Source: a bacterium HR28
GTDB taxonomy: Bacteria > Chloroflexota > Chloroflexia > Thermomicrobiales > Thermomicrobiaceae
Assembly (NCBI GenBank): GCA_002898255.1
Contig: BEIE01000001.1
Coordinates: 496,001 to 560,000 of the forward strand
Reading direction: 5' to 3'
Length of the DNA: 64,000 bases
A program made the position numbers and the translations under genes. How positions within the stretch are numbered: the first letter of the stretch is position 1; the number at the start of each line of letters is the position of its first letter. The notes beneath the pieces were generated by a model. It made no database searches. It saw only the letters and a program-made list of their open reading frames with translations, and had not been told where the DNA came from. This document shows, one piece after another, positions 1 to 64,000 of this stretch.

Positions 1-34
1 CCCGTTCGAGTATCGGAATCTCGCCAGAGCCGGT

Positions 35-1027
35 TCATCGCTGCACGAGAAGGACGGTGTAGTAATGCATCCCATCGGATGCGGTCGCTTGGGCAACGCC
101 GAAGTGGGTGAAGCGACCGTCGAGCAGGATGGCACGATGTGACGGGCTGGCGAAGAGTGACCGCGCAGCTTCCGCAGCAGTGCGCTCCAGCGGGTAGTTA
201 TTGCGCTGGAGCGTCTCACCAGCAAAGCGCCACGGAATGCCGGTTGCGGCGATGAGGTCGAAAGCAGTCTGCCCCTCCGGTGAGGCGTGAGCGAAGTAAC
301 CACGACGAGCCATGTCGTTGCTCCGGTATTGGGCGATCGCAGTGAGCACCGGATCGAGTACGAGGGGTGCAAGTCCGTTCTCCTGACGCGTCCGGTTGAT
401 TAGCTGAGCGAGCTGGTTGGCAAGCGTATTCTCTTGGTAATTGAGGTCCCGATTCCGCTCTGCCCAGACGACGGCGCCGAGCCGGCCCAGTAGTACCGCC
501 CATTCGGTTCCGGCGAACTCCGGATGATACTCGAAGCGAGCTCGCTCGAAGTACTGTACCAGTATCCCACCTTCCCAGAAGGGTTCAGTGATCGGGAATC
601 CGAAGATACGGACACCGCCTCGTGTTTCCCAATACGTGAGAAATTCCGGTGCAATGTGGTGTCCAGTTTCGGGGACATAGCGGCGACCCGGGAGCGGCGC
701 AACCGGGCGGAGGTCGCGCCCCTCACGCTCGGCGATCTCTTTCCCCAGGAGGCCAAGGAGAACAGTGTAGTCAGTCCCCGCCAGTTCGGGGTGATACTCA
801 AAGCGTTGACGCTCAAAGTACTGGACAAGGTAGCCGCTCTCGAAGATGGCTGGCCCGATCGGATAGCCGAAGGTGCGCACGCCACCGTAGCGCTCGTAGA
901 AGTCCTGAAAGACAGGTGCGACATCGTAACCGGTCGGACTCGCGGCGACAGCGGGGCCAGGCCACAGCGCCAAAAGCCAGAGGAACAGCGGTATCCACAC
1001 CACACGTGACAAGGAGCGACGCATCAT
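35..1027 (-). CDS. Secreted CAP/SCP-domain protein with two YFER-type surface repeats
   Basis: Predicted exported protein of 330 residues. I chose the ATG at 1027: it is followed by an Arg-rich start, a hydrophobic stretch and an AVAAS-type cleavage site near residue 28, and has AGAAAGG upstream; the in-frame extension to 1309 is not protein-like. Two copies of a roughly 55-residue module follow (about 33-90 and 110-170), each with GGVR.FG(Y/F)PI and then VQYFER.RFEYHPE. The last third is a YkwD-type CAP domain, with YFAHASPEGQ, FAGE and SPSHRAILLDG blocks that match the family. CAP proteins are extracellular; the exact function is unknown. The same module occurs twice in the amidase starting at 44888. 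Neighbours are far away, so it is probably monocistronic. Confidence 0.88.
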   Translation of the reverse strand: MMRRSLSRVVWIPLFLWLLALWPGPAVAASPTGYDVAPVFQDFYERYGGVRTFGYPIGPAIFESGYLVQYFERQRFEYHPELAGTDYTVLLGLLGKEIAEREGRDLRPVAPLPGRRYVPETGHHIAPEFLTYWETRGGVRIFGFPITEPFWEGGILVQYFERARFEYHPEFAGTEWAVLLGRLGAVVWAERNRDLNYQENTLANQLAQLINRTRQENGLAPLVLDPVLTAIAQYRSNDMARRGYFAHASPEGQTAFDLIAATGIPWRFAGETLQRNNYPLERTAAEAARSLFASPSHRAILLDGRFTHFGVAQATASDGMHYYTVLLVQR

Positions 1028-2449
1028 GTTCGAGCCTTTCTTCTCGGCTGGTCTCGTTCGACCAGCAAAGAGAGTGATCGGCTTCGTGGGAGTCACGATG
1101 AGAGACGCGATCGGGGGAGGTGCGGATAGGGAGGTGGAGGGGCACCGTCCTAGTTCTGTCATGCTAGCCCGCGTGGGACTTGCGGTCTGACCTTGGGGGA
1201 GATGCGGGTTTGTGAATGCAGACGCACGGGTGGGGAAAGCGGTACCGGACCTCGCGTGAGCGTACGTAGAGCAACGGTGGTCACAGAAACAGCGGGAAGA
1301 GCAGTTCATGGTGGAGAGAGCCGGTCCGGAAGAACACGGAGGAGAGCAGCGGTGGGACGCTGCGGCTCCCTCGCGAAAGCGTGGTGGATCACACGATGAC
1401 CTTCGCGAGTGTCACGCGCTTCTGTCCCGAATGGAGCGACGCGCCTACCGGTGGCTGCGACAGAAGCGGCAGTCTGCAGCTTGTTCGCAAGTGACGTGGC
1501 GCGTCGGTCGTTCCGGAGGCGGCAAGCCAACGACGTACGTCGCTGGAGACGGGTCCCTGGCGGGATCTCAGCGTCTCATGGAGGTGATGACCGATCGGAG
1601 GAAGCGTCCTCAGGGTTGTGGGTGCTACTGGTGTTCTGGTTGCGCGGGGACTGGCCCGGAAAGTCTTCAACGTCGTTATCGCACTGCGCCAGCGGCACTC
1701 TTGGGAACGCCCATATCTCGGTACGGCAGATAGGAGGGTAAGTAACCGTAGACAGTGGAAGATCCCACCAGGGCGAGCGTGGCGGGCTAGGTGATCCTGA
1801 GGGGCGGCAGGAGAAGAGGAGCGGTTTCGCACACCATTCCTGGTTGGGAGATTGCCAGGCATCGGTTCGGATGCAGGTCTTCAGTTGCGAGCGCTGGCTA
1901 TCAAAGTACCAGCCTCGTCGGCGAGGGGCCCGGAGCGCCCGCGCAGTTTGTGTTCACGGAACGTACGGCCCTATACCACTGCCCAAGGGACTGACGAGTG
2001 GCGAGTCGTTGTACTCTGTGGAACTCCTCACGAGGTCTGGCACCAACACCCATTCCAGGTCAATGCGCCTGTCGGCAGCATGCTGCAGCGCAGTAAGTGG
2101 CTCGCCGATGAGCGGAGCTGCTCGCATAGGGAACAGAGGTGCCTACGTGGTGACGCAGAACGAGCGTTGCCCTTTGATGGTGACCGCCTTGCATGCGCCG
2201 CCTGTCGCGTGCACGGCCTGAGCGGTAATCGGAGAGACAGCAAAAAGTTTCCCAAACGATGTCGTGGAGGGGCGGGAGCTGGTGCGTCTGCTGAGTGTGG
2301 GGGAAGTGCGTCGTTCGACCGCGCGCTCCAGCTCCCACTGTCCACTTATCGGTAATCATTCTGGTAGACCCCAGCGGTGGTTGTGAGTTCAGGACAATCT
2401 CGCCCTCTCTCATCGTCCCGCTCGTGCGAACTCTGTGCTGCGGGCTGGA
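1028..2449. other. Long stretch without a convincing gene
   Basis: About 1.4 kb between the CAP protein and the FMN reductase. Open frames exist on both strands, but their translations are rich in Arg, Ser and Cys, lack any recognisable motif and overlap one another, as expected of chance frames in GC-rich DNA. I see no tRNA, rRNA or clear terminator. The plus strand is notably G-rich over C, for example 26 G to 13 C at 1801-1860. It could hold decayed genes or an unrecognised RNA. Confidence 0.4.
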
Positions 2450-3010
2450 CTAATCGCGAAAGCGAAGCGTCCAGGCGACGAGCGCCTCAAGAAGTTGGCG
2501 GATGCGTTCGCGCGTCTCATGGTCGACGAGACGTCCCTCGCGGAAGAGTCCCGCTGCCTCGCGGACGAAGACATCAGGCTTCGGCAGGACATAGGACTCG
2601 GTACAAGCGAAGATTTGCCGCAGAGCGAGCTGGGCGCGCATGGTCCCGGAGACCCCAGTAGCGGCACCCATGAGGGCGACCGGCTTGCGGCGGAGTGGGC
2701 TGGTGGCCGGCGGTCGTGATGCCCAGTCGATTGCATTCTTCAACGGCCCAGGAACGCTCCAGTTATATTCCGGTGTCGCGATTAGCAAGGCATCGGCTTC
2801 AGCGATAGCACGTTTGAAGTGCAGCACCGTCGCAGGCGGGCCAGCTTCTTCCAAGTCCTGGTCGTAAAGTGGGAGGTCATGCAGCTCGTAGAGCTCAATC
2901 GTGACGCCAGGGGGAGCGAGTTCTTGTGCAGCCAGGAGGAGTCCACGGTTGTAGGACTGACGGCGCAGCGAACCCGGAATACCCAGGATCCGCAGTGGTC
3001 GATCGCTCAC
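2450..3010 (-). CDS. NADPH-dependent FMN reductase (chromate/quinone reductase-like)
   Basis: 186-residue flavodoxin-like protein of the NADPH_dep_FMN_red family, the size expected for ChrR/YieF/azoreductase-type enzymes that reduce quinones, chromate or azo dyes with FMN. The N-terminal ILGIPGSLRRQSYNRGLL is the phosphate-binding loop (family G-S-x-R-x-x-S-x-N), and ATPEYNWSVPGPLKNAIDW is the family's second flavin motif. Start: GTG at 3010, preceded by AAAGGAGG at ideal distance; upstream in-frame codons to 3232 lack a site and look random. No operon partner. The physiological electron acceptor cannot be read from sequence. Confidence 0.9.
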   Translation of the reverse strand: MSDRPLRILGIPGSLRRQSYNRGLLLAAQELAPPGVTIELYELHDLPLYDQDLEEAGPPATVLHFKRAIAEADALLIATPEYNWSVPGPLKNAIDWASRPPATSPLRRKPVALMGAATGVSGTMRAQLALRQIFACTESYVLPKPDVFVREAAGLFREGRLVDHETRERIRQLLEALVAWTLRFRD

Positions 3011-3776
3011 ACGGCCTCCTTTCGACTTCATGAAACGTGTCTTCTCGCCTTCGATGCAGGAGCGGGCGACGTTGCGTGCCCCCGTTCCTGCGCGATCCTC
3101 GAGTGTGCCCGACGGGTTGCTCGGCCGACCAGTGGGGATTGACCAAAGAGGGCCTATTCGTCGTGATACAGGCAAGGCAGCGGAGGAAGCATATAGTGGA
3201 GGAGACTCAGTTGTGGCAGACCGGACATGCATCTTGGCACCTGAAGGAGGACGTCACCAAAGAACGGTTCCAGGAGCCCCCTCAACAAACAGGCAGCCGT
3301 CATGACGTGGATCCACGCTTCTGGCCAGCAGTAGGCGTTTGGTCGTGGAGCGGGGCTGCTCCTGTGTTGACCAGAGCGTGCCGCTTCCGTACGGGTGCGC
3401 CACCGTGAGGGTTCTTCGCGTTCAGACCGGTGCCGTTTGTGAAGTTGGGCGAGGCGGTGCAGGTAGTAGAGGCGCAGGGTAGGGCAGAAGGGAACTTTGT
3501 GAACTGTGTGTGGGCCGCATCCGAGGGAGTGGGAGGAAATATCGCACGGTCATTGTGGGAGCCGGAGCTATTGCGGTGCCGGGAGTGGTTATCCTGAAGA
3601 ACGGCGGACGGCGGAACCCGCGTGGGGTCAGAAAGAGACATGAGGTCTTCGGCAGCTATCACCTGCCGGGTGTAGTCGAGGAGCGCGGTTCGCGAAGGAC
3701 GGACTGAATGGGCCACGATGCGACGATGCTCCAATATGCCCGCCGCTGCGGTAGAGTTGGCGTCGGAGGGGGAGCG
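3011..3776. other. Gene-poor intergenic region
   Basis: About 770 bp between the divergent FMN reductase and YczE-like genes. A 220-codon minus-strand frame covers much of it but runs antisense into the YczE-like gene and has low-complexity Ser/Thr/Pro/His-rich translation without a ribosome site, so I treat it as chance. Nothing else is recognisable apart from the ribosome site of the next gene (GGAGGG near 3765). Confidence 0.4.
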
Positions 3777-4433
3777 ATGGCACTGTGGGCGGGCACGAGC
3801 CGTCAAAGGGTAGCGACGATACAGCGATGGGCTCTGCTTGTTGCCGGACTGTTCCTTTTTGCGCTGGCACTTGTTTTGGGGTTGCAGAGCGGACTCGGCG
3901 CCTATTCCTGGATGGTTTTCCACGACGGGATCGCTCGGCACACCCCGCTCACCGTGGGGCAAGCGAGTATCGCGGTCAGCATCGTTGCGGTGGGAGGTGG
4001 CTGGTTACTAGGTGTGCCACCTGGGATTGGGACAATTGCGAACCTTCTCCTAATTGGCGTCTTCACGGACCTCATCCTGTGGATGAATTTGGTGCCTCCG
4101 GCCTCGCAACCGCTTGTGGGGCTATTCGAAGTCGCGGCATCAGTGGTACTGCTCGGCATTGCAAGCGGGATGTACATCGCGGCCGATTTTGGGGCTGGGC
4201 CGCGCGACAGCTTAATGCTCGCTCTGGCGCGACGGACACGCTGGTCGGTGGGCTGGATCCGCTGGGCAATGGAAGTTGGGGTCACCCTGGCCGGGATCGG
4301 TTTGGGCGGATCCTTTGGGATTGGCACGATAATCGTGGCACTTACAGTTGGCCCAGCAGTGCGATGGGGGTTTCGCCTCTTCGGGCTGGACGGACAGGGA
4401 TATCGGCGAGAACGTGGGGAGCGTGGCGCGTGA
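3777..4433 (+). CDS. YczE/YitT-like integral membrane protein
   Basis: 218-residue polytopic membrane protein with about five hydrophobic segments. The pattern of an early helix ending in LGLQSGLGAYSW, then G-x-T-x-G-Q-A, then GIGTIANLLLIGVFTDL, and a later GMYIAADFGAGPRDSLM resembles the YczE family, whose members are poorly characterised (Bacillus YczE is linked to surfactin production). I chose ATG 3777 because GGAGGGGG lies just upstream; the frame is open to 3708 but that extension is unlikely. Its TGA overlaps the GTG start of the next gene, so the two are co-translated. Confidence 0.75.
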   Translation: MALWAGTSRQRVATIQRWALLVAGLFLFALALVLGLQSGLGAYSWMVFHDGIARHTPLTVGQASIAVSIVAVGGGWLLGVPPGIGTIANLLLIGVFTDLILWMNLVPPASQPLVGLFEVAASVVLLGIASGMYIAADFGAGPRDSLMLALARRTRWSVGWIRWAMEVGVTLAGIGLGGSFGIGTIIVALTVGPAVRWGFRLFGLDGQGYRRERGERGA

Positions 4434-4819
4434 GTACACCTGACGGGTTCGAGGTATTGCGACAGCGGCTGTTGCCGATGCTGCGACGGATTGTCGAGCA
4501 GCTAGAGGATCGGACGGTGCCGGGCTACCCGGTTTTGGTAGACGATCCGGAACAGGAGGTTGTTGGCATCTCCTTGGCACCAGGATTTGGCCTGTATCTC
4601 GTGCGCGATGGCGAACGGTTGGTGCTGCGGCGCGAACGGATTCTCCACCGGACACTGGTCCATACGGCAGCCGGTCGGGAGTGGTTCGGTGGCGAGCCGT
4701 ACGAGGAGATTGAGGAAATCGATCCCAGTATCAGCGACGTCGAGCTCCGTGACGAGGTTGCACGACTCCTCGCTGCATGGCACAAGCATCCGCTAATCAT
4801 CCGCCAGAGCGATAGCTGA
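4430..4819 (+). CDS. Conserved-looking hypothetical protein
   Basis: 129 residues, soluble, acidic C-terminal half, no motif I recognise. Start GTG 4430 overlaps the stop of the YczE-like gene (GTGA) and has GGGGAG upstream, indicating translational coupling. The sequence has a helical N-terminus, then a beta-rich middle (VLVDDPEQEVVGISLAPGF, then LYLVRDGERLVLRRE), suggesting a small alpha/beta domain, and ends in a helix-rich tail. It is followed at once by the strong hairpin at 4832. Function unknown; the only clue is co-transcription with a membrane protein. Confidence 0.7.
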   Translation: MSTPDGFEVLRQRLLPMLRRIVEQLEDRTVPGYPVLVDDPEQEVVGISLAPGFGLYLVRDGERLVLRRERILHRTLVHTAAGREWFGGEPYEEIEEIDPSISDVELRDEVARLLAAWHKHPLIIRQSDS

Positions 4820-4831
4820 GACGGTGCACCC

Positions 4832-4872
4832 AAACACACTGGGGGACGCATGCAGCGTCCCCCAGTGTGTTT
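4832..4872. terminator. Bidirectional terminator hairpin between convergent genes
   Basis: Perfect 18-bp inverted repeat (arms 4832-4849 and 4855-4872, core CTGGGGGACGC) with a 5-nt loop, placed between the plus-strand hypothetical gene and minus-strand ndk. The outer A/T bases of each arm give a short T-rich tail in both directions. The right arm shares its last five bases with the parS site. Confidence 0.85.
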
Positions 4873-4883
4873 CACGTGAAACA
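4868..4883. other. parS centromere-like site (ParB binding)
   Basis: The 16 bases TGTTTCACGTGAAACA are a perfect palindrome and match the classical bacterial parS consensus recognised by chromosomal ParB (Spo0J). In most bacteria such sites cluster near the replication origin. It sits 7 bp downstream of the ndk stop codon and overlaps the terminator stem. No second good match was noticed in the window, and parA/parB are not here. Confidence 0.85.
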
Positions 4884-4889
4884 CTTCCC

Positions 4890-5339
4890 TCAACCCATGA
4901 TCCACTGGTCGATCGCTCGTTCATAGCTCACCAGTTCGTCATCACGGAAAAACAGACCGATCTCGTACGCTGCCTTTTCCGGGCTATCCGACCCGTGGAT
5001 CACGTTCTGTCCGATTGTCAGTGCCAGATCGCCGCGAATTGTTCCCGGCTCCGCTTTTGCGGGATCCGTTGCGCCCATCGTCTTCCGCGTCACCTCAATC
5101 GCGCGCGGCCCCTCCACTACACCGACCACGACTGGCCCCGAGGTGATAAACTCCAGCAACTCGTGAAAAAACGGCTTCCCGCGGTGCTCTGCATAGTGCT
5201 GCTCTGCCAACTTCCGGTCGATCTGCATCAACTTCAAGCCCACGAACCGTAAACCCCGCTGCTCCAAGCGCCGCAGCACCTCCCCAATCAACCCACGCTG
5301 CACCGCGTCCGGCTTTACGATGATCAACGATCGCTCCAC
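4890..5339 (-). CDS. ndk: Nucleoside diphosphate kinase
   Basis: 149 residues, exactly the usual bacterial length. Transfers the gamma phosphate from ATP to other NDPs through a phosphohistidine; the active-site His is in NVIHGSDSPE, and IIVKPDAVQRG, RG(D)LAL and the KPFF stretch are family hallmarks. Start GTG 5339 has GGAGG eight bases upstream; the track-length extension (TTG) would place the ribosome site inside the gene. It lies downstream of the TPR gene in the same direction, 73 bp apart with a GC palindrome between, and ends beside parS. Confidence 0.96.
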   Translation of the reverse strand: MERSLIIVKPDAVQRGLIGEVLRRLEQRGLRFVGLKLMQIDRKLAEQHYAEHRGKPFFHELLEFITSGPVVVGVVEGPRAIEVTRKTMGATDPAKAEPGTIRGDLALTIGQNVIHGSDSPEKAAYEIGLFFRDDELVSYERAIDQWIMG

Positions 5340-5363
5340 GATCCCACCCTCCAATCACGAGTC

Positions 5364-5383
5364 GCGGGCGCCCGGGCGCCCGC
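5364..5383. repeat. GC-rich 20-bp perfect palindrome between the TPR gene and ndk
   Basis: GCGGGCGCCCGGGCGCCCGC reads the same on both strands. It lies between two minus-strand genes, where the transcript could form a hairpin. There is no T-run after it, so a processing or stability element is as likely as a terminator. Confidence 0.5.
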
Positions 5384-5412
5384 CTACCAGCCTCCACTTT
5401 TTGGCACAGAGC

Positions 5413-6990
5413 CTACTCGCTACGCAACCGCAGCGCCAACTCATAGTATCGTGCTGCCAGTCCGCCCTCGCCCCGCCGGCGATAGATCGCCCCCAACGTC
5501 ATCGCCGCTTGTCGGGCCCCTGCCCCGCCCTCTGCCACGATTCGTTCCAATACTGGAATCAACTCCTCCACGGCGCCGCCTTGGTACACGATTACCTGCG
5601 CGCGTCGTACGGCCTCCCGGACCTGACCGCGCGCCAGGAGCTCGCGAACTCGCTCTACTTCCTCGTCCCCTCGCTCCTCCGCGGCAGATATCGTCTCTGC
5701 TTCCGTTCCCTCACCTTCCCTCGCTACACCGATTTCCTCTCCAGCTCCCCACTCCACGGACTCGCCGCCCTCACTGGCCTCGCCAATTCCTGCTGCACTG
5801 ACCGTCTCGACACCCGCCCCAACGATCTTCTCTTCCGTCCCCTCCTCACCCCACCCGGAAACCACACCGGAGAGTTCCTCTTCGCTCGGTACCTCTCCCG
5901 ACTCCTCAGGCGCCTCCTCAACCGCAGTCCCCCACTCTTCACTCAGCCCAGTCCATCCAGCCTCCAGTTCCGCGCGTAGCCCGGCGAACTCAAGCTCTTC
6001 TTCCCCCGGTACATCCCACGCCGCCTCTCCCACCGGCTGGACCGCCTCTCCCCCGCTCTCATTCCCCTCGCCAACCCCGCTCAATGCACGCTCGATCTCC
6101 TTCAGGATCGGAGCCTCCTCCTCCGGCGCCACGCTACTCGGTCGTGCAGCTTCCAACTCCTCCTCACTTGGCAACTCCCAGAGGAGTTCCGTCTCCCCCA
6201 ACGGTGCCACCAGCCAGTGTTCTTCCACTACGATGGGTTCCGGCAGAGCAAGCCACGCCCGCTCCTCCCATCGCTCCATTGGCACAGTTCGCTCGATCAC
6301 TTCTCCTACAGGATCGAGCTCCCACAAAAGCTCCCGATGACGTCGTGCTTCCCCTTCGTCACCCCGTTCTCGCGCACTCAGTGCGGCCACCACTAGCGCC
6401 CCTATCATTTCTGGGTGCACGCTTAAGATTCGCTCCGCTTCCCCCGCCGCCTCGCGCCGAGCACCTTGCCACCACAAGGCCAGGCACAGTCGCTGCCGCA
6501 CGTCCCATCGTTCGCCCAACCGCTCCAGCGCCGCCCGACACTCCTCGCTCGCTCGCGCCCACCATCCCTGCACGACGTACCATGACGCCAGGCACGCTGC
6601 TGAGGGGAACAATTGCCCCTCAATCCCATCCTCCGCGAACCACTCGGCCAAGCGTTGTGCATACGTCCGCTGCCACGGTGCACATTCCCACGCCACCTGG
6701 AGCAGCGCACGCGCCTCCTCCCGTTCTCCACGCGTTCGCCGGCTCTCCGCAAGCAGCGCCCAGGCTCGCGCATCCTCCGGATTCACCTGCACCACACGCC
6801 CCAGGATCTCCTCAGCCGCAACGAGCTCCCCTCGCCGCAGCAACAACCCGCCCCAGAGCCGTTGAGTACTCACCGCTTCCGGCGCTACCCTCCGCACGGC
6901 CTCTACCAATTGCCGTGCATCCTCCAGCCGACCTTCCTCGAGCGCCGTCTCGGCTCGGGTTACCGCCTCAGCGAGCGGGATTGTGCTCAT
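5413..6990 (-). CDS. TPR-repeat protein with acidic low-complexity centre
   Basis: 525 residues. The N-terminal ~200 residues contain TPR-like helical repeats (LEEGRLEDARQLVEAVRR; GELVAAEEILGRVVQVNPEDARAWALLAE), then an acidic region of roughly 200 residues dominated by Glu, Gly, Ser and Val, then a short C-terminal TPR-like part (MTLGAIYRRRGEGGLAARYYELALRL). Such proteins act as scaffolds; no partner can be named. Start ATG 6990 follows GGAGGGGG; codons upstream to 7098 are unlikely. The coding strand is extremely G/A-rich. It is divergent from the queuosine-salvage gene at 7124. Confidence 0.85.
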   Translation of the reverse strand: MSTIPLAEAVTRAETALEEGRLEDARQLVEAVRRVAPEAVSTQRLWGGLLLRRGELVAAEEILGRVVQVNPEDARAWALLAESRRTRGEREEARALLQVAWECAPWQRTYAQRLAEWFAEDGIEGQLFPSAACLASWYVVQGWWARASEECRAALERLGERWDVRQRLCLALWWQGARREAAGEAERILSVHPEMIGALVVAALSARERGDEGEARRHRELLWELDPVGEVIERTVPMERWEERAWLALPEPIVVEEHWLVAPLGETELLWELPSEEELEAARPSSVAPEEEAPILKEIERALSGVGEGNESGGEAVQPVGEAAWDVPGEEELEFAGLRAELEAGWTGLSEEWGTAVEEAPEESGEVPSEEELSGVVSGWGEEGTEEKIVGAGVETVSAAGIGEASEGGESVEWGAGEEIGVAREGEGTEAETISAAEERGDEEVERVRELLARGQVREAVRRAQVIVYQGGAVEELIPVLERIVAEGGAGARQAAMTLGAIYRRRGEGGLAARYYELALRLRSE

Positions 6991-7123
6991 CGCCCCCTCC
7001 ACACCTGTCCTCACCTGGCATGGTGCTGCCAGTATACTCAACCGGGTTCGGCCCTCGCGTAGCCGAATCCTCCCAGAACTACGTCCGCTCGTTGGCAATC
7101 CGACAGGATGCGCAGCCGTGTCG

Positions 7124-8089
7124 ATGACCGCTGATCCACTTGGAGTACGTGCCGCTGCTCACCAAGTCCTCTCCCGCGCCCGGTGGGTACGCCTCCATCC
7201 CGAGGGTCTTGACCGGCTTGCTTCTCTGCTGCCCCATCCCCTTCCCGATCTTCCTGACTGGGATCATCCCTTGCACTGGCGCGGTACGCCCGACCAGACT
7301 GCCAACTATGTTCTCCTCCTCGATGCCCTCAATTTCTGCTTTTGGGGAGAACCACGTTGGCGCGTCTACTACGCCGGGACATGGTACGACGGTTACTGGG
7401 CACTGACCGCCGCGCTCCGTCGCGCGCTCGATGCCGGCCTCCCCCTCTACGACCCTTCCTTCCTCTCTCAACTCACCGATAGCCAGATCGCCGACCTCTT
7501 CGCTGGTGACGGTACCATCCCCCTTCTTGAATGGCGCATCGCACACATCCGTGAGGTCGCTCACGGTCTGTCCAACGCCTGCGCCGGCACCTTTGCAACG
7601 CTCATCCGCCAAGCTCATCACCGTGCCACACAACTCGTCCAGCTTGTCGTCCAGGTCTTCCCCTCGTTTGACGATGTCGCAACTTATGGCACCCTTCGCG
7701 TCCCGTTCTATAAGCGCGCGCAACTCCTGTGTAGCGACCTGGCCGGTGCCTTCCAGGGGCGAGAACTCGGTCACTTCGACGATCTCGAGGCGCTCACAGC
7801 CTTCGCCGACTACAAACTACCCCAGGTTCTCCGCTATTACGGTGCTCTCGAGTATCATCCCCATCTCGCCGCCCGCATCGACGCACGACAAGAACTCCCC
7901 GCCGGCTCCCCGGAGGAAGTCGAGATCCGTGCCGCAACGATTTGCGCAGTCGATGAACTCGTTGCTCGCCGCCGTGCCGCGGGATACCGCGCTGCGGCAT
8001 GGCAGGTAGATTGGGCACTGTGGAAACTTGGGCAGGCACTCCCACCTGATGCTCCGCCCTACCACCGTACCCGCACCCGTTACTACTGA
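7124..8089 (+). CDS. Queuosine 5'-phosphate N-glycosylase/hydrolase (DUF2419, Qng1-like)
   Basis: 321 residues, full length for the Q_salvage (DUF2419) family, which releases queuine from queuosine 5'-monophosphate so that it can be reinserted into tRNA. Seen here: [15 protein letters not shown] near residue 60, [16 protein letters not shown], the FSFDDVATY-like block [10 protein letters not shown], and [14 protein letters not shown], all characteristic blocks. GTG at 7118 has better spacing from AGGA (7105) and may be the true start, adding two residues. The stop overlaps the convergent oxidoreductase by 7 bp. Unusually for a plus gene, its coding strand is C-rich (25 C to 12 G at 7561-7620). 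Confidence 0.88.
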
Positions 8090-9219
8090 GTCGTCGCGAA
8101 GCGATCTTTCCGCAAGAAACCAATCGGCAACGTCGTCCCACCCTCCAATGCCAGGTCGGCCAGCGCTTCACCGATCGTGGGAGCGAACTTAAACCCATGC
8201 CCGGAAAACCCACACGCGAACACCACCTGCGGCCATCGCGGATGCCGATCGACAATGAAATGAGCATCTGGCGTCATCGTATAGAGGCAGGTCACACTCA
8301 TCAGCACAGAACCTGTTGCACCGGGTACGTACCGTTGAAGAACGGTCGTCATCGAACGAACTTCCTCGTCACTTACCGTGCGCCGCGCTGTTTCTGGCGT
8401 GCACGGCTCGCCGCTGTCGTGCCGACCGAATTTGACACCCTGGTCGGGCAACAACGGAAAGCCATAGTACTCCCCCTCAGGCACGTCCAGGAGAAAGATA
8501 GGGAGTCGGTCTGGTGTACACAGCTCTGGCTGATGCGGCAGGACATGCACCACCAAGACACGCCGAACCGTCAGCGGCAACCCGAGCTCGCTAAGCACCA
8601 CCGGAGCCCATGGCCCAGCCGTAATCACCACGCGCTCGGCCAGTAGCCGTTCCCCATCAGTCTCGACGAATACTCCGTCCCCCTCTGCACCAAATGACCG
8701 AACAGCGACCCCGAAACGCAGCTCCGCCCCGTGACGCGTTGCGTCCTCACAGAACGCACGCCAACACTCTTCTGCAAAGAGAATTCCTGCCCTTCCCTCT
8801 ACAAGCGCCACAAACTCCTCGGGAACCGCCAGGGCCGGAAAGCGTTGTCGTGCCTGCTCGGCGTCGAGGAGTTCGTGTGGTAATCCGTGACGCAACGCGC
8901 TCTCCCGAGCGCCGGTGATGAACGGACTGTCAGGCCGGCCGATGCTCACACCGCCAGTGATCTGCAAGAGCTGCCGACCTGTCCGCTCTGCAAGTTCCTG
9001 CCACAGAACATATGCCCGCTGTACCAATGGGACATACTCCGGCGACTCGAAATATGCTTCACGGATAATTCGCGTCTTCCCATGCGATGACCCTAGTGCG
9101 TGGAAGGGCGCATGCTGTTCCAGTCCCAACACACGCACACCACGCCGCGCTAACCCCGCAGCTGCTGCGGAGCCCATGATTCCCAGACCAACAACGATCA
9201 CGTCCCATCGTCTTTCCAC
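8083..9219 (-). CDS. Monomeric sarcosine oxidase / N-methyltryptophan oxidase family flavoprotein
   Basis: 378-residue DAO-family FAD oxidase. N-terminal dinucleotide fold [34 protein letters not shown] is the active-site segment of the MSOX/SolA group; C-terminal [17 protein letters not shown] carries the cysteine that binds FAD covalently in these enzymes, followed by [12 protein letters not shown]. Likely oxidises N-methyl or secondary amines to aldehyde and H2O2; the substrate is not decided by sequence. Start GTG 9219 is preceded by GGGAGGAG; the longer TTG form (9246) would bury that site. Upstream lies the DnaA-box intergenic region. Confidence 0.88.
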
Positions 9220-9301
9220 CGTCGGACTCCTCCCGCTCACCGCCAACGTTACCTCGCAAGCGATTGTCGCATGTTCCAGGAGCTCCGTTGTGGTTCACGC
9301 A

Positions 9302-9583
9302 TGTGCACAACACGAAAGATGGAGTCCGTCACCGTAGTCGAGCTCGTGGATCGTGGGGAAAGCGGAAAATCACGGATGCGCAAGCGGAGATAGGCCATGA
9401 TGATCTGTGGATGAAGCCCCTCGTCGTCGAACTCGCTGTGGGAAAAGTTGACGCTGTCCTGGCACCTCCACTTTTCTCTCCACCCGCTGTCCTCACGGAC
9501 CGGCATACCTGCCCACATGTCTCCTACTTGTGGTGTGGACAACCGCAGTGACTTATCCACACCCGCTGCTCCGTTTCTCCACA
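9302..9583. other. DnaA-box cluster, candidate replication origin
   Basis: In the 740-bp gap between divergent genes, one perfect DnaA box (TTATCCACA, 9553-9561) and four single-mismatch boxes occur: TGTGCACAA 9302-9310, TGTGGATGA 9406-9414, TGTGGACAA 9534-9542 and TTCTCCACA 9575-9583; a two-mismatch copy lies at 9437. The three right-hand boxes sit within 50 bp. GC skew of the plus strand changes from C-rich to G-rich at about 9.6 kb, and a parS site is 4.7 kb away. dnaA and dnaN are not in the window and no obvious AT-rich unwinding element is seen, so this is a candidate only. The rest of the gap (9584-9944) shows nothing recognisable. Confidence 0.5.
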
Positions 9584-9959
9584 ACCAGGGTGACTCCCAC
9601 TCCTTCGCGGTGCCTCTGAGGCACGGCGCAACGCTCTTACTGTGGTGCTCACCGTAGGGGCTGATCGCATCGGCACGGTCATCTGCTAGCCATGGTCAAC
9701 CGCGTTCCGGCGGAGCGAGCGCTGGTGTCTCCGAAATGGTGGAAGTCGCCTGCGTCCCAACAGCAAGCACGCTGACCCTCACCTTCTGCGTGGCTGATCG
9801 AGATTCATGCGGTGATAGGGGCGCGATCTTTGCCTGGCTCGCCCGAGCCGGAAGGTCGCCTTCCAACCAGCAAGGGATGCGAACAGATACGGACTGGTAT
9901 TCGTGTCGGTACAATACCAAACCACTTGTGGCGGTCACCGGCAACGAAGGAGAGGTGTG

Positions 9960-10478
9960 ATGCATATCGGGGATCTGCCGTCAAGCTTACGTGGCAAGAT
10001 GCGCCGGGCGAGGCGCCTCATGCCCGATGCAGCGGCTCGTGCTTGGCTTCGCGAACAACGTGTCCTCCACGTTGCCACGATCGACGAGGATGGCTGGCCA
10101 TACATCATCCCTTTGGTCTTCGTCTATCCTGGTGAGGAGTTCCTTTACTTCCATACGGGTGCTGGGGATGGCCACTTCTTACGCAATATCCGTCGCCATC
10201 CGGTGGTCTGTGTCGAAGCATCCGAAATCGGCCCGCTGCATCCCGGACGCCCGTATGCTTGTAACTCCGCCCTCGTCTACACGAGCGTCATCGCGTGGGG
10301 TCGCGTGCGGATCGTGGAAGACGAGGAGACCAAGATCTGGTTCTTCGACCAGCTTGTCGAAAAGTATGGAGACCCTACGCTCTTTGAGCCTGGGTATCCC
10401 TTCCTCGATCGGATTGTTCTATACGAAATGACGATCGAGCTTCTCACAGGGAAGCGCAGCGAGGGTCTGCGACATTGA
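9960..10478 (+). CDS. Pyridoxamine 5'-phosphate oxidase-related FMN-binding protein
   Basis: 172 residues of the PNPOx-like split-barrel superfamily (Nim/HugZ-like group). Typical block: HVATIDEDGWPYIIPLVFVYPGEEFLYFHTG, then HPVVCVEASE and SVIAWGRVRIVEDEE. Members bind FMN, F420 or haem and act as oxidoreductases or stress proteins; the cofactor cannot be fixed. ATG 9960 is preceded by AAGGAGAGG five bases away; a GTG one codon earlier is possible. Stands alone. Confidence 0.85.
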   Translation: MHIGDLPSSLRGKMRRARRLMPDAAARAWLREQRVLHVATIDEDGWPYIIPLVFVYPGEEFLYFHTGAGDGHFLRNIRRHPVVCVEASEIGPLHPGRPYACNSALVYTSVIAWGRVRIVEDEETKIWFFDQLVEKYGDPTLFEPGYPFLDRIVLYEMTIELLTGKRSEGLRH

Positions 10479-11139
10479 TAGAGAGCCGCGCCATGCTCTT
10501 GGTAACGCGCAGCGCAGGCTTTTCAGGAAGCTTCAGGCGGAGCAAGCCGCGAGCAAGAGTCATGACCAACGTCTGATGCGGCCGACCGCTTCTGAGACAG
10601 GCCTCGATCGGTGGCGAACTGAGATTTCTCCGGAAAGAACGTCGCTCTCCCCCATGCACTCCGGATAGCTGGTCGCGCCCATCGCCGCGCTGCCGAAGAG
10701 GTAACGCGCGGTTGGACCCCTGCACCGAGCCGGAGATCAGATCCTTGCCACACGACACCTCAGGGCAACGGCGCGTGAGATTCATCCAACCTGCGGCCTT
10801 CGCCCGGCTGTCACTGGTTAAAACCGAGCCGTCCAACTCCCGGCTCAATGTCCGACCGTTCCCTTGACTGCGTCGACACCGGCACGAGCTCCACCGACTG
10901 GAGGCAGCAAAGCTGAGGGCGACTCGCTCCTCGCCCCGTGTCCAGTCCAGACCTTCGGCAGAGGAACGGTTGTCCTCTCGTGTCACAAAAAGCAACGGGG
11001 TAGGCGTGCTCGTGCAGCAGCGAAAAACTCGTTCCAGTCCGGACAACCGCGGGGTAATCATTCCGTCTTTTGCCGCGACCGTCCGATTTCTGCACAGTGC
11101 TCTCGGGCATTACCATCCATGGCATCCCGGGCGGCAGGG
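10479..11139. other. Gene-poor region upstream of the metal ATPase
   Basis: About 660 bp before the ATPase promoter. A long minus-strand frame (10444-11061) and in-frame extension of the ATPase (from 10864) cover it, but both translations are Arg/Ser/Cys-rich without motifs or ribosome sites. Nothing else identified. Confidence 0.4.
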
Positions 11140-11168
11140 TTGACGTTGCCTCCTGGCGGGGGTACACT
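11140..11168 (+). promoter_or_regulatory. Sigma-70-type promoter of the P1B-4 ATPase
   Basis: TTGACG (11140-11145), 17-bp spacer, TACACT (11163-11168). Transcription would begin near 11175, about 40 bases before the GTG start at 11218, leaving a short leader that includes the CTCATT repeat. Confidence 0.75.
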
Positions 11169-11187
11169 ACTCGCGTTGCAAATAGGA

Positions 11188-11199
11188 CTCATTCTCATT
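11188..11199. promoter_or_regulatory. CTCATT direct repeat, possible metal-regulator operator
   Basis: CTCATTCTCATT lies 20-31 bp after the -10 element, between the presumed transcription start and the ribosome site (AAAGGGG). On the other strand it reads GAAAATGAGAATGAG, close to the repeated GATAAT units of Fur-type operators. The position suits repressor or activator control by an iron-family regulator. This is inference from resemblance only. Confidence 0.35.
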
Positions 11200-11217
11200 T
11201 TCAAAAAGGGGTTCAAG

Positions 11218-13491
11218 GTGCTGTCACCACGCGAATGGGTCGACTGCCGAGCGGTTCTCGAAGAACTCGTCTCCACACAGAACGTTGCGGCCGTAACCTA
11301 CGATCCTCAGCGGTCCCAACTCGTGATTCGCTTTCGCCCGACAGCAGACAGGAAAGCACTTCGCGCCACTGCTGTACGCGCTGCCGAGATGCTCGGACAA
11401 CACCAGGAGGCGATCGCCACATACCCATGTGCGCGTTGTGACAATGGGCGCCAACTGGTCGAGGTTGCTGATGGGGCAGGATCGCGCGAGGAGCTCTTGA
11501 CTCTCGTCGTACCAGTTAGACGATCTGATCACACGCGCAGCGCTGCGGAGGAGGAGCGTGTCCTCTGGTGGCGCCAGCATGGACTCCTCTTGAGTACCGC
11601 AGCAACAGCCGTGCTGTTACTGGCTGCGTGGTCGGCGGACAGAGCGGGGCTGCCGCACTGGCTGGCGGTCGCGCTCTACGCGACGGCGTATGTTGCCGGA
11701 GGTGCGTACGCCTCGTATCGAGCGTTCCTCGCCCTGGCTCAGCGCACGGTCGATATTGACCTCTTGATGATTCTGGCGGCCGCGGGGGCTGCTCTCCTTG
11801 ATGCGTGGGCTGAAGGCGGCATTTTGCTCTTCCTCTTCTCCCTCGGCAACGCGCTCGAGCACTACGCACTTGGCCGTACGCACCGGGCCGTGCGGGCCCT
11901 GATGTTGCTGCGTCCCGATACAGCGCTGCTTGTGCAAGGGGATCATGAGGAGGTCGTGCCGGTCGAGGAACTCGTGCCGGGCGACGAGGTCATTGTCAAA
12001 CCCGGTGAGCGCATTCCGATCGACGGCACGGTGGTAGCGGGTGACTCCAGCGTCGATCAATCTGCCATTACCGGTGAGTCGCTACCGGTGCACAAGCGCC
12101 CTGGTGATCCCGTTTTCAGTGGAACCCTAAACACGACTGGTCTCCTGCGCATCCGCGTCGATCGCTCGGTGCACGAGAGCACGCTCGCCCGCATCATCCG
12201 CATCGTCGAGGAAGCGCGAGAGCAGAAGTCGCGTGCCCAGCGCTTCGCTGAAGCGTTTCAAGGGAAATATGCGGTTGGCGTCATCGTCGCCTCGGTCATT
12301 GCTTTCCTTGTGCCGGTCGCGCTCGGTGCTCCTCCTGCCGACAGCTTCTACCGCGCAATGACCCTGCTGGTGGCGGCTTCGCCCTGTGCCCTCGTGATCT
12401 CGACGCCTGCATCGATCCTTTCAGCGCTGGCCAACGCTGCGCGGCACGGCGTCCTCTTCAAAGGGGCGCTACAGCTAGAAACGATTGGTGTAGTGGATGC
12501 AATTGTCTTCGACAAGACTGGGACGCTCACCGTTGGCAAGCCACGCCTCACCGAGATCGTGCCTGCTGAGGGCGTTGACCCAGTCCAGGCGTTGCGACTC
12601 GTCGCGCCGGTGGAGTATCGCTCTGAGCACCCGCTTGGCCTTGCGGTCGTGGCACATGCAGAGGCGATCGGCGCTTTCGACCGTGCCCTCGTCGACCGCG
12701 TTGAGTCGCTGACGTCGCTGCCGGGTCGTGGGATCCGGGCCGAGCTTGCTGGCTCGACCGTGCTCGTCGGAAATGAGCTTCTGCTCGAAGAGCATGGTGT
12801 GTCGATTCCCCCAAGCCTGCGAGACACAGCGACGGAGCTCCGCGAGCGTGCCCGAACTGCAGTCTACGCAGTGGTGGATGGACGTGTGCTCGCGGTGTTC
12901 GGCATTGCCGATGTCGTGCGTCCAGTGGCTCGAGACGTCATTGACCAGCTCCGTGGGCTCGGCGTGCGCCGTCTGATCATGCTGACGGGCGACAACGAAC
13001 GCGCAGCGCGGGCGATCGCTCGCGAGGTGGGTCTCGACGAGTGGCGAGCTGGTCTCCTCCCCGAGGACAAAGTTGCTGTCGTCCGTGAGCTGCAGGCGGC
13101 CGGCTTGCGCGTCGCGGTCGTCGGGGACGGCGTTAACGATGCCCCAGCGCTGGCAGCGGCTAACGTCGGCATCGCGATGGGGGCTGCCGGGACGGACGTC
13201 GCGCTCGAAACAGCGGATGTGGTGTTGATGAGTGACGACCTCACGAAGTTGCCCTACGCTGTGCAGCTGTCGCGTGCGGCACGACGGATCATTGTCCAGA
13301 ATCTTGCCATCGCCCTCGGCGTCATTATCGTGCTTGTGGCGAGTATTCTGCTTCGCGGTGTCCCCTTGCCGCTGGCAGTCGTTGGGCATGAGGGGAGCAC
13401 TATCGTTGTGGTGCTCAACGGATTGCGCCTCCTTGCGTACCGCACTCCGGCGCTGAGACGTGGTGAGGTACCTGCCGGGGCCACGGCGTGA
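11218..13491 (+). CDS. P1B-4-type heavy-metal-translocating P-type ATPase
   Basis: 757 residues. Contains TGES (actuator domain), DKTGTLT (phosphorylated Asp), HPLGLA (HP motif of the N-domain) and GDGVNDAPALAAANVGIAMG. The transmembrane metal site reads SPCALVIS rather than CPC, and the last helix pair carries HEGST, the signature of subgroup P1B-4, which exports Co2+, Fe2+ or Zn2+ (CoaT, CtpD, PfeT/FrvA, CzcP). The N-terminus has an HMA-like but unusual ~75-residue segment followed by CARC, a possible soft metal ligand. GTG 11218 with AAAGGGG six bases upstream fits the mapped promoter. The ORF overlaps the start region of the next gene frame, which itself begins at 13515. Confidence 0.92.
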   Translation: MLSPREWVDCRAVLEELVSTQNVAAVTYDPQRSQLVIRFRPTADRKALRATAVRAAEMLGQHQEAIATYPCARCDNGRQLVEVADGAGSREELLTLVVPVRRSDHTRSAAEEERVLWWRQHGLLLSTAATAVLLLAAWSADRAGLPHWLAVALYATAYVAGGAYASYRAFLALAQRTVDIDLLMILAAAGAALLDAWAEGGILLFLFSLGNALEHYALGRTHRAVRALMLLRPDTALLVQGDHEEVVPVEELVPGDEVIVKPGERIPIDGTVVAGDSSVDQSAITGESLPVHKRPGDPVFSGTLNTTGLLRIRVDRSVHESTLARIIRIVEEAREQKSRAQRFAEAFQGKYAVGVIVASVIAFLVPVALGAPPADSFYRAMTLLVAASPCALVISTPASILSALANAARHGVLFKGALQLETIGVVDAIVFDKTGTLTVGKPRLTEIVPAEGVDPVQALRLVAPVEYRSEHPLGLAVVAHAEAIGAFDRALVDRVESLTSLPGRGIRAELAGSTVLVGNELLLEEHGVSIPPSLRDTATELRERARTAVYAVVDGRVLAVFGIADVVRPVARDVIDQLRGLGVRRLIMLTGDNERAARAIAREVGLDEWRAGLLPEDKVAVVRELQAAGLRVAVVGDGVNDAPALAAANVGIAMGAAGTDVALETADVVLMSDDLTKLPYAVQLSRAARRIIVQNLAIALGVIIVLVASILLRGVPLPLAVVGHEGSTIVVVLNGLRLLAYRTPALRRGEVPAGATA

Positions 13492-13514
13492 TACGATCCC
13501 GGCAAGGGGAACGA

Positions 13515-14729
13515 ATGAGCAGCACGGTCCAGAAAGTTCTTATCCTGACGAACGAGTATCCACCCCATGTGTACGGTGGAGCTGGTGTCCACGTCGAGTA
13601 TCTGACCCGGGAACTCGCTCGTGAGATCGCGGTGGAAGTGCGTTGCTTCGGCGCCCAACAAGTCGAACAGCCCAATTTACGGGTACGTGGATATGCCGGT
13701 TGGGACGAGATTCGCCACGGTGGAGATCGGCGTCACTGGCCCGCGCTCGACGCACTGTCACGAAACCTTCTCATGGTACGAGACCCGATTGACGCCGACG
13801 TTATCCATGCGCATACCTGGTACACCGATCTCGCGGCCCTGTGGGGTCGATTACTCTGGGAACGTCCATACGTCCTCACCATTCACTCGTTGGAACCGCT
13901 TCGTCCTTGGAAAGCCGAGCAGCTCGGCACAGCCTATCGTTTAAGTTCTTGGATGGAGCGGGTCGCGATCGAGTCGGCCGATGCGATCATCGCCGTGTCG
14001 GCAGCGACACGGGAGGACGTGCTCCGTTTCTTCGCTGTGCCTCCCGAGCGTGTGCACGTCATCCACAACGGCATTGATACGGAACTTTATCGCAAGACCG
14101 AGGAGACGAGCGCCCTCGAGCGTGCTGGCGTCGATCTCAGGCATCCCTACGTCCTCTTCGTCGGACGCATCACGCGCCAGAAGGGGATTGTCCATCTGCT
14201 CGATGCCGTTCCATTCCTCGCACCGGATGTGCAGATTGTATTGCTGGCTGGACAGCCAGATACACCAGAGCTGGCGCGTGCGGTGGAGTCCCGCGTCGCC
14301 GAGCTCCGTACGCAACGCGGGGGAATCGTCTGGATCCCAGAAATGCTCCCGCGCACCGAGGTCGTCCAGTTCTACTCGCACGCGACCGTCTTCTGTTGTC
14401 CATCGGTCTATGAACCGTTCGGTTTAATCAACCTCGAAGCCATGGCCTGCGAGTGCCCAGTCGTCGCCTCCGATGTCGGAGGGATCCCCGAAGTGGTGGT
14501 TGACGGCGAGACTGGTCTCCTCGTCCACCTCGAAATCGATCCGGTGACCGGCGAGCCGATCGATCCGCTTGGCTACGCCCGGGCACTGGCCGAAGCGATC
14601 CAACGAATTGTCGACGATCCGGAGCTCCGCGACCGGCTCGGACGGAATGGGCGCGCCCGTGTGGAACAACAGTTCAGTTGGGCGGCAATTGCCCAGCGTA
14701 CCCTGGAGCTCTACCGCAGTCTGGTGTGA
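13515..14729 (+). CDS. GT4-family glycogen synthase / alpha-maltose-1-phosphate synthase-like
   Basis: 404-residue GT-B glycosyltransferase. N-terminal [20 protein letters not shown] is the nucleotide-sugar glycogen synthase signature; [11 protein letters not shown] and the [21 protein letters not shown] block (E-x7-E) are GT4 hallmarks. It most resembles the actinobacterial GlgA/GlgM group, which uses ADP-glucose (or UDP-glucose) to extend alpha-1,4-glucan or make maltose-1-phosphate. ATG 13515 follows AAGGGG and lies 23 bp after the ATPase stop. The glucoamylase at 45899 could degrade the product. Convergent with serA, 11 bp apart. Confidence 0.87.
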
Positions 14730-14740
14730 AGCTTGGCCCT

Positions 14741-16954
14741 TCAGCGATCGAGTGGGACGGCCGGCGTGATGACAGGCGGTTCGACCGGCTCCGGCAGCGA
14801 GACGACATACGCAGTCCAGACGTCCGGTACCTGCAGGATCTCGTTCAGCGCGGCCTCCGGGATCGGGTCATCAACGTTCAGCACCATGATCGCCTCACCG
14901 CCTCGCTGACGCCGGCCGACCTGCATTCCTGCAATGTTCACGTCATACCGTCCAAGAATCGTCCCGATGCGGCCGATAATCCCCGGTCGATCCCGGTGGT
15001 GCGTGATGAGCATGTGGCCGGCGAGCGGTCGTTCGAGCGAGAAGCGATCGACCTCCATGATGCCAGCTGTCCGGTGATCCCAACGCACCATCACATGGTG
15101 TGGCGGATCGCCGTCGACCTCAAAGTTGAACTCTGGCACCGTGGAGGCTCCCGTATCGAACCGCACGTCGACAAAGAGGTGGAGCTCCTGAGCCACCAGT
15201 CGAGCATTGACTGGCGTCACACGGCGCACAGTCCAGCGGCGGAGCGCTGACGCCAGCGCAACTGCAGTCACATGCTCGGCGATATCCGGTGCCACCTGGC
15301 CATGCACTGTCACCTGGAATGTTGAGGGTCGCGACGGTTGCAAGACGGCAATCAAGTGTCCAGCAGCTTCCGCGACTTGGGTCAGTCGGAGGAGTTCGGG
15401 CGCATGGAGCGATGCAGCTGGCAAGTTGACTGCGTTCGGCACAATCTCACCGCGCAGCGCGGCTAGCGTCGTCGTGGCAATGATTTCCCCGACCGCCTCA
15501 AGTGCCTCACGGCTTGAGCCGCCGATATGTGGGGTGAGGACGACATTCGGCAGACCGAAAAGTGGGCTTTCGTACGCCGGTTCTTCTGGGAACACGTCCA
15601 CACCAGCCGCCGCGACATGGCCACTCTTGAGCGCTTCAGCCAAAGCATGGACGTCGACGACCTCACCACGGGCGCAGTTGATAACAATGGCCCCTCGCTT
15701 CAGGCGCGCGATCGCTCGCGCATCGAGCATATGGCGGGTCTCGGGCGTCGCCGGTACGTGAAAGGTGACGATATCACTGTGTTCAAGCAGCGTCTCGTAG
15801 TCCACCGGCTCGACGCCGAGCTGCGCAAAGCGCTCTCGGGTGACATAGGGGTCATACCCGAGTAGGCGCACCTCGAAGGCGCGCAATCGTTGTGCAACGA
15901 CGGAGCCGACCCGTCCGAGGCCGACAATGCCAACGGTCTTCCCCTTCAGGTCGAAAGGCCGGAACCGTTTACGCTCCCAGCGACCTGCGTGTGTGGTGGC
16001 GTTGGCCTCGATCAGGCACCGTGAGATGGCCAAGATAAGCGCGATTGTATGTTCCCCAGCTGATACTGCATTCGCCCCCGGGGCGTTGAGCACCAGGATC
16101 CCCGCCTCGGTTGCTGCCTGGAGGTCGATGTTGTCGACGCCGGTACCAGCCCGAGCAATGACTCGTAGCCGTGGCGCATGCGCCAGGAGCTCGCGAGTCA
16201 CCTGGGTTTCGCTACGGACGATCAACGCGTCGGCATCCCGTAGCGCAGCGTACAGCGCTTCTTTGTTCCGACCGTCCACATCGATAACGTCAGCCTCGGC
16301 GGCCAGCCGCTCGCGCGCCCGTTGGTCAATCACATCGCTCACCACGATGCGCCGTCGCCGCGGAGTTGTTCCGTCGCCGGACACGACAGGCAACGAAGCG
16401 CCCGCAAGGCGGAGGATCGCCTGGACTGCAGCGGTGAGATCGGGAACACGCACCACAAACGGCGACTCGCCAGCTGGGGCTGACTCATTTGTTAGGAGAA
16501 AGCAGGTGATGCCGGCCTCTGCGTATCGCGTTGCATGACGCAGGCTATCCTCAATCGCATGCGTCACGCCGAGTTCGCGGGCGGCTGCGACTTTGTCCTC
16601 AGTGAAGACAATCCGGCATGGCGGGAAACCATGACGCTGTAGCCATTCTTCGGTCGTGGCCCGTGAGCGATCCGGCCGTGCCGTGACGATGGCCACATGG
16701 TCGTTTCCTAATACCTGCAAGAGCTGGCGCAAAAGCTGCGGCGCATTTGGTGCTGGATCGAGCAACGCTGCCGGGCCACCCGGACCGTAGACCCAGAGCC
16801 GTACAGCCTCTGGGACGTTGCAGCCGTGCGAATCCACAAACGCGTGATCAGGAAGTTGCATACCGAGTGCCCGGTTGGCCGCCTGTGCGAGCGGCGCCGG
16901 ATGCTCGGTGAGGACACCGTCAAGATCGAGTGCGAGTCGAATGAGCCGTTCCAT
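14741..16954 (-). CDS. serA: Fusion of HAD-superfamily phosphatase and D-3-phosphoglycerate dehydrogenase
   Basis: 737 residues. Residues about 1-200 form a HAD domain of the 5'(3')-nucleotidase C type: LALDLDGVLTEHP (motif I), IVTARPDR (motif II), FTEDK and AIEDSLRHA (motifs III/IV). Residues about 210-737 are a complete long-form SerA: GLGRVGSVVAQRL (NAD fold), NCARGEVVD (catalytic Arg), FPEEPA (Glu), TPHIGGSS (His), an intervening domain and a C-terminal ACT domain (HRDRPGIIGRIGTILGRYDVNIAGM). It oxidises 3-phosphoglycerate in serine synthesis; the HAD domain could hydrolyse a phosphorylated metabolite, but its substrate is unknown. ATG 16954 follows GGAGGGG four bases away. A Ser/Gly-rich leader ORF overlaps its start. 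Confidence 0.93.
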   Translation of the reverse strand: MERLIRLALDLDGVLTEHPAPLAQAANRALGMQLPDHAFVDSHGCNVPEAVRLWVYGPGGPAALLDPAPNAPQLLRQLLQVLGNDHVAIVTARPDRSRATTEEWLQRHGFPPCRIVFTEDKVAAARELGVTHAIEDSLRHATRYAEAGITCFLLTNESAPAGESPFVVRVPDLTAAVQAILRLAGASLPVVSGDGTTPRRRRIVVSDVIDQRARERLAAEADVIDVDGRNKEALYAALRDADALIVRSETQVTRELLAHAPRLRVIARAGTGVDNIDLQAATEAGILVLNAPGANAVSAGEHTIALILAISRCLIEANATTHAGRWERKRFRPFDLKGKTVGIVGLGRVGSVVAQRLRAFEVRLLGYDPYVTRERFAQLGVEPVDYETLLEHSDIVTFHVPATPETRHMLDARAIARLKRGAIVINCARGEVVDVHALAEALKSGHVAAAGVDVFPEEPAYESPLFGLPNVVLTPHIGGSSREALEAVGEIIATTTLAALRGEIVPNAVNLPAASLHAPELLRLTQVAEAAGHLIAVLQPSRPSTFQVTVHGQVAPDIAEHVTAVALASALRRWTVRRVTPVNARLVAQELHLFVDVRFDTGASTVPEFNFEVDGDPPHHVMVRWDHRTAGIMEVDRFSLERPLAGHMLITHHRDRPGIIGRIGTILGRYDVNIAGMQVGRRQRGGEAIMVLNVDDPIPEAALNEILQVPDVWTAYVVSLPEPVEPPVITPAVPLDR

Positions 16955-17159
16955 TGTTCCCCTCCGGTTCACGTCTCATGACGTTGGACAGATACGCGAC
17001 GGTCGTTCCCCATCCAGCCGAACTGGATCCGGGACGACCGGAACCGGAGGGACTACTGGAGCCGCGACCGCTACCCGAACCGGAACCAGAACCGACCCCC
17101 ACCGCCGCGGTGCAGAAGGTGACGACGTGTCCGACTCGCGTGGTGGTGTACTGGTCCAT
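16920..17159 (-). CDS. Ser/Gly-rich leader ORF overlapping the serA start
   Basis: 79 codons beginning MDQYTTTRVGHVV, ATG at 17159, with AGGGAGG 11 bases upstream and a promoter just before it. Residues 21-49 contain 11 Gly and 12 Ser, using TCT, TCC, TCG, AGC and AGT codons, so several serine tRNAs are required. The ORF ends 35 bp inside serA, so its ribosomes pass over the serA ribosome site. I read it as a regulatory leader peptide, by analogy with his/trp/leu leaders, because the downstream enzyme makes Ser and hence Gly. Alternatively the GGTTCC-rich DNA is simply low complexity; the opposite strand is open too. Confidence 0.5.
   Translation of the reverse strand: MDQYTTTRVGHVVTFCTAAVGVGSGSGSGSGRGSSSPSGSGRPGSSSAGWGTTVAYLSNVMRREPEGNNGTAHSTRTRS
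16960..17051 (-). promoter_or_regulatory. Putative serA translational attenuator (SD-sequestering stem)
   Basis: In the transcript, CCCUCCGGUUC (17051-17041, leader codons 37-40) is perfectly complementary over 11 nt to GAACCGGAGGG (16970-16960), which contains the serA Shine-Dalgarno sequence. A second, 8-nt partner (17084-17077) lies in codons 26-28. A ribosome paused on the Ser/Gly tract would cover the 5' arm and free the serA site; without pausing the stem may re-form. Mechanism is inferred. Confidence 0.5.
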
Positions 17160-17220
17160 TGTTGCCACTACCTCCCTCGATTCGGGTCTCGGCGCGCTTC
17201 CGCCAACATGCACTCACTGT

Positions 17221-17248
17221 AGTATACGGCTGACGCCGACGGTGGCAA
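17221..17248 (-). promoter_or_regulatory. Promoter of the leader-serA transcript
   Basis: On the minus strand TTGCCA (17248-17243), 16-bp spacer, TATACT (17226-17221). The transcript would start near 17214, giving a ~55-nt untranslated stretch before the leader ATG at 17159 and ~260 nt before serA. Confidence 0.75.
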
Positions 17249-17470
17249 GAGCGACGTTTCGGGATTTCGGACAGAGTGGTTCAGCCCGTCGTGCTGTCTT
17301 TTCGCTGCGGTGGCGTAGTCCCAAGCTTGCTGCGCGATACGACTTGGGACGCTCTCCTGACCTCGGTTCTTGTGGTCGAGGCATCCTCCCTTGACGAACC
17401 AGAACGAACGCGTCAAAGTCTCTACCACAATCGAATCGACGACCTCGTCTTCGGCAGGGGAGGTGTCGTC

Positions 17471-19177
17471 GTGCCGGATTTCGACTACCAGACGGATGTG
17501 CTCATTGTCGGGACTGGTGGTGCGGGACTAGTTGGTGCACTCGTTGTCAAAGAGCATGGATTCGAGCCGCTGGTCATCGAGAAGACCAACGTCGTTGGTG
17601 GCACGACTGCCTGGTCCGGAGGCGGTCTCTGGATCCCCAACAATCCGGTGAGCCGAAGAGCCGGATTGCAAGACTCGTTTGAGGCGGCACTTCGGTATAT
17701 GGATGAGGTGATTGGTGATGTCGGGCCCGCGTCATCGCCTGCACGTCGACGCGCTTTCCTCGAGTACGGGCCGCAAATGGTCGAGTTTCTCGAGCGCTTA
17801 GGCTTCCGCTGGCGTCCTTCGTTGGGCTATCCAGACTACTATCCGGAGAAGCCTGGTGGCTCAACCTTTGGTCGCTCGATCGAGGGAGCGATTTTCGATG
17901 GGCGGTTGCTTGGGCCATGGTTGCCCCGTCTCCACCGCTATCCAAATGTTCCCAGCATACCCCTCTACACGAACGAGGCGTCCAAGTTCGCGCTTGTTCT
18001 CCGCACGCCGGCCGGCGCAGCGACTGTTGCGCGCGTCCTCTGGCGTCTTGTGTCCTATCGCCTGCGTAGTCGCGTCCCGCTGACACTTGGTGCCTCACTT
18101 GTCGGGCAGTTGCTGATGCTGTGTCTGCAACGGGGCATCCCTATCTGGCTCGAGAGTCCACTCGAGGACCTCCTCGTCGAGGAGGACCGGGTCGTCGGTG
18201 CCGTAGTCCGCCACCAGGGCCGCACGGTGCGAGTGCGAGCGCGTGGTGGCGTGCTCCTCGCTGCTGGTGGCTTCGCCCACAACCGGGAGATGCGGGAGCG
18301 CTATCATCCACACCCGATCACGACCGACTGGACAAGCGCCGCGCCGAGCGATACCGGCGACGCGATCCGTGCCGCACAGGCCATCGGTGCTGCCGTCGAT
18401 CTTCTCGATGATGCCTGGTGGGGACCGACGGCAATTCTGCCAAACGGTCGACCGCTCTTCATCCTGTGGGAGCGATCCTTCCCCTTTGGCATCATCGTCG
18501 ATTCCAGCGGCCAGCGTTTCATGAACGAGTCGGCTTCCTACGTCGACTGTGGGCATTGGCAGTACGAACGTCATCGCACGGTGCCGGCCATCCCTGCCTG
18601 GTTGATTATCGACTCCAAACATCGACGTTTTTACCCGTTTGGCTTTGTACCGCCGATCGTCACCCCGCGCTCTATGACTGGACCGCAATTCCTTGTCCGC
18701 GCCCAGACCTTGCGCGAGCTCGCTGCGCGCTGCGGTATCGATCCCGACGGGCTCGAGCGAACGGTCGAGCGCTTCAATCGCATGGCGATCGCTGGCAAGG
18801 ATGAGGATTTTCATCGTGGGGACAGCGCTTATGACCGCTACTATGGTGATCCGCGCGTGCGCCCCAACCCGAACTTGGGCCCCTTGGATCGACCGCCGTT
18901 CTACGCCACAGCGATCTATCCTGGGGACCTCGGTACGAAAGGAGGGCTGCTCACCGACGAGTGGGCGCGTGTTCTCCGTGAGGATGGTCGCCCGATACCT
19001 GGGCTCTATGCGGCTGGGAACACCACGGCCTCAGTCATGGGACGGACCTATCCCGGACCGGGATCGACGATCGGTCCAGCCTGCACCTTCGCCTACATTG
19101 GCATGCTTCATGCGGTGCGACAGCTGAGGGAGGCGTTCGCTCGCACTGAAGGGGAGCATCCCCGCGATGGGCACTAA
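17471..19177 (+). CDS. FAD-dependent dehydrogenase, 3-ketosteroid-delta1-dehydrogenase/fumarate reductase family
   Basis: 568 residues. VLIVGTGGAGLVGALVVKEHG is the FAD-binding fold, followed by VIEKTNVVGGTTAWSGGGLW, typical of KstD-like enzymes; near the C-terminus GLYAAGNTTASVMG and YPGPGSTIGPACTFAYIG are the second FAD segment of the group. KstD enzymes insert a double bond in ring A of 3-ketosteroids, but relatives act on other enones, and no steroid genes are nearby, so the substrate is open. GTG 17471 follows GGGGAGG seven bases away; the frame extends upstream to 17276 without support. Monocistronic. Confidence 0.85.
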   Translation: MPDFDYQTDVLIVGTGGAGLVGALVVKEHGFEPLVIEKTNVVGGTTAWSGGGLWIPNNPVSRRAGLQDSFEAALRYMDEVIGDVGPASSPARRRAFLEYGPQMVEFLERLGFRWRPSLGYPDYYPEKPGGSTFGRSIEGAIFDGRLLGPWLPRLHRYPNVPSIPLYTNEASKFALVLRTPAGAATVARVLWRLVSYRLRSRVPLTLGASLVGQLLMLCLQRGIPIWLESPLEDLLVEEDRVVGAVVRHQGRTVRVRARGGVLLAAGGFAHNREMRERYHPHPITTDWTSAAPSDTGDAIRAAQAIGAAVDLLDDAWWGPTAILPNGRPLFILWERSFPFGIIVDSSGQRFMNESASYVDCGHWQYERHRTVPAIPAWLIIDSKHRRFYPFGFVPPIVTPRSMTGPQFLVRAQTLRELAARCGIDPDGLERTVERFNRMAIAGKDEDFHRGDSAYDRYYGDPRVRPNPNLGPLDRPPFYATAIYPGDLGTKGGLLTDEWARVLREDGRPIPGLYAAGNTTASVMGRTYPGPGSTIGPACTFAYIGMLHAVRQLREAFARTEGEHPRDGH

Positions 19178-20081
19178 AAGCCTATTCCCGGTCCAACACG
19201 CTCTGCCCTAACTAAGCCGGATGGAGTACAGCAGCCAGCACAAGGACACGGGTTTGTGAGGCCAAAGCATCCTATGCCTTGCTCCGAGAACGGAGGAGAG
19301 CGGTCGCTGGCCTTTGAACTCCTGCCGTGCTGCTCGAACCACCTGAGGAGGCGCGGTCAGCCCAGCAAAAAAGAGCAACAGCTAATCAGATGCATTCACT
19401 GCCTGGCAACGCGCAGCCCTGGGGCTGAGATGAAATGAAGGTGCTTATGTCACGTGCATGACTCGTGGTGAGCCTGTGCGACGGTCTCCCAACAAGCACT
19501 GGCGGACGCATTGAGCACCGAGATTCCGTTGTCTCTGCGCGTCCTCGATCGAGGGCCAGCGGGCCGGAGGCACGGATAGGGGCTCCTGCCCGACACTGCT
19601 TTTGGCTCGTGTGCTCATGCGTGGTGCCAAACGCTTCCTGTCTCGCAGAGCAACGCACGATGTGCCTTAGATCGAAGAGGGCTGGGCATTGCTTCCGTTG
19701 TTCGAGATAGACCAGAGTGAGAGCGACGGCTTGGAGCGATTCTCCAGGAGCATCCCCTGCTTGTTCTCACCTATGGGCGGCGGGAGTCACCTGCCCAGCA
19801 TGGCGCGCTTTCCTCTCGATTGGAGCACGCAGCTGAACTCTTTCAGGTTTGGCGACCAGGGAGTCCAGTGAGCCGCTACGGCGGGTTGGAGAACAGTGGT
19901 GTAGCGTGGAGCGGCGGACTCTCTGTCGTCGATGCGAACGGATACCGGCACTGCTGGCGCTGTCATCTGAGGGCCACATTTGGGTCAGGTGATCGCTGCT
20001 GCCTGTCATGGTGCTCGATGCGCTGAAGAAAGAGGCGGCGTTGCACGCCGATACGCTGCGATCGTATGGGTGTGGCGGATC
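19178..20081. other. Gene-poor intergenic region
   Basis: About 0.9 kb before the E1 operon promoter. Only short, overlapping, motif-free frames on both strands. No tRNA-like cloverleaf or strong hairpin noted. Confidence 0.4.
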
Positions 20082-20110
20082 TTGACAGGTGAGCAGAACT
20101 CTCCTAGTCT
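20082..20110 (+). promoter_or_regulatory. Sigma-70-type promoter of the E1 alpha/beta operon
   Basis: TTGACA (20082-20087), 17-bp spacer, TAGTCT (20105-20110). Transcription would begin near 20117, about 50 bases before ATG 20167. Confidence 0.75.
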
Positions 20111-20166
20111 GGAAAGTGGTGATCCCCCACATGGGACGGGCCGCGGTACAGTGAGGGAGGTGCGGC

Positions 20167-21204
20167 ATGTGGAAGCCTGAACCGAGTCTCGCTGACCTGC
20201 GGTACACCGTGGAGAAGGCAGGTTTGACGCCTGAGACGCTTCTCACGGCGTACCGGCAAATGTGCCTCATCCGCTCGTTTGAGGAGACAATCGCCGACCG
20301 TTACTACATTGGGAAGACGCCTCAGTTCAACATGGCAGCGGGACCGATCCGCGGAGAGATGCACCTCGCTGTGGGGCAGGAAGCGGTTGCGGTCGGGGTC
20401 GGCATGCATCTTCGAGACGCCGACGCCGTCGTGAGCACGCATCGTCCCCACCATCATGCGTTGGCAAAAGGGGTTCCGGCTGACAAGCTGGCCGCAGAGA
20501 TCTTTGGGAAGGTGACGGGCCTCTGCCGCGGGAAAGGCGGGCACATGCATCTGTTTGATGCAGAACATCGCTTCTCCTGCAGTGGGATCGTCGGGGCGTC
20601 GTTTCCACAGGCGGCCGGTGCTGCTTTCGCTTTTCGCCACCGCGGCGAGCCCTATGTCGCTGTCGCGTTTGCTGGGGAGGGTGCTGCGAACCACGGAACC
20701 CTGGCGGAGACGCTCAATGCCGCAGTGCTCTGGAACCTACCGCTCGTTATCGTAATTGAAGACAACATGTACGCCGACTCCACGCCAAAGTGGCAAGCGC
20801 TCGCCCAGCCGCATCAGTTCCAGCGTGCGCTGGGTTTCAATGTGCCGGCCTACCTCGTCGATGGCATGGATCTCATCGACGTGTGGCGCGCTGCCAAGGA
20901 GGCTATCGAACGCGCTCGCGCTGGCTACGGACCGAGTTTCATCGAGGCGGTCTGTTACCGATACCGCGGCCACTTTGAGGGGGATGCCGAGGAATATCGG
21001 ACGCGTGAAGAAGTGGAGCGCTGGCGTCAGCTCGATCCAATCCCGCGTCTGGGCGAGCGCCTCAAGCGGCTCGGCTGGGCTGACGATGCGACGTTGGAGC
21101 GGCTCCGCCGCGAGGCCGAAGAGGAAGTCGCACGTGCCATTGCCTTCGCAGAGCAGAGTCCGCTGCCGGATCCTCAGGAAGCATTGGTGGGGGTGTTCCG
21201 ATGA
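20167..21204 (+). CDS. Thiamine-diphosphate-dependent dehydrogenase E1 component, alpha subunit
   Basis: 345 residues of the pyruvate/acetoin/branched-chain 2-oxoacid dehydrogenase E1-alpha family. THRPHHHALAKG and CRGKGGHMHLFD are typical, and the ThDP motif is AGEGAANHGTLAETLNAA...EDN (G-x-G-A-A-N). The GGHMH plus 'YYIGKTPQFN' pattern is closest to acetoin dehydrogenase or PdhA types; substrate undecided. ATG 20167 follows GGGAGG. Overlaps E1 beta by four bases (ATGA). No E2 or E3 gene follows, so the complex must be completed by genes elsewhere. Confidence 0.92.
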   Translation: MWKPEPSLADLRYTVEKAGLTPETLLTAYRQMCLIRSFEETIADRYYIGKTPQFNMAAGPIRGEMHLAVGQEAVAVGVGMHLRDADAVVSTHRPHHHALAKGVPADKLAAEIFGKVTGLCRGKGGHMHLFDAEHRFSCSGIVGASFPQAAGAAFAFRHRGEPYVAVAFAGEGAANHGTLAETLNAAVLWNLPLVIVIEDNMYADSTPKWQALAQPHQFQRALGFNVPAYLVDGMDLIDVWRAAKEAIERARAGYGPSFIEAVCYRYRGHFEGDAEEYRTREEVERWRQLDPIPRLGERLKRLGWADDATLERLRREAEEEVARAIAFAEQSPLPDPQEALVGVFR

Positions 21205-22220
21205 CCAGGACAATGAAGGGTATCGCCTTCGCGATTGCCGAGGCGATCGATCAGGAAATGGCTGAACGCTCCGACATCGTTGTGCTCGGTGAGGACGTAA
21301 CGTACTGGGGCGCGGTGTTCGGCTTCACCATGGGACTGCACCAGAAGTATGGGCGTGATCGGGTCATCGACACGCCGATCACCGAACAAACGTTCTTCGG
21401 TATGGCTTGCGGTGCTGCTTCGGTCGGCATGCATCCAGTCGTCTCACTAATGTTTGTTGACTTTCTGGGTGCTGGCTTTGACCAGATGTACAACCACATC
21501 GCCAAGAACCACTACATGTCCGGTGGGCAGTTCGCCATGCCGGTGACCATCCTGACGGCGATCGGGGGCGGATACGGCGATGCAGCTCAGCACTCACAAG
21601 TGCTGTATGGGCTCTTTGCCCATGTCCCTGGCTTTAAGGTTGTGGTGCCGGCGACTGCCTACGATGCAAAAGGGTTGACGATCAGCGCGCTGCGTGATCC
21701 CAACCCGGTCGTGATCTTTGGCCACAAGCTGCTCACTGGTCTTCCGTTCCTGCCGTTTGAGGGGCAGGAAGAAGAAGTGCCAGAAGAGCGCTACACGGTT
21801 GAGTTCGGGAAAGCTGCTATCCGTCGTGAGGGAAGCGATCTCACGATGATCGCAGCCGGGCTTATGGTTCACCGCTGCCTGCGCGCTGCCGACGAGCTCG
21901 CACGTGACGGGATCTCGGCGGAAGTGATCGACCTCCGGACGCTGGTTCCGCTCGATACTGAGACGCTCGTTGCCTCAGCGCGGAAGACGGGGCGGGTGTT
22001 GATTGTCGACGAGGACTATCGAAGCTACGGGATGACAGGTGAGGTGTCCTTCCACGTCCAGGCTGGTGCGCTGGATGCGCTCAAGACTCCAATTCGCCGC
22101 CTGGCCGTTCCCGATGTTCCGATTCCGTTCTCCGAGCCGCTCGAGCGAACCGTCATACCCAGCGTCGAGCAGATCGTCGCGGAAGCCAAGGCGCTGTTGG
22201 CAGCGGGCGCTCGAGCTTAA
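21201..22220 (+). CDS. Thiamine-diphosphate-dependent dehydrogenase E1 component, beta subunit
   Basis: 339 residues, partner of the preceding subunit with a four-base overlap. VVLGEDVTYWGAVFGFT and DTPITEQTFFGMACGAASVGMHPV are family blocks (E at the ThDP site), and the C-terminal transketolase domain contains IDLRTLVPLD and VDEDYRSYGMTGEV. Forms the heterotetrameric E1 that decarboxylates a 2-oxoacid or cleaves acetoin and passes the acyl group to a lipoyl E2. Followed by a textbook terminator. Confidence 0.93.
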   Translation: MTRTMKGIAFAIAEAIDQEMAERSDIVVLGEDVTYWGAVFGFTMGLHQKYGRDRVIDTPITEQTFFGMACGAASVGMHPVVSLMFVDFLGAGFDQMYNHIAKNHYMSGGQFAMPVTILTAIGGGYGDAAQHSQVLYGLFAHVPGFKVVVPATAYDAKGLTISALRDPNPVVIFGHKLLTGLPFLPFEGQEEEVPEERYTVEFGKAAIRREGSDLTMIAAGLMVHRCLRAADELARDGISAEVIDLRTLVPLDTETLVASARKTGRVLIVDEDYRSYGMTGEVSFHVQAGALDALKTPIRRLAVPDVPIPFSEPLERTVIPSVEQIVAEAKALLAAGARA

Positions 22221-22244
22221 TCAGAGCCCGCAGCGGGTGGATAA

Positions 22245-22287
22245 CAAGTCGCCCTGGGGCTTCCCCAGGGCGACTTGCTCCTTTTTG
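22245..22287 (+). terminator. Intrinsic terminator of the E1 operon
   Basis: 15-bp perfect stem (22245-22259 with 22263-22277, core GTCGCCCTGGGG), 3-nt loop, then CTCCTTTTT. Also serves the convergent universal stress gene from the other side only weakly. Confidence 0.92.
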
Positions 22288-22298
22288 TTGGACACTGT

Positions 22299-23171
22299 TC
22301 ATGCCTGGGCTGCTTCGGGCGGCCGAATCAAGAGCAGTGGCACCGTACCTTCACGCAGCAGACGCTCGGCCACGCTTCCAAAGACAACCCGGCTCAGTCC
22401 ACTTCGCCCGTGTGTCGCCATGACGACGATATCGGGCTGGCGCTCACGCTCGAAGGCGAGCAGTTGCTCCGGCGCGATCCCTTCCAAGACGTGCGCGTCG
22501 ACTCGCAGTCCCTCACTGCGCAGGCGCTCAGCGAGTTCGTTGACGTAGCTCGTGGCCGTCTCCACCAGCTGCTGTGCCAGCTGGTTTAGGACTTCTGCGG
22601 AGGTGGGGGCACCTGCAGGCACGCTGAGCAGACTGTAGATCTCCGGTGTCTCTGCAACGCGGACGAGGTGGATGGTTGCGTCGAAGCGGCGGGCGAGCTC
22701 CGTCGCGTATGGCACTGCTGCCTCGGCGAGGGTCGATCCGTCCACCGGAAGCAGGATGGATCGGAGAACTCCTGGCTCACGCTGCGGCATTGAGGAGCGG
22801 ATGAGTAAAACCGGGACGCCAGCATTGCGCACGACACGATCTGCGACGCTCCCGAATAGCCAGCGCCCAATGCCACTGCGCCCGTGGGTGGTCATTGTGA
22901 TCATTGGCTCGGGCAGTTCCAGCACTAGATCGACGATCTCAGCAGCAGGATCACCGTAGCGCACAACAATCTCGGTGGCTAACCCGGTCTCCTGGGCGAT
23001 GCGGGCGAGGTAGTCACGTGCGTCGGCGGCCACCTCGGCCGGCGCGTCAATGTCGACGACCCGCACCAGATAGAGCGTTGCACCGAATTTTTCAGCAAGC
23101 GCTCTCCCGTAGGGCAATGCGGCTGCTGCGAGCTCGGATCCGTCGAGCGGTACGACCACTGTCCTAACCAC
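22299..23171 (-). CDS. Tandem-domain universal stress protein
   Basis: 290 residues with two UspA domains (about 1-140 and 150-290). Each begins VVVPLDGS / LLPVDGS and ends with the ATP-binding G-2x-G-9x-G-S motif: THGRSGIGRWLFGSVADR and THGRSGLSRVVFGSVAER, so both domains should bind ATP. Such proteins act in stress survival, in the cytoplasm. GTG 23171 has AGGGGGAAGG upstream. Convergent with the E1 operon. Confidence 0.93.
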   Translation of the reverse strand: MVRTVVVPLDGSELAAAALPYGRALAEKFGATLYLVRVVDIDAPAEVAADARDYLARIAQETGLATEIVVRYGDPAAEIVDLVLELPEPMITMTTHGRSGIGRWLFGSVADRVVRNAGVPVLLIRSSMPQREPGVLRSILLPVDGSTLAEAAVPYATELARRFDATIHLVRVAETPEIYSLLSVPAGAPTSAEVLNQLAQQLVETATSYVNELAERLRSEGLRVDAHVLEGIAPEQLLAFERERQPDIVVMATHGRSGLSRVVFGSVAERLLREGTVPLLLIRPPEAAQA

Positions 23172-23357
23172 GCCTTCCCCCTTCCCTGGATGCCTATCGA
23201 TTCCCCACACACCCGAGTCTCGTCATCTCCACGCTGTCTATTCGCCCGTCGCGAGTGAGACAGTTCCAGCATAACATGTAGTTGCATCCCTGTCACGAGC
23301 TTTCTGCGTTATCATGCGCGTGCGTCGGATTGGCCGATGGCGCGGAGGAGGAAAGAC

Positions 23358-24419
23358 GTGACCGTACGGATCCCGGTCGAGGAACTTCAGCGATTTGTTG
23401 CCACTATCTTCGAGCGTGCTGGGCTCACACCAGAGGATGCTGCGATCAGCGCTGAGATCCTGGTGGCCGCAGATGTACGCGGCTTTGATTCCCATGGAAT
23501 TGCTCGACTGGACTACTATGTGCGGCGCCTCGAGGCTGGGGCGATCAATGTCCGTCCGCACTTCCGGGCGATCGCTGAGACGCCTTCGACGGTCGCCTTC
23601 GATGCCGACAACGGTATGGGCTTTCCCAGCGCGTATCGTGCCATGCGACGCTGTCTTGAGAAGGCTCGCGAGAGCGGAATCTGCCTTGCGACAGTGCGCC
23701 GCAGCAACCACTATGGCATCGCCGGCTACTACGCAACGATGGCACTTGAAGAGCCGGGGATGATCGGTGTTTCAATGACGAATGCGACGCCGCTGGTTGT
23801 GCCGCCTCATGCTCAGGACGCGTACTTGAGTACTGCACCAATTGCTTTTGCTATTCCTGCAGGGAAAGAGCGGCCACTGGTCTTCGATGGGGCAACAAGC
23901 ACCGTCGCCTGGGGTAAGATCGAGATTGCACGCCGCAACCGGGAACCGATTCCCCTTGGCTGGGCGCTCGATGCCGAAGGTCGGCCAACCACCGATCCGT
24001 TTGCTGCACGCTACCTCACACCGCTCGGCGCCTTCCCGGAACTCCGCAGTCACAAGGGGTATGCACTGGCGCTGCTGGTTGAAGTGCTCTGTGGGCAGCT
24101 GGCGGGTGGCCCGTGGGCCAAGTACGTCGGTGGGTCGCGTTCCGAAACGATCGGCCCCTCAGGAACAGGGCACGCATTTTTGGCTATTCGGGTCGATGTC
24201 TTTCGTCCGCTCGAGGAGTTTCTCGCGGAAATGGACGACATGCTTGGTCAGCTGCGGCGTGCCAAGCCAGCTGAGGGGGCGGAGCGGGTGTTAGTCCCCG
24301 GAGACCTGGAGTTTGAGACGGAGCAAGAACGGCGAGCACATGGAATTCCTGTGCATCCAGAAGTACTGGAGCGGCTTCTGGAGATCGCACGGAAGTACGA
24401 TGTCGCATTGCCGCTCTAA
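23358..24419 (+). CDS. Malate/L-lactate/ureidoglycolate dehydrogenase family protein
   Basis: 353 residues of the Ldh_2 (MDH/L-sulfolactate dehydrogenase) family, NAD(P)-dependent 2-hydroxyacid oxidoreductases unrelated to ordinary MDH. Diagnostic blocks: DVRGFDSHGIARL, VRRSNHYGIAGYYA, and SHKGYALALLVEVLCGQLAGG. Which 2-hydroxyacid it uses is not evident. GTG 23358 is preceded by GGAGGAGG; an in-frame ATG at 23337 lies before that site. Divergent from the universal stress gene. Confidence 0.88.
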   Translation: MTVRIPVEELQRFVATIFERAGLTPEDAAISAEILVAADVRGFDSHGIARLDYYVRRLEAGAINVRPHFRAIAETPSTVAFDADNGMGFPSAYRAMRRCLEKARESGICLATVRRSNHYGIAGYYATMALEEPGMIGVSMTNATPLVVPPHAQDAYLSTAPIAFAIPAGKERPLVFDGATSTVAWGKIEIARRNREPIPLGWALDAEGRPTTDPFAARYLTPLGAFPELRSHKGYALALLVEVLCGQLAGGPWAKYVGGSRSETIGPSGTGHAFLAIRVDVFRPLEEFLAEMDDMLGQLRRAKPAEGAERVLVPGDLEFETEQERRAHGIPVHPEVLERLLEIARKYDVALPL

Positions 24420-24434
24420 TTATCGGTCAACTGG

Positions 24435-25421
24435 TCAACTCTGGTAAACTTGTCTTCGGAATGCTAAAGTGGCAATGAAATTGCCAAGCCTCTGCGCGTA
24501 GCGGATGGGTATCATGAACATTCCCGTTGCGAAGAATGGTACCCAAATCCATGTGATGATGTGGAGAAACGGATTTTCAATGAAGTTGCGGAAATTGAGC
24601 TCCGCCAGATACTGCAGCGAAGCGCTGATTGCGTCGTCACCCAGCCAGACAGCGAGCAGGAGGGAGAGTACCGCCACTGTGAAGAAGGTGACCCCTTCGA
24701 CAAGAAGTGCTCGCTGAGTAATCCGCTCGCTCCCCACACTGAGAACTGTAGCGACGAGAGTCTGCGTATCTCGGAGTTTCCCGAGGACGAAGACAGTCGC
24801 GCCGTGTGGCACGTACCGTTCTGTCGCAGCGACTCGTACCAGCCTATCCTCCTCCGAATGAAGGGACTTTGCTGGTAATGCCCAATCTGGCGCTTCCTCC
24901 GGTGCCCATGTTGCACGGACATGCGGCCAATACAACAAGGCATTCCCTAGTTCAAGGTGCACGGATCCGGTACCGTCATTTAACGAAGCATCTGTAAAGA
25001 ATCGGAATGTCGTGGACACGGTAGACGTCTTTCTTCTCAGGAGTCCCGGTTTTCTCCTTGTACTTTTAATTTCCAGCTCATATCCGATTACCTCACGCTG
25101 ACTGAGGGGTCCGACAAGTGGTGAATCGCTAACGACACGTCCCTGGACTTCAATCAGACGACCGACGTGCTGAGGGGTGAGTTCGCACAGAGATACTGTC
25201 GGTAGGTACCGAGCTCTCCGTAGGTGTAAAAAGCGTCTGATGCCAACGACTGTCGTCCCGAGGCCAAGTCCGGCCAGCCCACCCACGACCGTTCCCCAGA
25301 CAAGAAAGAGAGTTAATTCATCACACCACTCTCCTTCACAACGTACACCATGTTTCAGAGCCGGAAGTATGATTGCATTGTCCCACAATAGGGAGAGTAT
25401 GTCTCTGAGTCCCGGAACCAC
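24435..25421 (-). CDS. GIDE/MULAN-like domain membrane protein, paralogue 1
   Basis: 328 residues. N-terminal segment with Cys-x4-Cys (CEGEWC) just before a first membrane helix (about 40-65), then a ~180-residue soluble domain, then two or three helices (about 245-310). The soluble part, IEVQGRVVSDSPLVGPLSQ, RFFTDASLNDGTGSVHLELG, ERYVPHGATVFVLGKL, resembles the GIDE/MULAN 'beside-a-membrane' domain. No RING or enzymatic motif. GTG 25421 follows AAAGGGG. Paralogues lie at 25955 and 28385. Lower GC at third positions than neighbouring genes suggests later acquisition. Confidence 0.65.
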   Translation of the reverse strand: MVPGLRDILSLLWDNAIILPALKHGVRCEGEWCDELTLFLVWGTVVGGLAGLGLGTTVVGIRRFLHLRRARYLPTVSLCELTPQHVGRLIEVQGRVVSDSPLVGPLSQREVIGYELEIKSTRRKPGLLRRKTSTVSTTFRFFTDASLNDGTGSVHLELGNALLYWPHVRATWAPEEAPDWALPAKSLHSEEDRLVRVAATERYVPHGATVFVLGKLRDTQTLVATVLSVGSERITQRALLVEGVTFFTVAVLSLLLAVWLGDDAISASLQYLAELNFRNFIENPFLHIITWIWVPFFATGMFMIPIRYAQRLGNFIATLAFRRQVYQS

Positions 25422-25954
25422 TGCTTGCCCCTTTGTCCTCGATCTACCGCCTTCCAACGAGCGTGCTGTGGGTATCACGCTCTCTTGTCATCGCCAGGTG
25501 TTGTGGCGCGTCAGACTGGAAGGATAATATCCAAGCTGCATTGATCGGAGATGTGGCCGAAGAAGTATGAGTCGATTCGCATGACGTTATCACGATCCTA
25601 CCAACCCAGAAGGTGACCACACTGATTCTTCTCACCACGCCGGTCGGAAGCAAGAGGGGCGCCTTGTCTAGAAACCCCAGCCAAGCCTCTGACTCTGGGA
25701 TCGAGCCAGAAGTAGTGTCAACGGGCCGCTACGTGCTTTGCCAAAAGATGCCCTCACTCAATCGTGTGTCCGGTATCTCCCGCGTTGAGCCCCCGCGGTG
25801 ACAGACAACGATGCGTACTACTTGTTGCAGCGCGTTGCTCGACCTCGTTTGTCGGCGTGTGCAGCCGATCAGATCGACACCTCTCGGTGGTATCCTATTC
25901 TCGATCCTTTCTGACAGGAAGCCTCGACGATCCGCTCTAGAAATACCTCCCTAG
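25422..25954. other. Spacer between GIDE-like paralogues 1 and 2
   Basis: About 530 bp without a convincing gene; frames are short and motif-free. Less GC-rich than the rest of the window. Confidence 0.35.
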
Positions 25955-26899
25955 TCAACCTCCGAGAGCTCTCCCACCCGTGGACCAAGCTCCGATCGGC
26001 TGTATACACCACCGTATCACGCGAGGTGTAAATATCATTAGCAGAATTAATGGAACCAAATGAATCACAGAGGAGTAAATTAGGAGGCCCCAATCCAATC
26101 GGAAGTTTGCTTCCTGCGCCAGCGAGATGCCTTGTGCCCAGGTGCCAACAAAAGACTTCGCCAGCCAAGAGGCGAAGAAGAGGCTTAGTCCCACGAAACC
26201 CAACACACTACGGAGTTCTGTGAGAAGCCCTCGCCTCGCCACGTGTTCTTTGCCGTAGCTGATCGTCGTGGCATCGATGGTCTGTGGCTCGTTCATGACA
26301 CCGATGACAAAAGCCTCACTATTCTGCGGCAAATACTCCTCCACGGCACTAACCTGGGCGAGTCGGAGTCCCGGCGCAGGTGGCGGTGTTGCCCAGTCAG
26401 GAACCTCTGGCGGGCGCCACGATGCTTTCTTGCGAAGCCAATAGCGTTGTGCCCCTGTCACACGCAGCTGGACCGTTCCGGTTCCGTCATCCAGAACCAG
26501 ACCATCGGTGAATTTTTCCTCCTTTTTGGTCCATTGCGCGACTCTGCCCGATTGCCAAGTCCCCCGGATCGTCAAGACATACGCTGCCACCTGCTCCTGA
26601 CTCAGCGGCCCGACTTGCGGTGCCTGGTTTCGGACGTGCCCATGTAGTTTAACGGGCTGCCCAGAAGGATAATCGCCCAGTTCAGCTATCCGAAGTGTCT
26701 TCAAACGCATAATGTTGGTCAGGCGACGTAGGCGATCGGCGCCGAACCGTATCGCTGTTATGGTTCCAAGCACGAAGAAGACTTCAAAATAGCTAAGCCA
26801 AAAGGCATCAGTAATGGTGTCGCACACGGGATCCCGCATGCACGCTCGGGTCGCTGCCCGTAGCAAAGGCCATACTGTCTCGGTTAGGAAGATAAACAC
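25955..26899 (-). CDS. GIDE/MULAN-like domain membrane protein, paralogue 2
   Basis: 314 residues with the same layout as the paralogues: Cys-x5-Cys (CMRDPVC) before the first helix (about 32-52), soluble domain, and two C-terminal helices (about 225-295). Shared blocks: KLHGHVRNQAPQVGPLSQEQV, DGLVLDDGTGTVQLRV, EEYLPQNSEAFVIGVM, each aligning with paralogues 1 and 3. GTG 26899 follows GGGGAGG nine bases away. Identity between copies is low, so the triplication is old. Function unknown; domain assignment is from pattern similarity. Confidence 0.65.
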   Translation of the reverse strand: MFIFLTETVWPLLRAATRACMRDPVCDTITDAFWLSYFEVFFVLGTITAIRFGADRLRRLTNIMRLKTLRIAELGDYPSGQPVKLHGHVRNQAPQVGPLSQEQVAAYVLTIRGTWQSGRVAQWTKKEEKFTDGLVLDDGTGTVQLRVTGAQRYWLRKKASWRPPEVPDWATPPPAPGLRLAQVSAVEEYLPQNSEAFVIGVMNEPQTIDATTISYGKEHVARRGLLTELRSVLGFVGLSLFFASWLAKSFVGTWAQGISLAQEANFRLDWGLLIYSSVIHLVPLILLMIFTPRVIRWCIQPIGAWSTGGRALGG

Positions 26900-26977
26900 T
26901 CTTATGCACCTCCCCGAATGTTGTCGCGACAGTCAGCAAACGATATCAAGATACTATCAATGGTACACGCTAATAAT

Positions 26978-27532
26978 CTAGGGAGGAATGCTCGAGCGCT
27001 CACAGTACTGGAAGGATAAACTTGGTGCACGCATCAGCGGTTCACCGGTGGCAGGCAGATGCTGCACGAGTTCGCCGTTCGCCGCCTGCTCTGTGTTCAC
27101 GTTGTCGTTCACGGGCCGCCGGCAACGGGCGGGGTGCGCGAGCTCACAAAAACGGCCACCGAGCCAGCCTGCTCGAGCCCCTTTAGACCAACCAGTCGAG
27201 CTGGACGTGATACCCGTCTCCCCTATTGCCAACATCTGGGGGAGCACTGGTATTGTCTGTCCCTTGCACAAAGTGTCGAAAAGTTCTTGAGTAGAGAGAG
27301 AAAGCTGATGCAAGTCGCACATGGCTACTCGCAGGCCAGCGCCGATGTCAGACTGCTCTGCGGCCAACTGTACCGCTCGCGATTCTCTTGCCAGCGAATC
27401 CGCCCGTTGCGAAGTCAAGAAGCTCCGAGCCGGTTCGAGAGTGTATTGGTTAACTAGGCCCCTACATGCTTGCTGGTATGGACGGGCACTCAGATCATAG
27501 CACCATTCTCCTCTCTCAAGCAAGCACTGCAA
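26978..27532 (-). CDS. Doubtful hypothetical ORF upstream of paralogue 2
   Basis: 184 codons, TTG start, same strand and 78 bp upstream of paralogue 2. Translation has balanced composition and six cysteines but no motif I know and no membrane helix. A GAGGTGAGGG purine stretch lies about 7 bases before the TTG. Competing open frames exist on the plus strand. Could be a chance frame or a decayed gene. Confidence 0.22.
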   Translation of the reverse strand: MQCLLERGEWCYDLSARPYQQACRGLVNQYTLEPARSFLTSQRADSLARESRAVQLAAEQSDIGAGLRVAMCDLHQLSLSTQELFDTLCKGQTIPVLPQMLAIGETGITSSSTGWSKGARAGWLGGRFCELAHPARCRRPVNDNVNTEQAANGELVQHLPATGEPLMRAPSLSFQYCERSSIPP

Positions 27533-28090
27533 TAGAGCACCCTCACCTCTTCCCCCCCTTTGCTAAGGACAGGTGATCTCACTCATGAAACACTCTGCAA
27601 GGACACTCCCCGTTTGCGTGGCCGACTGTTGATCACGAGGAACAGGTGCTGCCCAATCACGTGACTCCTCTATATCTGGAAACAGCGAGCAGCAAGTTCC
27701 CTGATCCTGCCAGCTAATCAGCAGAGGAAGATCATCGGCTCTTCAGAGGAGGCGCTGTATCGTCCCGGCCAAGGAATTCTGCCAGGAGGAGTGGCGAATC
27801 CTTCCGCCATTTAGGTCCCGCGTGGATTGAGTCGATGATCGGCGTCAGATTTGTGGAGAGGAGAACCGGATCTTGCAGGACCAAAAAGCGAAGCGCCACA
27901 GCAGTCACCGACTATGTGAATGGTGAATGCCGCCGTTGGCCGACCTCACTACCCTCTCTGTCGGAGACTGGTGTGTCGAGAGCTCTTCTGGTTTGCGCAC
28001 CGGATCGCAGGCCAGACTCGCTCGTCACTGTCCCTCGCGGGCACGTTGCTCGGGCTCTGCACCCCGTCCATTGGCGATTCTCGCTAGAGA
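27533..28090. other. Gene-poor spacer in the GIDE-like block
   Basis: About 560 bp with only short overlapping frames. No repeat or hairpin of note. Confidence 0.35.
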
Positions 28091-28357
28091 TCATCGGGTC
28101 GTTGCCACAGCGAGTGCCTTTCGGATAATCCAGCGGGCGTCTTTCAGGCGGGTGAGGAGTTCGTCGTCCCAAAGACACGGCGAGTTCCGCAGCGGACACT
28201 CGGCCGAGCGTGTCTGGATTCCCCCGCTCTTGAAGACGAAGCGAGGAGGAGCGATGTGGAGCAGTTTCGCTTTGTGTTGGGAGGTGTGCAACTGACAGTC
28301 TGCTTTCGGACAGTGCGACAGCCGATGCTTCCCACAAGATCGTCTGGTCGCTTCCAA
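28091..28357 (-). CDS. Small Cys/His-rich hypothetical ORF downstream of paralogue 3
   Basis: 88 codons with TTG start directly after an in-frame stop, 27 bp downstream of paralogue 3 on the same strand. Codon third positions are mostly C/G from about codon 30 (CTC CAC ATC ... TTC GTC TTC AAG), as in real genes here. Five or six cysteines and several histidines (SCGKHRLSHC, ECPLRNSPC) suggest a small metal-binding fold; the C-terminus is a basic helix. No ribosome site is seen, so it may be the remnant of a longer gene. Confidence 0.28.
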   Translation of the reverse strand: MEATRRSCGKHRLSHCPKADCQLHTSQHKAKLLHIAPPRFVFKSGGIQTRSAECPLRNSPCLWDDELLTRLKDARWIIRKALAVATTR

Positions 28358-28384
28358 TCAGGAAGTCAGGTACCCACGGCACGC

Positions 28385-29302
28385 TCACGATTCTACGAAG
28401 CTCTTCCCAATGATCCGGATGAGTTGATAGGTGACGAAGAGAGCGCCAATGCTCGCCAGGAGAATAAGAAGGGCTGCTGCGGTGTGAGTAATCCCGCTGA
28501 GCAAGAGCGGTGTGCCCGACCACGTCATCCGATAGCGGTGCCAAGAACCCAAAACGGGATCGATCAACCGAACTGCCAGAAGCAATGACACCACGGCGAC
28601 GATCCAGCCGCTGAGCCACTCTGCAGTCAGGGCCCGTTTCGTCTTCGCCTCAGTCGTCGCACTCGCCACCTGTGCTTCGACAACCCCTGGCGCAGTCAAT
28701 CGACCAATGACATACAACTCAGTGCCCGCGGGGAGGAACTCTTCTGACGCAGTGACACGGACGAGCTTGTAGCCTTCGCCAGCTGGCGGGGGCGGAGACG
28801 CCCAAGAAGGAGCCTCGTTTCCTGGCCACTCCGTGTACCGCCCTGGCCAGTAGCGCAGCGTATCCCCAATAGAGATGTGGACTTTCCCGGTCCCGTCATC
28901 GAGTTCGAGTCCATCGAGGAACCGCTCCTGTCGTTCTGTCGTCACGCTTTCCTTTTGGTTCCCACTGCCACGCTGCCACTCTCCACGAATCTCTAGAAGG
29001 TAGGCTGCGACAAGTTCCTCGCTGAGCGGGCCACGACGTGGCATCTCGCTCGTCGCTCGCCCGAACAGTTCCACGATGCGGCCAAGGTGACGCTCGTTGA
29101 GCTGGGCGATGTTTCTTTGCCGTGACCGTATGACACGCACGAGCTGGAACAAGCGCAGAAGGCCGACCAATATCCCCACGATTCCGGTCAGCAGAAGTGC
29201 CGCCTCAACACTTCCCCAAAGTGTCAGCCTCCACCAGCCCTCACAGACTTCTCCGCACCGACGGAGAACAGGCAAGAGGAGCACTTCTGGGCCGGGTACC
29301 AT
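28385..29302 (-). CDS. GIDE/MULAN-like domain membrane protein, paralogue 3
   Basis: 305 residues. Cys-x3-Cys (CGEVC) before the first helix (about 30-50), then LNERHLGRIVELFGRATS, GLELDDGTGKVHISIG and EEFLPAGTELYVIGRL in the soluble domain, and two C-terminal helices (about 225-295). This copy has GC-rich codon use like the chromosome, unlike copies 1 and 2. ATG 29302 follows GGGGAGG; the frame extends to 29368 without a site. It follows the thioredoxin-fold gene by 114 bp in the same direction and may be co-transcribed with it. Confidence 0.68.
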   Translation of the reverse strand: MVPGPEVLLLPVLRRCGEVCEGWWRLTLWGSVEAALLLTGIVGILVGLLRLFQLVRVIRSRQRNIAQLNERHLGRIVELFGRATSEMPRRGPLSEELVAAYLLEIRGEWQRGSGNQKESVTTERQERFLDGLELDDGTGKVHISIGDTLRYWPGRYTEWPGNEAPSWASPPPPAGEGYKLVRVTASEEFLPAGTELYVIGRLTAPGVVEAQVASATTEAKTKRALTAEWLSGWIVAVVSLLLAVRLIDPVLGSWHRYRMTWSGTPLLLSGITHTAAALLILLASIGALFVTYQLIRIIGKSFVES

Positions 29303-29416
29303 ACCCGCCTCCCCAAGCCGTTCACCCAACCGCAGACGTGCTGTATTCCTCCGCAGCCTTTGCAGCACCGATTCATCACTGTGCAGAGTGACAGGGACTC
29401 CTCGCAGCGGTACCTC

Positions 29417-29905
29417 TCACCAGCGGCTGGTCTCCCAGCATTCGGGACACTGATACGAGACGTAGCGTACCCATGCGAGGAGTTCCCCAATGTCCGGAAG
29501 CTCGTGCCCATCTCCGGCATTCCATGCCTGCCAGACTGTTCCGGTGTCATCGGCCACCAGGAGGGCTGCTGCAGGGGTCTCTTCCCCCACAAGCCATCCG
29601 AACCGGCGATGGAGCTCGCTTCCCTCGGCAAGCGCGATCGGAAAACGCGGCACTCTCTCTCCCCAGTCAACAACGAGTGTGCGTACGAGCGGCACAATCG
29701 CCAGCACTTCCATCCGCTCTGCTCGGAACTCCGGGAGGTGTTGGTCCAGTTCTGAGAGGTACGCTCGACAGGCTGCACAGGGCCACGCATGAGTGAAGAC
29801 CACCACCAGACCCGAACGCAGGTAGTACCGGCGCGTTGAAATGAGCTGACCGTCGATTCCCTCGGCTTCGAAATCGGGTAGCCGATGACCCGGTGCAATC
29901 GGCAT
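29417..29905 (-). CDS. Thioredoxin-fold (AhpC/TSA-Redoxin-like) protein
   Basis: 162 residues. Peroxiredoxin-like start (PGHRLPDFEAEGIDGQLIS) and a redox motif WPCAACRAYL (C-x-x-C) in the position of the peroxidatic Cys, followed by the usual alpha/beta order and a C-terminal CPEC pair. No signal peptide, so cytoplasmic. It may reduce disulfides or peroxides. ATG 29905 follows GGGGAG. The pairing with a membrane protein having an N-terminal Cys pair hints at a redox partnership, which is inference. Confidence 0.72.
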   Translation of the reverse strand: MPIAPGHRLPDFEAEGIDGQLISTRRYYLRSGLVVVFTHAWPCAACRAYLSELDQHLPEFRAERMEVLAIVPLVRTLVVDWGERVPRFPIALAEGSELHRRFGWLVGEETPAAALLVADDTGTVWQAWNAGDGHELPDIGELLAWVRYVSYQCPECWETSRW

Positions 29906-29959
29906 GCGCGGACTCCCCAAACTTTCCTGTCTCGCAAGCGAGTATCCGAACCAATACTA

Positions 29960-32900
29960 CTATGTTGGTCTGCCCTCTTTATCCTGATCAGTAGCGGTGG
30001 GTGAGGCAAGAAGTCTCTCCGTCACTGTCGTGTCGACCGAAGCGGCTGCCAGGTGCCTCCAATGCCGTACGTGCCGTGCAGCCTCGATCGCCCGTTGGCG
30101 GTCGAAATCGCCACCAAAGAGTGGGCCTTGTCCCAACGTACAGCCGCTCCGGGCCAGTGCTAGGTACACTGCGAACTCGTCGATCGACTCGGCCAGGCTG
30201 ACCAACGAGAGGTCGTTTGCCACCTCCAAGAGTGCGCGTGTCAGAGCAGCGGCCCGCGGGTCATTGAGGAACGACCGGACAAATCCGCTTGGAATCCGAA
30301 TACCTATCCGTTGGAGGTTGACAAACGGATCGATTCCTTCGGGAGTGAGCATCGGGTCGCGGACGAATACACCGATCTGTTCGGCTGCGAGGGTAGTAAG
30401 CCGTTCGGAGGATCCAGGAACGCAAAGCACGCTCGTCGGAAGATCCAACCACAGTCTGCCGCGTAACGTCGGTTGCGTGGCTAGCTGGCCTGTCAAAAGA
30501 TCTGTGACTGTCTCATCGAGCAGCGCTGCGCTCGGAAAGGCGAGAACAAGGAACCAACGCTCCGGGAGTTCCTGTAACCAGGCCAACGCTTCGGCCACTG
30601 CCCGCTGGGCTAGGATGATATCCATGCCAGCACGTGCAGCCACTCCGGCGAGGTCTTCTGCCCGCCGCTCTTTCCCCTGTGGGTCAACCCAGGACGCGAA
30701 GAGTTCCACTCCGACGAGTTCACCAGTCCGCAAGTGCACGATTGGAAGCCCGCGGAAGACGACTGTCTCGCGCTCGATCCCTTCTCGCAGTGCCTGTGCA
30801 AGTGCGAACTCCTGCGGCGCTTCTTCGGCCAGTTCCGGATGAAAGAACACGATGCGTCCCTTTCCGCGTCGTTTGGCGCTGTACAGCGCAAGATCGGCGT
30901 TGCGCAGAACTTCCGAAGCCTCGCAGGGGTTGTCTGGGGTGCAGAGGACAACGCCGATACTCGCGCCAAGCGTCACTATTTGCCCATCGATGCGGTAGGG
31001 ATGCGAGAGGGCGATAAGCAAACGCGCCGCGAGCTCCCGCGCCCCGTCCCGATCGCAGAGTGGAGCGATGATGAGAAACTCGTCGCCTCCAAGCCGGCCC
31101 ACGATGTCATCCCGTCGGACGGTTCGGGTGAGCCGGGTTGCGACCTCTCGCAGGAGCGCATCACCAGCCACATGCCCGAGGGTGTCGTTGACCGCTTTGA
31201 ACCCATCGAGGTCGAGGAGAAGCGCGGCAAACGGGTGGCCTGCTCCGATCAGCTGCTCCAGAGAGGCAATCACCGCTGAGCGGTTCGCCAGACCCGTCAA
31301 GCCATCAGTCCTTGCCAGCCGCTCTAACTGCTGGCGGGTGCGTACTTGCTCGGTGATGTCAAAGGCTATCCCGATGACACCGGTGATCGCACCAGAGCGA
31401 TCACGTAATGGCTCGAGGCGAACCCGGTAGACGTGCTCACTCCACTCGAACTCGTATTCTTGTGGTTCTCCAGCCAGCGCCAGACGATGCAAGCGGATAG
31501 GCAGGAATTCTGGATCCTCGGTTCCAAAGTACTCGAACAACGTCTGGCCAACCACCTGTCCAGGGCGAAGACCAAGCTGTGCCAGTCCGCTTCCCTCGCT
31601 TGAGGTGAAGACAAGATCGTGATCCACTGTCCAGACAATAGCTGGAAGTTGCCGTAGGACTGCTTGAAGGCGTGCCTCCCGCTCAGCCAGGAGGCGCTCG
31701 ATTGTCCGGCGTTCGTCAATCTCCTCCTGAAGTTGCTGGCTTATCTGGCGCAGTCGTCGATTGGTGGCCGCTTGACGCCAGCCGATGGCCAGAGCCGCGG
31801 CGAGCAGGAGGGTCGCCAGGATGCCTAGAGCCCCAATGACCCAAGGAAAGGGCACGAGCAGCAGTTGGGCGCGCATCGCACCCAGCCGGGTACTGACGCG
31901 CAGCACACCAATATCTGCTTGGGTGGTCGGGACACGAGCGGTCACGGCTGGTGTCCCGGGGTGCGGAGTCCCTGCTGCCAGGAGCGGCTCGCCATTCAGC
32001 GAGAGTGTCAGTGCGCTCCCACGATTCACCGTTGCCTGCATGGCGGGAGCAAAGAACACTTCAGGATCCAGGACAGCCATCACTTCCCCATCCGGTCGGC
32101 TCCACTGGACGAGCAGCGCTGGCTGTCCTCCTGGAAGCTCTGCGCGTCTGAGCATGACGCTCGACGGGGGAATGCGTGGTGCTGCCGTCGTCACCGTAGT
32201 GATCAGCTCGTCTTCATGCGCCTTCCAAACATCAGCGATGAAAAGTGTTGTTGTTCCTGAGGGGTTCCTGCGTCCGTACCAGACGAGTCCGGGGACACTC
32301 TGGTCATCGACACCGGCTCGCTCGACGCGGCTCGGATGAAGACGTTGCAGCCGGGCATCAAGAAGTGTTCCGATGTGGTTCGCGGCTGCTATTGCTTCGC
32401 TGCGTGTCTGCGCTAGCAACGTATTCTGCTGCCATCGCTGGAGAGCAAGTGTCATGATAGCCGTGAGGACTAACCCCGCTGCGAGAGCTCCCCAGGGTGC
32501 CCAGCGGAAGGAGGGTCGACCTGCCGCGCGATCGTAGCGCACACCAGCAAGGATGGTGAGGAGGTTGGCGACTGCGAGGAACGCTGGGATGGCAGAGAAG
32601 GTATTACCTCGCAGGGCCAGCAAGGGGTCGATACGGGTGAATGGCGCGAACAGCGCCAGTAGATGCAATGTCGCAGCGAGCGTCGAGGCCACCGCAGAAA
32701 TGCAGACCAAACGCGCATGCTTGCCGAATGCCAGTGTCAGGAGTCCGAGCCCTGTGAGCGCGAGCGATGCGACGGGGATCAGATCGTGGTTTGTTTGGAC
32801 ACCAGGTGCGTTCCTGGTGAGACTTCCGGTCGCGAGAGCAAGGCCAAATGCGGACCCGCTGGCCGTAAGGAGGGCGTAGCGATGCCAGGATCTCGGCGGA

Positions 32901-33148
32901 GCGCTGAGTGTGCCGAGCAGAGCGGCTCCGACGATTACCAAGATGCTGAGTACCACGATTGATAGGTGTGGAGTGACCCCGTTCCCTCGAGCTAGACTCG
33001 TCCACGCCGTAAGGCTGGCAACGAGGGCAACCCATACCAGCGCAAGAAACGAACTCTGCGACCATGACGGAGCATGCCACCGCCATCCCGCATCGAAACT
33101 TCCTCTCGAGGGGGGATGCTGTTCGTTCCGCTGTCCTGAATCGATCAT
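29960..33148 (-). CDS. Membrane PAS-GGDEF protein with degenerate EAL domain
   Basis: 1062 residues. Order: about six membrane helices (40-250), an extracytoplasmic sensor region (to ~440), a further helix, coiled linker, PAS domain (about 490-610), GGDEF (about 620-780), EAL-like (about 790-1040). The cyclase motif RLGGDEFLII is intact, with an inhibitory RxxD site five residues before it, so c-di-GMP synthesis is likely. The EAL position reads VELFASW and the DDFGTG-type metal motif is missing, so phosphodiesterase activity is unlikely. ATG 33148 follows TGAGGG; the upstream extension is not protein-like. No receptor neighbour. Confidence 0.9.
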   Translation of the reverse strand: MIDSGQRNEQHPPSRGSFDAGWRWHAPSWSQSSFLALVWVALVASLTAWTSLARGNGVTPHLSIVVLSILVIVGAALLGTLSAPPRSWHRYALLTASGSAFGLALATGSLTRNAPGVQTNHDLIPVASLALTGLGLLTLAFGKHARLVCISAVASTLAATLHLLALFAPFTRIDPLLALRGNTFSAIPAFLAVANLLTILAGVRYDRAAGRPSFRWAPWGALAAGLVLTAIMTLALQRWQQNTLLAQTRSEAIAAANHIGTLLDARLQRLHPSRVERAGVDDQSVPGLVWYGRRNPSGTTTLFIADVWKAHEDELITTVTTAAPRIPPSSVMLRRAELPGGQPALLVQWSRPDGEVMAVLDPEVFFAPAMQATVNRGSALTLSLNGEPLLAAGTPHPGTPAVTARVPTTQADIGVLRVSTRLGAMRAQLLLVPFPWVIGALGILATLLLAAALAIGWRQAATNRRLRQISQQLQEEIDERRTIERLLAEREARLQAVLRQLPAIVWTVDHDLVFTSSEGSGLAQLGLRPGQVVGQTLFEYFGTEDPEFLPIRLHRLALAGEPQEYEFEWSEHVYRVRLEPLRDRSGAITGVIGIAFDITEQVRTRQQLERLARTDGLTGLANRSAVIASLEQLIGAGHPFAALLLDLDGFKAVNDTLGHVAGDALLREVATRLTRTVRRDDIVGRLGGDEFLIIAPLCDRDGARELAARLLIALSHPYRIDGQIVTLGASIGVVLCTPDNPCEASEVLRNADLALYSAKRRGKGRIVFFHPELAEEAPQEFALAQALREGIERETVVFRGLPIVHLRTGELVGVELFASWVDPQGKERRAEDLAGVAARAGMDIILAQRAVAEALAWLQELPERWFLVLAFPSAALLDETVTDLLTGQLATQPTLRGRLWLDLPTSVLCVPGSSERLTTLAAEQIGVFVRDPMLTPEGIDPFVNLQRIGIRIPSGFVRSFLNDPRAAALTRALLEVANDLSLVSLAESIDEFAVYLALARSGCTLGQGPLFGGDFDRQRAIEAARHVRHWRHLAAASVDTTVTERLLASPTATDQDKEGRPT

Positions 33149-33307
33149 AGATACCCTCAGGTTAAGGCCTGGTCTCCTGCGGATCCGGCCACGTCGAGCT
33201 ACACCGATCGTCGTCGCGCGCGAGAGCGCGTACTGTCCCTTATAACGACGCGCCGTCACTCCGATAAATAGCCTGATCGTCCAGTATTTTCCGAGACGGA
33301 GCGAAAA

Positions 33308-33334
33308 GCGGGCCGCCTCACTGAGGCGACCCGC
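33308..33334 (-). terminator. Intrinsic terminator of nrdJ
   Basis: In the minus-strand transcript, GCGGGTCGCCTCA pairs with TGAGGCGGCCCGC (one internal mismatch), followed by TTTTCGC. Lies 26 bp after the nrdJ stop. Confidence 0.85.
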
Positions 33335-33359
33335 AGTCTGCTCCAGCGTGCTATTGTGA

Positions 33360-36300
33360 TTAGCTGCAGCCGAGACTATTCCCGCAATTCAAGCACTTGT
33401 AGCAGGAGCCGTTGCGGACCGTCAGGTGTCCACAGACATCGCAGAATGGAGCGTCGCCCATGAGGTGCGCGAGCTGTTCATCGAGTGCGTCCCGCTGCAC
33501 GCGGTGAATGGCCCCATTGTGAGCGACCTGAACGGTCACCAGCTCCGGAGCGAGTTCGGCCTGGCCGTTGATCCGCGTTTTTGGGGCCGGTGAGGGATTC
33601 GGTGCCTCCTCTGATCTGCTCGTTGTGTCCGTCGCCGACTTACGCTCGTGGGGTGTCTCGGTTCCCGTAGTAGGAGCCTGCGCTGGCTGCTCGGACGGCG
33701 GTACCTGGACAAAGTCAGTCCGCCCGAGATACTCGTACCCGAGCACACGGAAGATATAGTCGATGATCGACGTGGCCATCTTGATGTTGGGATGTCCTTC
33801 CACAATGCCTTGCGGCTCGAATCGCTGGAAGGTGAAGGTGTCCACGAACTCTTCCAGGGGCACGCCGTACTGCAGCCCCTTGGAAACGGCGATGGCGAAG
33901 CAGTTCATGAGGCTCCGGAAGGCCGCGCCTTCCTTGGCAACGTCGACAAAGATCTCGCCGAGTGTTCCGTCCTCGTACTCACCGGTGCGCAAATAGACCT
34001 TCTGGCCACCGACGCGTCCCTCGTAGGTGAAGCCGCGCCGCTTCGGTGGCAAGGGGCGGCGGCGCGGTCGTTCGACCACGACCACCTGTACCTGCTTTTC
34101 CGGCTCTGTTGCTGTTCGGGTTTCGGCTGACGCTGCCTTCTCCTTATCGCTGCTCGAGCGCGTTGAGAGTGGTTGCGAGAGCTTGGAACCGTCGCGGTAG
34201 ATCGCCAGTGCCTTAAGGCCGAGCCGCCAGCCCTCGAAGTAGGCCTTCGCCACATCCTCAACCGTCACTTCGTGCGGCATGTTGATCGTCTTGGAGATGG
34301 CACCCGAGAGGAACGGTTGCACAGCCGCCATCATCCGGATGTGCCCCATGTAATGGATGAACCGTGTCCCATGTTTGCCGCACTTGTTGGCACAGTCAAA
34401 GACTGGCAAGTGTTCCGGCTTTAGGTGCGGTGCACCTTCAACGGTCTGTCGCCCACAGATAACGTCGTTTGCCTCCTCGATTTGTTGCGGAGTGAAACCG
34501 AGTGCGCTCAGTAGGTCGAATCCCGGCTGATTCCACTGCTCGGGGGTGAACCCGAGTCGGCGCAGTGCTGCTTCGCCTACCACGAACGGTGTGAAGGCGT
34601 GACGCAGTTCAAAGACGCCGGGGAGGGCAGCTTCGATCCGCTCGAGTTCCTCCTCGGTGAAGCCGCGCGCACGAAGCGTCTCGCGATTGATGTGCGGTGC
34701 ACCTTGTAGCGTCAGTGTGCCGAGGACGTAGCGCAAAATGTCCTCAATCTGCTCCGGTGAGTAGCCGAGCCGTTCAAGTGCTGGAGCGACCGAGCGGTTG
34801 ACTATCTTGAAGTACCCTCCACCGGCAAGCTTCTTGAACTTGACGAGCGCAAAGTCGGGTTCGATTCCGGTGGTGTCACAGTCCATAAGCAGCCCAATAG
34901 TTCCAGTTGGAGCCAGAAGCGTGGCCTGGGCATTGCGGTAGCCGTAGCGCTCGCCGAGTTCAAGTGCACGATCCCATGCTTCCCGCGCCGCTGCGACCAG
35001 TTCCGGTGGGCAGTGTGTGGGATCAAGGCCCTGGGGTGCAATGTGCAGCCCTTCGTACTCCTCGGGATGCGCATCGTAGGCTGCGCGACGATGATTGCGG
35101 ATGACTCGCAGCATATGCTCGCGGTTCTCCGGGAAGGCCGGGAAGGGGCCAAGCACCTCTGCCATCTCCGCGGAGGTGGCGTAGGCCTCGCCGGTCATGA
35201 TCGCCGTAATGGCCGCTGCGACAGCACGTGCCTCGTCCGAGTCATAGGGGAGTCCCATGGTCATCAGGAGGGAGCCAAGGTTGGCATAGCCGAGTCCAAG
35301 CGTACGGAATCGATAACTGTTCCACGCGATCTCACGGCTCGGATACTGGGCCATGAGCACTGTGATCTCAAGCACAATGGTCCAGAGTCGGACTGCATGA
35401 CGGAAGGCAGCGATATCAAAGACTCCGGTCTTGGGGTCGTAGAACTTCATCAGGTTGAGTGAAGCCAAGTTGCAGGCGGTATCATCGAGGAACATATATT
35501 CGGAGCAAGGATTAGAGGCATTGATGCGTCCGGAAGCCGGGCACGTGTGCCAATCGTTGATGGTGGTGTCGTATTGAATGCCGGGATCGGCACATTGCCA
35601 GGCTGCTTCAGCGATCATGTTCCAGAGCTCACGGGCGCGGATCGTCTTGGCAATGCGCCCATCGGTGCGCCATCGCAGGTGCCATTCCCGGTCCTCGAGG
35701 ACGGCCTGCAGAAACTCATCGGGTACCCGGACCGAGTTGTTCGAGTTTTGGCCAGAGACTGTCGCATACGCCTCACCGTTGAAGTCGGCCGAGTAACCAG
35801 CGGCCACCAGTGCGGCGACCTTCTTCTCCTCTTCGGCTTTCCAGCGAATGAACTTTTCAATGTCGGGATGGTCAATGTCGACGACGACCATCTTGGCCGC
35901 ACGGCGGGTTGTGCCGCCACTCTTGATGGCTCCCGCTGCGCGGTCAAAGACCTTGAGGAAGCTCATCAATCCGGAGGATGTCCCGCCGCCGGACAGTGGC
36001 TCACCCTCACCACGGATCTTCGAGAAATTGGTTCCCGACCCGGCACCGTACTTGAACACACGTGCTTCGCGGAGCACCAGATCGAAGATGCCACCCGGAT
36101 TGACCAGGTCGTCCTCGACCGACTGGATAAAGCAGGCGTGCGCTGAGGGATGGGAATAGGCATCTGGTGACTGTCGAAGCTCGCCAGACTCAGGATCGAC
36201 GTACCAGTGGCCTTGCGGCGGCCCGGCGATCCCATAGGCCCAGTAGAGGCCGGTGTTAAACCACTGCGGTGAGTTCGGTGCACCGATCTGATGGAGGAGC

Positions 36301-36713
36301 ATGTAGGCGAGCTCATCCTCGAAGGCCTGGGCATCTTCCGGCGTCGCAAAGTAGCCGTAGCGCTCACCCCAGTCGCGCCAGCAACCGACAAGCCGGCGCA
36401 CTACCTGACGAACACTGCGCTCCGGCCCGAGAACCGGCTTCCCGTGTTCGTCGAGGATTGGACGACCCTGCTCGTCGTACTGGGGTACTCCTGCCTTCCG
36501 GAAGTACTTCGAGACGACGATGTCGGTCGCAACCTGCGACCAGTGCTCTGGCACCTCGGCATCGGTCATCTCGAAGATGACTGTGCCGTCGGGATTGGTG
36601 ATGCGTGAAGTCCGCCGAGTCCAGCGAACTGTCTCGTACGGATCTTGTCCCGGCTTGGTGTAGAAACGCGGGATGTGTAGTCCGCGTCTCGTCTCACGCT
36701 CTTGCTCCGCCAT
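33360..36713 (-). CDS. nrdJ: Vitamin B12-dependent (class II) ribonucleotide reductase
   Basis: 1117 residues. Reduces ribonucleotides to deoxyribonucleotides using adenosylcobalamin. Seen: [13 protein letters not shown] (active-site Cys), [21 protein letters not shown] (N-x-C-x-E catalytic loop), [23 protein letters not shown], and a C-terminal zinc-ribbon-like tail CDVCG...CYKCLNCG with the redox-active Cys region. The middle contains the family's helical repeat insert with two related ~25-residue motifs ([20 protein letters not shown]-like). ATG 36713 follows GGGGGG six bases away. Monocistronic, with its own terminator. I saw no cobalamin riboswitch. Confidence 0.96.
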
Positions 36714-36834
36714 GATCGGCCCCCCACAATCCCTTCCGCACGTCGAGCCGGAGTCCAGAGTCATCGCCAGCGGTCGAAGCGAGACGCATCACCACTACAT
36801 CTTGCGTCTGATCCGGCCGACCAGCCCAAGCTCT

Positions 36835-36863
36835 AGTGTAGTCGCACCGACCGTCCCTGTCCA
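36835..36863 (-). promoter_or_regulatory. nrdJ: Proximal nrdJ promoter
   Basis: On the minus strand TGGACA (36863-36858), 17-bp spacer, TACACT (36840-36835). Start would be near 36828, about 115 bases before the nrdJ ATG. Confidence 0.65.
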
Positions 36864-36920
36864 GATGTGTCTTCCGGTCAAATGTGCGACTCTCGTCTTC
36901 GTTCGTTGGCTACGCTGTGA

Positions 36921-36932
36921 CTGTACGTACAG
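36921..36932. promoter_or_regulatory. 12-bp palindrome at the distal nrdJ promoter
   Basis: CTGTACGTACAG is a perfect palindrome lying just after the predicted start of the distal promoter, a typical place for a repressor site. It does not fit the NrdR box consensus, so the regulator is unknown. Confidence 0.4.
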
Positions 36933-36941
36933 CCTGGGGAC

Positions 36942-36970
36942 AGTGTAGCAGGGCTTGCCATGCAGTGCAA
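36942..36970 (-). promoter_or_regulatory. nrdJ: Distal nrdJ promoter
   Basis: On the minus strand TTGCAC (36970-36965), 17-bp spacer, TACACT (36947-36942). Transcription would begin near 36935, about 220 bases before nrdJ. Confidence 0.65.
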
Positions 36971-37039
36971 GAGTGCCAGCGTACGAACGCGGGAGATTGT
37001 CCTGCTCGTCTTGAAGAAACAGTGCTGTGCCAGCTTGGC

Positions 37040-37705
37040 TCACTCAGCCTGCGGGTCAAGGAGGCCGATGCGCAACGCAAAGCGGACGAGCTCCGATCGG
37101 CGTGAGAAGCCGAGCTTCTGCATGACCCGATGCCGGTACGTCTCTACCGTCTTGGGTGAGAGGAACAGCTGGTCGGCAATTTCTTGCGCGGTGTAGCCGG
37201 CTGCGGTGAGCCGCAACACCTCCCGCTCTCGTTCCGAGAGGAGCTGCGCCGGATCCTGTACCTCGCCAGTGCGTGCCCGATCGAGATATCCCTGCAGCAA
37301 CGTCCGAGCCGCGGCCTGGTCGATAAAGACTTCACCACGCGCAACGGTCCGGATCGCCTCGACCAGGTCGGTATGGAGGCTTGACTTGCGCACGTAGCCT
37401 GAGCCACCTGCCTGAAGTACCGGCAGAAGATAGCGCTCCTCGGCATGCACAGTCAGGATGAGGATGCGCGTTGGAAGACCCAGTGCCGCAATCCGTCGCA
37501 GTGCTTCGAGCCCGTTTCCTGGCATGCTGATGTCCAACACAGCAACATCGGGTTGGAGTTCGCGTGCCAACTCCACTGCCTCATCAGCCGTGCCAGCTTC
37601 TCCGACCACCTGGATATCTGGTTCTGCTTCAAGCAGTGTCCGAAGGCCGACGCGGACAATCGGATGATCGTCGGCCAAGAGCACGCGGATCGGCTCCGAG
37701 GTCAT
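37040..37705 (-). CDS. NarL/FixJ-family response regulator
   Basis: 221 residues: receiver domain (1-125) with acidic pair in LLADDHP, phosphorylated Asp in VAVLDISMPG, Thr in ILTVHAEE and Lys in YVRKSS; then a LuxR-type helix-turn-helix (about 155-215) with LSEREREVLRLTAAGYTAQEIADQLFLSPKTVETYRHRVMQKL in pieces matching the family. Start ATG 37705 overlaps the kinase stop by four bases. DNA targets unknown. Last gene of the ftsY operon. Confidence 0.93.
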   Translation of the reverse strand: MTSEPIRVLLADDHPIVRVGLRTLLEAEPDIQVVGEAGTADEAVELARELQPDVAVLDISMPGNGLEALRRIAALGLPTRILILTVHAEERYLLPVLQAGGSGYVRKSSLHTDLVEAIRTVARGEVFIDQAAARTLLQGYLDRARTGEVQDPAQLLSEREREVLRLTAAGYTAQEIADQLFLSPKTVETYRHRVMQKLGFSRRSELVRFALRIGLLDPQAE

Positions 37706-38757
37706 CGTCTCTCCTTTCCGCTCTGCAAGAGTGTCGCGACCGGTTCCAGTGGTACACGAACTTCAATTCGAGTCCCTTTTCCTGGTGCTGCACGAAGCTC
37801 GAATGTCCCGTGGACAAGTTGGGCTCGTTCACGCATGCCGAAGAGGCCAAGCCCGCGGCCGAGCGCTTCACGTGGCTCGAAACCATGACCGTCGTCCTCG
37901 ATCCGTAGTGTCACCGTCTCCTCCCCAAAAGCGAGTTCGATCGTCGCTCGCGTGGCGCTCGCGTGCTTGGCCACGTTCGTGAGAGCCTCTTGGGCAATCC
38001 GATAGAGCGCAAGTTCCACGTCGGGGGCGAGCCGCTGTCGTTGCCCGCGCACCTGTACCTGCACGGTGAGTCCGAAGCGTTGCCGATACTGGGCTGCCAG
38101 CCCTTCGAGGGCTGCTGCAAGGCCGAGATCGTCTAAGACCGGTGGGCGAAGCTCCTGGGCGATGGCCCGAATCGATTCGAGAGTTGCACTTGTCAGGTCG
38201 ATGAGCTCCCGAAGGAGCGCTCCGTCGGTCGGTTGCTGCCGATCTTGGAGCATCTTGAGCAGCACCAGGAGCACTGTCAGGCTCTGCGCTGGATCGTCGT
38301 GGAGTTCGCGTGCGATCCTGCGTCGCTCTTCTTCCTGCGCGGTCAAAACGCGCTGCGACAGTTCCCGTAGTCGTTCCTGGTATCCCACTAGCGTATCCAG
38401 CATCGCATTGAAAGTAGCCGTAAGGTTGTCAAGATCCGGGTCGCTCAGCGGGACAGAGGGAGCGCGAACGTGAAAGTTGCCGCGACGCACCTCGTCAGCC
38501 GTCTGCTCCAGGACGTCGATGGGGCGGAAGGCCGCCCGCAGGACGATCCAGTTGATGAGCACGGAAAGCAGAGTTCCGCTGATGGCGAAAAGCGCGACGA
38601 GCTCCGGTAGATGTTCGGTGTTTCCGGTACTCAACAGCGTCAGCGTCGTCCCGACGACTGCTCCCGCAACGACGATGAGCGAGTTGGCAGCCAAGACCTT
38701 GTAGAAGATCGGGAGATGCGAGAGCTGCCTCACGAGGTCATGTGCGAACCGACTCAC
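37702..38757 (-). CDS. NarX-type sensor histidine kinase (HisKA_3)
   Basis: 351 residues. Two membrane helices (about 20-40 and 50-72) with almost no outside loop, then a HAMP-like linker (RPIDVLEQTADEVRRGNF), a HisKA_3 dimerisation domain with the phosphorylated His in ARELHDDPAQSLTVLL, and a HATPase domain (YRIAQEALTNVAKHA, IEDDGHGFEP, GLGLFGMRERAQLVHG). The short outside loop suggests sensing in the membrane. GTG 38757, 27 bp after ffh; the stop overlaps the regulator. Confidence 0.92.
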   Translation of the reverse strand: MSRFAHDLVRQLSHLPIFYKVLAANSLIVVAGAVVGTTLTLLSTGNTEHLPELVALFAISGTLLSVLINWIVLRAAFRPIDVLEQTADEVRRGNFHVRAPSVPLSDPDLDNLTATFNAMLDTLVGYQERLRELSQRVLTAQEEERRRIARELHDDPAQSLTVLLVLLKMLQDRQQPTDGALLRELIDLTSATLESIRAIAQELRPPVLDDLGLAAALEGLAAQYRQRFGLTVQVQVRGQRQRLAPDVELALYRIAQEALTNVAKHASATRATIELAFGEETVTLRIEDDGHGFEPREALGRGLGLFGMRERAQLVHGTFELRAAPGKGTRIEVRVPLEPVATLLQSGKERR

Positions 38758-38784
38758 AGCAACGTCACCTCGCCGGGCTCCGCT

Positions 38785-40248
38785 TCAGCGACGTTTCTTC
38801 TTTTTCTTCTTCGTGTGTCGAGCCGGATGAGGAGCCGGTGTCGGGCGGGTCGGAAGACCACCGAGACTAGGCATCCCATCGAGCCCAGTCAGGCCACCGA
38901 ACGGATTTCCGCCACCCAAGAGGCCACGAAGTGCGCCACGCCCACGGCCGCCGGCCAGCTGGCCGAGTTCGGCCATCATCCGCTGCATCTGCTTGAACTG
39001 TGTGAGCAGCTGGGAAACCTCTGCGACGGTCGTGCCGCTTCCCTGGGCGATCCGCCGACGCCGACTGTAGTTGATAATGTCGGGATTGCGGCGCTCCTCC
39101 GGCGTCATGGAGAGGATAATCGCCTCGACACGCTTATACTCGTCGTCGCTGATTTGCACCTGCTGCTGACGCAGGAGCTGGCTCATCCCCGGGATCATCT
39201 CCAAGAGCTGGGTGAGTGGCCCCATCTTCTTAACCTGCTGCAGCTGACGTAGGAAGTCCTCCAGGTCGAAGGCCCCGGCCAACATCTTCTCCTGGAGCTT
39301 CTTCCCCTCTTCCTCGCTGATTTCTTGGCGTGCCTTCTCGATCAGCGATTGGATATCGCCCATGCCAAGGATGCGCGTGGCAAGTCGATCCGGGTAGAAC
39401 GGTTCGAGTGCATCGACTCGCTCGCCGGTGCCGATGAACTTGATTGGCACGCCCACGACCGCACGGATGGAGAGCGCAGCACCACCCCGTGCGTCACCGT
39501 CCATCTTAGTCAGGATCAGGCCGGTCAGATCGAGACGACGATGGAACTCGCGGGCGACGTTCACAGCTTCCTGCCCAGTCATCGCGTCGGCGACCAGCAG
39601 GATCTCCGTCGGCCGTACTGCCTCCTTGATCCGCTCCAACTCCTCCATCATCGGCTCGTCGATCTGCAGGCGTCCCGCCGTGTCGATGATGACTGGGTTG
39701 TAGCCCTGATCCCGCGCTAACTTCACTGCGCGCTTGACGATGTCGACCGGATTTGCCTTCGTTCCCTCGTCATAGACCGGGAGGTCATGCTGCCGCCCGA
39801 GTGTTCGCAGTTGCTCCACTGCTGCGGGTCGGTAGATATCGGCGGCCACAAGGAGTGGTCGCCGCCCCTCCTTGCGCAGGTGGTAGCCAAGCTTGGCGAC
39901 CTGAGTCGTCTTGCCAGAGCCCTGAAGACCCACCAGCATGAGAACCGTCGGTGGCTGGGAGGCCCATTGGAGCGGCACCCGTTCTGTCCCCAGAACGCGG
40001 ACGAGCTCCTGGTGGACAATGGCGATCACCTGCTGTGCGGGGGTAAGGGAGCGCAGGACTTCCTCGCCCACTGCTCGCTCCCGCACCGCCGCGATGAAGT
40101 CGCGGACCACGGTGTAGTGAACGTCGGCCTCGAGAAGTGCGCGACGGACCTCGCGCAGCGCCTCGTCGACGTCCTGCTCGGTGAGGCGCCCTTTGCGCCC
40201 GATTCGCTGGAAGACTTCGGTGAGGCGATCGGTCAGGGCTTCAAACAT
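38785..40248 (-). CDS. ffh: Signal recognition particle GTPase Ffh
   Basis: 487 residues. N and G domains with GLQGSGKTTQVAKLG (P-loop), DTAGRLQID, TKMDGDARGGAALS and GTGERVDALEPF; then the methionine-rich M domain that binds signal peptides and 4.5S RNA (LLEMIPGMSQLL, MTPEERRNPDIINYSRRRRIAQGSG). The C-terminal tail is Gly/Pro-rich and ends in a run of lysines. Together with FtsY it targets membrane proteins to SecYEG. ATG 40248 begins two bases after the ftsY stop. The SRP RNA gene was not found in the window. Confidence 0.97.
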   Translation of the reverse strand: MFEALTDRLTEVFQRIGRKGRLTEQDVDEALREVRRALLEADVHYTVVRDFIAAVRERAVGEEVLRSLTPAQQVIAIVHQELVRVLGTERVPLQWASQPPTVLMLVGLQGSGKTTQVAKLGYHLRKEGRRPLLVAADIYRPAAVEQLRTLGRQHDLPVYDEGTKANPVDIVKRAVKLARDQGYNPVIIDTAGRLQIDEPMMEELERIKEAVRPTEILLVADAMTGQEAVNVAREFHRRLDLTGLILTKMDGDARGGAALSIRAVVGVPIKFIGTGERVDALEPFYPDRLATRILGMGDIQSLIEKARQEISEEEGKKLQEKMLAGAFDLEDFLRQLQQVKKMGPLTQLLEMIPGMSQLLRQQQVQISDDEYKRVEAIILSMTPEERRNPDIINYSRRRRIAQGSGTTVAEVSQLLTQFKQMQRMMAELGQLAGGRGRGALRGLLGGGNPFGGLTGLDGMPSLGGLPTRPTPAPHPARHTKKKKKKRR

Positions 40249-40250
40249 GT

Positions 40251-41213
40251 TCAGTCCTCCTCGTCCCCGAAGAACAGGGCGTCAACGTAGGCCTCGGGGT
40301 CGAACTCGGCGAAGTCGGTCGGTTTTTCGCCCGTGCCGACGTAGGCGATCGGGATCCCCAGCTCCCGGGCGATGGCGAAAGCGATACCGCCCTTGGCCGT
40401 GCCGTCCAGCTTGGTCAGCGCGATATCAGTCACGCCTGCGGCCTCGGTGAAGACACGGGCCTGGTTAAGCCCGTTCTGCCCTGTCGTTGCGTCGATCACC
40501 AGCAGCACTTCGTGCGGAGCCTCCGGGACGTGCCGCTGAATGACACGTCGGATCTTGGCCAACTCGGCCATGAGGTTCGACTTCGTGTGCAGCCGTCCGG
40601 CGGTGTCGATCAAGAGCACATCGATCCCCCGGTTGTGCGCGGCCTGCATCCCATCAAAGACGACGGCACCAGGATCCGCGCCCGGTGCATGAGCGATGAC
40701 TGGTACCCCGAGTCGCTCTCCCCAGGCCTTGAGCTGGTCGATTGCCGCGGCGCGGAATGTGTCAGCAGCCACAAGCAGGACTGACCGCCCCTGGTCGAGG
40801 TGATAGCGGGCCAACTTGGCGATGGTCGTTGTCTTGCCCGTCCCATTCACACCGACAACCAGCGAGACGAACGGGACACCACGCTGGTAGATCTTCACGC
40901 GACGGTTCCGCATCGCCGATTCCAGCAAGGCAACCATCTCGTCGCGGAGAGCTTCCCGCGCCTCGACCGGGTCACGGACCTCGCCACGGCGAACACGCTC
41001 GCGCAGCCGCTCCAGAAGCGCCTCGGTCGTTGCCACGCCGAGATCGGCTTGGATCAGGAGCGCCTCAAGGTCTTCGAACAGCTCCTCGTCGACCTGGTTG
41101 CGCTCGAACAGCTGGACAATCTGACGGAAGATGCCCTGCCGGCTGCGCCTGAGCCCACTCTCCAACTGCGGGGTCGGCGGTGTGCGCCGGCGGAAGAAAC
41201 GACTAAAGATCAC
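40251..41213 (-). CDS. ftsY: Signal recognition particle receptor FtsY
   Basis: 320 residues, with a short basic N-terminus instead of the long acidic A domain. NG domain with [52 protein letters not shown] and [22 protein letters not shown]. Docks the SRP-ribosome complex at the membrane. I chose GTG 41213 because GAGGAG is six bases upstream; the ATG at 41219 directly abuts that site. First gene of a four-gene operon with ffh and a two-component pair. A GGCGCCGC hairpin (41254-41279) lies in its 5' leader, with TATACT at 41292-41287. Confidence 0.96.
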
Positions 41214-41486
41214 GGTCATCTCCTCGGTACTCGGGATCGTCTCCCTGGAGTGTGGCGCCGCAGCGGTTGCCGCGGCGCCGAGAACAAGTATACCTGCGCC
41301 TCATTCTCCTACGTCGTGATCGCTCAATCCGGAGAGGGGTGGCACCCTTTGCGATGCTCGTGACGCGACTCGGGCTGATCGTGCAACGCTCGGCTGGTTC
41401 TCACTGGTTCGGATGATGCACTATCCTCCGAGAGTGACGCTCTGCCTGGGTTCTTTCAAGGTTGCAGGAACCCCTTGCAAGGTCCC

Positions 41487-41515
41487 TTGACTGTTTGTGC
41501 TTATCCCTGCACACT
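41487..41515 (+). promoter_or_regulatory. radC: Putative radC promoter
   Basis: TTGACT (41487-41492), 17-bp spacer, CACACT (41510-41515), followed by the radC start 35 bp on. The rest of the 336-bp ftsY-radC gap holds the ftsY leader hairpin and no gene. Confidence 0.5.
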
Positions 41516-41549
41516 CGGCCCTGACCGTCTTACAGGGGGCATGTTACCG

Positions 41550-42263
41550 ATGAGCGAAGGTCAGGGGAACTACCACATCTCGGTGAAGGAGCTGCCAGCG
41601 AGCGAGCGACCGCGCGAACGTTTGCGCCAACTCGGGCCGCAGGTGCTAACCAATGCCGAGCTCCTGGCAGTCATCTTGAACACCGGTACGCGTGGTGAGT
41701 CGGTGCTTGAGCTGGCACAGCGGTTGCTGGTCGAGTTCGGTGGATTGGTCGGACTGGCCCGGGCGGACTTTGCCACGCTGCAGCGTTTCCATGGTCTCGG
41801 TGAGGCGAAAGCGGCCAAGCTTCAGGCTGCGCTGGAACTTGGACGGCGGCTCGCACTCGCGCAACCGGAGGAGCGCCCGACAATTCGGACGCCAGAAGAC
41901 GCGTACGCGGTTGCCGGCGCAGAGATGGCGACACTGGAACAGGAACAGCTCCGGGTGTTGTTGCTCGACACGCGCAATCGCGTGCTGCGCACAGTGACGG
42001 TGGCGCAGGGGCACGTCAACGGTGCGCAGGTGCGGATCGCGGAACTCTTTCGGGAAGCCATCCGCTCTAATGCGCCAGCGCTTGTTCTGTTGCACAATCA
42101 TCCTTCGGGAGATCCGACGCCGTCGCGAGCGGATATCGAGTTGACACGGACTGCGGTCGAGGCGGGGCGGCTGCTCGGGATCGACGTCGTCGATCACCTT
42201 GTCATCGGTCACGGGCGTTTCGTCTCGTTGCGTCGTCACCGGCTCGGTTTCGACGGAACGTGA
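41550..42263 (+). CDS. radC: RadC-family JAB-domain protein
   Basis: 237 residues, usual RadC length. N-terminal helix-hairpin-helix-like part (ERPRERLRQLGPQVLTNAELLAVILNTGT; FHGLGEAKAAKLQAALELGRR) and a C-terminal JAMM/MPN+ domain with the metal site LLHNHPSGDPTPSRADIELT. Despite its name, RadC's role in DNA repair is unproven. ATG 41550 is ten bases after GGGGG; another ATG at 41541 almost touches that site. Confidence 0.93.
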   Translation: MSEGQGNYHISVKELPASERPRERLRQLGPQVLTNAELLAVILNTGTRGESVLELAQRLLVEFGGLVGLARADFATLQRFHGLGEAKAAKLQAALELGRRLALAQPEERPTIRTPEDAYAVAGAEMATLEQEQLRVLLLDTRNRVLRTVTVAQGHVNGAQVRIAELFREAIRSNAPALVLLHNHPSGDPTPSRADIELTRTAVEAGRLLGIDVVDHLVIGHGRFVSLRRHRLGFDGT

Positions 42264-42344
42264 CGTCCTGCGCGTTCACGAGGAGGTGGCCAGGGGGCAC
42301 ACCGGGAAGACGTCGTCCGTTGAGAGTGAAGCAAGGAGGCCCCC

Positions 42345-42773
42345 ATGAACGCGTCGGGAACTGCACAGACGCCGAACCAGCCGACCGGCCCGAGTTTCGC
42401 GCACCTGCAACCAAGTAGTGACAACGATCGGCTTCTTGCGGCACTCGGCTACATCTTTTGGATCGTCGTTCCAGCCATTGTCCTTTTGACAGATCTACGA
42501 CGTAGCGTATTCGCCTACGTCCACGCGCTCCAGGGTCTCGTCTTCGGTGGGGCCAGTATCCTGTTCCTGATTCTCTATACGTGCGTCACGACGGTACTCT
42601 CAGCGATCGTTCCACCACTTGCCTGCATCTTGTGGCTTGGCTACCTTCTGCCGCTCGCCTTGGGAATCTATTACGCATATCGTGCCTACACGATCGGGCA
42701 GACCGAGTTCCCATTGCTCAGCGACGTGACTCGCTCGCTCTTCCGACAACAGCTGGCAGGCATTCTGGGGTGA
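42345..42773 (+). CDS. DUF4870 (Tic20-like) small membrane protein
   Basis: 142 residues: a polar ~28-residue N-terminus, then hydrophobic helices at about 30-50, 60-85 and 90-112. DNDRLLAALGYIFWIVVPAIVLLT and VHALQGLVFG match the DUF4870 pattern. Function unknown. ATG 42345 follows AAGGAGG. 81 bp after radC; ends 6 bp from the convergent amidase. Confidence 0.8.
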   Translation: MNASGTAQTPNQPTGPSFAHLQPSSDNDRLLAALGYIFWIVVPAIVLLTDLRRSVFAYVHALQGLVFGGASILFLILYTCVTTVLSAIVPPLACILWLGYLLPLALGIYYAYRAYTIGQTEFPLLSDVTRSLFRQQLAGILG

Positions 42774-42779
42774 GACGCA

Positions 42780-44888
42780 CTAAGCACCAGGTAGCCAACC
42801 GCGGTCGATCAGTGTCTCGCGGCCGAGATGGCCAAGCAGGATCTCGAACCGAGTACCACGGAGTTCTGGATGGTACTCCATCCGGTTCCGCTCGAAGTAC
42901 TGCACGAGGTACCGTTGCCCATCGGTCTTGCTGACCTCTTCGAACGGCTCGCTGATCGGATAGCCAAAGACCGCTGCGCCACCGCGGCTCCACCAGTACG
43001 CTTGGAAGGGCGGGCGCAGCGTGTGGCGTGTTTCGACAAAGTAGTCCACACCTGGATCATCTGGCCGTGGAACTGGTCGGAATGGGGGCTCATTCTCCCG
43101 ACCGCGCGTTCGCTCGACCCCGAGCAGACCGAGCAGTACTTCAAAGGGAGTGCCTGCCAGTTCCGGATGGTGTTCAAAACGGGCACGCTCGAAATACTGC
43201 ACCAGATACTGTTGGCCATCAGTCGCCGACACTTCGACAAATGGTTCGGTGAGGGGGTAACCGAAGCGCTCGAGCCCGCCGTTTGCGCGCCAGAACTCAT
43301 AGAAGAGGCGCGGCACGTTGTGTCCGGTCACGTCGAAGTAGACCATCTCCGGGTCGGTGCTCGGCGGGACAGGAGCTGTAGGTGGCGGCAAGGTCCGGAG
43401 TTCCTGTGGGAAGACTCCTTGTTGCTCGTAGCGCACGAACTCGCGGACAAGGCTCGCGCTCAGTTTCCATTGGCGCACCGAGCGAAGGCGGATGAACCCG
43501 GTGACTGTCACTTCCTGTCCTGGCGGAAGTGGCCCGGGTAATCCCCAACGGAACGGGTTTGGGATGCCGGTGTTCCCCTCAAAGTCGACGCCGACGCGGA
43601 AAGCCCCTTCTTCTTTCGGATAGCCGACGGTGTCGAAGGTCTGCCCTTCCTCGTAAATGAAACCGGGTGGTGGCCCTTGCGTCGGCACATCAATGGGCCC
43701 GACGTTCCGCACAACGGCATCGACTCGCACAAGCGTACCAGCGTAGAGCTCGCTGGATGGAGTGAAGGTCACACGGACGAGTTCTGCTTTCGGCTCAAGC
43801 CGACGTGGCTTCGAGGGGAAGACAATTGGGCCGGTTCCTTTGAGCATCCCGCGAACAACTGGGATCTTCGCATAGAGTTGATCCCCAGGACACTCGGTGA
43901 TGTTGTAGTCACGGTGCCCGCCGATGTTCGGGACATCAACGAGGTCACGGAATGGCCCGATCCCTGCTGGATCGAGATTCCCGGCTCGTGTGCGGATCAG
44001 CCGGGCCAATGCATCGAGGGCTGCTGGTGGGGGTGATGTCGAGGAGAAATCGCCAAGGACAGCGATGCCAAGTGTCCCTGTGTTGTACCCGGCGGTATGT
44101 GCGCCAATGACATTCGGCCCGCCGTAGCGTCCCTCGTAAGCCCGACCTTGCCAGTCTATGATGAAGTTGTATCCGATGTCTCCCCAGCCGAGTGTCACAG
44201 CATGGTACGCATAGATGGCACGAATGGTCGCTGCCGGATCAGGTGGGTCGTTGCGGGTGACTGTGTGGTGGACGATGACTTTCTGGATTGGCGCATAGCG
44301 TGGCGGCCAGATCTCATTTCCCTGCTGGTCGAAGCGAAGCGATTCGTCGGCACCCCAGCCAGCACGCGGAATGATCCATCCGTCAATCAAATCGGTCACC
44401 GCGAGCCATTGAGTATCCGTTCCCCGTGTATCGACCGCGGTCACGCGGACCGCGTCGATCTGGGGAGCCGCTCCATCTATCCCCGGCTCGCAGCGCACGA
44501 GCAGCTGCAGCTGCTGGCCCATTGCAAGAACGGGGGACGCGTACGTCCATCCATCCGGCTCGCGCGGCGGCGTGTGGGGGTCAGCGGTGAGTGCGATCCA
44601 GTCGCTCCACGAGCCGTCTGCCTCAGCAAGACGAACGAGGACCTGGAAGAGGGCGCCCGGTGGGACACTCGCGCGCCAGCTGACTTCGATGCTTGTGAAC
44701 GGCGTCGGGAGCGGATAGACCGGCGTGAGGAGCTGACCAGCTGACGGGAACGGCCCCTCCACAAGCCAGCTCGTCCGGGTCATGGTACCGGCTCGGGCGT
44801 GTGGTCCTCGGAACTCTGTCACCGTCGCGATGACAGCGCCTCCAGCGACCCGCAGGAGCGTCCGTCGCGTCAGTCGCAGCTCCCGCAT
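42780..44888 (-). CDS. Tat-exported N-acetylmuramoyl-L-alanine amidase (PGRP-like) with YFER repeats
   Basis: 702 residues. N-terminus MRELRLTRRTLLRVAGG is a twin-arginine-like signal. A beta-rich region precedes the amidase_2/PGRP domain (about 190-370): zinc ligands in VIVHHTVTRN, GGHRDYN and the Cys of ITECPGDQLY; AYHAVTLGWGDIGYNFIID and GRYGGPNVIGAHTAG are typical. After a beta-sandwich region come two modules with RFGYPLTEPF / VFGYPISEPF and YLVQYFER.R, related to those in the CAP protein at 35-1027. It should cleave the MurNAc-L-Ala bond of peptidoglycan. ATG 44888 follows GAGGGGG; residues upstream to 44978 are spurious. Confidence 0.9.
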   Translation of the reverse strand: MRELRLTRRTLLRVAGGAVIATVTEFRGPHARAGTMTRTSWLVEGPFPSAGQLLTPVYPLPTPFTSIEVSWRASVPPGALFQVLVRLAEADGSWSDWIALTADPHTPPREPDGWTYASPVLAMGQQLQLLVRCEPGIDGAAPQIDAVRVTAVDTRGTDTQWLAVTDLIDGWIIPRAGWGADESLRFDQQGNEIWPPRYAPIQKVIVHHTVTRNDPPDPAATIRAIYAYHAVTLGWGDIGYNFIIDWQGRAYEGRYGGPNVIGAHTAGYNTGTLGIAVLGDFSSTSPPPAALDALARLIRTRAGNLDPAGIGPFRDLVDVPNIGGHRDYNITECPGDQLYAKIPVVRGMLKGTGPIVFPSKPRRLEPKAELVRVTFTPSSELYAGTLVRVDAVVRNVGPIDVPTQGPPPGFIYEEGQTFDTVGYPKEEGAFRVGVDFEGNTGIPNPFRWGLPGPLPPGQEVTVTGFIRLRSVRQWKLSASLVREFVRYEQQGVFPQELRTLPPPTAPVPPSTDPEMVYFDVTGHNVPRLFYEFWRANGGLERFGYPLTEPFVEVSATDGQQYLVQYFERARFEHHPELAGTPFEVLLGLLGVERTRGRENEPPFRPVPRPDDPGVDYFVETRHTLRPPFQAYWWSRGGAAVFGYPISEPFEEVSKTDGQRYLVQYFERNRMEYHPELRGTRFEILLGHLGRETLIDRGWLPGA

Positions 44889-45049
44889 CGTGTCCCCCTC
44901 GCTGTGGCCGGCCTTGCCAGATGGCACGCCGCGGCAATGGTACCCATCAGGAGATGTACGGTCAATGTGTCCGAACACCCCCGATCGTCCTACACCCTCG
45001 TCTGGACAGGAAAGTGGTATGCTGGGGCGTTGCGAGCGGAGCGTCGAGC

Positions 45050-45877
45050 GTGACCGGGAGCACTCGTCCTCGATCCCTCACCTTTGCGGTCATGCGGGAG
45101 CTCTTCCCGCCAACCGCTCTGCTCCTCCTTGTCCTCGGAAGCTGGCTCGTCTCGCCGAGCCAGGTAGAGCTCGTGACGCGCGCCGCACTCCATGGTCTCT
45201 GTGCGCAGCGCCCGAGCCACTCGTTCTGGTTCGGTCCCTACCAGCTCCCCTTCGATGCTCGCATGACGGGTATCTATGCAGGCTCGCTGCTCACGGTCAC
45301 CTGGCTTGCTCTCCGCCACTCGCGTGGCGCAGCTGGCCCGCCCTGTGCCGGCACCCTCGCCGTGCTCGCGGTGGGAATCGTTCTTCTCGGTGTCGACGGG
45401 CTCAATGCGCTCGCTGCCGACCTCCATCTCCCGACACTGTACGAGCCGCGAAACACACTGCGCTATCTGACCGGCGCGTGGACGGGGTTGGCGCTGGGGG
45501 TGCTCCTGTGGTGGGTCTTCCAGTCGACGACCTGGCGACCAGCATTACGCCATCCGTCGCCATCGTTTCACCTTGCCCGTGATGGTCTGCCGCTCGGGCT
45601 TGCACTCGCGGCATTCGGCTGGCTCGTGATCACCGGGCCGGTCAACTGGTATGTACCAGTGGCATTGGTGCTCCTCATCGCGGCGGTTGTTACGCTCGCG
45701 TTGTTCACTTGGCCGGTGGCCCTGCTCGTGACGCGGCGGTTCGAGCGGACGGATCGCTGGCACGAACTCGTGGTTCCAGGCCTCTTTGCGCTTGCCGTCG
45801 CAATCAGTGTGATGACAGTGACGAGTCTCCTGCGCTACGCCCTTGAGGCGGCGCTGGACATACCACCGTTGCCGTGA
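45050..45877 (+). CDS. DUF2085 integral membrane protein
   Basis: 275 residues with about seven hydrophobic helices. The diagnostic block ALHGLCAQRPSHSFWFG followed by LPFDARMTGIYAG, and later GVDGLNALAADL and YEPRNTLRYLTGAWTG, fits DUF2085; the usual second Cys (P-x-C-x-R) is replaced by Asp. Function unknown. GTG 45050 has GGAG eight bases upstream; the frame stays open to 44921. 21 bp before the glucoamylase, so likely co-transcribed. Confidence 0.8.
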   Translation: MTGSTRPRSLTFAVMRELFPPTALLLLVLGSWLVSPSQVELVTRAALHGLCAQRPSHSFWFGPYQLPFDARMTGIYAGSLLTVTWLALRHSRGAAGPPCAGTLAVLAVGIVLLGVDGLNALAADLHLPTLYEPRNTLRYLTGAWTGLALGVLLWWVFQSTTWRPALRHPSPSFHLARDGLPLGLALAAFGWLVITGPVNWYVPVALVLLIAAVVTLALFTWPVALLVTRRFERTDRWHELVVPGLFALAVAISVMTVTSLLRYALEAALDIPPLP

Positions 45878-45898
45878 ACGTGGTCGGAAGGATTGCCA

Positions 45899-47896
45899 AT
45901 GCCTCGGGATCTCCCAATTGGGAACGGCCGTCTGCTTCTCGCTTTCGACCGGACTTATACCCTCCGCGACGTGTACTATCCCCGAGTGGGCCAAGAGAAT
46001 CATACCCAGGGGCGTCTCAACCGTTTTGGAGTTTGGTGTGATGGGGAGTTCGCGTGGCTCTCCGACGAGGGATGGGTGCGCGAGCTCCGCTATGAGGAAG
46101 GAACGCTGGTCACCGATGTGCGTCTCCGGCATCTGCGGCTTGGTCTCTCCCTGCATATCTGCGACGCTGTCGGACTTGAGGACGATCTGTGGATCCGCCA
46201 GGTCACGGTACGGGACGAGCGTGGCACCGCACGGCAAGTCCGCCTCTTCCTGCATTTCGATGGCCATCTTTGGGGGTACGCTGACGGTGAGACGGTCTAC
46301 TATGAGCCGACGGCGCGGGCACTCGTCCACTACAAGGGCAAGCGGTATTTCTGGTTCTCCGGCTGGGCGGGTGATCGCCCGGGATATCACTGTTTCGCCT
46401 GTGGAAACAAGGCGTTCCGTGGCCACGAGGGGACGTGGCGCGATGCCGAGGACGGACAGCTCAGTGGGAATCCGATCGCACAAGGGTCGGTCGACTCAAT
46501 CGGTGGCTTGGAATTCTCGCTTCCCGCCGGTGGCACAGTGACCGTGACCTTTTGGATGGCGGCTGGGCTCCGCTTTGCGGATGTCTACCGGCTGCACCAG
46601 ACAGTACTGCAGCATGGCCCTGACGCGCTGCTCACCCGCGTCCGGCGGTACTGGCGGAGCTGGATTGAGCCAGACCCGCCGCGACTCGCAATACTGCCCG
46701 TCCCTCTCCAGCGACTCTATCGCCAGAGTCTTTTGATCCTCCGCACACAAATCGACGAGGGGGGAGCGATTCTGGCTGCGAACGACTCGGATATCCTGCA
46801 GTTTGGGCGCGATACCTACAGCTACGTCTGGCCGCGGGATGGCGCGCTGATCGCCGAGGCGCTCCTTGACGCAGGCTATCCAGAGCTGGCGCGCCGCTTC
46901 TTCGTGTTCATGGGAGGACTGGTGACACACTATGGGTTCTTCCTCCACAAGTACAATCCGGACGGTTCAGCTGGCTCGAGTTGGCATCCCTGGGCCGGCC
47001 CGTCGGGTGAACTCCAATTCCCAATTCAAGAGGACAGCACCGCGCTCGTCCTGGCGGCGCTCTGGAAGTACTACCGGAAGACGCGGGACCTCGAGCTCCT
47101 GCGAGAACTCTACAGTCCGATGGTCGTCCCTTGTGCCCGCTTCCTCGCTTCCTACCGCGATCCTGTGACTGGCCTGCCGGCACCGTCCTACGACCTTTGG
47201 GAAGAGCGGCGCGGAATCCATGCGTTCACCGTTGCAGCCGTCTTTGCGGGCCTTCGTGCGGCGGCACAGTTGGCACGGATTTTTGGTGATGATCAATTTG
47301 CTGACACGTGGGAACGGGCAGCCAACGATATGCGGGACGCTGCGTTGCGCTACCTCTACCGCCCGGAACTCGGACGGTTCGCACGCACACTCACGGTCGG
47401 ACCCAGCGGTGACGTTCAACCAGATCCGACGCTGGACTCCAGTCTTGCGGGACTCTTTCTCTTCGGTCTCTTCTCTCCTCGCGATCCCCGTATTGTCGCA
47501 ACGATGCGGGCGATCGAAGAGCGGCTGTGGGTCAAGACGCCGGTCGGCGGTGTCGCTCGCTATGAGGATGACTACTACTATCAGATGAGCCGAGATCTGG
47601 AACGTGTTCCCGGTAACCCGTGGTTCATTTGCACGCTCTGGCTGGCGGAGTGGCATATCGCCCGAGCCGTTTCGCCCGGAGAACTTGGGCGGGCGCTGGA
47701 GCTTCTCGAGTGGGTCGTGACCCATGCTCTACCCAGCGGGGTACTGGCCGAGCAGGTTCATCCGGAGACCGGCGAGCCGCTCTCGGTGAGCCCCTTGAGC
47801 TGGAGTCACGGGACGTTCATCGAGACTGTCTTGCAGTATCTGGAACGCGAGGGCCAGCTCGCGGCTGCAGGCTGGCCCTCGTTCCTTGCTCCCTAA
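45899..47896 (+). CDS. Glycoside hydrolase family 15 (glucoamylase-like)
   Basis: 665 residues, no signal peptide. N-terminal beta-sandwich (about 1-260), then an (alpha/alpha)6 barrel. DTYSYVWPRDGALIAEALLDAG is the GH15 substrate-site motif; YDLWEERRGIHAFTVAAV carries the general-acid Glu and LAEQVHPETGEP...PLSWSHGTFIETV the general-base Glu. Likely releases glucose from glucans or maltooligosaccharides in the cytoplasm; trehalase or dextranase activity is possible in this family. ATG 45899 is seven bases after AGGA; a TTG two codons earlier is possible. Confidence 0.93.
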   Translation: MPRDLPIGNGRLLLAFDRTYTLRDVYYPRVGQENHTQGRLNRFGVWCDGEFAWLSDEGWVRELRYEEGTLVTDVRLRHLRLGLSLHICDAVGLEDDLWIRQVTVRDERGTARQVRLFLHFDGHLWGYADGETVYYEPTARALVHYKGKRYFWFSGWAGDRPGYHCFACGNKAFRGHEGTWRDAEDGQLSGNPIAQGSVDSIGGLEFSLPAGGTVTVTFWMAAGLRFADVYRLHQTVLQHGPDALLTRVRRYWRSWIEPDPPRLAILPVPLQRLYRQSLLILRTQIDEGGAILAANDSDILQFGRDTYSYVWPRDGALIAEALLDAGYPELARRFFVFMGGLVTHYGFFLHKYNPDGSAGSSWHPWAGPSGELQFPIQEDSTALVLAALWKYYRKTRDLELLRELYSPMVVPCARFLASYRDPVTGLPAPSYDLWEERRGIHAFTVAAVFAGLRAAAQLARIFGDDQFADTWERAANDMRDAALRYLYRPELGRFARTLTVGPSGDVQPDPTLDSSLAGLFLFGLFSPRDPRIVATMRAIEERLWVKTPVGGVARYEDDYYYQMSRDLERVPGNPWFICTLWLAEWHIARAVSPGELGRALELLEWVVTHALPSGVLAEQVHPETGEPLSVSPLSWSHGTFIETVLQYLEREGQLAAAGWPSFLAP

Positions 47897-47918
47897 GTAA
47901 TGCGAAGCAATCGGTCGT

Positions 47919-49424
47919 TCACCGTCCCGGAGGCCAGTTGCCGTACCAATCGAAGCGCTGCTCGCTGAGTCCAACCACCACGTTCTTGACCTGCGTATAG
48001 AGGTCAAGAGCGTGCCGTGAGAGCTCACGACCGATCCCGCTCTGCTTGAAGCCGCCGAACGGCGCTTCCGGTGGATTGACGACCGGATAGTTGATGCTGA
48101 TGTTGCCAGCCTTGATCCGCGCGGCGAGGCGATGGGCACGCTTGATATCGTTTGTCCAGATTGTTGCTGCCAGCCCATAGATCGTAGCGTTGGCGATCTC
48201 CACGGCCTCGTCCTCGGTGCGGAAGGGGATCACCGAGAGCACCGGGCCAAACACTTCCTCCCGAGCGATCGTCATCTGCGGCTGAACGTCGTCGAAGATA
48301 GTCGGTTCGACGAAGTTCCCTCGCTGAAGTGCGGGATCATCTGGTCGCTTGCCACCGAGGCGAAGTGTTGCGCCCTCGCTCTTGGCGCGCTCCACGTAGC
48401 TCAGCACACGCTCGCACTGCCGCTGCGAAACGAGTGGACCGAGTTGGGTATTCTCATCGAGCGGGTCACCAATCCGGAGCTGACTGGCCTTGCGCAGGAA
48501 TTCGTCCATGAAGCGATCATGGATCGACTCGTGAAGCAGCAGGCGCGTTCGTGCTGTGCAGCGCTGACCAGCATTGGAAAAGATCGCAAACAGCGAGCCG
48601 TTGACTGCCTCCTCCAGATCGGCGTCTGGGAACACGATGTTCGGGGACTTGCCACCGAGTTCGAGGGAGACCTTCTTGATTGTCCCTGCGCTCAGCCGCA
48701 GGATTTCACGCCCTGTCTCTGTCTCGCCGGTGAAAGCGATCTTGTCGACAAGCGGATGCTCGCAGATTGCTGCGCCGACCTCACTGCCCGGCCCAGTGAG
48801 GACATTGACAACACCTTCCGGAATTCCCGCTTCCAAACAGATCTGTCCAAGAACGAGCGCGGTGATCGGGGTGTAACTAGCAGGCTTGAGAACGACCGTG
48901 TTCCCCGCTGCCAGGGCTGGTGCAAGCTTCCAGGCTGCCATCAAGATCGGGAAGTTCCACGGGATAATCTGACCGCAGACGCCATATGGCTCACGCACCG
49001 TGTAGTCGAGCAGCGGTCCATTCATGGGGATCGTCTCGCCCCAGATCTGGCCCGCGAGATTAGCATAGTAGTCAAAGCAATTTGCCGCTGACGCCACATC
49101 CATACGTGACTCGACGATGATCTTCCCACAATTGAGCGTCTCCAACCGGGCGAGTTCGTCCAATCGCTCCCGGAGGAGTTCTGCAACCTTGCGCAACCGC
49201 CGGGCTCGCTCGTTCGGCGTCATGCGGCCCCAAGGCCCTTCGTCAAAGGCACGCCGGGCGGCGCGGACGGCCCGGTCCACATCTTCGCGTCCGGCCTTGG
49301 CGACGTAGCCGATGACTTCGTTCGTCGCTGGGTTGTAGGTGGGGAATGTCTCGCCACTTGCAGCCGGCACGAACTGACCGTCAATCAGAAGGTGATACGT
49401 CCGGATGCCAGCTTCGATCGCCAT
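47919..49424 (-). CDS. NAD(P)-dependent aldehyde dehydrogenase
   Basis: 501 residues of the ALDH superfamily, betaine/phenylacetaldehyde-type. PWNFPILMAAWKLAPALAAGNTVVLKPA, FTGETETGREIL, LELGGKSPNIVF (general-base Glu), FSNAGQRCTARTRLLL (catalytic Cys) and EEVFGPVLSVIPF are all present. Oxidises an aldehyde to the acid; substrate unknown. ATG 49424 follows GGAGGG; a long frame upstream to 49667 is spurious. Convergent with the glucoamylase gene. Confidence 0.93.
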   Translation of the reverse strand: MAIEAGIRTYHLLIDGQFVPAASGETFPTYNPATNEVIGYVAKAGREDVDRAVRAARRAFDEGPWGRMTPNERARRLRKVAELLRERLDELARLETLNCGKIIVESRMDVASAANCFDYYANLAGQIWGETIPMNGPLLDYTVREPYGVCGQIIPWNFPILMAAWKLAPALAAGNTVVLKPASYTPITALVLGQICLEAGIPEGVVNVLTGPGSEVGAAICEHPLVDKIAFTGETETGREILRLSAGTIKKVSLELGGKSPNIVFPDADLEEAVNGSLFAIFSNAGQRCTARTRLLLHESIHDRFMDEFLRKASQLRIGDPLDENTQLGPLVSQRQCERVLSYVERAKSEGATLRLGGKRPDDPALQRGNFVEPTIFDDVQPQMTIAREEVFGPVLSVIPFRTEDEAVEIANATIYGLAATIWTNDIKRAHRLAARIKAGNISINYPVVNPPEAPFGGFKQSGIGRELSRHALDLYTQVKNVVVGLSEQRFDWYGNWPPGR

Positions 49425-49512
49425 TGCGATCCCTCCTGTCCAAACGCTGCCACGATGAACCGCCGTACAGGATGGTACGGCGGTGACATCGTAGCAAGCC
49501 GGATGCGATTGG

Positions 49513-49788
49513 TCACTGGGATGGCGGCGTGAACACGATGTTCCACGGCTTGAGTTGGACTTCTTGGAAGACTCCCGCTTCGAAGAACGGGTCGCCCTCG
49601 ATGAGCTTGCGTGCCTCTTCTTCTGTGTCCGCCTCATAGATAATGAGTGCGCCGCTATCGTCGACAAACGGGCCGGATGCCCAGAGCTTGCCTTGCTCGC
49701 GCAAGGAGCGTAGGTACTGCCGGTGGACCGGGCGAACTTCCTGGATCTTTTCGGGATTGCCGTACCGGATGACTGCTGCCCAGAGCAT
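49513..49788 (-). CDS. YciI-like protein
   Basis: 91 residues, ferredoxin-like alpha/beta barrel of the YciI family: VRPVHRQYLRSLREQGKLWASGPFVDDSGALIIYE (in pieces) with the conserved His and Asp, and DPFFEAGVFQEVQLKPW. Family members are poorly understood; some have dehydrochlorinase-like activity. ATG 49788 follows GAAGGGAG. The preceding phoU stop lies within its leader, so it is likely the tail of the pst operon. Confidence 0.88.
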   Translation of the reverse strand: MLWAAVIRYGNPEKIQEVRPVHRQYLRSLREQGKLWASGPFVDDSGALIIYEADTEEEARKLIEGDPFFEAGVFQEVQLKPWNIVFTPPSQ

Positions 49789-49802
49789 CGCGAGCTCCCT
49801 TC

Positions 49803-50519
49803 TCATTCGACATCAAACTCGGCACCACGCTCACCAGCATAATCTGGTTCAGCGGGACTGACGAGTGCCCGCGGATCCCCCGTGATAACAAAGGCGACCC
49901 GCTCACAGATGTTTGTCACCCGGTCGGCGATCCGCTCCAGGTTGTGCGCAGCCCACAAGAGCAATGTGGCTCGCTCAATCGTCCGCGGGTCACTCATCAT
50001 GTAGGTGAGCAATTCGCGGTACACCTGATCATAGAGGGCGTCAACCTCATCGTCACGACGCCAGATTGCCCGACAACGCTCCAAATCCATCTCGATAAAT
50101 GCGTCGAGGGCCTGTCGCAACATATCGATCGAGATCTCGGCCATGCGGGGAATGTCGATCAGCGGTTTGAGAGGTGGCCAGGCACTGAGGCGAATCGCGA
50201 TCTTCGCCAGTCCTTCGGCATAGTCGCCGATTCGCTCGAGTTCGCTAATGATGAACAGTGTCGCAGCGATGATCCGGAGGTCAGTGGCCATCGGCTGTTG
50301 CGTTGCGATGAGGAGAAGCGCACGTTCCTCCAACGCATAGCTGCGCTCGTCAATCTCGCGGTCGCGCTCGATAATGCTTTGCGCGAGGGACACGTCGTAA
50401 CGCTTCAACGCTTCGACGGCGCGTTCGACCGCTTTCTCGACCATACTGCCGAGGTTGAGTACTTCTTGGCGCAGGGTCTGCAGGTCGCGCTCGAATTCCG
50501 CACGCGCTCGAGTTGCCAT
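49803..50519 (-). CDS. phoU: Phosphate signalling protein PhoU
   Basis: 238 residues made of two three-helix PhoU repeats: LGSMVEKAVERAVEAL and ITAT-like TDLRIIAATLFIISELERIGDYAEGLA, then DPRTIERATLLLWAAHNLERIADRVTNICERVAFVITG. The E-R-I-x-D metal motifs are intact in both halves. It dampens PstSCAB transport and represses Pho signalling when phosphate is sufficient. ATG 50519. 117 bp after pstB2. Confidence 0.95.
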   Translation of the reverse strand: MATRARAEFERDLQTLRQEVLNLGSMVEKAVERAVEALKRYDVSLAQSIIERDREIDERSYALEERALLLIATQQPMATDLRIIAATLFIISELERIGDYAEGLAKIAIRLSAWPPLKPLIDIPRMAEISIDMLRQALDAFIEMDLERCRAIWRRDDEVDALYDQVYRELLTYMMSDPRTIERATLLLWAAHNLERIADRVTNICERVAFVITGDPRALVSPAEPDYAGERGAEFDVE

Positions 50520-50636
50520 CTCGATGCCTCGCTTTCGCTCCCGGTGGATACGTCGATCACGTATCCACGCTCGCTTCAGGACACGGCAGACGATCCGCGA
50601 AGTGTGACAAGTGTACGCCGAAAATGCAACCGAGTA

Positions 50637-51488
50637 CTATCCGATCTTTCCAGTGATGTAGTCCTCGGTCTCCTTACGCTTCGGATTCGTGAAGATCCGC
50701 TGCGCGGTGTCGAATTCAATCAAGCGTCCTGTACGATCCTCGCCGGCAAGGAGGAAGGCGACGTAGTCAGCGATGCGAGCAGCCTGCTGCATGTTGTGGG
50801 TGACGATCACGATCGTGTAGCGCTGCTTGAGTTCCCAGATCAACTCCTCAATGCGGTAGGTAGCGATCGGATCGAGCGCGCTCGTCGGCTCGTCCATCAG
50901 GAGAACGAGCGGCTCAACGGCGAGAGCACGAGCGATGCAGAGTCGTTGCTGCTGTCCACCGGAAAGCGAGCTGCCCGGAGCCTTGAGCTTGTCCTTCACC
51001 TCGTCCCAGAGGGCGGCGGCACGGAGACTCCGCTCGACGATCTCGTCTGCCTCGGCGCGGGAGAGGCGGGGACGGTGGAGTCGAACTCCTGCCAGGACGT
51101 TGTCGTAGATGGAGAGGGTCGGGAACGGGTTCGGTTTCTGAAAGACCATGCCGACCAACTGGCGCACCCGTGCCGGATCGACCCCCGGCTGGTAGATGTC
51201 AACACCTTCCAAGCGCACGCTCCCGGTCACCCGCGCGCCAGGTGTCAGCTCGTGCAGGCGGTTCAAGCAGCGAATGAAGGTCGATTTCCCGCACCCGGAG
51301 GGGCCGATGACCGCAGTGACTGCGCCGGGATGAATGGGAAGGGTGATTTCGGCCAGCGCTTGGAAACGTCCGTAGAAGGCGGAGAGCTGCTCCACGTCCA
51401 TGCCAGCAGCAGTCGGTGCCTGCACGCGGGTCGCTGCCTCGGCACGTGCCGCTTGCGCATTGGTCAGTGCGGCGATCGGGTCAGCCAT
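50637..51488 (-). CDS. pstB: Phosphate ABC transporter ATP-binding protein PstB, second copy
   Basis: 283 residues. Walker [22 protein letters not shown]-loop [11 protein letters not shown], signature [16 protein letters not shown], Walker [15 protein letters not shown] and the switch His in [14 protein letters not shown] ~30-residue Ala-rich N-terminal tail distinguishes it from the first copy. Energises phosphate import with PstC and PstA. ATG 51488 follows GGAGGAG eight bases away. 27 bp after the first pstB; two adjacent pstB genes occur in several bacteria. Confidence 0.95.
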
Positions 51489-51515
51489 GAGCCGAACTCC
51501 TCCGTGGTCGGACGG

Positions 51516-52328
51516 TTACCCGATCCGACCAGTGATGTAGTCCTCGGTGCGTCGGTCGCGTGGGCGCAAGAAGAGCTCCCGAGTTGGGGCGTACTCGATC
51601 AACTCGCCGGTACGATCCTCCCCTGCCAGCATGAAGGCCGTATAGTGGGAGACGCGCGAGGCTTGCTGCATGTTGTGCGTGACGATGACGATCGTGTAGG
51701 TATGAGCAAGTTCGATCATCAAGTCCTCAATCCGCATGGTAGCGACCGGGTCGAGAGCTGAACAGGGCTCGTCCATGAGCAAGATCTGCGGCTCGAGTGC
51801 GATGGCGCGGGCAATACAAAGCCGCTGCTGCTGCCCGCCAGAGAGGGTGAGGGCGTTCTTTTGCAGCTTGTCTTTCACCTCATCCCATAGCGCAGCCTTG
51901 CGGAGAGCTTCTTCGACCCGAGCGGCGATATCTCCACGATATCCGTTCACGCGCAAGCCAAAAGCGACATTCTCGAAGATGCTCTTTGGGAAAGGATTCG
52001 GCTTCTGGAAGATCATCCCGATGTGGCGTCGCACCCAGACCGGATCGGTCGTCGGTGCGTAGAGGTCGATCTCTCCCCACCGTACCGAGCCTTCGACTCG
52101 CGCCTCTGGCGTCAGGTCATGCATCCGGTTGAGGGCACGCAAGAGTGTGCTCTTCCCACATCCCGAAGGCCCGATGATCGCGGTGATACGACGTGCAGGA
52201 ATCGTAAAGCTGACGTCACGAATGGCCTGGTGCCGGCCATACCAAACGCTGAGTCGCTCGATGCGGAGAGCTGAAGGCTCGCTTGGCTCGACGATGTAGC
52301 GGGCTGGTTCACGGGTGACCAGGGTCAT
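51516..52328 (-). CDS. pstB: Phosphate ABC transporter ATP-binding protein PstB, first copy
   Basis: 270 residues with Walker [22 protein letters not shown]-loop [15 protein letters not shown], signature [16 protein letters not shown], Walker [14 protein letters not shown] and [13 protein letters not shown]. The [14 protein letters not shown] block is typical of canonical PstB. ATG 52328 follows AAGGAGA. 14 bp after pstA. Confidence 0.96.
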
Positions 52329-52342
52329 GAGACTGCTCTCCT

Positions 52343-53239
52343 TCAGAAGCGGATACGGCGTTGCAGGCGTGCGCGCAGGAAGATAGCGAGCCCGTTGAAG
52401 AGTAACAGCACGGCGAGCAGCACGATAATGCCTCCAGCTGCTCGTTCATGGAAGGCCGCTTGCGGCCGCGAAATCCAGTTAAAGATCTGAATCGGAAGCA
52501 CAGTGAACGGGTCGAACAAGCTCTTGGGCGTGAACGCCACGTAGGTCAAGGCCCCGATGGTGATGAGCGGTGCTGTCTCGCCGATGGCGCGTGCTAAGGC
52601 AAGGATCGTCCCGGTGAGGATACCGGGAAGGGCAGCAGGCAAAACGAAGTGCCGCACTGTCTGCCAATGGGACGCACCAAGGGCCAGTCCTGCCTCACGG
52701 ATCGAGGGTGGGACCGCTCGCAAGGCCTCGCGCGAGGCGATGATGATGATCGGTAAGACGAGGAGGCTCAACGTCAAGGCACCTGCGATGAGGCTTCTCC
52801 CAAGCATGAAGGTCCGTACAAAGACACCAACTCCCAGGAGGCCATATACGATCGAAGGAACTGCGGCGAGATTGGAGATATTGACCTCGATAATCGCCGT
52901 GAGCCGGTTCCGCGGCGCGAACTCTTCGAGATAGATCGCTGCCGCGACACCGAGCGGGAAGGCGATGATGGCAACCAGAATCAGGATGTAGAAGGTCCCA
53001 ACTAACGCTGAGCGAATGCCTGCTTGTTCGGGGCGCCGCGAGGGGTAACTTGTCAAGAAGTCCCAGGAAAGGACGTGCCAACCATCGCGCACAACATCAG
53101 CGATGAGCAGTCCGAGTGTTGTGAGCCCGATGATGATTGCCAGCGCGCTGAGAATGCCGAATAGCGTACCGAGCCGCTTACGCAGGGCCAGGCGCGGAGT
53201 GAACTCTCGATCGATCGGCAGGACTTCGTGCACTGTCAC
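52343..53239 (-). CDS. pstA: Phosphate ABC transporter permease PstA
   Basis: 298 residues, six membrane helices (first about 28-50). Permease signature [29 protein letters not shown], and [14 protein letters not shown] of PstA. GTG start overlaps the pstC stop by four bases. Forms the phosphate channel with PstC. Confidence 0.95.
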
Positions 53240-54210
53240 TCGTAAACCTCCCGGAAGCGCTGGAGGAAGCGGTAACTCAAGAGGTTCAGCACCATGGTGA
53301 TGAGAAAAAGTGTTGTTCCCACGGCAAAGATCGTCTGGTACTCGAGCGATCCATGTGGAGTGTCACCCAGACTTACCTGGACGATGTAGGCAGTCATTGT
53401 TTCCATTGCCACGAGTGGATTCAGCGTGAGGCGGGGTACTTGTCCCATCGCGATAGCAACGATCATCGTCTCGCCGATCGCGCGCGAGATTGCCAGGATA
53501 AATGCTGCCACAATACCGGAAAGCGACGAGGGGACAACGACACGCCAGACGACCTCGAGTTTGGTTGCTCCGAGTGCATAGGCACCTTCGCGCAGGCTCT
53601 GGGGCACAGCACGCATCGCGTCTTCGGACAGCGAAGCGACGAGCGGTAGGATCATGATGCCCATGACGAGTCCAGCAGATAGTGCATTGAATACCTCGAG
53701 TTGCGGGATGAAGCGCTTAAGGAGCGGTGTCACGAAGAGCAAAGCGAAGTACCCGTACACTACTGTCGGCACACCAGCTAGGATCTCCAAAATCGGCTTC
53801 ACGATGCTGGCGAGGCGTGGAGAAGCGTATTCCGAGAGCCCGATCGCAGCGAGAAGTCCGAGCGGTAATGCAACAAGCATGGCGATGGCCGAGACAAGCA
53901 GTGTGGCGGTGAGTAGCGGCCAAATACCAAAGTGTTTCTCAGTGAAGAGTGGCGTCCACTGCGTGTCAGTGAGGAAGTCAATAAGCGATACTCTCTGAAA
54001 GAAATGGAATGTCTCAATGCTGAGCGTGTAGATGATCCCGATCGTCGTCGCAACTGAGATCAGTGCGGAGAGGAAGAGTAGACTGAGGATGATCGACTCG
54101 CGGAGACGACGTATCCGATCGACCCGTTGAGTTCCGGTGAGAAGACGCAGAATCCATTCTCGACGCTCCGCAGGAGTCGTCACCGGCGCCAGAAAGGGTT
54201 CGGTCGTCAC
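53236..54210 (-). CDS. pstC: Phosphate ABC transporter permease PstC
   Basis: 324 residues with six membrane helices after a ~40-residue polar N-terminus. FFTDTQW-like [57 protein letters not shown] and [14 protein letters not shown] identify PstC. Overlaps pstA by four bases. A hairpin separates it from pstS. Confidence 0.95.
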
Positions 54211-54237
54211 CTCGTCACCTCGCTGCGCAGCAATCGA

Positions 54238-54269
54238 CCGCGAGCGAGGGATTCAACCCTCGCTCGCGG
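54238..54269 (-). repeat. Hairpin in the pstS-pstC gap
   Basis: 13-bp perfect stem (CCGCGAGCGAGGG with CCCTCGCTCGCGG, 6-nt loop) 31 bp after the pstS stop. No T-run follows in the transcript direction. Such elements usually protect the pstS message and reduce read-through, giving more binding protein than permease. Confidence 0.7.
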
Positions 54270-54300
54270 ATTGTACCCGGTCACCCGGGGGCGCCGGAAG

Positions 54301-55437
54301 TTACTCCTCACGCTTCAGCACGTCCTCGATCGAGACGCCAACTTCAACACCTTTAAAGACGGAACCCGTTTTGCGATCCTGGAAGCGCTTCTTGGCGAGT
54401 TGGTACGCCTCGTCCGGCAGCGGAATATATCCGACCTCTTCAGCGAGCGTCGCTGCATTCTCTAGGTAAAACTCGACGAACGCTTCCACTTCCGGCCGAT
54501 CAGCTTGATCTCGCGCGACATAGATGAAGAGCGGCCGGGAGAGTGGCTGGTACTGCCCCGTTTTGACGGTTTCCAGGCTTGGCTCGACTGGTTGGCCTGT
54601 CTTGGGGTTGACGATCGGGACGATCTTCACCTTGCCCTGATTCTCAACGGCATAGGCTAAGCCGAAGTAGCCGAGGGCATTCTTATCACCAGCGACTCCC
54701 TGCACGAGCACGTTGTCGTCCTCCGAGGCGGTGTAGTCGCCACGGCTGGCGCCGGATTTCCCATTGATGGCCTCGGTGAAGTAGTCGAACGTTCCGGAGT
54801 CGGTGCCAGGTCCATAGAGGTTGAGAGGGGCGTCTGGCCACTCTGGCCGTACCTGGTTCCAGCGAGTGATCGTGCCTTGGGCTTCTGGTTGCCATATCTT
54901 CTTGAGGTCATCGACAGTGAGCTCTTTTACCCAATCGTTCTGGGGATTCACAACAACGGCAAGCCCATCGAAAGCGACCGGCAGCTCGATGAACTCTCGT
55001 CCATTCTGCTCGCAAGCTTGGAGTTCAGAATCCTTGATCGGGCGCGAGGCATCAGTGATATCGATCTCCTTATTGCAGAACTTCTGGAAGCCACCGCCGG
55101 TGCCGGAAATTCCAACCGTGACTTTGACATTGGGATACTGCTTCTGGAACTCCTCGGCGACGGCCTCCGAAATAGGGAAGACAGTACTGGATCCATCGAT
55201 AGCGATCGTCCCGCGGAGTTCTGCGGGTCGCGTCGGTGTCGCTACCGTCGCTGGTGTTTGTCCTGCTGCGGGGCTCGGGCCGGCCGCAGGCGTCTGTCCA
55301 GCGGGTGCTGCGGTCGGCGTTGCTCCCTCCCCGCGACACGCTGCGACCAGTGCGCTGGCTACCGGCATAGCCAGTCCGAGTGCAGCTACGCGGGTCATGA
55401 GCTGTCGCCGGCTCCAGCGGATCGGTGTCTCAGCCAT
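54301..55437 (-). CDS. pstS: Phosphate-binding lipoprotein PstS
   Basis: 378 residues. N-terminus [18 protein letters not shown] then ALVAACRG, a signal with a lipobox-like Cys at about 34 and twin-arginine flavour, followed by an Ala/Pro/Thr-rich linker. Binding-protein blocks [39 protein letters not shown] and [17 protein letters not shown] contain the Ser/Thr/Asp phosphate ligands. Captures phosphate outside the membrane. ATG 55437 overlaps the regulator gene end by eight bases. Confidence 0.95.
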
Positions 55438-56212
55438 GAGTTTCTCCCTCCTCGTCCTCGCTCAAAACGTCCTCTGTTCGCATCTCTGGAACGAACCGGT
55501 ATCCAATCCCATGCACGGTCTGAATGAGTCGTCCTCCTTCTGCCTCCCCTCCGAGTGCCTCGCGGATGCGATGCACATGCACATCGACATTCCGCAGGTC
55601 GACAATATCGCGGCCCCAGACGAGATCGAGCAGCTCCTGCCGTGTGCAGACCCGCCCGGCTCGCTCGACGAGTGCTGCCAGGAGCGCAAACTCGCGGGGG
55701 GCCAGCCGGATCTCGCGTCCGCGGTAGACGACGCGATGCTCGTCGCGGAAGATGACTAGGGTTCCCGCTGTCAAAACGTTTCCTGGCGAGGAGTCACCCC
55801 AGCGGCGCAGGAGGGCTTCTATTCGAGCGAAGAGTTCGCGTGTCCGGAACGGCTTCGTGACGTAGTCGTCGGCACCCGCTTGGAAGAGTGCCACGATGTC
55901 ATCCTCACTGTCCCGAGCCGTGAGAACGAGAATCGGCGCGCTCAACCACTTGCGGATCAACCGGCAGACGTCACGCCCGTCGATGCCAGGCAGCATGAGG
56001 TCAAGAACAATAAGGTCAGGGCGGACAGTTCGGGCAAGCATGATCGCCTGGCGCCCCTCGCTGGCGGTCCACACACTGTAGCCACGTTGCTGGAGGCTGT
56101 AGGCGAGGATCCGTGACAACGTCGGATCGTCCTCGACAACCAGGATGCGCTGTTGCGTGGTTGGGCTCGGCGCTGGGTTACCGGTCTGCACTGCTGTTCG
56201 TTCCTGCTGCAC
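55430..56212 (-). CDS. phoB: OmpR/PhoB-family response regulator of the phosphate operon
   Basis: 260 residues. Receiver (about 22-135) with [29 protein letters not shown] (phospho-Asp), LTARDSEDD and DDYVTKPF; C-terminal winged helix (about 155-250) with [25 protein letters not shown] and [14 protein letters not shown]. Heads the pst operon and lies directly behind a PHO box, so it probably activates its own operon under phosphate limitation. GTG 56212 follows GGAGG seven bases away. No histidine kinase is adjacent; the sensor must be elsewhere. Confidence 0.9.
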
Positions 56213-56237
56213 CGGCCGTCCTCCATCCTCTGTTTGC

Positions 56238-56291
56238 AGTATAGGAAGCGGAGTTTAACCGCAGTTTCGCGCTACATTAACGTGGGTTGAA
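56238..56291 (-). promoter_or_regulatory. PHO box and -10 element of the phosphate operon
   Basis: On the minus strand four hexamers TTCAAC, TTAATG, CGAAAC, TTAAAC begin exactly 11 bp apart (plus-strand positions 86, 75, 64, 53 after 56200), followed by TATACT at 56243-56238. This is the arrangement of PhoP/PhoB boxes, in which the regulator replaces a -35 element. Confidence 0.8.
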
Positions 56292-56977
56292 CGACCACAT
56301 CCGAAAGTTTGGCTTTGGTCGCCCAGTACAGCAGGCGCCGTGACGGGTCTGGAGAAGATCATCACTCCACTTGTGCTGCTGAAAGCGTTGCCACATGAGG
56401 CGCGAGCACCGGAGGGCAGCACAGTCCTGTATTTCGACCGGGTCTGATGCTGTTGAAGGATGCTGTGAGTTACCTTGAGGAGCGTGCCTTGCTCCTTCGC
56501 CCGGCATTGATACCCCAGGGGATGTCATCGCCTCCCAAGGCGTGATCATTCGCTCCTACCATGGCTCTGCACGTGGCGCACGTCCATGCTCTCCGTCTAG
56601 GTGTGGCGACCCTGAACGGGATTCGAAACAGCGCACACGATCGCTGTTGCCGACACAGGTCCTGACACCTTTTTCTGCCTTCCCGAACTCTTCCTTACTC
56701 GTCTCCTCTTCCGAAACACATCGAGTAGGGAGAAGCAGACCAGACAGCGGCTGCTGTGGCACCAGACAGAGGATCGGGCCTGACGTGCGGTGAATGGCAA
56801 GGGACATGAGGCAGCAACGTCGGGAGGAGGGGAACTGTCTTTCCCCTTCCCGCACCCGCCAGTCATGCGGGCGAGCGATCGCAGCTGCATGACCGACCGT
56901 TGCTCTGGGTTATCCGGCTGGCTCGGAGTGGGAAAAGAAGGGCGCGATGACGCTGCTGTGTTCCGATAGCTTCTCCT
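56292..56977. other. Gene-poor region upstream of the phosphate operon
   Basis: About 690 bp. Overlapping short frames on both strands only; none has a ribosome site plus motif. No RNA gene recognised. Confidence 0.4.
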
Positions 56978-57367
56978 TTAAGCTTCGCGGCTGGGATTTC
57001 CTGGCAAAGGGGCCAGTCGCTGGACAGTGGCGATGATATCCCGAATCGTGACGGGTCGCTTGAGGACAATCGCTGCCCGCTGTTCCAGCCAGCGTGGTAC
57101 GGCTCGTAGTGGACTGACCAGAAGGATGAGCGCAGCCTCGGGATAATGCTCCAAGAGGGTTCGTAGCGCTTCTCCTTGCTGTCCGTCTTGTGCCAAGTCT
57201 ACGACGATAACGTGCGGCCGGAGTCCCCAACGTTCGAGATAAGCGATGGCATCCGCCGCTCGCGCGTGAACCGAGACGTCGTATCCGAGTTCTTCCAGTT
57301 CTGCTCGCACGTACGAGCGGGTTGGCCATTCAGGCTCAACGAGGACGATGAGAGGAAGGTGCTGCAC
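56978..57367 (-). CDS. Stand-alone response-regulator receiver domain protein
   Basis: 129 residues, a CheY-like domain only. LIVLVEPEWPTRSYVRAELEELGYDV (one acidic residue where two are usual), phospho-acceptor in VIVVDLAQDG, SP at the Thr/Ser position and VLKRP with the conserved Lys. It lacks an output domain, so it may relay to or compete with a partner. GTG 57367 has GGAG nine bases upstream; GTG 57382 is an alternative. A multi-armed inverted repeat lies 40 bp upstream. Confidence 0.75.
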   Translation of the reverse strand: MQHLPLIVLVEPEWPTRSYVRAELEELGYDVSVHARAADAIAYLERWGLRPHVIVVDLAQDGQQGEALRTLLEHYPEAALILLVSPLRAVPRWLEQRAAIVLKRPVTIRDIIATVQRLAPLPGNPSREA

Positions 57368-57406
57368 GGGAAGACACTCCACGGCTATCTTTGCGGGTCG
57401 GAGCTC

Positions 57407-57458
57407 GCGACCGCTTTGACAGGCAGAGCGGTCGCCTGAAAGCTTTCAGGCGACCGCT
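57407..57458. repeat. Three-armed inverted repeat (GCGACCGCT)
   Basis: Arms GCGACCGCT at 57407-57415 and 57450-57458 flank AGCGGTCGC at 57427-57435. The right pair extends to a perfect 32-bp palindrome (57427-57458); the left pair is an alternative 9-bp hairpin using the same middle arm. Lies between two minus-strand genes; terminator, or switch between two folds. Confidence 0.6.
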
Positions 57459-57503
57459 GTCCACGACAGGTGCCGGAATCCGACTCCGAGTGCACTGACG
57501 GTC

Positions 57504-57758
57504 TCACTCCGTGTCACGGATGAGCCGTGCTTCGAGAGATTCCTGGCATTGCCAACACTGGTGCGGGCCAGCAGTCTCTCGGCAACGATCGACCGCTGCT
57601 GGCGAGTTCAGTGCATAACCCAATGCACAGCGCAGAACCGTACGCTTGCGCCCACGTTTGGTTTGAAAGGTCACCTTCTTCAGCATTGGGCAGCCGAGCC
57701 AGAGTTGTTCCTCGGAGTCGGTGTCCGGCGCGGGCCGAAATACCTTCGCTGCAAGCAT
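57504..57758 (-). CDS. Small cysteine-rich hypothetical protein
   Basis: 84 residues. After a short linker comes LWLGCPMLKKVTFQTKRGRK, CALGYALNSP, VDRCRETAGPHQCWQC: five cysteines, the last two as C-x-x-C, plus a basic patch, suggesting a zinc or iron-sulfur site. I do not recognise the family. ATG 57758 is nine bases after GAGGTG; a GTG at 57770 is possible. Same direction as the receiver gene, 136 bp apart with the inverted repeat between. Confidence 0.6.
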   Translation of the reverse strand: MLAAKVFRPAPDTDSEEQLWLGCPMLKKVTFQTKRGRKRTVLRCALGYALNSPAAVDRCRETAGPHQCWQCQESLEARLIRDTE

Positions 57759-58046
57759 CGCGCCGGTCACCTCACATTCGTCCGGTCATCCCGGAAGCGT
57801 TCCCAGCTTGAAACCGCCGTGGGCTATGCTCCCGCGGGGGCTGGGTTCAGCTTCCAGTATACCGTCAATCACGAACGTCGCAGTGGGGAAGGATCGAGTC
57901 CCGGCGCTGTAGGCCGTTGGGCATCGCATGCCGTATTCCTCCGCTGATGGCGGCAGCGTCCCGAACGAACAGAGGATGCATGCCGTGGGCTATAGGGCGC
58001 AGCGTCGTTCCAGGCGGTGCGAGCGGTCACTCAGAACGCGAAGGGC
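57759..58046. other. Short gap without features
   Basis: Just under 300 bp; overlapping motif-free frames only. Confidence 0.35.
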
Positions 58047-58646
58047 TCACTCACGGGAGTGCCGCAGATGGAGTTTCTCCGCGAGCACCGGACTTTGGAA
58101 CTCGCTCGCCAGAATATCCATGATGACGATGTCATCACGGTATGGCCCAATCCGTGTCGCTTGCCGTAGGCGTCCAACCTCCCGGAAGCCCACCCGGTCA
58201 TAGACCGCGCGAGCTCGCTCGTTGGAGGCGTAGTAGCGAAGCCAGATATGATGCAAGCCGAGCACCGTGAATCCGAAGTCCAGCAGGAGAGTCAGGGCTT
58301 CAGTCGCGTATCCTCTTCCCCAGACACTCCGCTCACCGATGACAATTCCAACCTCAGCACTTCCGACTGCGAAATCGATACCAAAGAGCTCTGCGTTGCC
58401 CACTGGTCGATCGTCAGGCCGTTCGTAGATCGTAAAGACCCGGCGGGTCGGGTCGCGGCGTGCCTGCTCGAACCATTCGAGCTCGTCCTCGACTGTGAAA
58501 GGGACGCGCCAATGTGCTGTGAGTGTCCGAGAGACCTCGAGGTCGTTCATCCATCGTTGGTAGATCGGGGCCAAGTCTCGACGGATAGGGCCGAGATAGA
58601 CGAGTTTGCCCGGAACGATGACCTGGAGATGAAGGTGCTCTTCCAT
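58047..58646 (-). CDS. GNAT-family N-acetyltransferase (RimJ/RimL-like)
   Basis: 199 residues. LVYLGPIRRDLAPIYQRWMND opening, VGNAELFGIDFAVGSAEVGIVIGE, then the acetyl-CoA motif GRGYATEALTLLLDFGF (Q/R-x-x-G-x-G/A) and HHIWLRYYASNERARAVYDRVGF. This Acetyltransf_3 group modifies protein N-termini or small amines; the substrate is unknown. ATG 58646 follows AGGGAG. Divergent from the DUF72 gene. Confidence 0.88.
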   Translation of the reverse strand: MEEHLHLQVIVPGKLVYLGPIRRDLAPIYQRWMNDLEVSRTLTAHWRVPFTVEDELEWFEQARRDPTRRVFTIYERPDDRPVGNAELFGIDFAVGSAEVGIVIGERSVWGRGYATEALTLLLDFGFTVLGLHHIWLRYYASNERARAVYDRVGFREVGRLRQATRIGPYRDDIVIMDILASEFQSPVLAEKLHLRHSRE

Positions 58647-58716
58647 CCCCGCGCTGCTCCCTTGGCTCGGCGTGTTACCCTTCCACCAGTGATATTTTGC
58701 GGAGGCGATTTCTCCC

Positions 58717-59454
58717 ATGTTGCTCGTCGGTACCTCGGGATGGTCGTATCGCCACTGGCGCGGGCGCTTCTATCCTCCTGAACTTCCCCCATGGCAGTGG
58801 TTCTCGTTCTATCTCCGGGAGTTTGCCACAGTCGAGCTGAATGTGACATTCTACCGCTTGCCGGCGCGCAAGCGCTTCGAGGAATGGGCGCGCCTGGCTG
58901 CTGAGCGGCCCGGCTTTGTCTTCGCAGTGAAGGCACCTCGCACGATCACGCATCTGCGGCGGCTCGTCGATGCTGCCGAGGAGTTCCGCCGATTTCAGGA
59001 AGCGATCGCTGGTCTGGGCTCGGCCCTAGGCCCGTTGCTCTTCCAGCTGCCACCTGGGTTCACGTGCGATCTGGATCGTCTCCGAGCGTTCTTAGAACTC
59101 TTACCGGCCGGCCAATCGTTCGCGTTTGAGTTCCGGCATCCGAGTTGGTTTGTTCCTCCTGTTGCTGAAGTGATCGCCAGTGCAGGCGGGACCGTTGTCT
59201 ATGCGTACGGTGGAGTGCATCCGACCCCCGAGGACTTCCCGCAGGTGGGGCCGCTTTGTTACGTGCGCGTGCACAGTGGCCTCTACGACATCGGGCTGAC
59301 AGATGAAGAGATCGACATGCTTGCCGGGCGACTCCAGCGGTACGCGGATTATCCAGGTTACGTTTACTTCAACAATGACGCCTTTGCCCATGCGGTGATG
59401 GACGCCCGCCGGCTTCGCGCCGCGCTCGCTCAGCGGGGCGTAACCGTGGAATAA
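58717..59454 (+). CDS. DUF72 (YecE-like) protein
   Basis: 245 residues, TIM-barrel fold family. VGTSGWSYRHWRGRFYP, ELNVTFYRLPARKRFEEWA, FAVKAPRTITH, LFQLPPGF, AFEFRHPSWF and YVYFNNDAFAHAVMDA are its hallmark blocks in the right order. Biochemical role unestablished. ATG 58717 is 11 bases after GGAGG. Monocistronic. Confidence 0.92.
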   Translation: MLLVGTSGWSYRHWRGRFYPPELPPWQWFSFYLREFATVELNVTFYRLPARKRFEEWARLAAERPGFVFAVKAPRTITHLRRLVDAAEEFRRFQEAIAGLGSALGPLLFQLPPGFTCDLDRLRAFLELLPAGQSFAFEFRHPSWFVPPVAEVIASAGGTVVYAYGGVHPTPEDFPQVGPLCYVRVHSGLYDIGLTDEEIDMLAGRLQRYADYPGYVYFNNDAFAHAVMDARRLRAALAQRGVTVE

Positions 59455-59882
59455 GTCGCGCACGAGAATATGTTGGTTGTCGTTACAAGGGTGCCGTCTC
59501 TCTTTGAGAGCGAGAGACCCGGAGACGTAGTTCAGGTAAAACGCGCCAAAGACGCGCCTGCCGCGGGTCAAGCGGACCTTACCAGCAGTCGAGCCCTCTG
59601 ATTGCGTCACTCGAGGCTTCTGGTCCAAGAAGCGCTTAGGCTAGGTCGTCTGCTAGCTGTAGGTCCACAAACACAACGGTGACGCAAGCCAAATGGTCAG
59701 GATTGCTCGAACCGCGTGAAGGAGCCGGCAGCTGAGCACCGCGCTGCCATCCATCTTCCCTCGTCTCGGAGTGTCATCGCGTGCCACTTGTCATTGATGA
59801 ACCGGAGACGAACGATCGTTGCGAAGTGATAAACAACACGCGTGCTACCCTTGTGCCTTGGCGCAGCAGATGTGGGGGAAGC
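59455..59882. other. Gap upstream of the nucleotidyltransferase
   Basis: About 430 bp. A small hairpin (GTCTCTC with GAGAGAC near 59498) could end the DUF72 transcript. TTGCGA near 59819 with a weak -10 may be a promoter for the next gene. No gene seen. Confidence 0.35.
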
Positions 59883-60434
59883 ATGGGCCAGCGAATCGAG
59901 TTCGATGATCTCGCAGTGCTCGGTGACGAGCTCCGCCGAGCTGGGAAGCGGATCGTGCTGACGAACGGGCACTTCGATCTACTCCACGTGGGGCATCTTC
60001 GGTCCTTGCAAGCTGCCCGCCGGCTTGGCGATGTTCTCGTTGTCGCGGTGAATGACGATGCTTCCACTCGACGACGCAAGGGCCCGGCGCGGCCGTTCGT
60101 CCCCGCTGAGGAACGGGCTGAACTCCTCGCTGGCCTCGCCTGTGTGGACTATGTGACGGTCTTCCCAGACGACACGGCAGAACGAGTGATCCAGCTCCTC
60201 CGACCGCATGTCTACGTGAAGGGTGGGGACTACGGGGTGACGCCAGAAGAGCTCGCGAGCGGAAAGCAGCCGCTTCCTGAGGCGGAGCTGGTTCGTGCAC
60301 TCGGCGGTGAGGTCGTCTTGATTCCGTACGTTCCCGAGCGTTCAACCACAGAACTTGTCCGCCGGATCCTTGCCGCTTATGGCTGTGCTGAAGTACGTGA
60401 CCGACTGCCCTCCCGCGAGGAAGCTGATCGATGA
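59883..60434 (+). CDS. rfaE2: RfaE2-like nucleotidyltransferase (heptose 1-phosphate adenylyltransferase type)
   Basis: 183 residues. IVLTNGHFDLLHVGHLRSLQAARRLGDVLVVAVNDDAS is the nucleotidyltransferase HxGH site; RAELLAGLACVDYVTVF, HVYVKGGDY and ALGGEVVLIPYVPERSTT identify the RfaE C-terminal-domain type, which makes ADP-heptose. No other heptose genes are here, so a different sugar or alcohol phosphate is possible. ATG 59883 follows GGGGGAA. Its stop overlaps a following ATG. Confidence 0.88.
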   Translation: MGQRIEFDDLAVLGDELRRAGKRIVLTNGHFDLLHVGHLRSLQAARRLGDVLVVAVNDDASTRRRKGPARPFVPAEERAELLAGLACVDYVTVFPDDTAERVIQLLRPHVYVKGGDYGVTPEELASGKQPLPEAELVRALGGEVVLIPYVPERSTTELVRRILAAYGCAEVRDRLPSREEADR

Positions 60435-60661
60435 TCCTCCTCGGCCGCAACTCTTTCTTCTCAAATGGGCGTTACGGGGTCGTGCCCGGTGTTGTTCTCG
60501 CTCCGTTTACGAGCGATTGCCTGGAAGCCCAGCAGCGCCCCTGGGCTCGCCCTCGCTTTTGCATCAGATGGCCGGCCAGCGAATGCCAGCGCGGCTGCGT
60601 TGCGCGCCTCACTCGGTACACTCCTGCTGGCTCGTGTGAGCGGGCAGGAGCGAGGGCGTGA
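60431..60661 (+). CDS. Doubtful ORF bridging rfaE2 and murJ
   Basis: 76 codons. Start overlaps the rfaE2 stop (ATGA) and stop overlaps the murJ start (GTGA), which is the spacing of a real operon gene. Yet the translation (MILLGRNSFFSNGRYGVVPG then Arg, Cys and Trp-rich) looks like a shifted frame, and another plus frame here has more natural codons. It may be a frameshifted gene or chance. Confidence 0.28.
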   Translation: MILLGRNSFFSNGRYGVVPGVVLAPFTSDCLEAQQRPWARPRFCIRWPASECQRGCVARLTRYTPAGSCERAGARA

Positions 60662-62277
60662 CAAGCGATCCCACACCGTCGGCTACCGAGACAGGCTTTG
60701 CGGAAGCCGCGCACCGCGAGCGGGCCCAAGTCGCGCGTGCGGCTGGGGTGCTTATGGTCGGTGTGGTGCTCAGTCGCATCCTCGGGCTCGTGCGCGAACA
60801 GATCACCTCCTACTTCTGGGGAACGACGAATGAGGTCGCGGCGTTTACCATTGCAGATAACGTCCACACGATGCTCTTCGACCTCGTGATCAGCGGCATG
60901 CTTCAGGCCGCACTTGTCCCGGTGCTGAGTACCTATGCGGATCGGCGGGAGGAGTTCCGCCGCATCGTTGGTGGTCTCCTGGTGTGGGTGCTGCTCGTGG
61001 TTGGTGGGGCGGTCGCGCTTGTGGCACTGGCTGCTCCCTGGGTCGTCTGGGCGATGACGGCGCTTGGCGGTGGAGAGGCGGCTCGGGGTGCCGCGACATT
61101 TCAACTAACGATTCGGCTTGTCCGGCTTATCGTGCCGGCCGTGCTGTTCCTGGCCGTCTCCACGGTGCTGATGGCCGCGCTCTACGCGTTGCAGCGCTTT
61201 ACGCAACCGTCGCTTGCGCTGAGCGTGCGTAATGCGGCCATCGTCGCCTGTGCACTCCTGCTCGGGCACACGATCGGGATCGCCAGCCTGGTTCTTGGGG
61301 TGCTCCTTGGCGCGCTCGGCCTCGTCGTGCTGCAGTTGTGGGGGCTGCGCGACTGCCTGCCGAGATTGAACCTCGATCTCTGGCATCCGGCGATCCGCCG
61401 CATCTTCATACTCTACTTCCCGATTTTTCTTGGTCTCTTCGCGAACACTGTGGCGCTCACGATCGACCGGAATTTGGCTTGGGGGGTCGATCCCCACGCT
61501 CTCGGCGCGATGCGCTATGCAACGGCCCTGAACCAGATGATCCTCGGCTTGGTGGCTGCTGCTACCTCGCTCGCTGCCTTACCGACCCTTTCGCGACATG
61601 CAGCAGTGGGCGACGAACCCAGCTATCAGCGGACACTCTCGCTTGGGCTGAAGTTCGTGGCGCTACTGATTTTTCCCGCTACGTTCGGAATGGCAGCCTT
61701 GAGCTGGCCGGTCGTCACGTTGCTCTTCTACCATGGTGCGACCAACCTTGAGGGGGCGCGGGCAATCTGGATCGCCTTACTCGGCTATCTTCCTGGGACG
61801 CTCTGTGCAGCTTTCGACCAGGTGCTGATCTTCGCCGCCTACGCGCGGCAGAACACGCGCACACCGGTGTTGGTCGGTGTTTTCTCGGTCGGGGTCTATT
61901 TCCTCGTCGCGCTGACACTGGTGCGTCCGCTCGGAATGCTTGGTCTGGTGCTGGGGAATACGGCGCAATTTATCGCGCACATGCTCGTCATGTGGTGGGT
62001 CTTGCGGCGCTGGCTCGGTCGTGTCGGTGATGGCACAGTTGCCCGAACGGTCCGCGCTGCGGGAATTGCTTCACTGGTGATGGCACTTTTCGTCACGATC
62101 GTGGTGCTGACGGTCTCCCACTGGATCGTTCCAGAACAACAGTCTCTACTGGCGCGGGCGGGAGTTGTTTCTCTTGGCCTCATTGTGGGCGTTCTCGTCT
62201 ATTTGGCTATACTCCGGCGCTTCCAGGTGCCTGAATTTCAATTCTTGCTGCAGGCTCTGCGTACGCGACTTGCCTGA
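60658..62277 (+). CDS. murJ: Lipid II flippase MurJ (MviN family)
   Basis: 539 residues, about 13-14 membrane helices. SRILGLVREQITSYFWGTTNEVAAFTIADNV is the MurJ first-helix block, and SGMLQAALVPVLSTYAD and ALNQMILGLVAAATSLAALPTLSRHAA follow. Flips the lipid-linked peptidoglycan precursor across the membrane. GTG 60658 has AGGAG seven bases upstream. Reads in the same direction as rfaE2 and is likely co-transcribed. Confidence 0.93.
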   Translation: MTSDPTPSATETGFAEAAHRERAQVARAAGVLMVGVVLSRILGLVREQITSYFWGTTNEVAAFTIADNVHTMLFDLVISGMLQAALVPVLSTYADRREEFRRIVGGLLVWVLLVVGGAVALVALAAPWVVWAMTALGGGEAARGAATFQLTIRLVRLIVPAVLFLAVSTVLMAALYALQRFTQPSLALSVRNAAIVACALLLGHTIGIASLVLGVLLGALGLVVLQLWGLRDCLPRLNLDLWHPAIRRIFILYFPIFLGLFANTVALTIDRNLAWGVDPHALGAMRYATALNQMILGLVAAATSLAALPTLSRHAAVGDEPSYQRTLSLGLKFVALLIFPATFGMAALSWPVVTLLFYHGATNLEGARAIWIALLGYLPGTLCAAFDQVLIFAAYARQNTRTPVLVGVFSVGVYFLVALTLVRPLGMLGLVLGNTAQFIAHMLVMWWVLRRWLGRVGDGTVARTVRAAGIASLVMALFVTIVVLTVSHWIVPEQQSLLARAGVVSLGLIVGVLVYLAILRRFQVPEFQFLLQALRTRLA

Positions 62278-62431
62278 GGCGGTCGTTTGTGGTCGATGCG
62301 AGTTTCTGTGTCTAGGGAGCTTCGTGGCTGCCTGCCTTCGAGGGTGAGGGCCACGGTCGAAGAACGCGTTTGGCACTCACCAACGCCCGAATGGACGAGG
62401 GCCGAGCGCCTTGGAGACTGGCGAGGCACGA

Positions 62432-62653
62432 TCACTGTTGCTGCTGGGTCGAGTGTGACAGCTGCTCTCTCATCGCTGTCCCAGATGGCTCCGTCTCTCC
62501 CCCGGTGGTGTCGTCCCGGACACTGTGTCGGAACTCGCGGATGCTGCGGCCGATTGCTGCACCAACTTCGGGTAGCTTACCAGGACCGAAGATGATCAAG
62601 ACGATCAGCAGGATCAAGAGCAGATGGCTCGGCTGGAACAGCCCCTCGAACAT
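62432..62653 (-). CDS. tatA: Sec-independent translocase subunit TatA
   Basis: 73 residues: one membrane helix (LLLILLIVLIIFGPGKLPEVG, with the conserved F-G-P hinge) followed by an amphipathic helix (AAIGRSIREFRHSV) and a polar tail ending in glutamines. Forms the pore for folded Tat substrates such as the amidase at 44888. ATG 62653 follows GGGAGG. Convergent with murJ. Confidence 0.94.
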   Translation of the reverse strand: MFEGLFQPSHLLLILLIVLIIFGPGKLPEVGAAIGRSIREFRHSVRDDTTGGETEPSGTAMREQLSHSTQQQQ

Positions 62654-62755
62654 GAGGCACCTCCCACACTCGTGTAGTGGCTGTCAGCGCTGATGGTAGC
62701 TTGGCAACAAGCTCTCGGCGTCGGGATTTATCCTCGACACGTTGTTCGCCGCAGC

Positions 62756-62785
62756 TTGACAGCCTGCGGGCAGCAAGGGTGCAAT
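62756..62785 (+). promoter_or_regulatory. Promoter of the cytosine deaminase gene
   Basis: TTGACA (62756-62761), 18-bp spacer, TGCAAT (62780-62785). The start would be near 62792, 80 bases before ATG 62872. Confidence 0.55.
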
Positions 62786-62871
62786 GCACCTTGTCTCGCG
62801 TTTTTCCGCGAGATGGTGACAATGGCATGGGACGGAAGAAACGCCGTGCTGTTCAGAAAGGGGATGAGGCG

Positions 62872-64000
62872 ATGACGTACGATCTGATTGTTCGCCGGGC
62901 ACGGCTCCGCGATGGTCGGCTGGTTGATATTGGTGTCGCAGAGGGACGAATCGTTGCGATTGAGACGGAACTGGTTGGCGAGGCGACAGAGACGATTGAT
63001 GCTGCAGGACGGCTACTCTCGCCACCGTTGATCGAACCGCACTGCCACCTCGATGCTGCGCTCACCGAAGGGCTTGCCGGCCACAACGAATCAGGGACGC
63101 TTCTCGAGGGGATCCAGCGTTGGGCACAGACCAAACCGCAGCTCACCGTCGAGGCGGTGAAGGAGCGGGCCAAAAGGACGATCGAGTGGTATGCCAGCCA
63201 GGGCACCCTTGTCATCCGCAGTCATGTCGACGTTTGCGATCCGAACTTCGTCGGTCTGCGCGCCCTCCTCGAGGTACGTGAGGAGATGCGCCACCTCGTC
63301 GACCTTCAGCTTGTTGCCTTTCCGCAGGAGGGGATCCTGTCCTATCCACGGGGGGCGGAACTCCTTGAAGAAGCCCTGCGCATGGGTTGCGATGTTGTGG
63401 GTGCGATTCCACACTATGAGACAACGCGCGAAATGGGGGTCGAATCGCTGCGGATCGCTTTCGAGCTTGCTGAGCGCTACGACCGCCCATTGGACGCACA
63501 CTGCGACGAGACTGACGACGACCAATCCCGCTTTGTCGAGGTGATGGCAGCCGAGACGATCCGGCGCGGGCTGCAGGGTCGTGTTGTCGCCAGCCATACC
63601 ACCGCGATGGGGTCATACAACAACGCCTATGCCTTTAAGCTGTTTGGCTGGCTCAAGCGGGCTGAGTTGAGCATCATCGCGAATCCACCAGACAATTCGA
63701 TCTTGCAAGGACGGTTTGATACCTATCCCAAGCGCCGGGGAATGACGCGCGTGAAGGAGCTCCTTGCGTTTGGAATCAACGTCGCCTTCGGACACGATTC
63801 GGTGATGGATCCCTGGTATCCATTGGGAACAGGCAACATGCTCCATGCAGCGTGGCTTGGGCTCCATATGGCGCAGCTCTCTGGCTACGACGAGATCCCG
63901 CTCGTCTGGGATCTGGTAACGACGAACGCTGCGAAAGCGCTTGGAATTCTCGATCGCTACGGCATTGAGATCGGGAAACCAGCCGACTTCGTGATCTTCG
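62872..64000 (+). CDS. codA: Cytosine deaminase-like amidohydrolase (3' end cut by window)
   Basis: At least 376 codons, running off the window. Opens MTYDLIVRRARLRDGRLVDI; metal and active-site blocks PPLIEPHCHLDAALT (H-x-H), DAHCDETDDD, ASHTTAMGSY and GHDSVMDPWYPLGTGNM match the CodA type, which deaminates cytosine to uracil; related enzymes act on other heterocycles such as isoguanine or creatinine. ATG 62872 is eight bases after AAGGGG. It ends near KPADFVIF, so only some tens of residues are missing. Divergent from tatA. Confidence 0.92.
   Translation, partial: MTYDLIVRRARLRDGRLVDIGVAEGRIVAIETELVGEATETIDAAGRLLSPPLIEPHCHLDAALTEGLAGHNESGTLLEGIQRWAQTKPQLTVEAVKERAKRTIEWYASQGTLVIRSHVDVCDPNFVGLRALLEVREEMRHLVDLQLVAFPQEGILSYPRGAELLEEALRMGCDVVGAIPHYETTREMGVESLRIAFELAERYDRPLDAHCDETDDDQSRFVEVMAAETIRRGLQGRVVASHTTAMGSYNNAYAFKLFGWLKRAELSIIANPPDNSILQGRFDTYPKRRGMTRVKELLAFGINVAFGHDSVMDPWYPLGTGNMLHAAWLGLHMAQLSGYDEIPLVWDLVTTNAAKALGILDRYGIEIGKPADFVIF

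Follow-up and report, generated by a model that had tools for sequence, protein, structure and literature searches.

We observed that the serA gene of bacterium HR28 is preceded by a short Ser-rich leader ORF that pairs with the serA Shine-Dalgarno (SD) site, and that a Ser-dense leader stands before the same gene throughout the family. Judged from sequence comparison, this leader is probably (about 0.72) a cis-acting translational attenuator of serA, which would read the level of charged tRNA-Ser. SerA catalyses the first committed step of serine synthesis. The DNA shows a promoter followed by a leader ORF that has a ribosome site of its own and contains a Ser tract; a stem joins this tract to the SD, and the ORF overlaps the serA start. 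The positions of these parts in the window (i.e. the whole stretch of 64,000 nucleotides that was analysed) are as follows.

17221..17248, minus strand: sigma-70-type promoter, TTGCCA-16-TATACT (promoter scan)
17171..17176, minus strand: ribosome-binding site GGGAGG of the leader ORF (direct reading of the sequence)
16920..17159, minus strand: leader ORF of 79 codons (79 aa), ATG at 17159, stop at 16920, with a counterpart in 19/19 readable family members
17013..17099, minus strand: Ser/Gly tract, codons 21-49, in which Ser is the conserved element
17040..17052, minus strand: 5' arm of the sequestering stem (anti-SD), within the Ser tract and immediately 3' of the SSS codons
17001..17039, minus strand: covarying hairpin enclosed by the stem
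16959..16972, minus strand: 3' arm of the stem, including the serA SD GGAGGGG
14741..16954, minus strand: serA, the putatively controlled gene, an N-terminal HAD-like phosphatase domain fused to phosphoglycerate dehydrogenase

The preliminary description had listed the promoter, the 79-codon ORF with its ribosome site, the Ser/Gly tract, an 11-nt complement to the SD and a 35-nt overlap with serA, and all of these were confirmed on the minus strand. The -35/-10 pair at 17248-17221 was the sole promoter-like site detected across 15000-19000. A -10-like TATACT or TATCAT lies 5' of the leader in 6/6 genera (g1 to g6), and the leader ATG is preceded by a purine-rich site in all of them. Ser or Gly accounts for 23/29 of the leader residues 21-49, with Ser codons of five kinds (TCT, TCC, TCG, AGT and AGC). 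The 11-nt stretch CCCTCCGGTTC (17051-17041) is the exact reverse complement of GAACCGGAGGG (16970-16960), which holds the serA SD, and the leader stop codon falls 35 nt within serA (start at 16954). No terminator-like site was seen on the minus strand from 17221 to 16900, and the stem has no following U-run; since no intrinsic terminator comes after the stem, control should act on translation initiation. The genome belongs to Thermomicrobium, its closest named relative being Thermomicrobium sp. CFH 73360 (serA identity 98%). A divergent FAD-binding_2 dehydrogenase gene (PF00890) occupies window positions 17276-19177 on the plus strand; its mechanically listed start is near the serA leader promoter, and its real start is probably further in, at about 17470.

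When serine is plentiful, ribosomes would clear the tract and the stem would form behind them, hiding the SD; ribosomes traversing the overlap may additionally occupy the serA start. When charged tRNA-Ser is short, a ribosome would slow at the Ser codons, cover the 5' arm and free the SD, and SerA would be made. Secondary Rho-dependent polarity is also possible. The preliminary description mentioned that the leader overlaps the serA start but made no use of it; this overlap is conserved and must enter any model, and it also permits translational coupling as a rival. In a more inclusive form of the attenuator, one family-wide Thermomicrobia leader ORF would carry both switch arms and run through the serA start, and serine would repress twice, by re-forming of the SD stem and by ribosome traffic over the start. 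We put this fuller form forward tentatively, as rather unlikely in its entirety.

Of 21 family genomes, 19 yielded the same HAD-serA gene, and the leader counts refer to these 19; from G004 (54% complete) and G017 (87% complete) we obtained paralogue-level matches only. A Ser-dense leader ORF was present upstream of the orthologous serA in all 19, in six genera. Examples of the tract are GSGSGSGSGRGSSSPSGSGRPGSSS in Thermomicrobium, WSSSSSRGSSSPSSSSSGS and WSSSSCRSSSSSSSS in g2, SASSSSGRGASSPSGSS in g3 (Thermalbibacter and relatives), GVSSPSSRGSGSSAGS in g4, GSSSMSRSRTSSKSSSSSSSRSS in g5 and VSSSSSRWSHSSSSTSSSS in g6. The signal had been proposed to be serine or glycine. As Gly is plentiful in the Thermomicrobium leaders only, and near-pure Ser runs are found in the other genera, serine is the common element; the serine half of that proposal was upheld and the glycine half was dropped. 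The number of Ser per 20 codons was 8-14 in all 19 leaders, against a background median of 4-5 and a 99th percentile of 9-10. Leader DNA identity between genera was 0.53-0.62, in comparison to 0.47-0.55 for shuffled sequence. Being near the shuffled level, this identity indicates that Ser density was retained during DNA drift. Within genera, single Ser residues were replaced as often as other residues in a site-wise test, so selection would act on density and not on individual sites. Alignment of the serA upstream regions, the check suggested in the preliminary description, thus showed that ORF, Ser tract and pairing are kept across genera despite this drift.

In other families of the same order (25 genomes) we found no comparable leader except in G028 (24 codons, 7 Ser) and G052 (about 8 Ser in 20), both of them borderline and isolated, as their relatives have neither. 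The G028 case (L026 / L125) is a lone 24-codon ORF, MVICLSSLSKRCSIEWWTGFSSSL, lying 5' of HAD-serA and followed by a hairpin, GGCCGAGGA...TCCTCCGGCC; it may be an independent Ser leader. More distant serA genes (L040-L109) were preceded by Ser-rich ORFs at chance level only. In five genomes, the surroundings of glyA and of class-V aminotransferase genes held no recognisable serine leader, and Ser-rich ORFs formed a scattered background there. No convincing Trp, His or Ile/Val/Leu leader was seen before trpE, hisG or ilvC in up to seven genomes.

We then turned to the stem between the Ser tract and the SD. Both arms of this 13-bp stem were invariant in six Thermomicrobium species, and the DNA between them diverges. 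The hairpin inside the stem covaries in these six species, with five pairs changed on both sides and 94.4% of cells paired; its covariation score was exceeded by 0/500 shuffles, and slid versions were paired to at most 52.5%. Comparison of Thermomicrobium with g3 and g4 showed both-sided changes at two pairs of the stem and none in slid controls, although this comparison has four distinct rows only and was matched by 135/500 shuffles. The leader-SD duplex has a predicted energy of about -25 to -29 kcal/mol in g1, g3 and g4, and the register of the arm is shifted in g2, g5 and g6. In 5/6 genera the leader paired best with the SD of its own genus. The pairing first noted as an 11-nt match therefore holds as a stem retained across genera, with compensatory changes in the stem-loop. 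Synonymous sites in Thermomicrobium and g3 were conserved more in the tract than in its flanks, as expected for RNA pairing under constraint.

We also compared the sequestration of the SD by each leader with that by codon-shuffled versions of the same leader. Sequestration was better in g3, g4 and g5 (matched by 0-1/60 shuffles) and in g1 (5/60), but no better in g2 (16-19/60) and g6 (44/60). The structural case is weakest here, with the shifted arm in g2, g5 and g6 and the lack of excess SD hiding in g2 and g6. The g2 leaders (L012 and L013) carry a second CTGGAG about 15 nt 5' of the serA SD (CTGGAGG), and the tract segments CTCCAG and CTTCCAG could each pair with either copy. The double CTGGAG may serve as a decoy or allow mutually exclusive pairing.

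The effect of a ribosome on the leader was modelled with a partition function at 60 C and a 31-nt ribosome mask (mask size and temperature were our choices). The ribosome-free SD had an unpaired probability of 0.00-0.22 in 18/19 leaders, and this value rose with a modelled ribosome on the Ser tract. With the ribosome on early codons the SD was predicted to stay closed; it opened for A-site positions in the conserved (G/A)SSP region and at the Ser codons that follow. In Thermomicrobium, the predicted exposure was partial (0.33-0.66) and did not set in until late positions of the tract, so a ribosome stalled at its first Ser codons would leave the SD closed. In g6, the ribosome-free SD was already half open (0.46). 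Circular-shift tests of Ser codons against exposure were mostly not significant for single leaders, and the weight of this modelled result is in its recurrence across genera, not in single leaders.

Together, we found what is expected of a leader-peptide attenuator: an ORF, ribosome site and promoter in six genera (transcription and translation in this genome being inferred from sequence), enrichment of end-product codons (Ser, in all 19 leaders), and a conserved, ribosome-dependent RNA structure, from covariation and the model, which is weak in g2 and g6. The serine-sensing translational attenuator proposed earlier is well supported by the conservation of ORF, Ser tract and pairing and by the compensatory changes, and it loses its glycine part; the response to serine itself is inferred.

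The same anatomy could, with the opposite sign, reflect translational coupling, in which leader ribosomes melt the stem to allow serA initiation and a shortage of Ser-tRNA would lower serA. In every leader measured, in all genera, the ORF extends across the SD and start codon of serA, always in one frame, and terminates 26-38 nt into that gene. Coupled genes usually show such an SD-hiding stem together with an upstream ORF that overlaps the next gene. By chance, the frame would stay open beyond the tract with a probability of about 0.3-0.66 per genus, or roughly 0.02 over six. However, the position of the stop may merely follow from the conserved serA DLDG codons read in the other frame. Coupling also leaves the dense Ser tract on the 5' arm without a reason, and a feed-forward response is unexpected in an end-product pathway. 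We consider coupling improbable, though it survives best among the rivals.

Codon use bears on the next rival, a static or temperature-responsive SD hairpin of which the Ser tract would be a by-product, TCC being the in-frame complement of the GGA of the SD. The hosts are thermophilic, the stem is strong in g1, g3 and g4, and TCC is enriched in the g1 and g3 leaders; because of this complementarity, part of the Ser content could derive from pairing. But many of the Ser codons beyond the arm are AGT, TCG, TCA and AGC, which are not complementary to the SD, and g2, g5 and g6 keep long Ser runs though their stem is weaker or shifted. These points make a mere hairpin quite unlikely. AGT makes up 0.22-0.40 of the Ser codons in the g1, g2, g3 and g6 leaders, in comparison to 0.01-0.06 in serA, and TCA makes up 0.55 in the g5 leaders, in comparison to 0.13 in other g5 genes. 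In Bacillus subtilis, UCN codons were slowed more than AGC/AGU under serine starvation (PMC3862929). If the attenuator reading is true, the enrichment of otherwise rare Ser codons (AGT, and TCA in g5) would offer a natural test of whether regulatory codons are chosen for sensitivity.

We also considered that the ORF encodes a small functional protein whose location before serA is incidental. The first 21 codons of the g5 leader gave pS 0.42 and pN 0.02 (pN/pS 0.05), a clear coding signature indicating that the leader is translated in g5. In g1-g3, on the other hand, the peptide has drifted, its N-terminal part giving pN/pS 0.6-1.1. The leader peptide has no match in Pfam, it overlaps serA out of frame, and the ORF precedes this serA in every readable family genome. 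A separate small protein is thus very unlikely. Residues 1-21 of the g5 leaders (L017 and L110-L112), MVRTMFLNSTAVAGLTPRMTT, are nearly invariant, which is beyond what an attenuator needs, and a nascent-chain role is possible for this segment.

In this genome by itself, the leader and its pairing are moderately unusual and constitute weak evidence. The 11-nt SD match recurred, for this window only, in 22/3000 codon-order shuffles and 481/3000 synonymous swaps (0.7-16%). Of ORFs of 50-110 aa, 0.3-1.4% have at least 10 Ser per 20 codons. The exact core GGCTCCAGTAGTCCC occurs in this genome in the serA copy only, and other copies are at control level. As the pairing and the Ser richness in a single genome are moderately improbable only, the case depends on the relatives. 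A low-complexity ORF with a fortuitous complement, which short Ser-rich ORFs, frequent in this G+C-rich DNA, and the matching swaps might suggest, is hardly credible given a leader kept in 19/19 genomes and six genera with DNA identity near that of shuffled sequence, and the covariation.

Leader-peptide attenuators are textbook knowledge for Trp, His, Leu, Ile/Val, Thr and Phe. We found no serine leader peptide in Rfam or the searched literature, which covered few subscription journals, and no leader-peptide attenuator described in Thermomicrobia in that literature. The nearest known design is the LEU element of Actinobacteria, upstream of leuA, in which consecutive leucine codons pair with the SD of leuA (PMC1262725). 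Both designs place a leader ORF before the first gene of the pathway, with a run of end-product codons that pairs with the SD of that gene, and neither has an obvious terminator. However, the LEU element concerns leucine and leuA, with a pseudoknot and a candidate protein regulator, whereas the serA leader concerns serine and serA, and has a long leader that overlaps the gene and a simple long stem enclosing a hairpin. Membership was rejected, since amino acid and gene differ and only the codon-run/SD pairing is shared; by this comparison the serA leader would work like the LEU element without belonging to it.

Other known systems share single traits with the serA leader. In classical transcription attenuators (trp, his, leu, thr and ilv; PMC1183508), slowing of the ribosome at end-product codons likewise refolds the leader RNA, but none of these senses serine, and the serA leader has no terminator or anti-terminator and would control translation initiation. 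A classical attenuator was rejected because no intrinsic terminator lies between leader and serA. In the translational attenuation of ermB/ermC and toiL, an upstream ORF pairs with the downstream ribosome-binding site and a stalled ribosome frees it, but these leaders sense antibiotics (PMC12121999), whereas the signal proposed here is uncharged tRNA-Ser; the serA leader would work like these too without being one of them. For serine, the RNA-level controls described so far are the Ser T-box and the serC element. A Ser T-box riboswitch controls serA of Paenibacillus polymyxa by tRNA-Ser charging; unlike the serA leader, it binds the tRNA directly and acts on transcription, without translation of a leader (PMC8002221). 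A Ser T-box was rejected, with no Rfam family reaching the gathering score in the window or at 20 related loci. In the serC element of alpha-proteobacteria (RF00517), a hairpin masks the ribosome site of an operon for the serine pathway, and this trait is shared with the serA leader; but the serC element is a short RNA with no leader peptide described, and its effector is not known (PMC1273637). It was also rejected, there being no Rfam match even at E up to 5. If the attenuator reading is true, the leader-peptide mechanism would gain an amino acid (serine) and a lineage (Thermomicrobia), and the codon-run/SD pairing of the actinobacterial LEU element would have arisen with other codons too. 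It would also provide a simple serine sensor from thermophiles that can be tested with reporters.

We also examined the N-terminal HAD-like domain of serA, of about 190 aa (window 16954-16382, minus strand). Its catalytic motifs (DLDGVLTE, TAR, K and ED) were invariant in 15 relatives. The predicted fold was confident (pLDDT 93) and structurally near AphA-type acid phosphatases, and SerB structures also matched. No canonical SerB was found at the NCBIfam cut-off in four family genomes. The HAD-like domain may be the missing phosphoserine phosphatase, and in that case both the first and the last step of serine synthesis could be under the control of the leader.

Follow-up and report, generated by a model that had tools for sequence, protein, structure and literature searches.

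A genus-level family of GIDE-like membrane proteins with a predicted OB-type barrel, encoded beside a double-dithiol redoxin

Why should three related membrane proteins be encoded next to a thioredoxin-fold protein, and do their cysteines explain the arrangement? The question is raised by a locus in a 64,000-nucleotide stretch of the genome of bacterium HR28 (hereafter the window), for which an original prediction had listed three paralogues and a C-x-x-C protein on the same strand. All four genes were found at their predicted places. P1 (328 aa, 24435..25421) and P2 (314 aa, 25955..26899) have GTG starts and P3 (305 aa, 28385..29302) an ATG start, with GGGGAGG upstream of P2 and P3; a longer frame of P1 reaches 25478. 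All three are positioned downstream of the redoxin (162 aa, 29417..29905, ATG start at 29905), and a PAS-GGDEF-EAL protein with an intact GGDEF motif and an EAL signature that reads ELF (29960..33259) is located 54 bp upstream of the latter. These genes and all features described below are on the minus strand. The starts of the three paralogues and the redoxin were chosen by eye, based on GG-rich upstream sites and the alignability of relatives. A fourth paralogue was not found in the window's genome, and the 1.5 kb gap between P2 and P3 gave no tblastn match at E 1e-3. A scan of genome contigs with the three-paralogue alignment yielded no confirmed relative.

The paralogues are intact and share 31-33% mutual identity (with the longer starts, identity to P1 is 30% for P2 and 34% for P3), and tblastn among them gave E-values of 1.3e-31 to 3e-41, far past chance. 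The sequence features that had been described for them were recovered. A DGTG block is common to the three, as NDGTG in P1 and DDGTG in P2 and P3, and each carries an E..(Y/F)(V/L)P...(F/Y)V(I/L)G-type block. Cysteine pairs are present near each N-terminus, as C28-x4-C33 in P1 (25323..25340), C20-x5-C26 in P2 (26822..26842), and C16-x3-C20 in P3 (29243..29257). The GC contents of P1 (53.1%) and P2 (55.4%) are indeed lower than those of P3 (59.6%) and the redoxin (61.9%). Comparably low values were measured for the spacers flanking P1 and P2 (55.3% and 57.2%), so the low GC can be explained by relaxed constraint no less than by foreign origin. Horizontal acquisition was accordingly dropped as the preferred cause, also considering that the copies in three genus relatives (G001, G002, and G006) have a GC3 of 75-80%.

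The family assignment of these proteins had been given as GIDE-like, and this held for ancestry, not for formal membership. The curated cut-off of Pfam GIDE (PF12483) is 23.6 bits; P3 scored 12.0 bits and the four other intact copies from the genus 15.2-19.2 bits, while P1 and P2 went unmatched at E up to 5. Matches were thus obtained for five of the seven intact genus copies (E 9e-4 to 0.14), none of which reached the cut-off. In comparison, three canonical proteins from sister genera matched PF12483 with E-values of 2e-32 to 2.8e-46. When the seven genus copies were aligned with three sister-genus GIDE proteins using hhalign, a probability of 94.3% was obtained (E 9.5e-8, 199 columns), against 0.3% for a control alignment of the genus copies with the redoxin. 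P1 also found the canonical GIDE genes at two loci (L057 and L092) by tblastn (E about 8e-6; the database was small, with 14 loci). Together with gene order and structure models, these comparisons support P1-P3 as distant homologues of true GIDE proteins. No Pfam RING match was observed at E up to 5 in any of the seven copies.

The AlphaFold model of P3 contains a short N-terminal helix (residues 5-15) and long helices at residues 18-58, 218-260, and 266-304. The soluble domain is thus predicted to be preceded by one membrane helix and followed by two. Mean pLDDT was 82-96 per ten-residue block from residue 61 to 220, and residues 61-217 (28652..29122) are predicted to form an OB-type beta-barrel. 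Comparison with OB domains by VIA-align gave a best match to 8xgc_9 (Z 10.3, rmsd 2.6, 81 aligned), and the best 50 matches listed (Z 10.3 to 8.9) were OB-bearing chains of MCM, AspRS/AsnRS, RPA, and Stn1-Ten1. A model of canonical GIDE likewise matched OB folds (best Z 9.4), which suggests an OB-type barrel for both. The strands follow a similar order in the two models, which were built from the same nine sequences and compared without superposition. Foldseek was weak, with one match for P3 at E 9.7e-4 and, for canonical GIDE, none below 1e-3 and immunoglobulin-like chains mixed into the top rows. Among solved structures, a sequence search with the GIDE-like profile returned only Centrin-2 (E 0.55 and 0.97). 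Charge bias predicts that the domain of P3 is cytosolic and that its cysteine pair lies outside the membrane. Across the nine proteins for which it was computed, the net charge of the domain ranged from -2 to +7, which neither favours nor disfavours nucleic-acid binding.

The redoxin matched Pfam AhpC-TSA (PF00578) over residues 10-129 of the longer-start version (E 3e-11, 43.8 bits, cut-off 26). It has an active-site-like C43-x-x-C46 within a W-P-C-x-x-C motif (29768..29779) and a C-terminal dithiol, C153-P-E-C156 (29438..29449), and each of the four cysteines is invariant in all nine aligned sequences. No hydrophobic leader was seen by eye, and from its sequence the protein looks cytosolic. 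A sequence search of solved structures returned nothing for it at 1e-3, and the NCBIfam SelL-related model gave only 30.2 of the 120 bits. Selenocysteine was considered for the redoxins of two relatives (G007 and G012) and rejected, as the TGA in question reads as an ordinary stop right after C-E-C.

The pairing of the two gene types was surveyed in relatives. A redoxin adjoins the GIDE-like gene in all six genus genomes with that gene (the window's included), and GIDE in all three sister-genus genomes with GIDE; a fourth sister-genus genome (G018, 81% complete) showed neither. Elsewhere in the family and phylum, 0 of 30 GIDE loci had the pairing. Nor did a scan of 110 ORFs, picked mechanically at 29 GIDE loci, reveal recurring neighbours: 44 families were matched, and the most frequent of them had 4 members. 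AhpC/TSA was not among the 25 of these 44 families that were listed, so one such match could have been missed. The pairing is therefore real and conserved in two genera, but not general for GIDE. Its absence from all other genomes, named beforehand as a result that would refute the original reading, was not what the survey showed. It could still be that the GIDE-like genes and the redoxin differ in role and simply occupy one stable chromosomal site, which we consider possible at clearly less than even odds. A redoxin without a neighbouring GIDE was found in G009, whose genome yielded no GIDE at all. The same is seen at L094 within the limits of the contig, which starts about 250 bp before the redoxin. 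Conversely, GIDE is without a nearby redoxin at 24 phylum loci and in G007, in which RNR is followed by GIDE, and GIDE and the redoxin are ~70 kb apart. However, the order differs between the genera (RNR - GGDEF - redoxin - GIDE-like in the genus, GGDEF - GIDE - redoxin in the sister genus), yet GGDEF, redoxin, and GIDE are found together in all six and all three genomes, respectively.

Judged from the sequences, the GIDE-like family is fast-evolving, duplicated, and lost. The G003 orthologue is 78% identical to P3 and the other genus copies only 37-39%, as opposed to 83-99% for the USP, LDH, and E1 genes, and the number of intact copies per genus genome ranges from 0 to 3. Such divergence could indicate a rapidly diversifying surface or defence protein with its outer loop under attack, and a defence role had been suggested for the locus. 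Fast divergence and variable copy number are all that speak for it. Fast divergence is also seen in the adjacent genes for the GGDEF protein (57-82%) and the redoxin (48-87%), and dN/dS is well under 1 in two close pairs (0.31 for P3-G003 and 0.37 for G001-G006, compared to 0.15-0.19 for the redoxin and 0.08 for LDH). Searches of PADLOC (E up to 1) and PHROGs with P1, P2, P3, the redoxin, and the L092 GIDE gave no match. We thus consider this explanation very unlikely.

A P1-like copy is broken in G003, and both GIDE-like copies are broken in G005, which points to a dispensable gene undergoing birth and death. P1 and P2 may consequently be drifting leftovers with little present function, P3 alone being of importance; their GC content close to that of the spacers, and the lack of an alignable counterpart of the P2 region in G003, are consistent with this possible, if doubtful, view. 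It is at odds with frames that stay open over 328 and 314 codons from plausible starts. With random mutation at 0.18 per site (half the P1-G003 distance, assumed for P2 as well), P1 or P2 remained stop-free in 0.45% of 2000 trials, although in 4-5% at 0.10 per site.

The cysteines were originally thought to mediate redox signalling at the membrane, with the redoxin reducing or oxidizing the N-terminal pairs so that P1-P3 act as membrane redox sensors. Such a relay would be consistent with the pair in all seven intact genus copies and the adjacent redoxin in every genus genome with the gene. In addition, residues 4-22 of the G001 copy are picked up by hydropathy, and a membrane segment there would relocate that N-terminus. 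The relay is nevertheless improbable, because the pair is specific to the genus and predicted outside, the redoxin looks cytosolic, and the redoxin-paired GIDE of the sister genus lacks the pair. Moreover, the two cysteines are separated by 3 to 5 residues depending on the copy, and G005 (a metagenome assembly) has kept its redoxin intact (83% identical) beside broken GIDE-like copies. The N-terminal cysteines more likely form an outer disulfide.

Instead, we favour a reading, at a probability of roughly 55%, in which P1-P3 represent an expansion, specific to the genus (Thermomicrobium, judging from named genus mates), of a single bacterial GIDE gene. Each paralogue would have a single membrane helix at the N-terminus and two at the C-terminus and, according to models and charge bias, hold an OB-type barrel at the cytosolic face. 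Of the three, P1 and P2 probably arose by older duplications and are less constrained. P3, the PAS-GGDEF-EAL protein, and the cytosolic dithiol redoxin probably form an operon. As to mechanism, we weakly infer that the barrel could be a membrane-side docking adaptor, which keeps the redoxin or a redoxin client at the inner face through contacts between folded surfaces, not through the N-terminal cysteines. This is the most likely mechanism to us, and a tentative one.

According to PMC4457424, it is an open question which function is conserved in the BAM/GIDE domain. The predicted OB fold and the conserved partner pair make this question testable, since the thermophilic bacteria provide proteins that are stable enough for structural studies and a defined partner against which binding can be assayed. 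The genus copies also illustrate the extent to which the family can diverge while its core is retained; they fall below the Pfam cut-off, so surveys relying on it will miss such forms. In the literature searched (subscription papers and preprints were outside its scope), no description of a fold for the GIDE/BAM domain, OB or other, and no paper joining E3 ubiquitin ligases with Thermomicrobium was found among the papers listed. A broader proposal, which we regard as speculative and rather unlikely to hold in full, is that GIDE/BAM is a membrane-tethered OB barrel that in Thermomicrobium and its sister genus joins the double-dithiol redoxin and a GGDEF (c-di-GMP-type) protein in an inner-membrane module of three parts, which would suggest that the domain ancestral to that of the mitochondrial ligase had a redox or stress role.

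Several known systems resemble parts of this locus. The predicted barrel of P3 is similar to the OB domains of MCM, AspRS/AsnRS, and RPA (Z up to 10.3), but no sequence relation to them was found in solved structures. CcmE, a membrane-anchored OB protein, matches the canonical GIDE model including its membrane helix (Z 7.6, rmsd 7.8, 114 aligned). CcmE faces the periplasm, whereas the barrel of P3 is predicted to be cytosolic. The redoxin shares the thioredoxin-fold family and C-x-x-C with AhpC/TSA redoxins (PF00578) and SelL-related redox proteins, and differs from AhpC/TSA redoxins by its second, C-terminal C-x-E-C dithiol. In MUL1/MAPL/MULAN, the BAM/GIDE domain sits between membrane helices, as it is predicted to do in P1-P3, and is located in the intermembrane space in human cells; RING is absent in P1-P3, as in the prokaryotic sequences of the same source (PMC4457424). 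The closest comparison is with the RING-less bacterial GIDE/BAM proteins, which are known but little studied. Copies of the P1-P3 type differ from these by the cysteine pair near the N-terminus and an extra C-terminal membrane helix. The aligned canonical copies have a cysteine in a C-V-Y segment that is not kept at that column, and the gene is duplicated in the window's genome. Both kinds share the order of helix, soluble domain, and helix (hydropathy and models), alignable D-x-G-T/S-G and E...YV.G blocks, a largely identical predicted strand order, and a corresponding locus in sister genera.

The GIDE-like paralogues P1 (24435-25421), P2 (25955-26899) and P3 (28385-29302) are all encoded on the minus strand and share 31-33% pairwise identity; no further GIDE-like copy was found in this genome (E up to 10). 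Their cysteine pairs, DGTG block and E..P..(F/Y)V(I/L)G-type block match the original prediction. Upstream of the trio, on the same strand, lie the genes for an AhpC/TSA-family redoxin (29417-29905) and a PAS-GGDEF-EAL protein (29960-33259). Because gaps of 54 bp and 114 bp separate the PAS-GGDEF-EAL, redoxin and P3 genes, these likely form one operon. The PAS-GGDEF-EAL protein has an intact GGDEF motif and an EAL signature that reads ELF, and may be a cyclase whose EAL domain is non-catalytic. The 1.5 kb interval between P2 and P3 (26900-28384) lacks a convincing gene and could be aligned to the congeneric genome G003 only at its P3-side end; it may be the site of remnants from lost copies.

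The proposed relationship to GIDE was retained as distant homology, but not as family membership. Only P3 matched the Pfam GIDE model, at 12 bits (cut-off 23.6), P1 and P2 giving no match, and four further genus copies scored 15.2 to 19.2 bits. Single GIDE genes above the cut-off occur in 9 of 14 same-family genomes from other genera. With hhalign, the seven intact genus copies aligned to three sister-genus GIDE proteins (94.3%, E 9.5e-8) over 199 columns that start where the first membrane helix ends and run through the second helix, while the same query gave 0.3% against a redoxin alignment as control. P1 also matched the GIDE genes of the relative G007 and of locus L092 by tblastn at E ~8e-6, a value favoured by the small database. 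P1-P3 are therefore distant GIDE homologues that fall outside the family by Pfam's criterion. In a tree of 11 proteins, the split between genus copies and canonical GIDE had full support, and the branching order of P1, P2 and P3 was left open; its long branches call for caution.

The GIDE-like gene or its remains was present in six of the seven genus genomes, the window's included; the seventh (G004) is 54% complete. All six have the order GGDEF, redoxin, GIDE-like gene and then convergent LDH, USP and E1 genes, the latter read only to contig limits. RNR lies upstream of the GGDEF gene except in G006, where the contig stops within that gene. The B12-dependent ribonucleotide reductase of SKW109 (G002) is interrupted by ~1 kb at residue 420 (L090 1376-2442), and that of G001 has in-frame extra sequence ahead of this residue (L014 2-1067); the insertion, a candidate intein, is absent from the window's gene. 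Three sister-genus genomes have the order GGDEF, GIDE, redoxin, and both redoxin and GIDE were absent at the thresholds used from a fourth (G018, 81% complete). In G007, GIDE adjoins RNR with the redoxin ~70 kb distant; in G009, the redoxin adjoins LDH and no GIDE gene was found genome-wide. Locus L094 likewise shows a redoxin without GIDE, but its contig starts ~250 bp ahead of the redoxin. A phylum survey of 399 genomes gave 58 GIDE match rows, from 50 of them, with loci for 30 rows; the redoxin family profile had no match at the 24 new loci among these or at six other same-family GIDE loci (flanks ≤1.5 kb).

In 11/11 proteins the 15 residues past the pre-domain membrane helix are net positive (+2 to +6), which predicts an inside location for the barrel and an outside one for the N-terminus and its cysteine pair. 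Caution applies to G013, where the N-side is equally positive (+3), and to the G001 copy, in which hydropathy also flagged residues 4-22. The C-x-x-C and C-terminal C-x-E-C cysteines of the redoxin were invariant in nine aligned sequences, and the L041 redoxin, excluded from this alignment, shows the same motifs. The cysteine pairs beside this redoxin had been taken to suggest redox signalling at the membrane. However, the pair is predicted outside, the redoxin has no hydrophobic leader by eye, and the pair, present in all seven intact genus copies, is missing from the four canonical GIDE proteins examined; a cysteine relay between them is therefore unlikely.

Among redoxin relatives, L032 (G011) has likely lost its active-site cysteines, as the C-x-x-C position reads Y-A-T-T. 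A distant paralogue, found as a second redoxin-like match in G002, G001, G008, G013, G016 and G009 (L033-L038, respectively), has a TGA in frame within its active-site motif (RG-L/F-x-U-P-Y/H-C) and is a candidate selenoprotein; among the matches listed at E 1e-8, none of this kind fell in the genome of the window.

G001, G002 and G006 each hold a single intact GIDE-like copy. In G003 the P3 orthologue (78%) is intact and a P1-like copy is broken; the metagenome assembly G005 retains an intact redoxin alongside broken P3-like and P1-like copies. Mismatches by codon position were 0.13, 0.13 and 0.28 for P3 against its G003 orthologue, and 0.27, 0.25 and 0.34 for P1 against its broken counterpart (71% DNA identity). 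GIDE-like dN/dS was 0.31 (P3-G003) and 0.37 (G001-G006); by comparison, the redoxin gave 0.15-0.19 and LDH 0.08. These substitution patterns indicate selection on P3, weaker than on its neighbours, and less clearly on P1 and P2.

We favour a role for the GIDE-like protein as a membrane-side adaptor that would retain the redoxin, or a client of the redoxin, on the inner side of the membrane, perhaps subject to the GGDEF protein. Taken from gene order alone, this role is tentative, with a probability of about 30%.

The AlphaFold model of P3 (nine-sequence alignment; mean pLDDT 77.7, block means 82-96 over residues 61 to 220) predicts a barrel with helices on both sides, and that of the canonical GIDE protein L092 (pLDDT 83.4) has a similar strand order. 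Foldseek alone was weak for P3 (one match, E 9.7e-4; query-normalised TM ≤0.19 in the 50 listed rows) and gave no match at E <1e-3 for L092, with immunoglobulin-like folds mixed in. By VIA-align, the P3 model reached a best Z of 10.3 against OB domains, among them those of MCM, AspRS/AsnRS and RPA, and the L092 model, whose top rows were OB domains of PolD, CST, RPA and Ten1, a best Z of 9.4; the two results are not independent because both alignments hold the same sequences. Both Z values exceed the background, but not by far, since the tool's documentation gives a best Z of 7 to 8 as common for models that lack a clear match. The stronger argument for a predicted OB domain is the make-up of the listed rows, almost all of which are OB-bearing chains.
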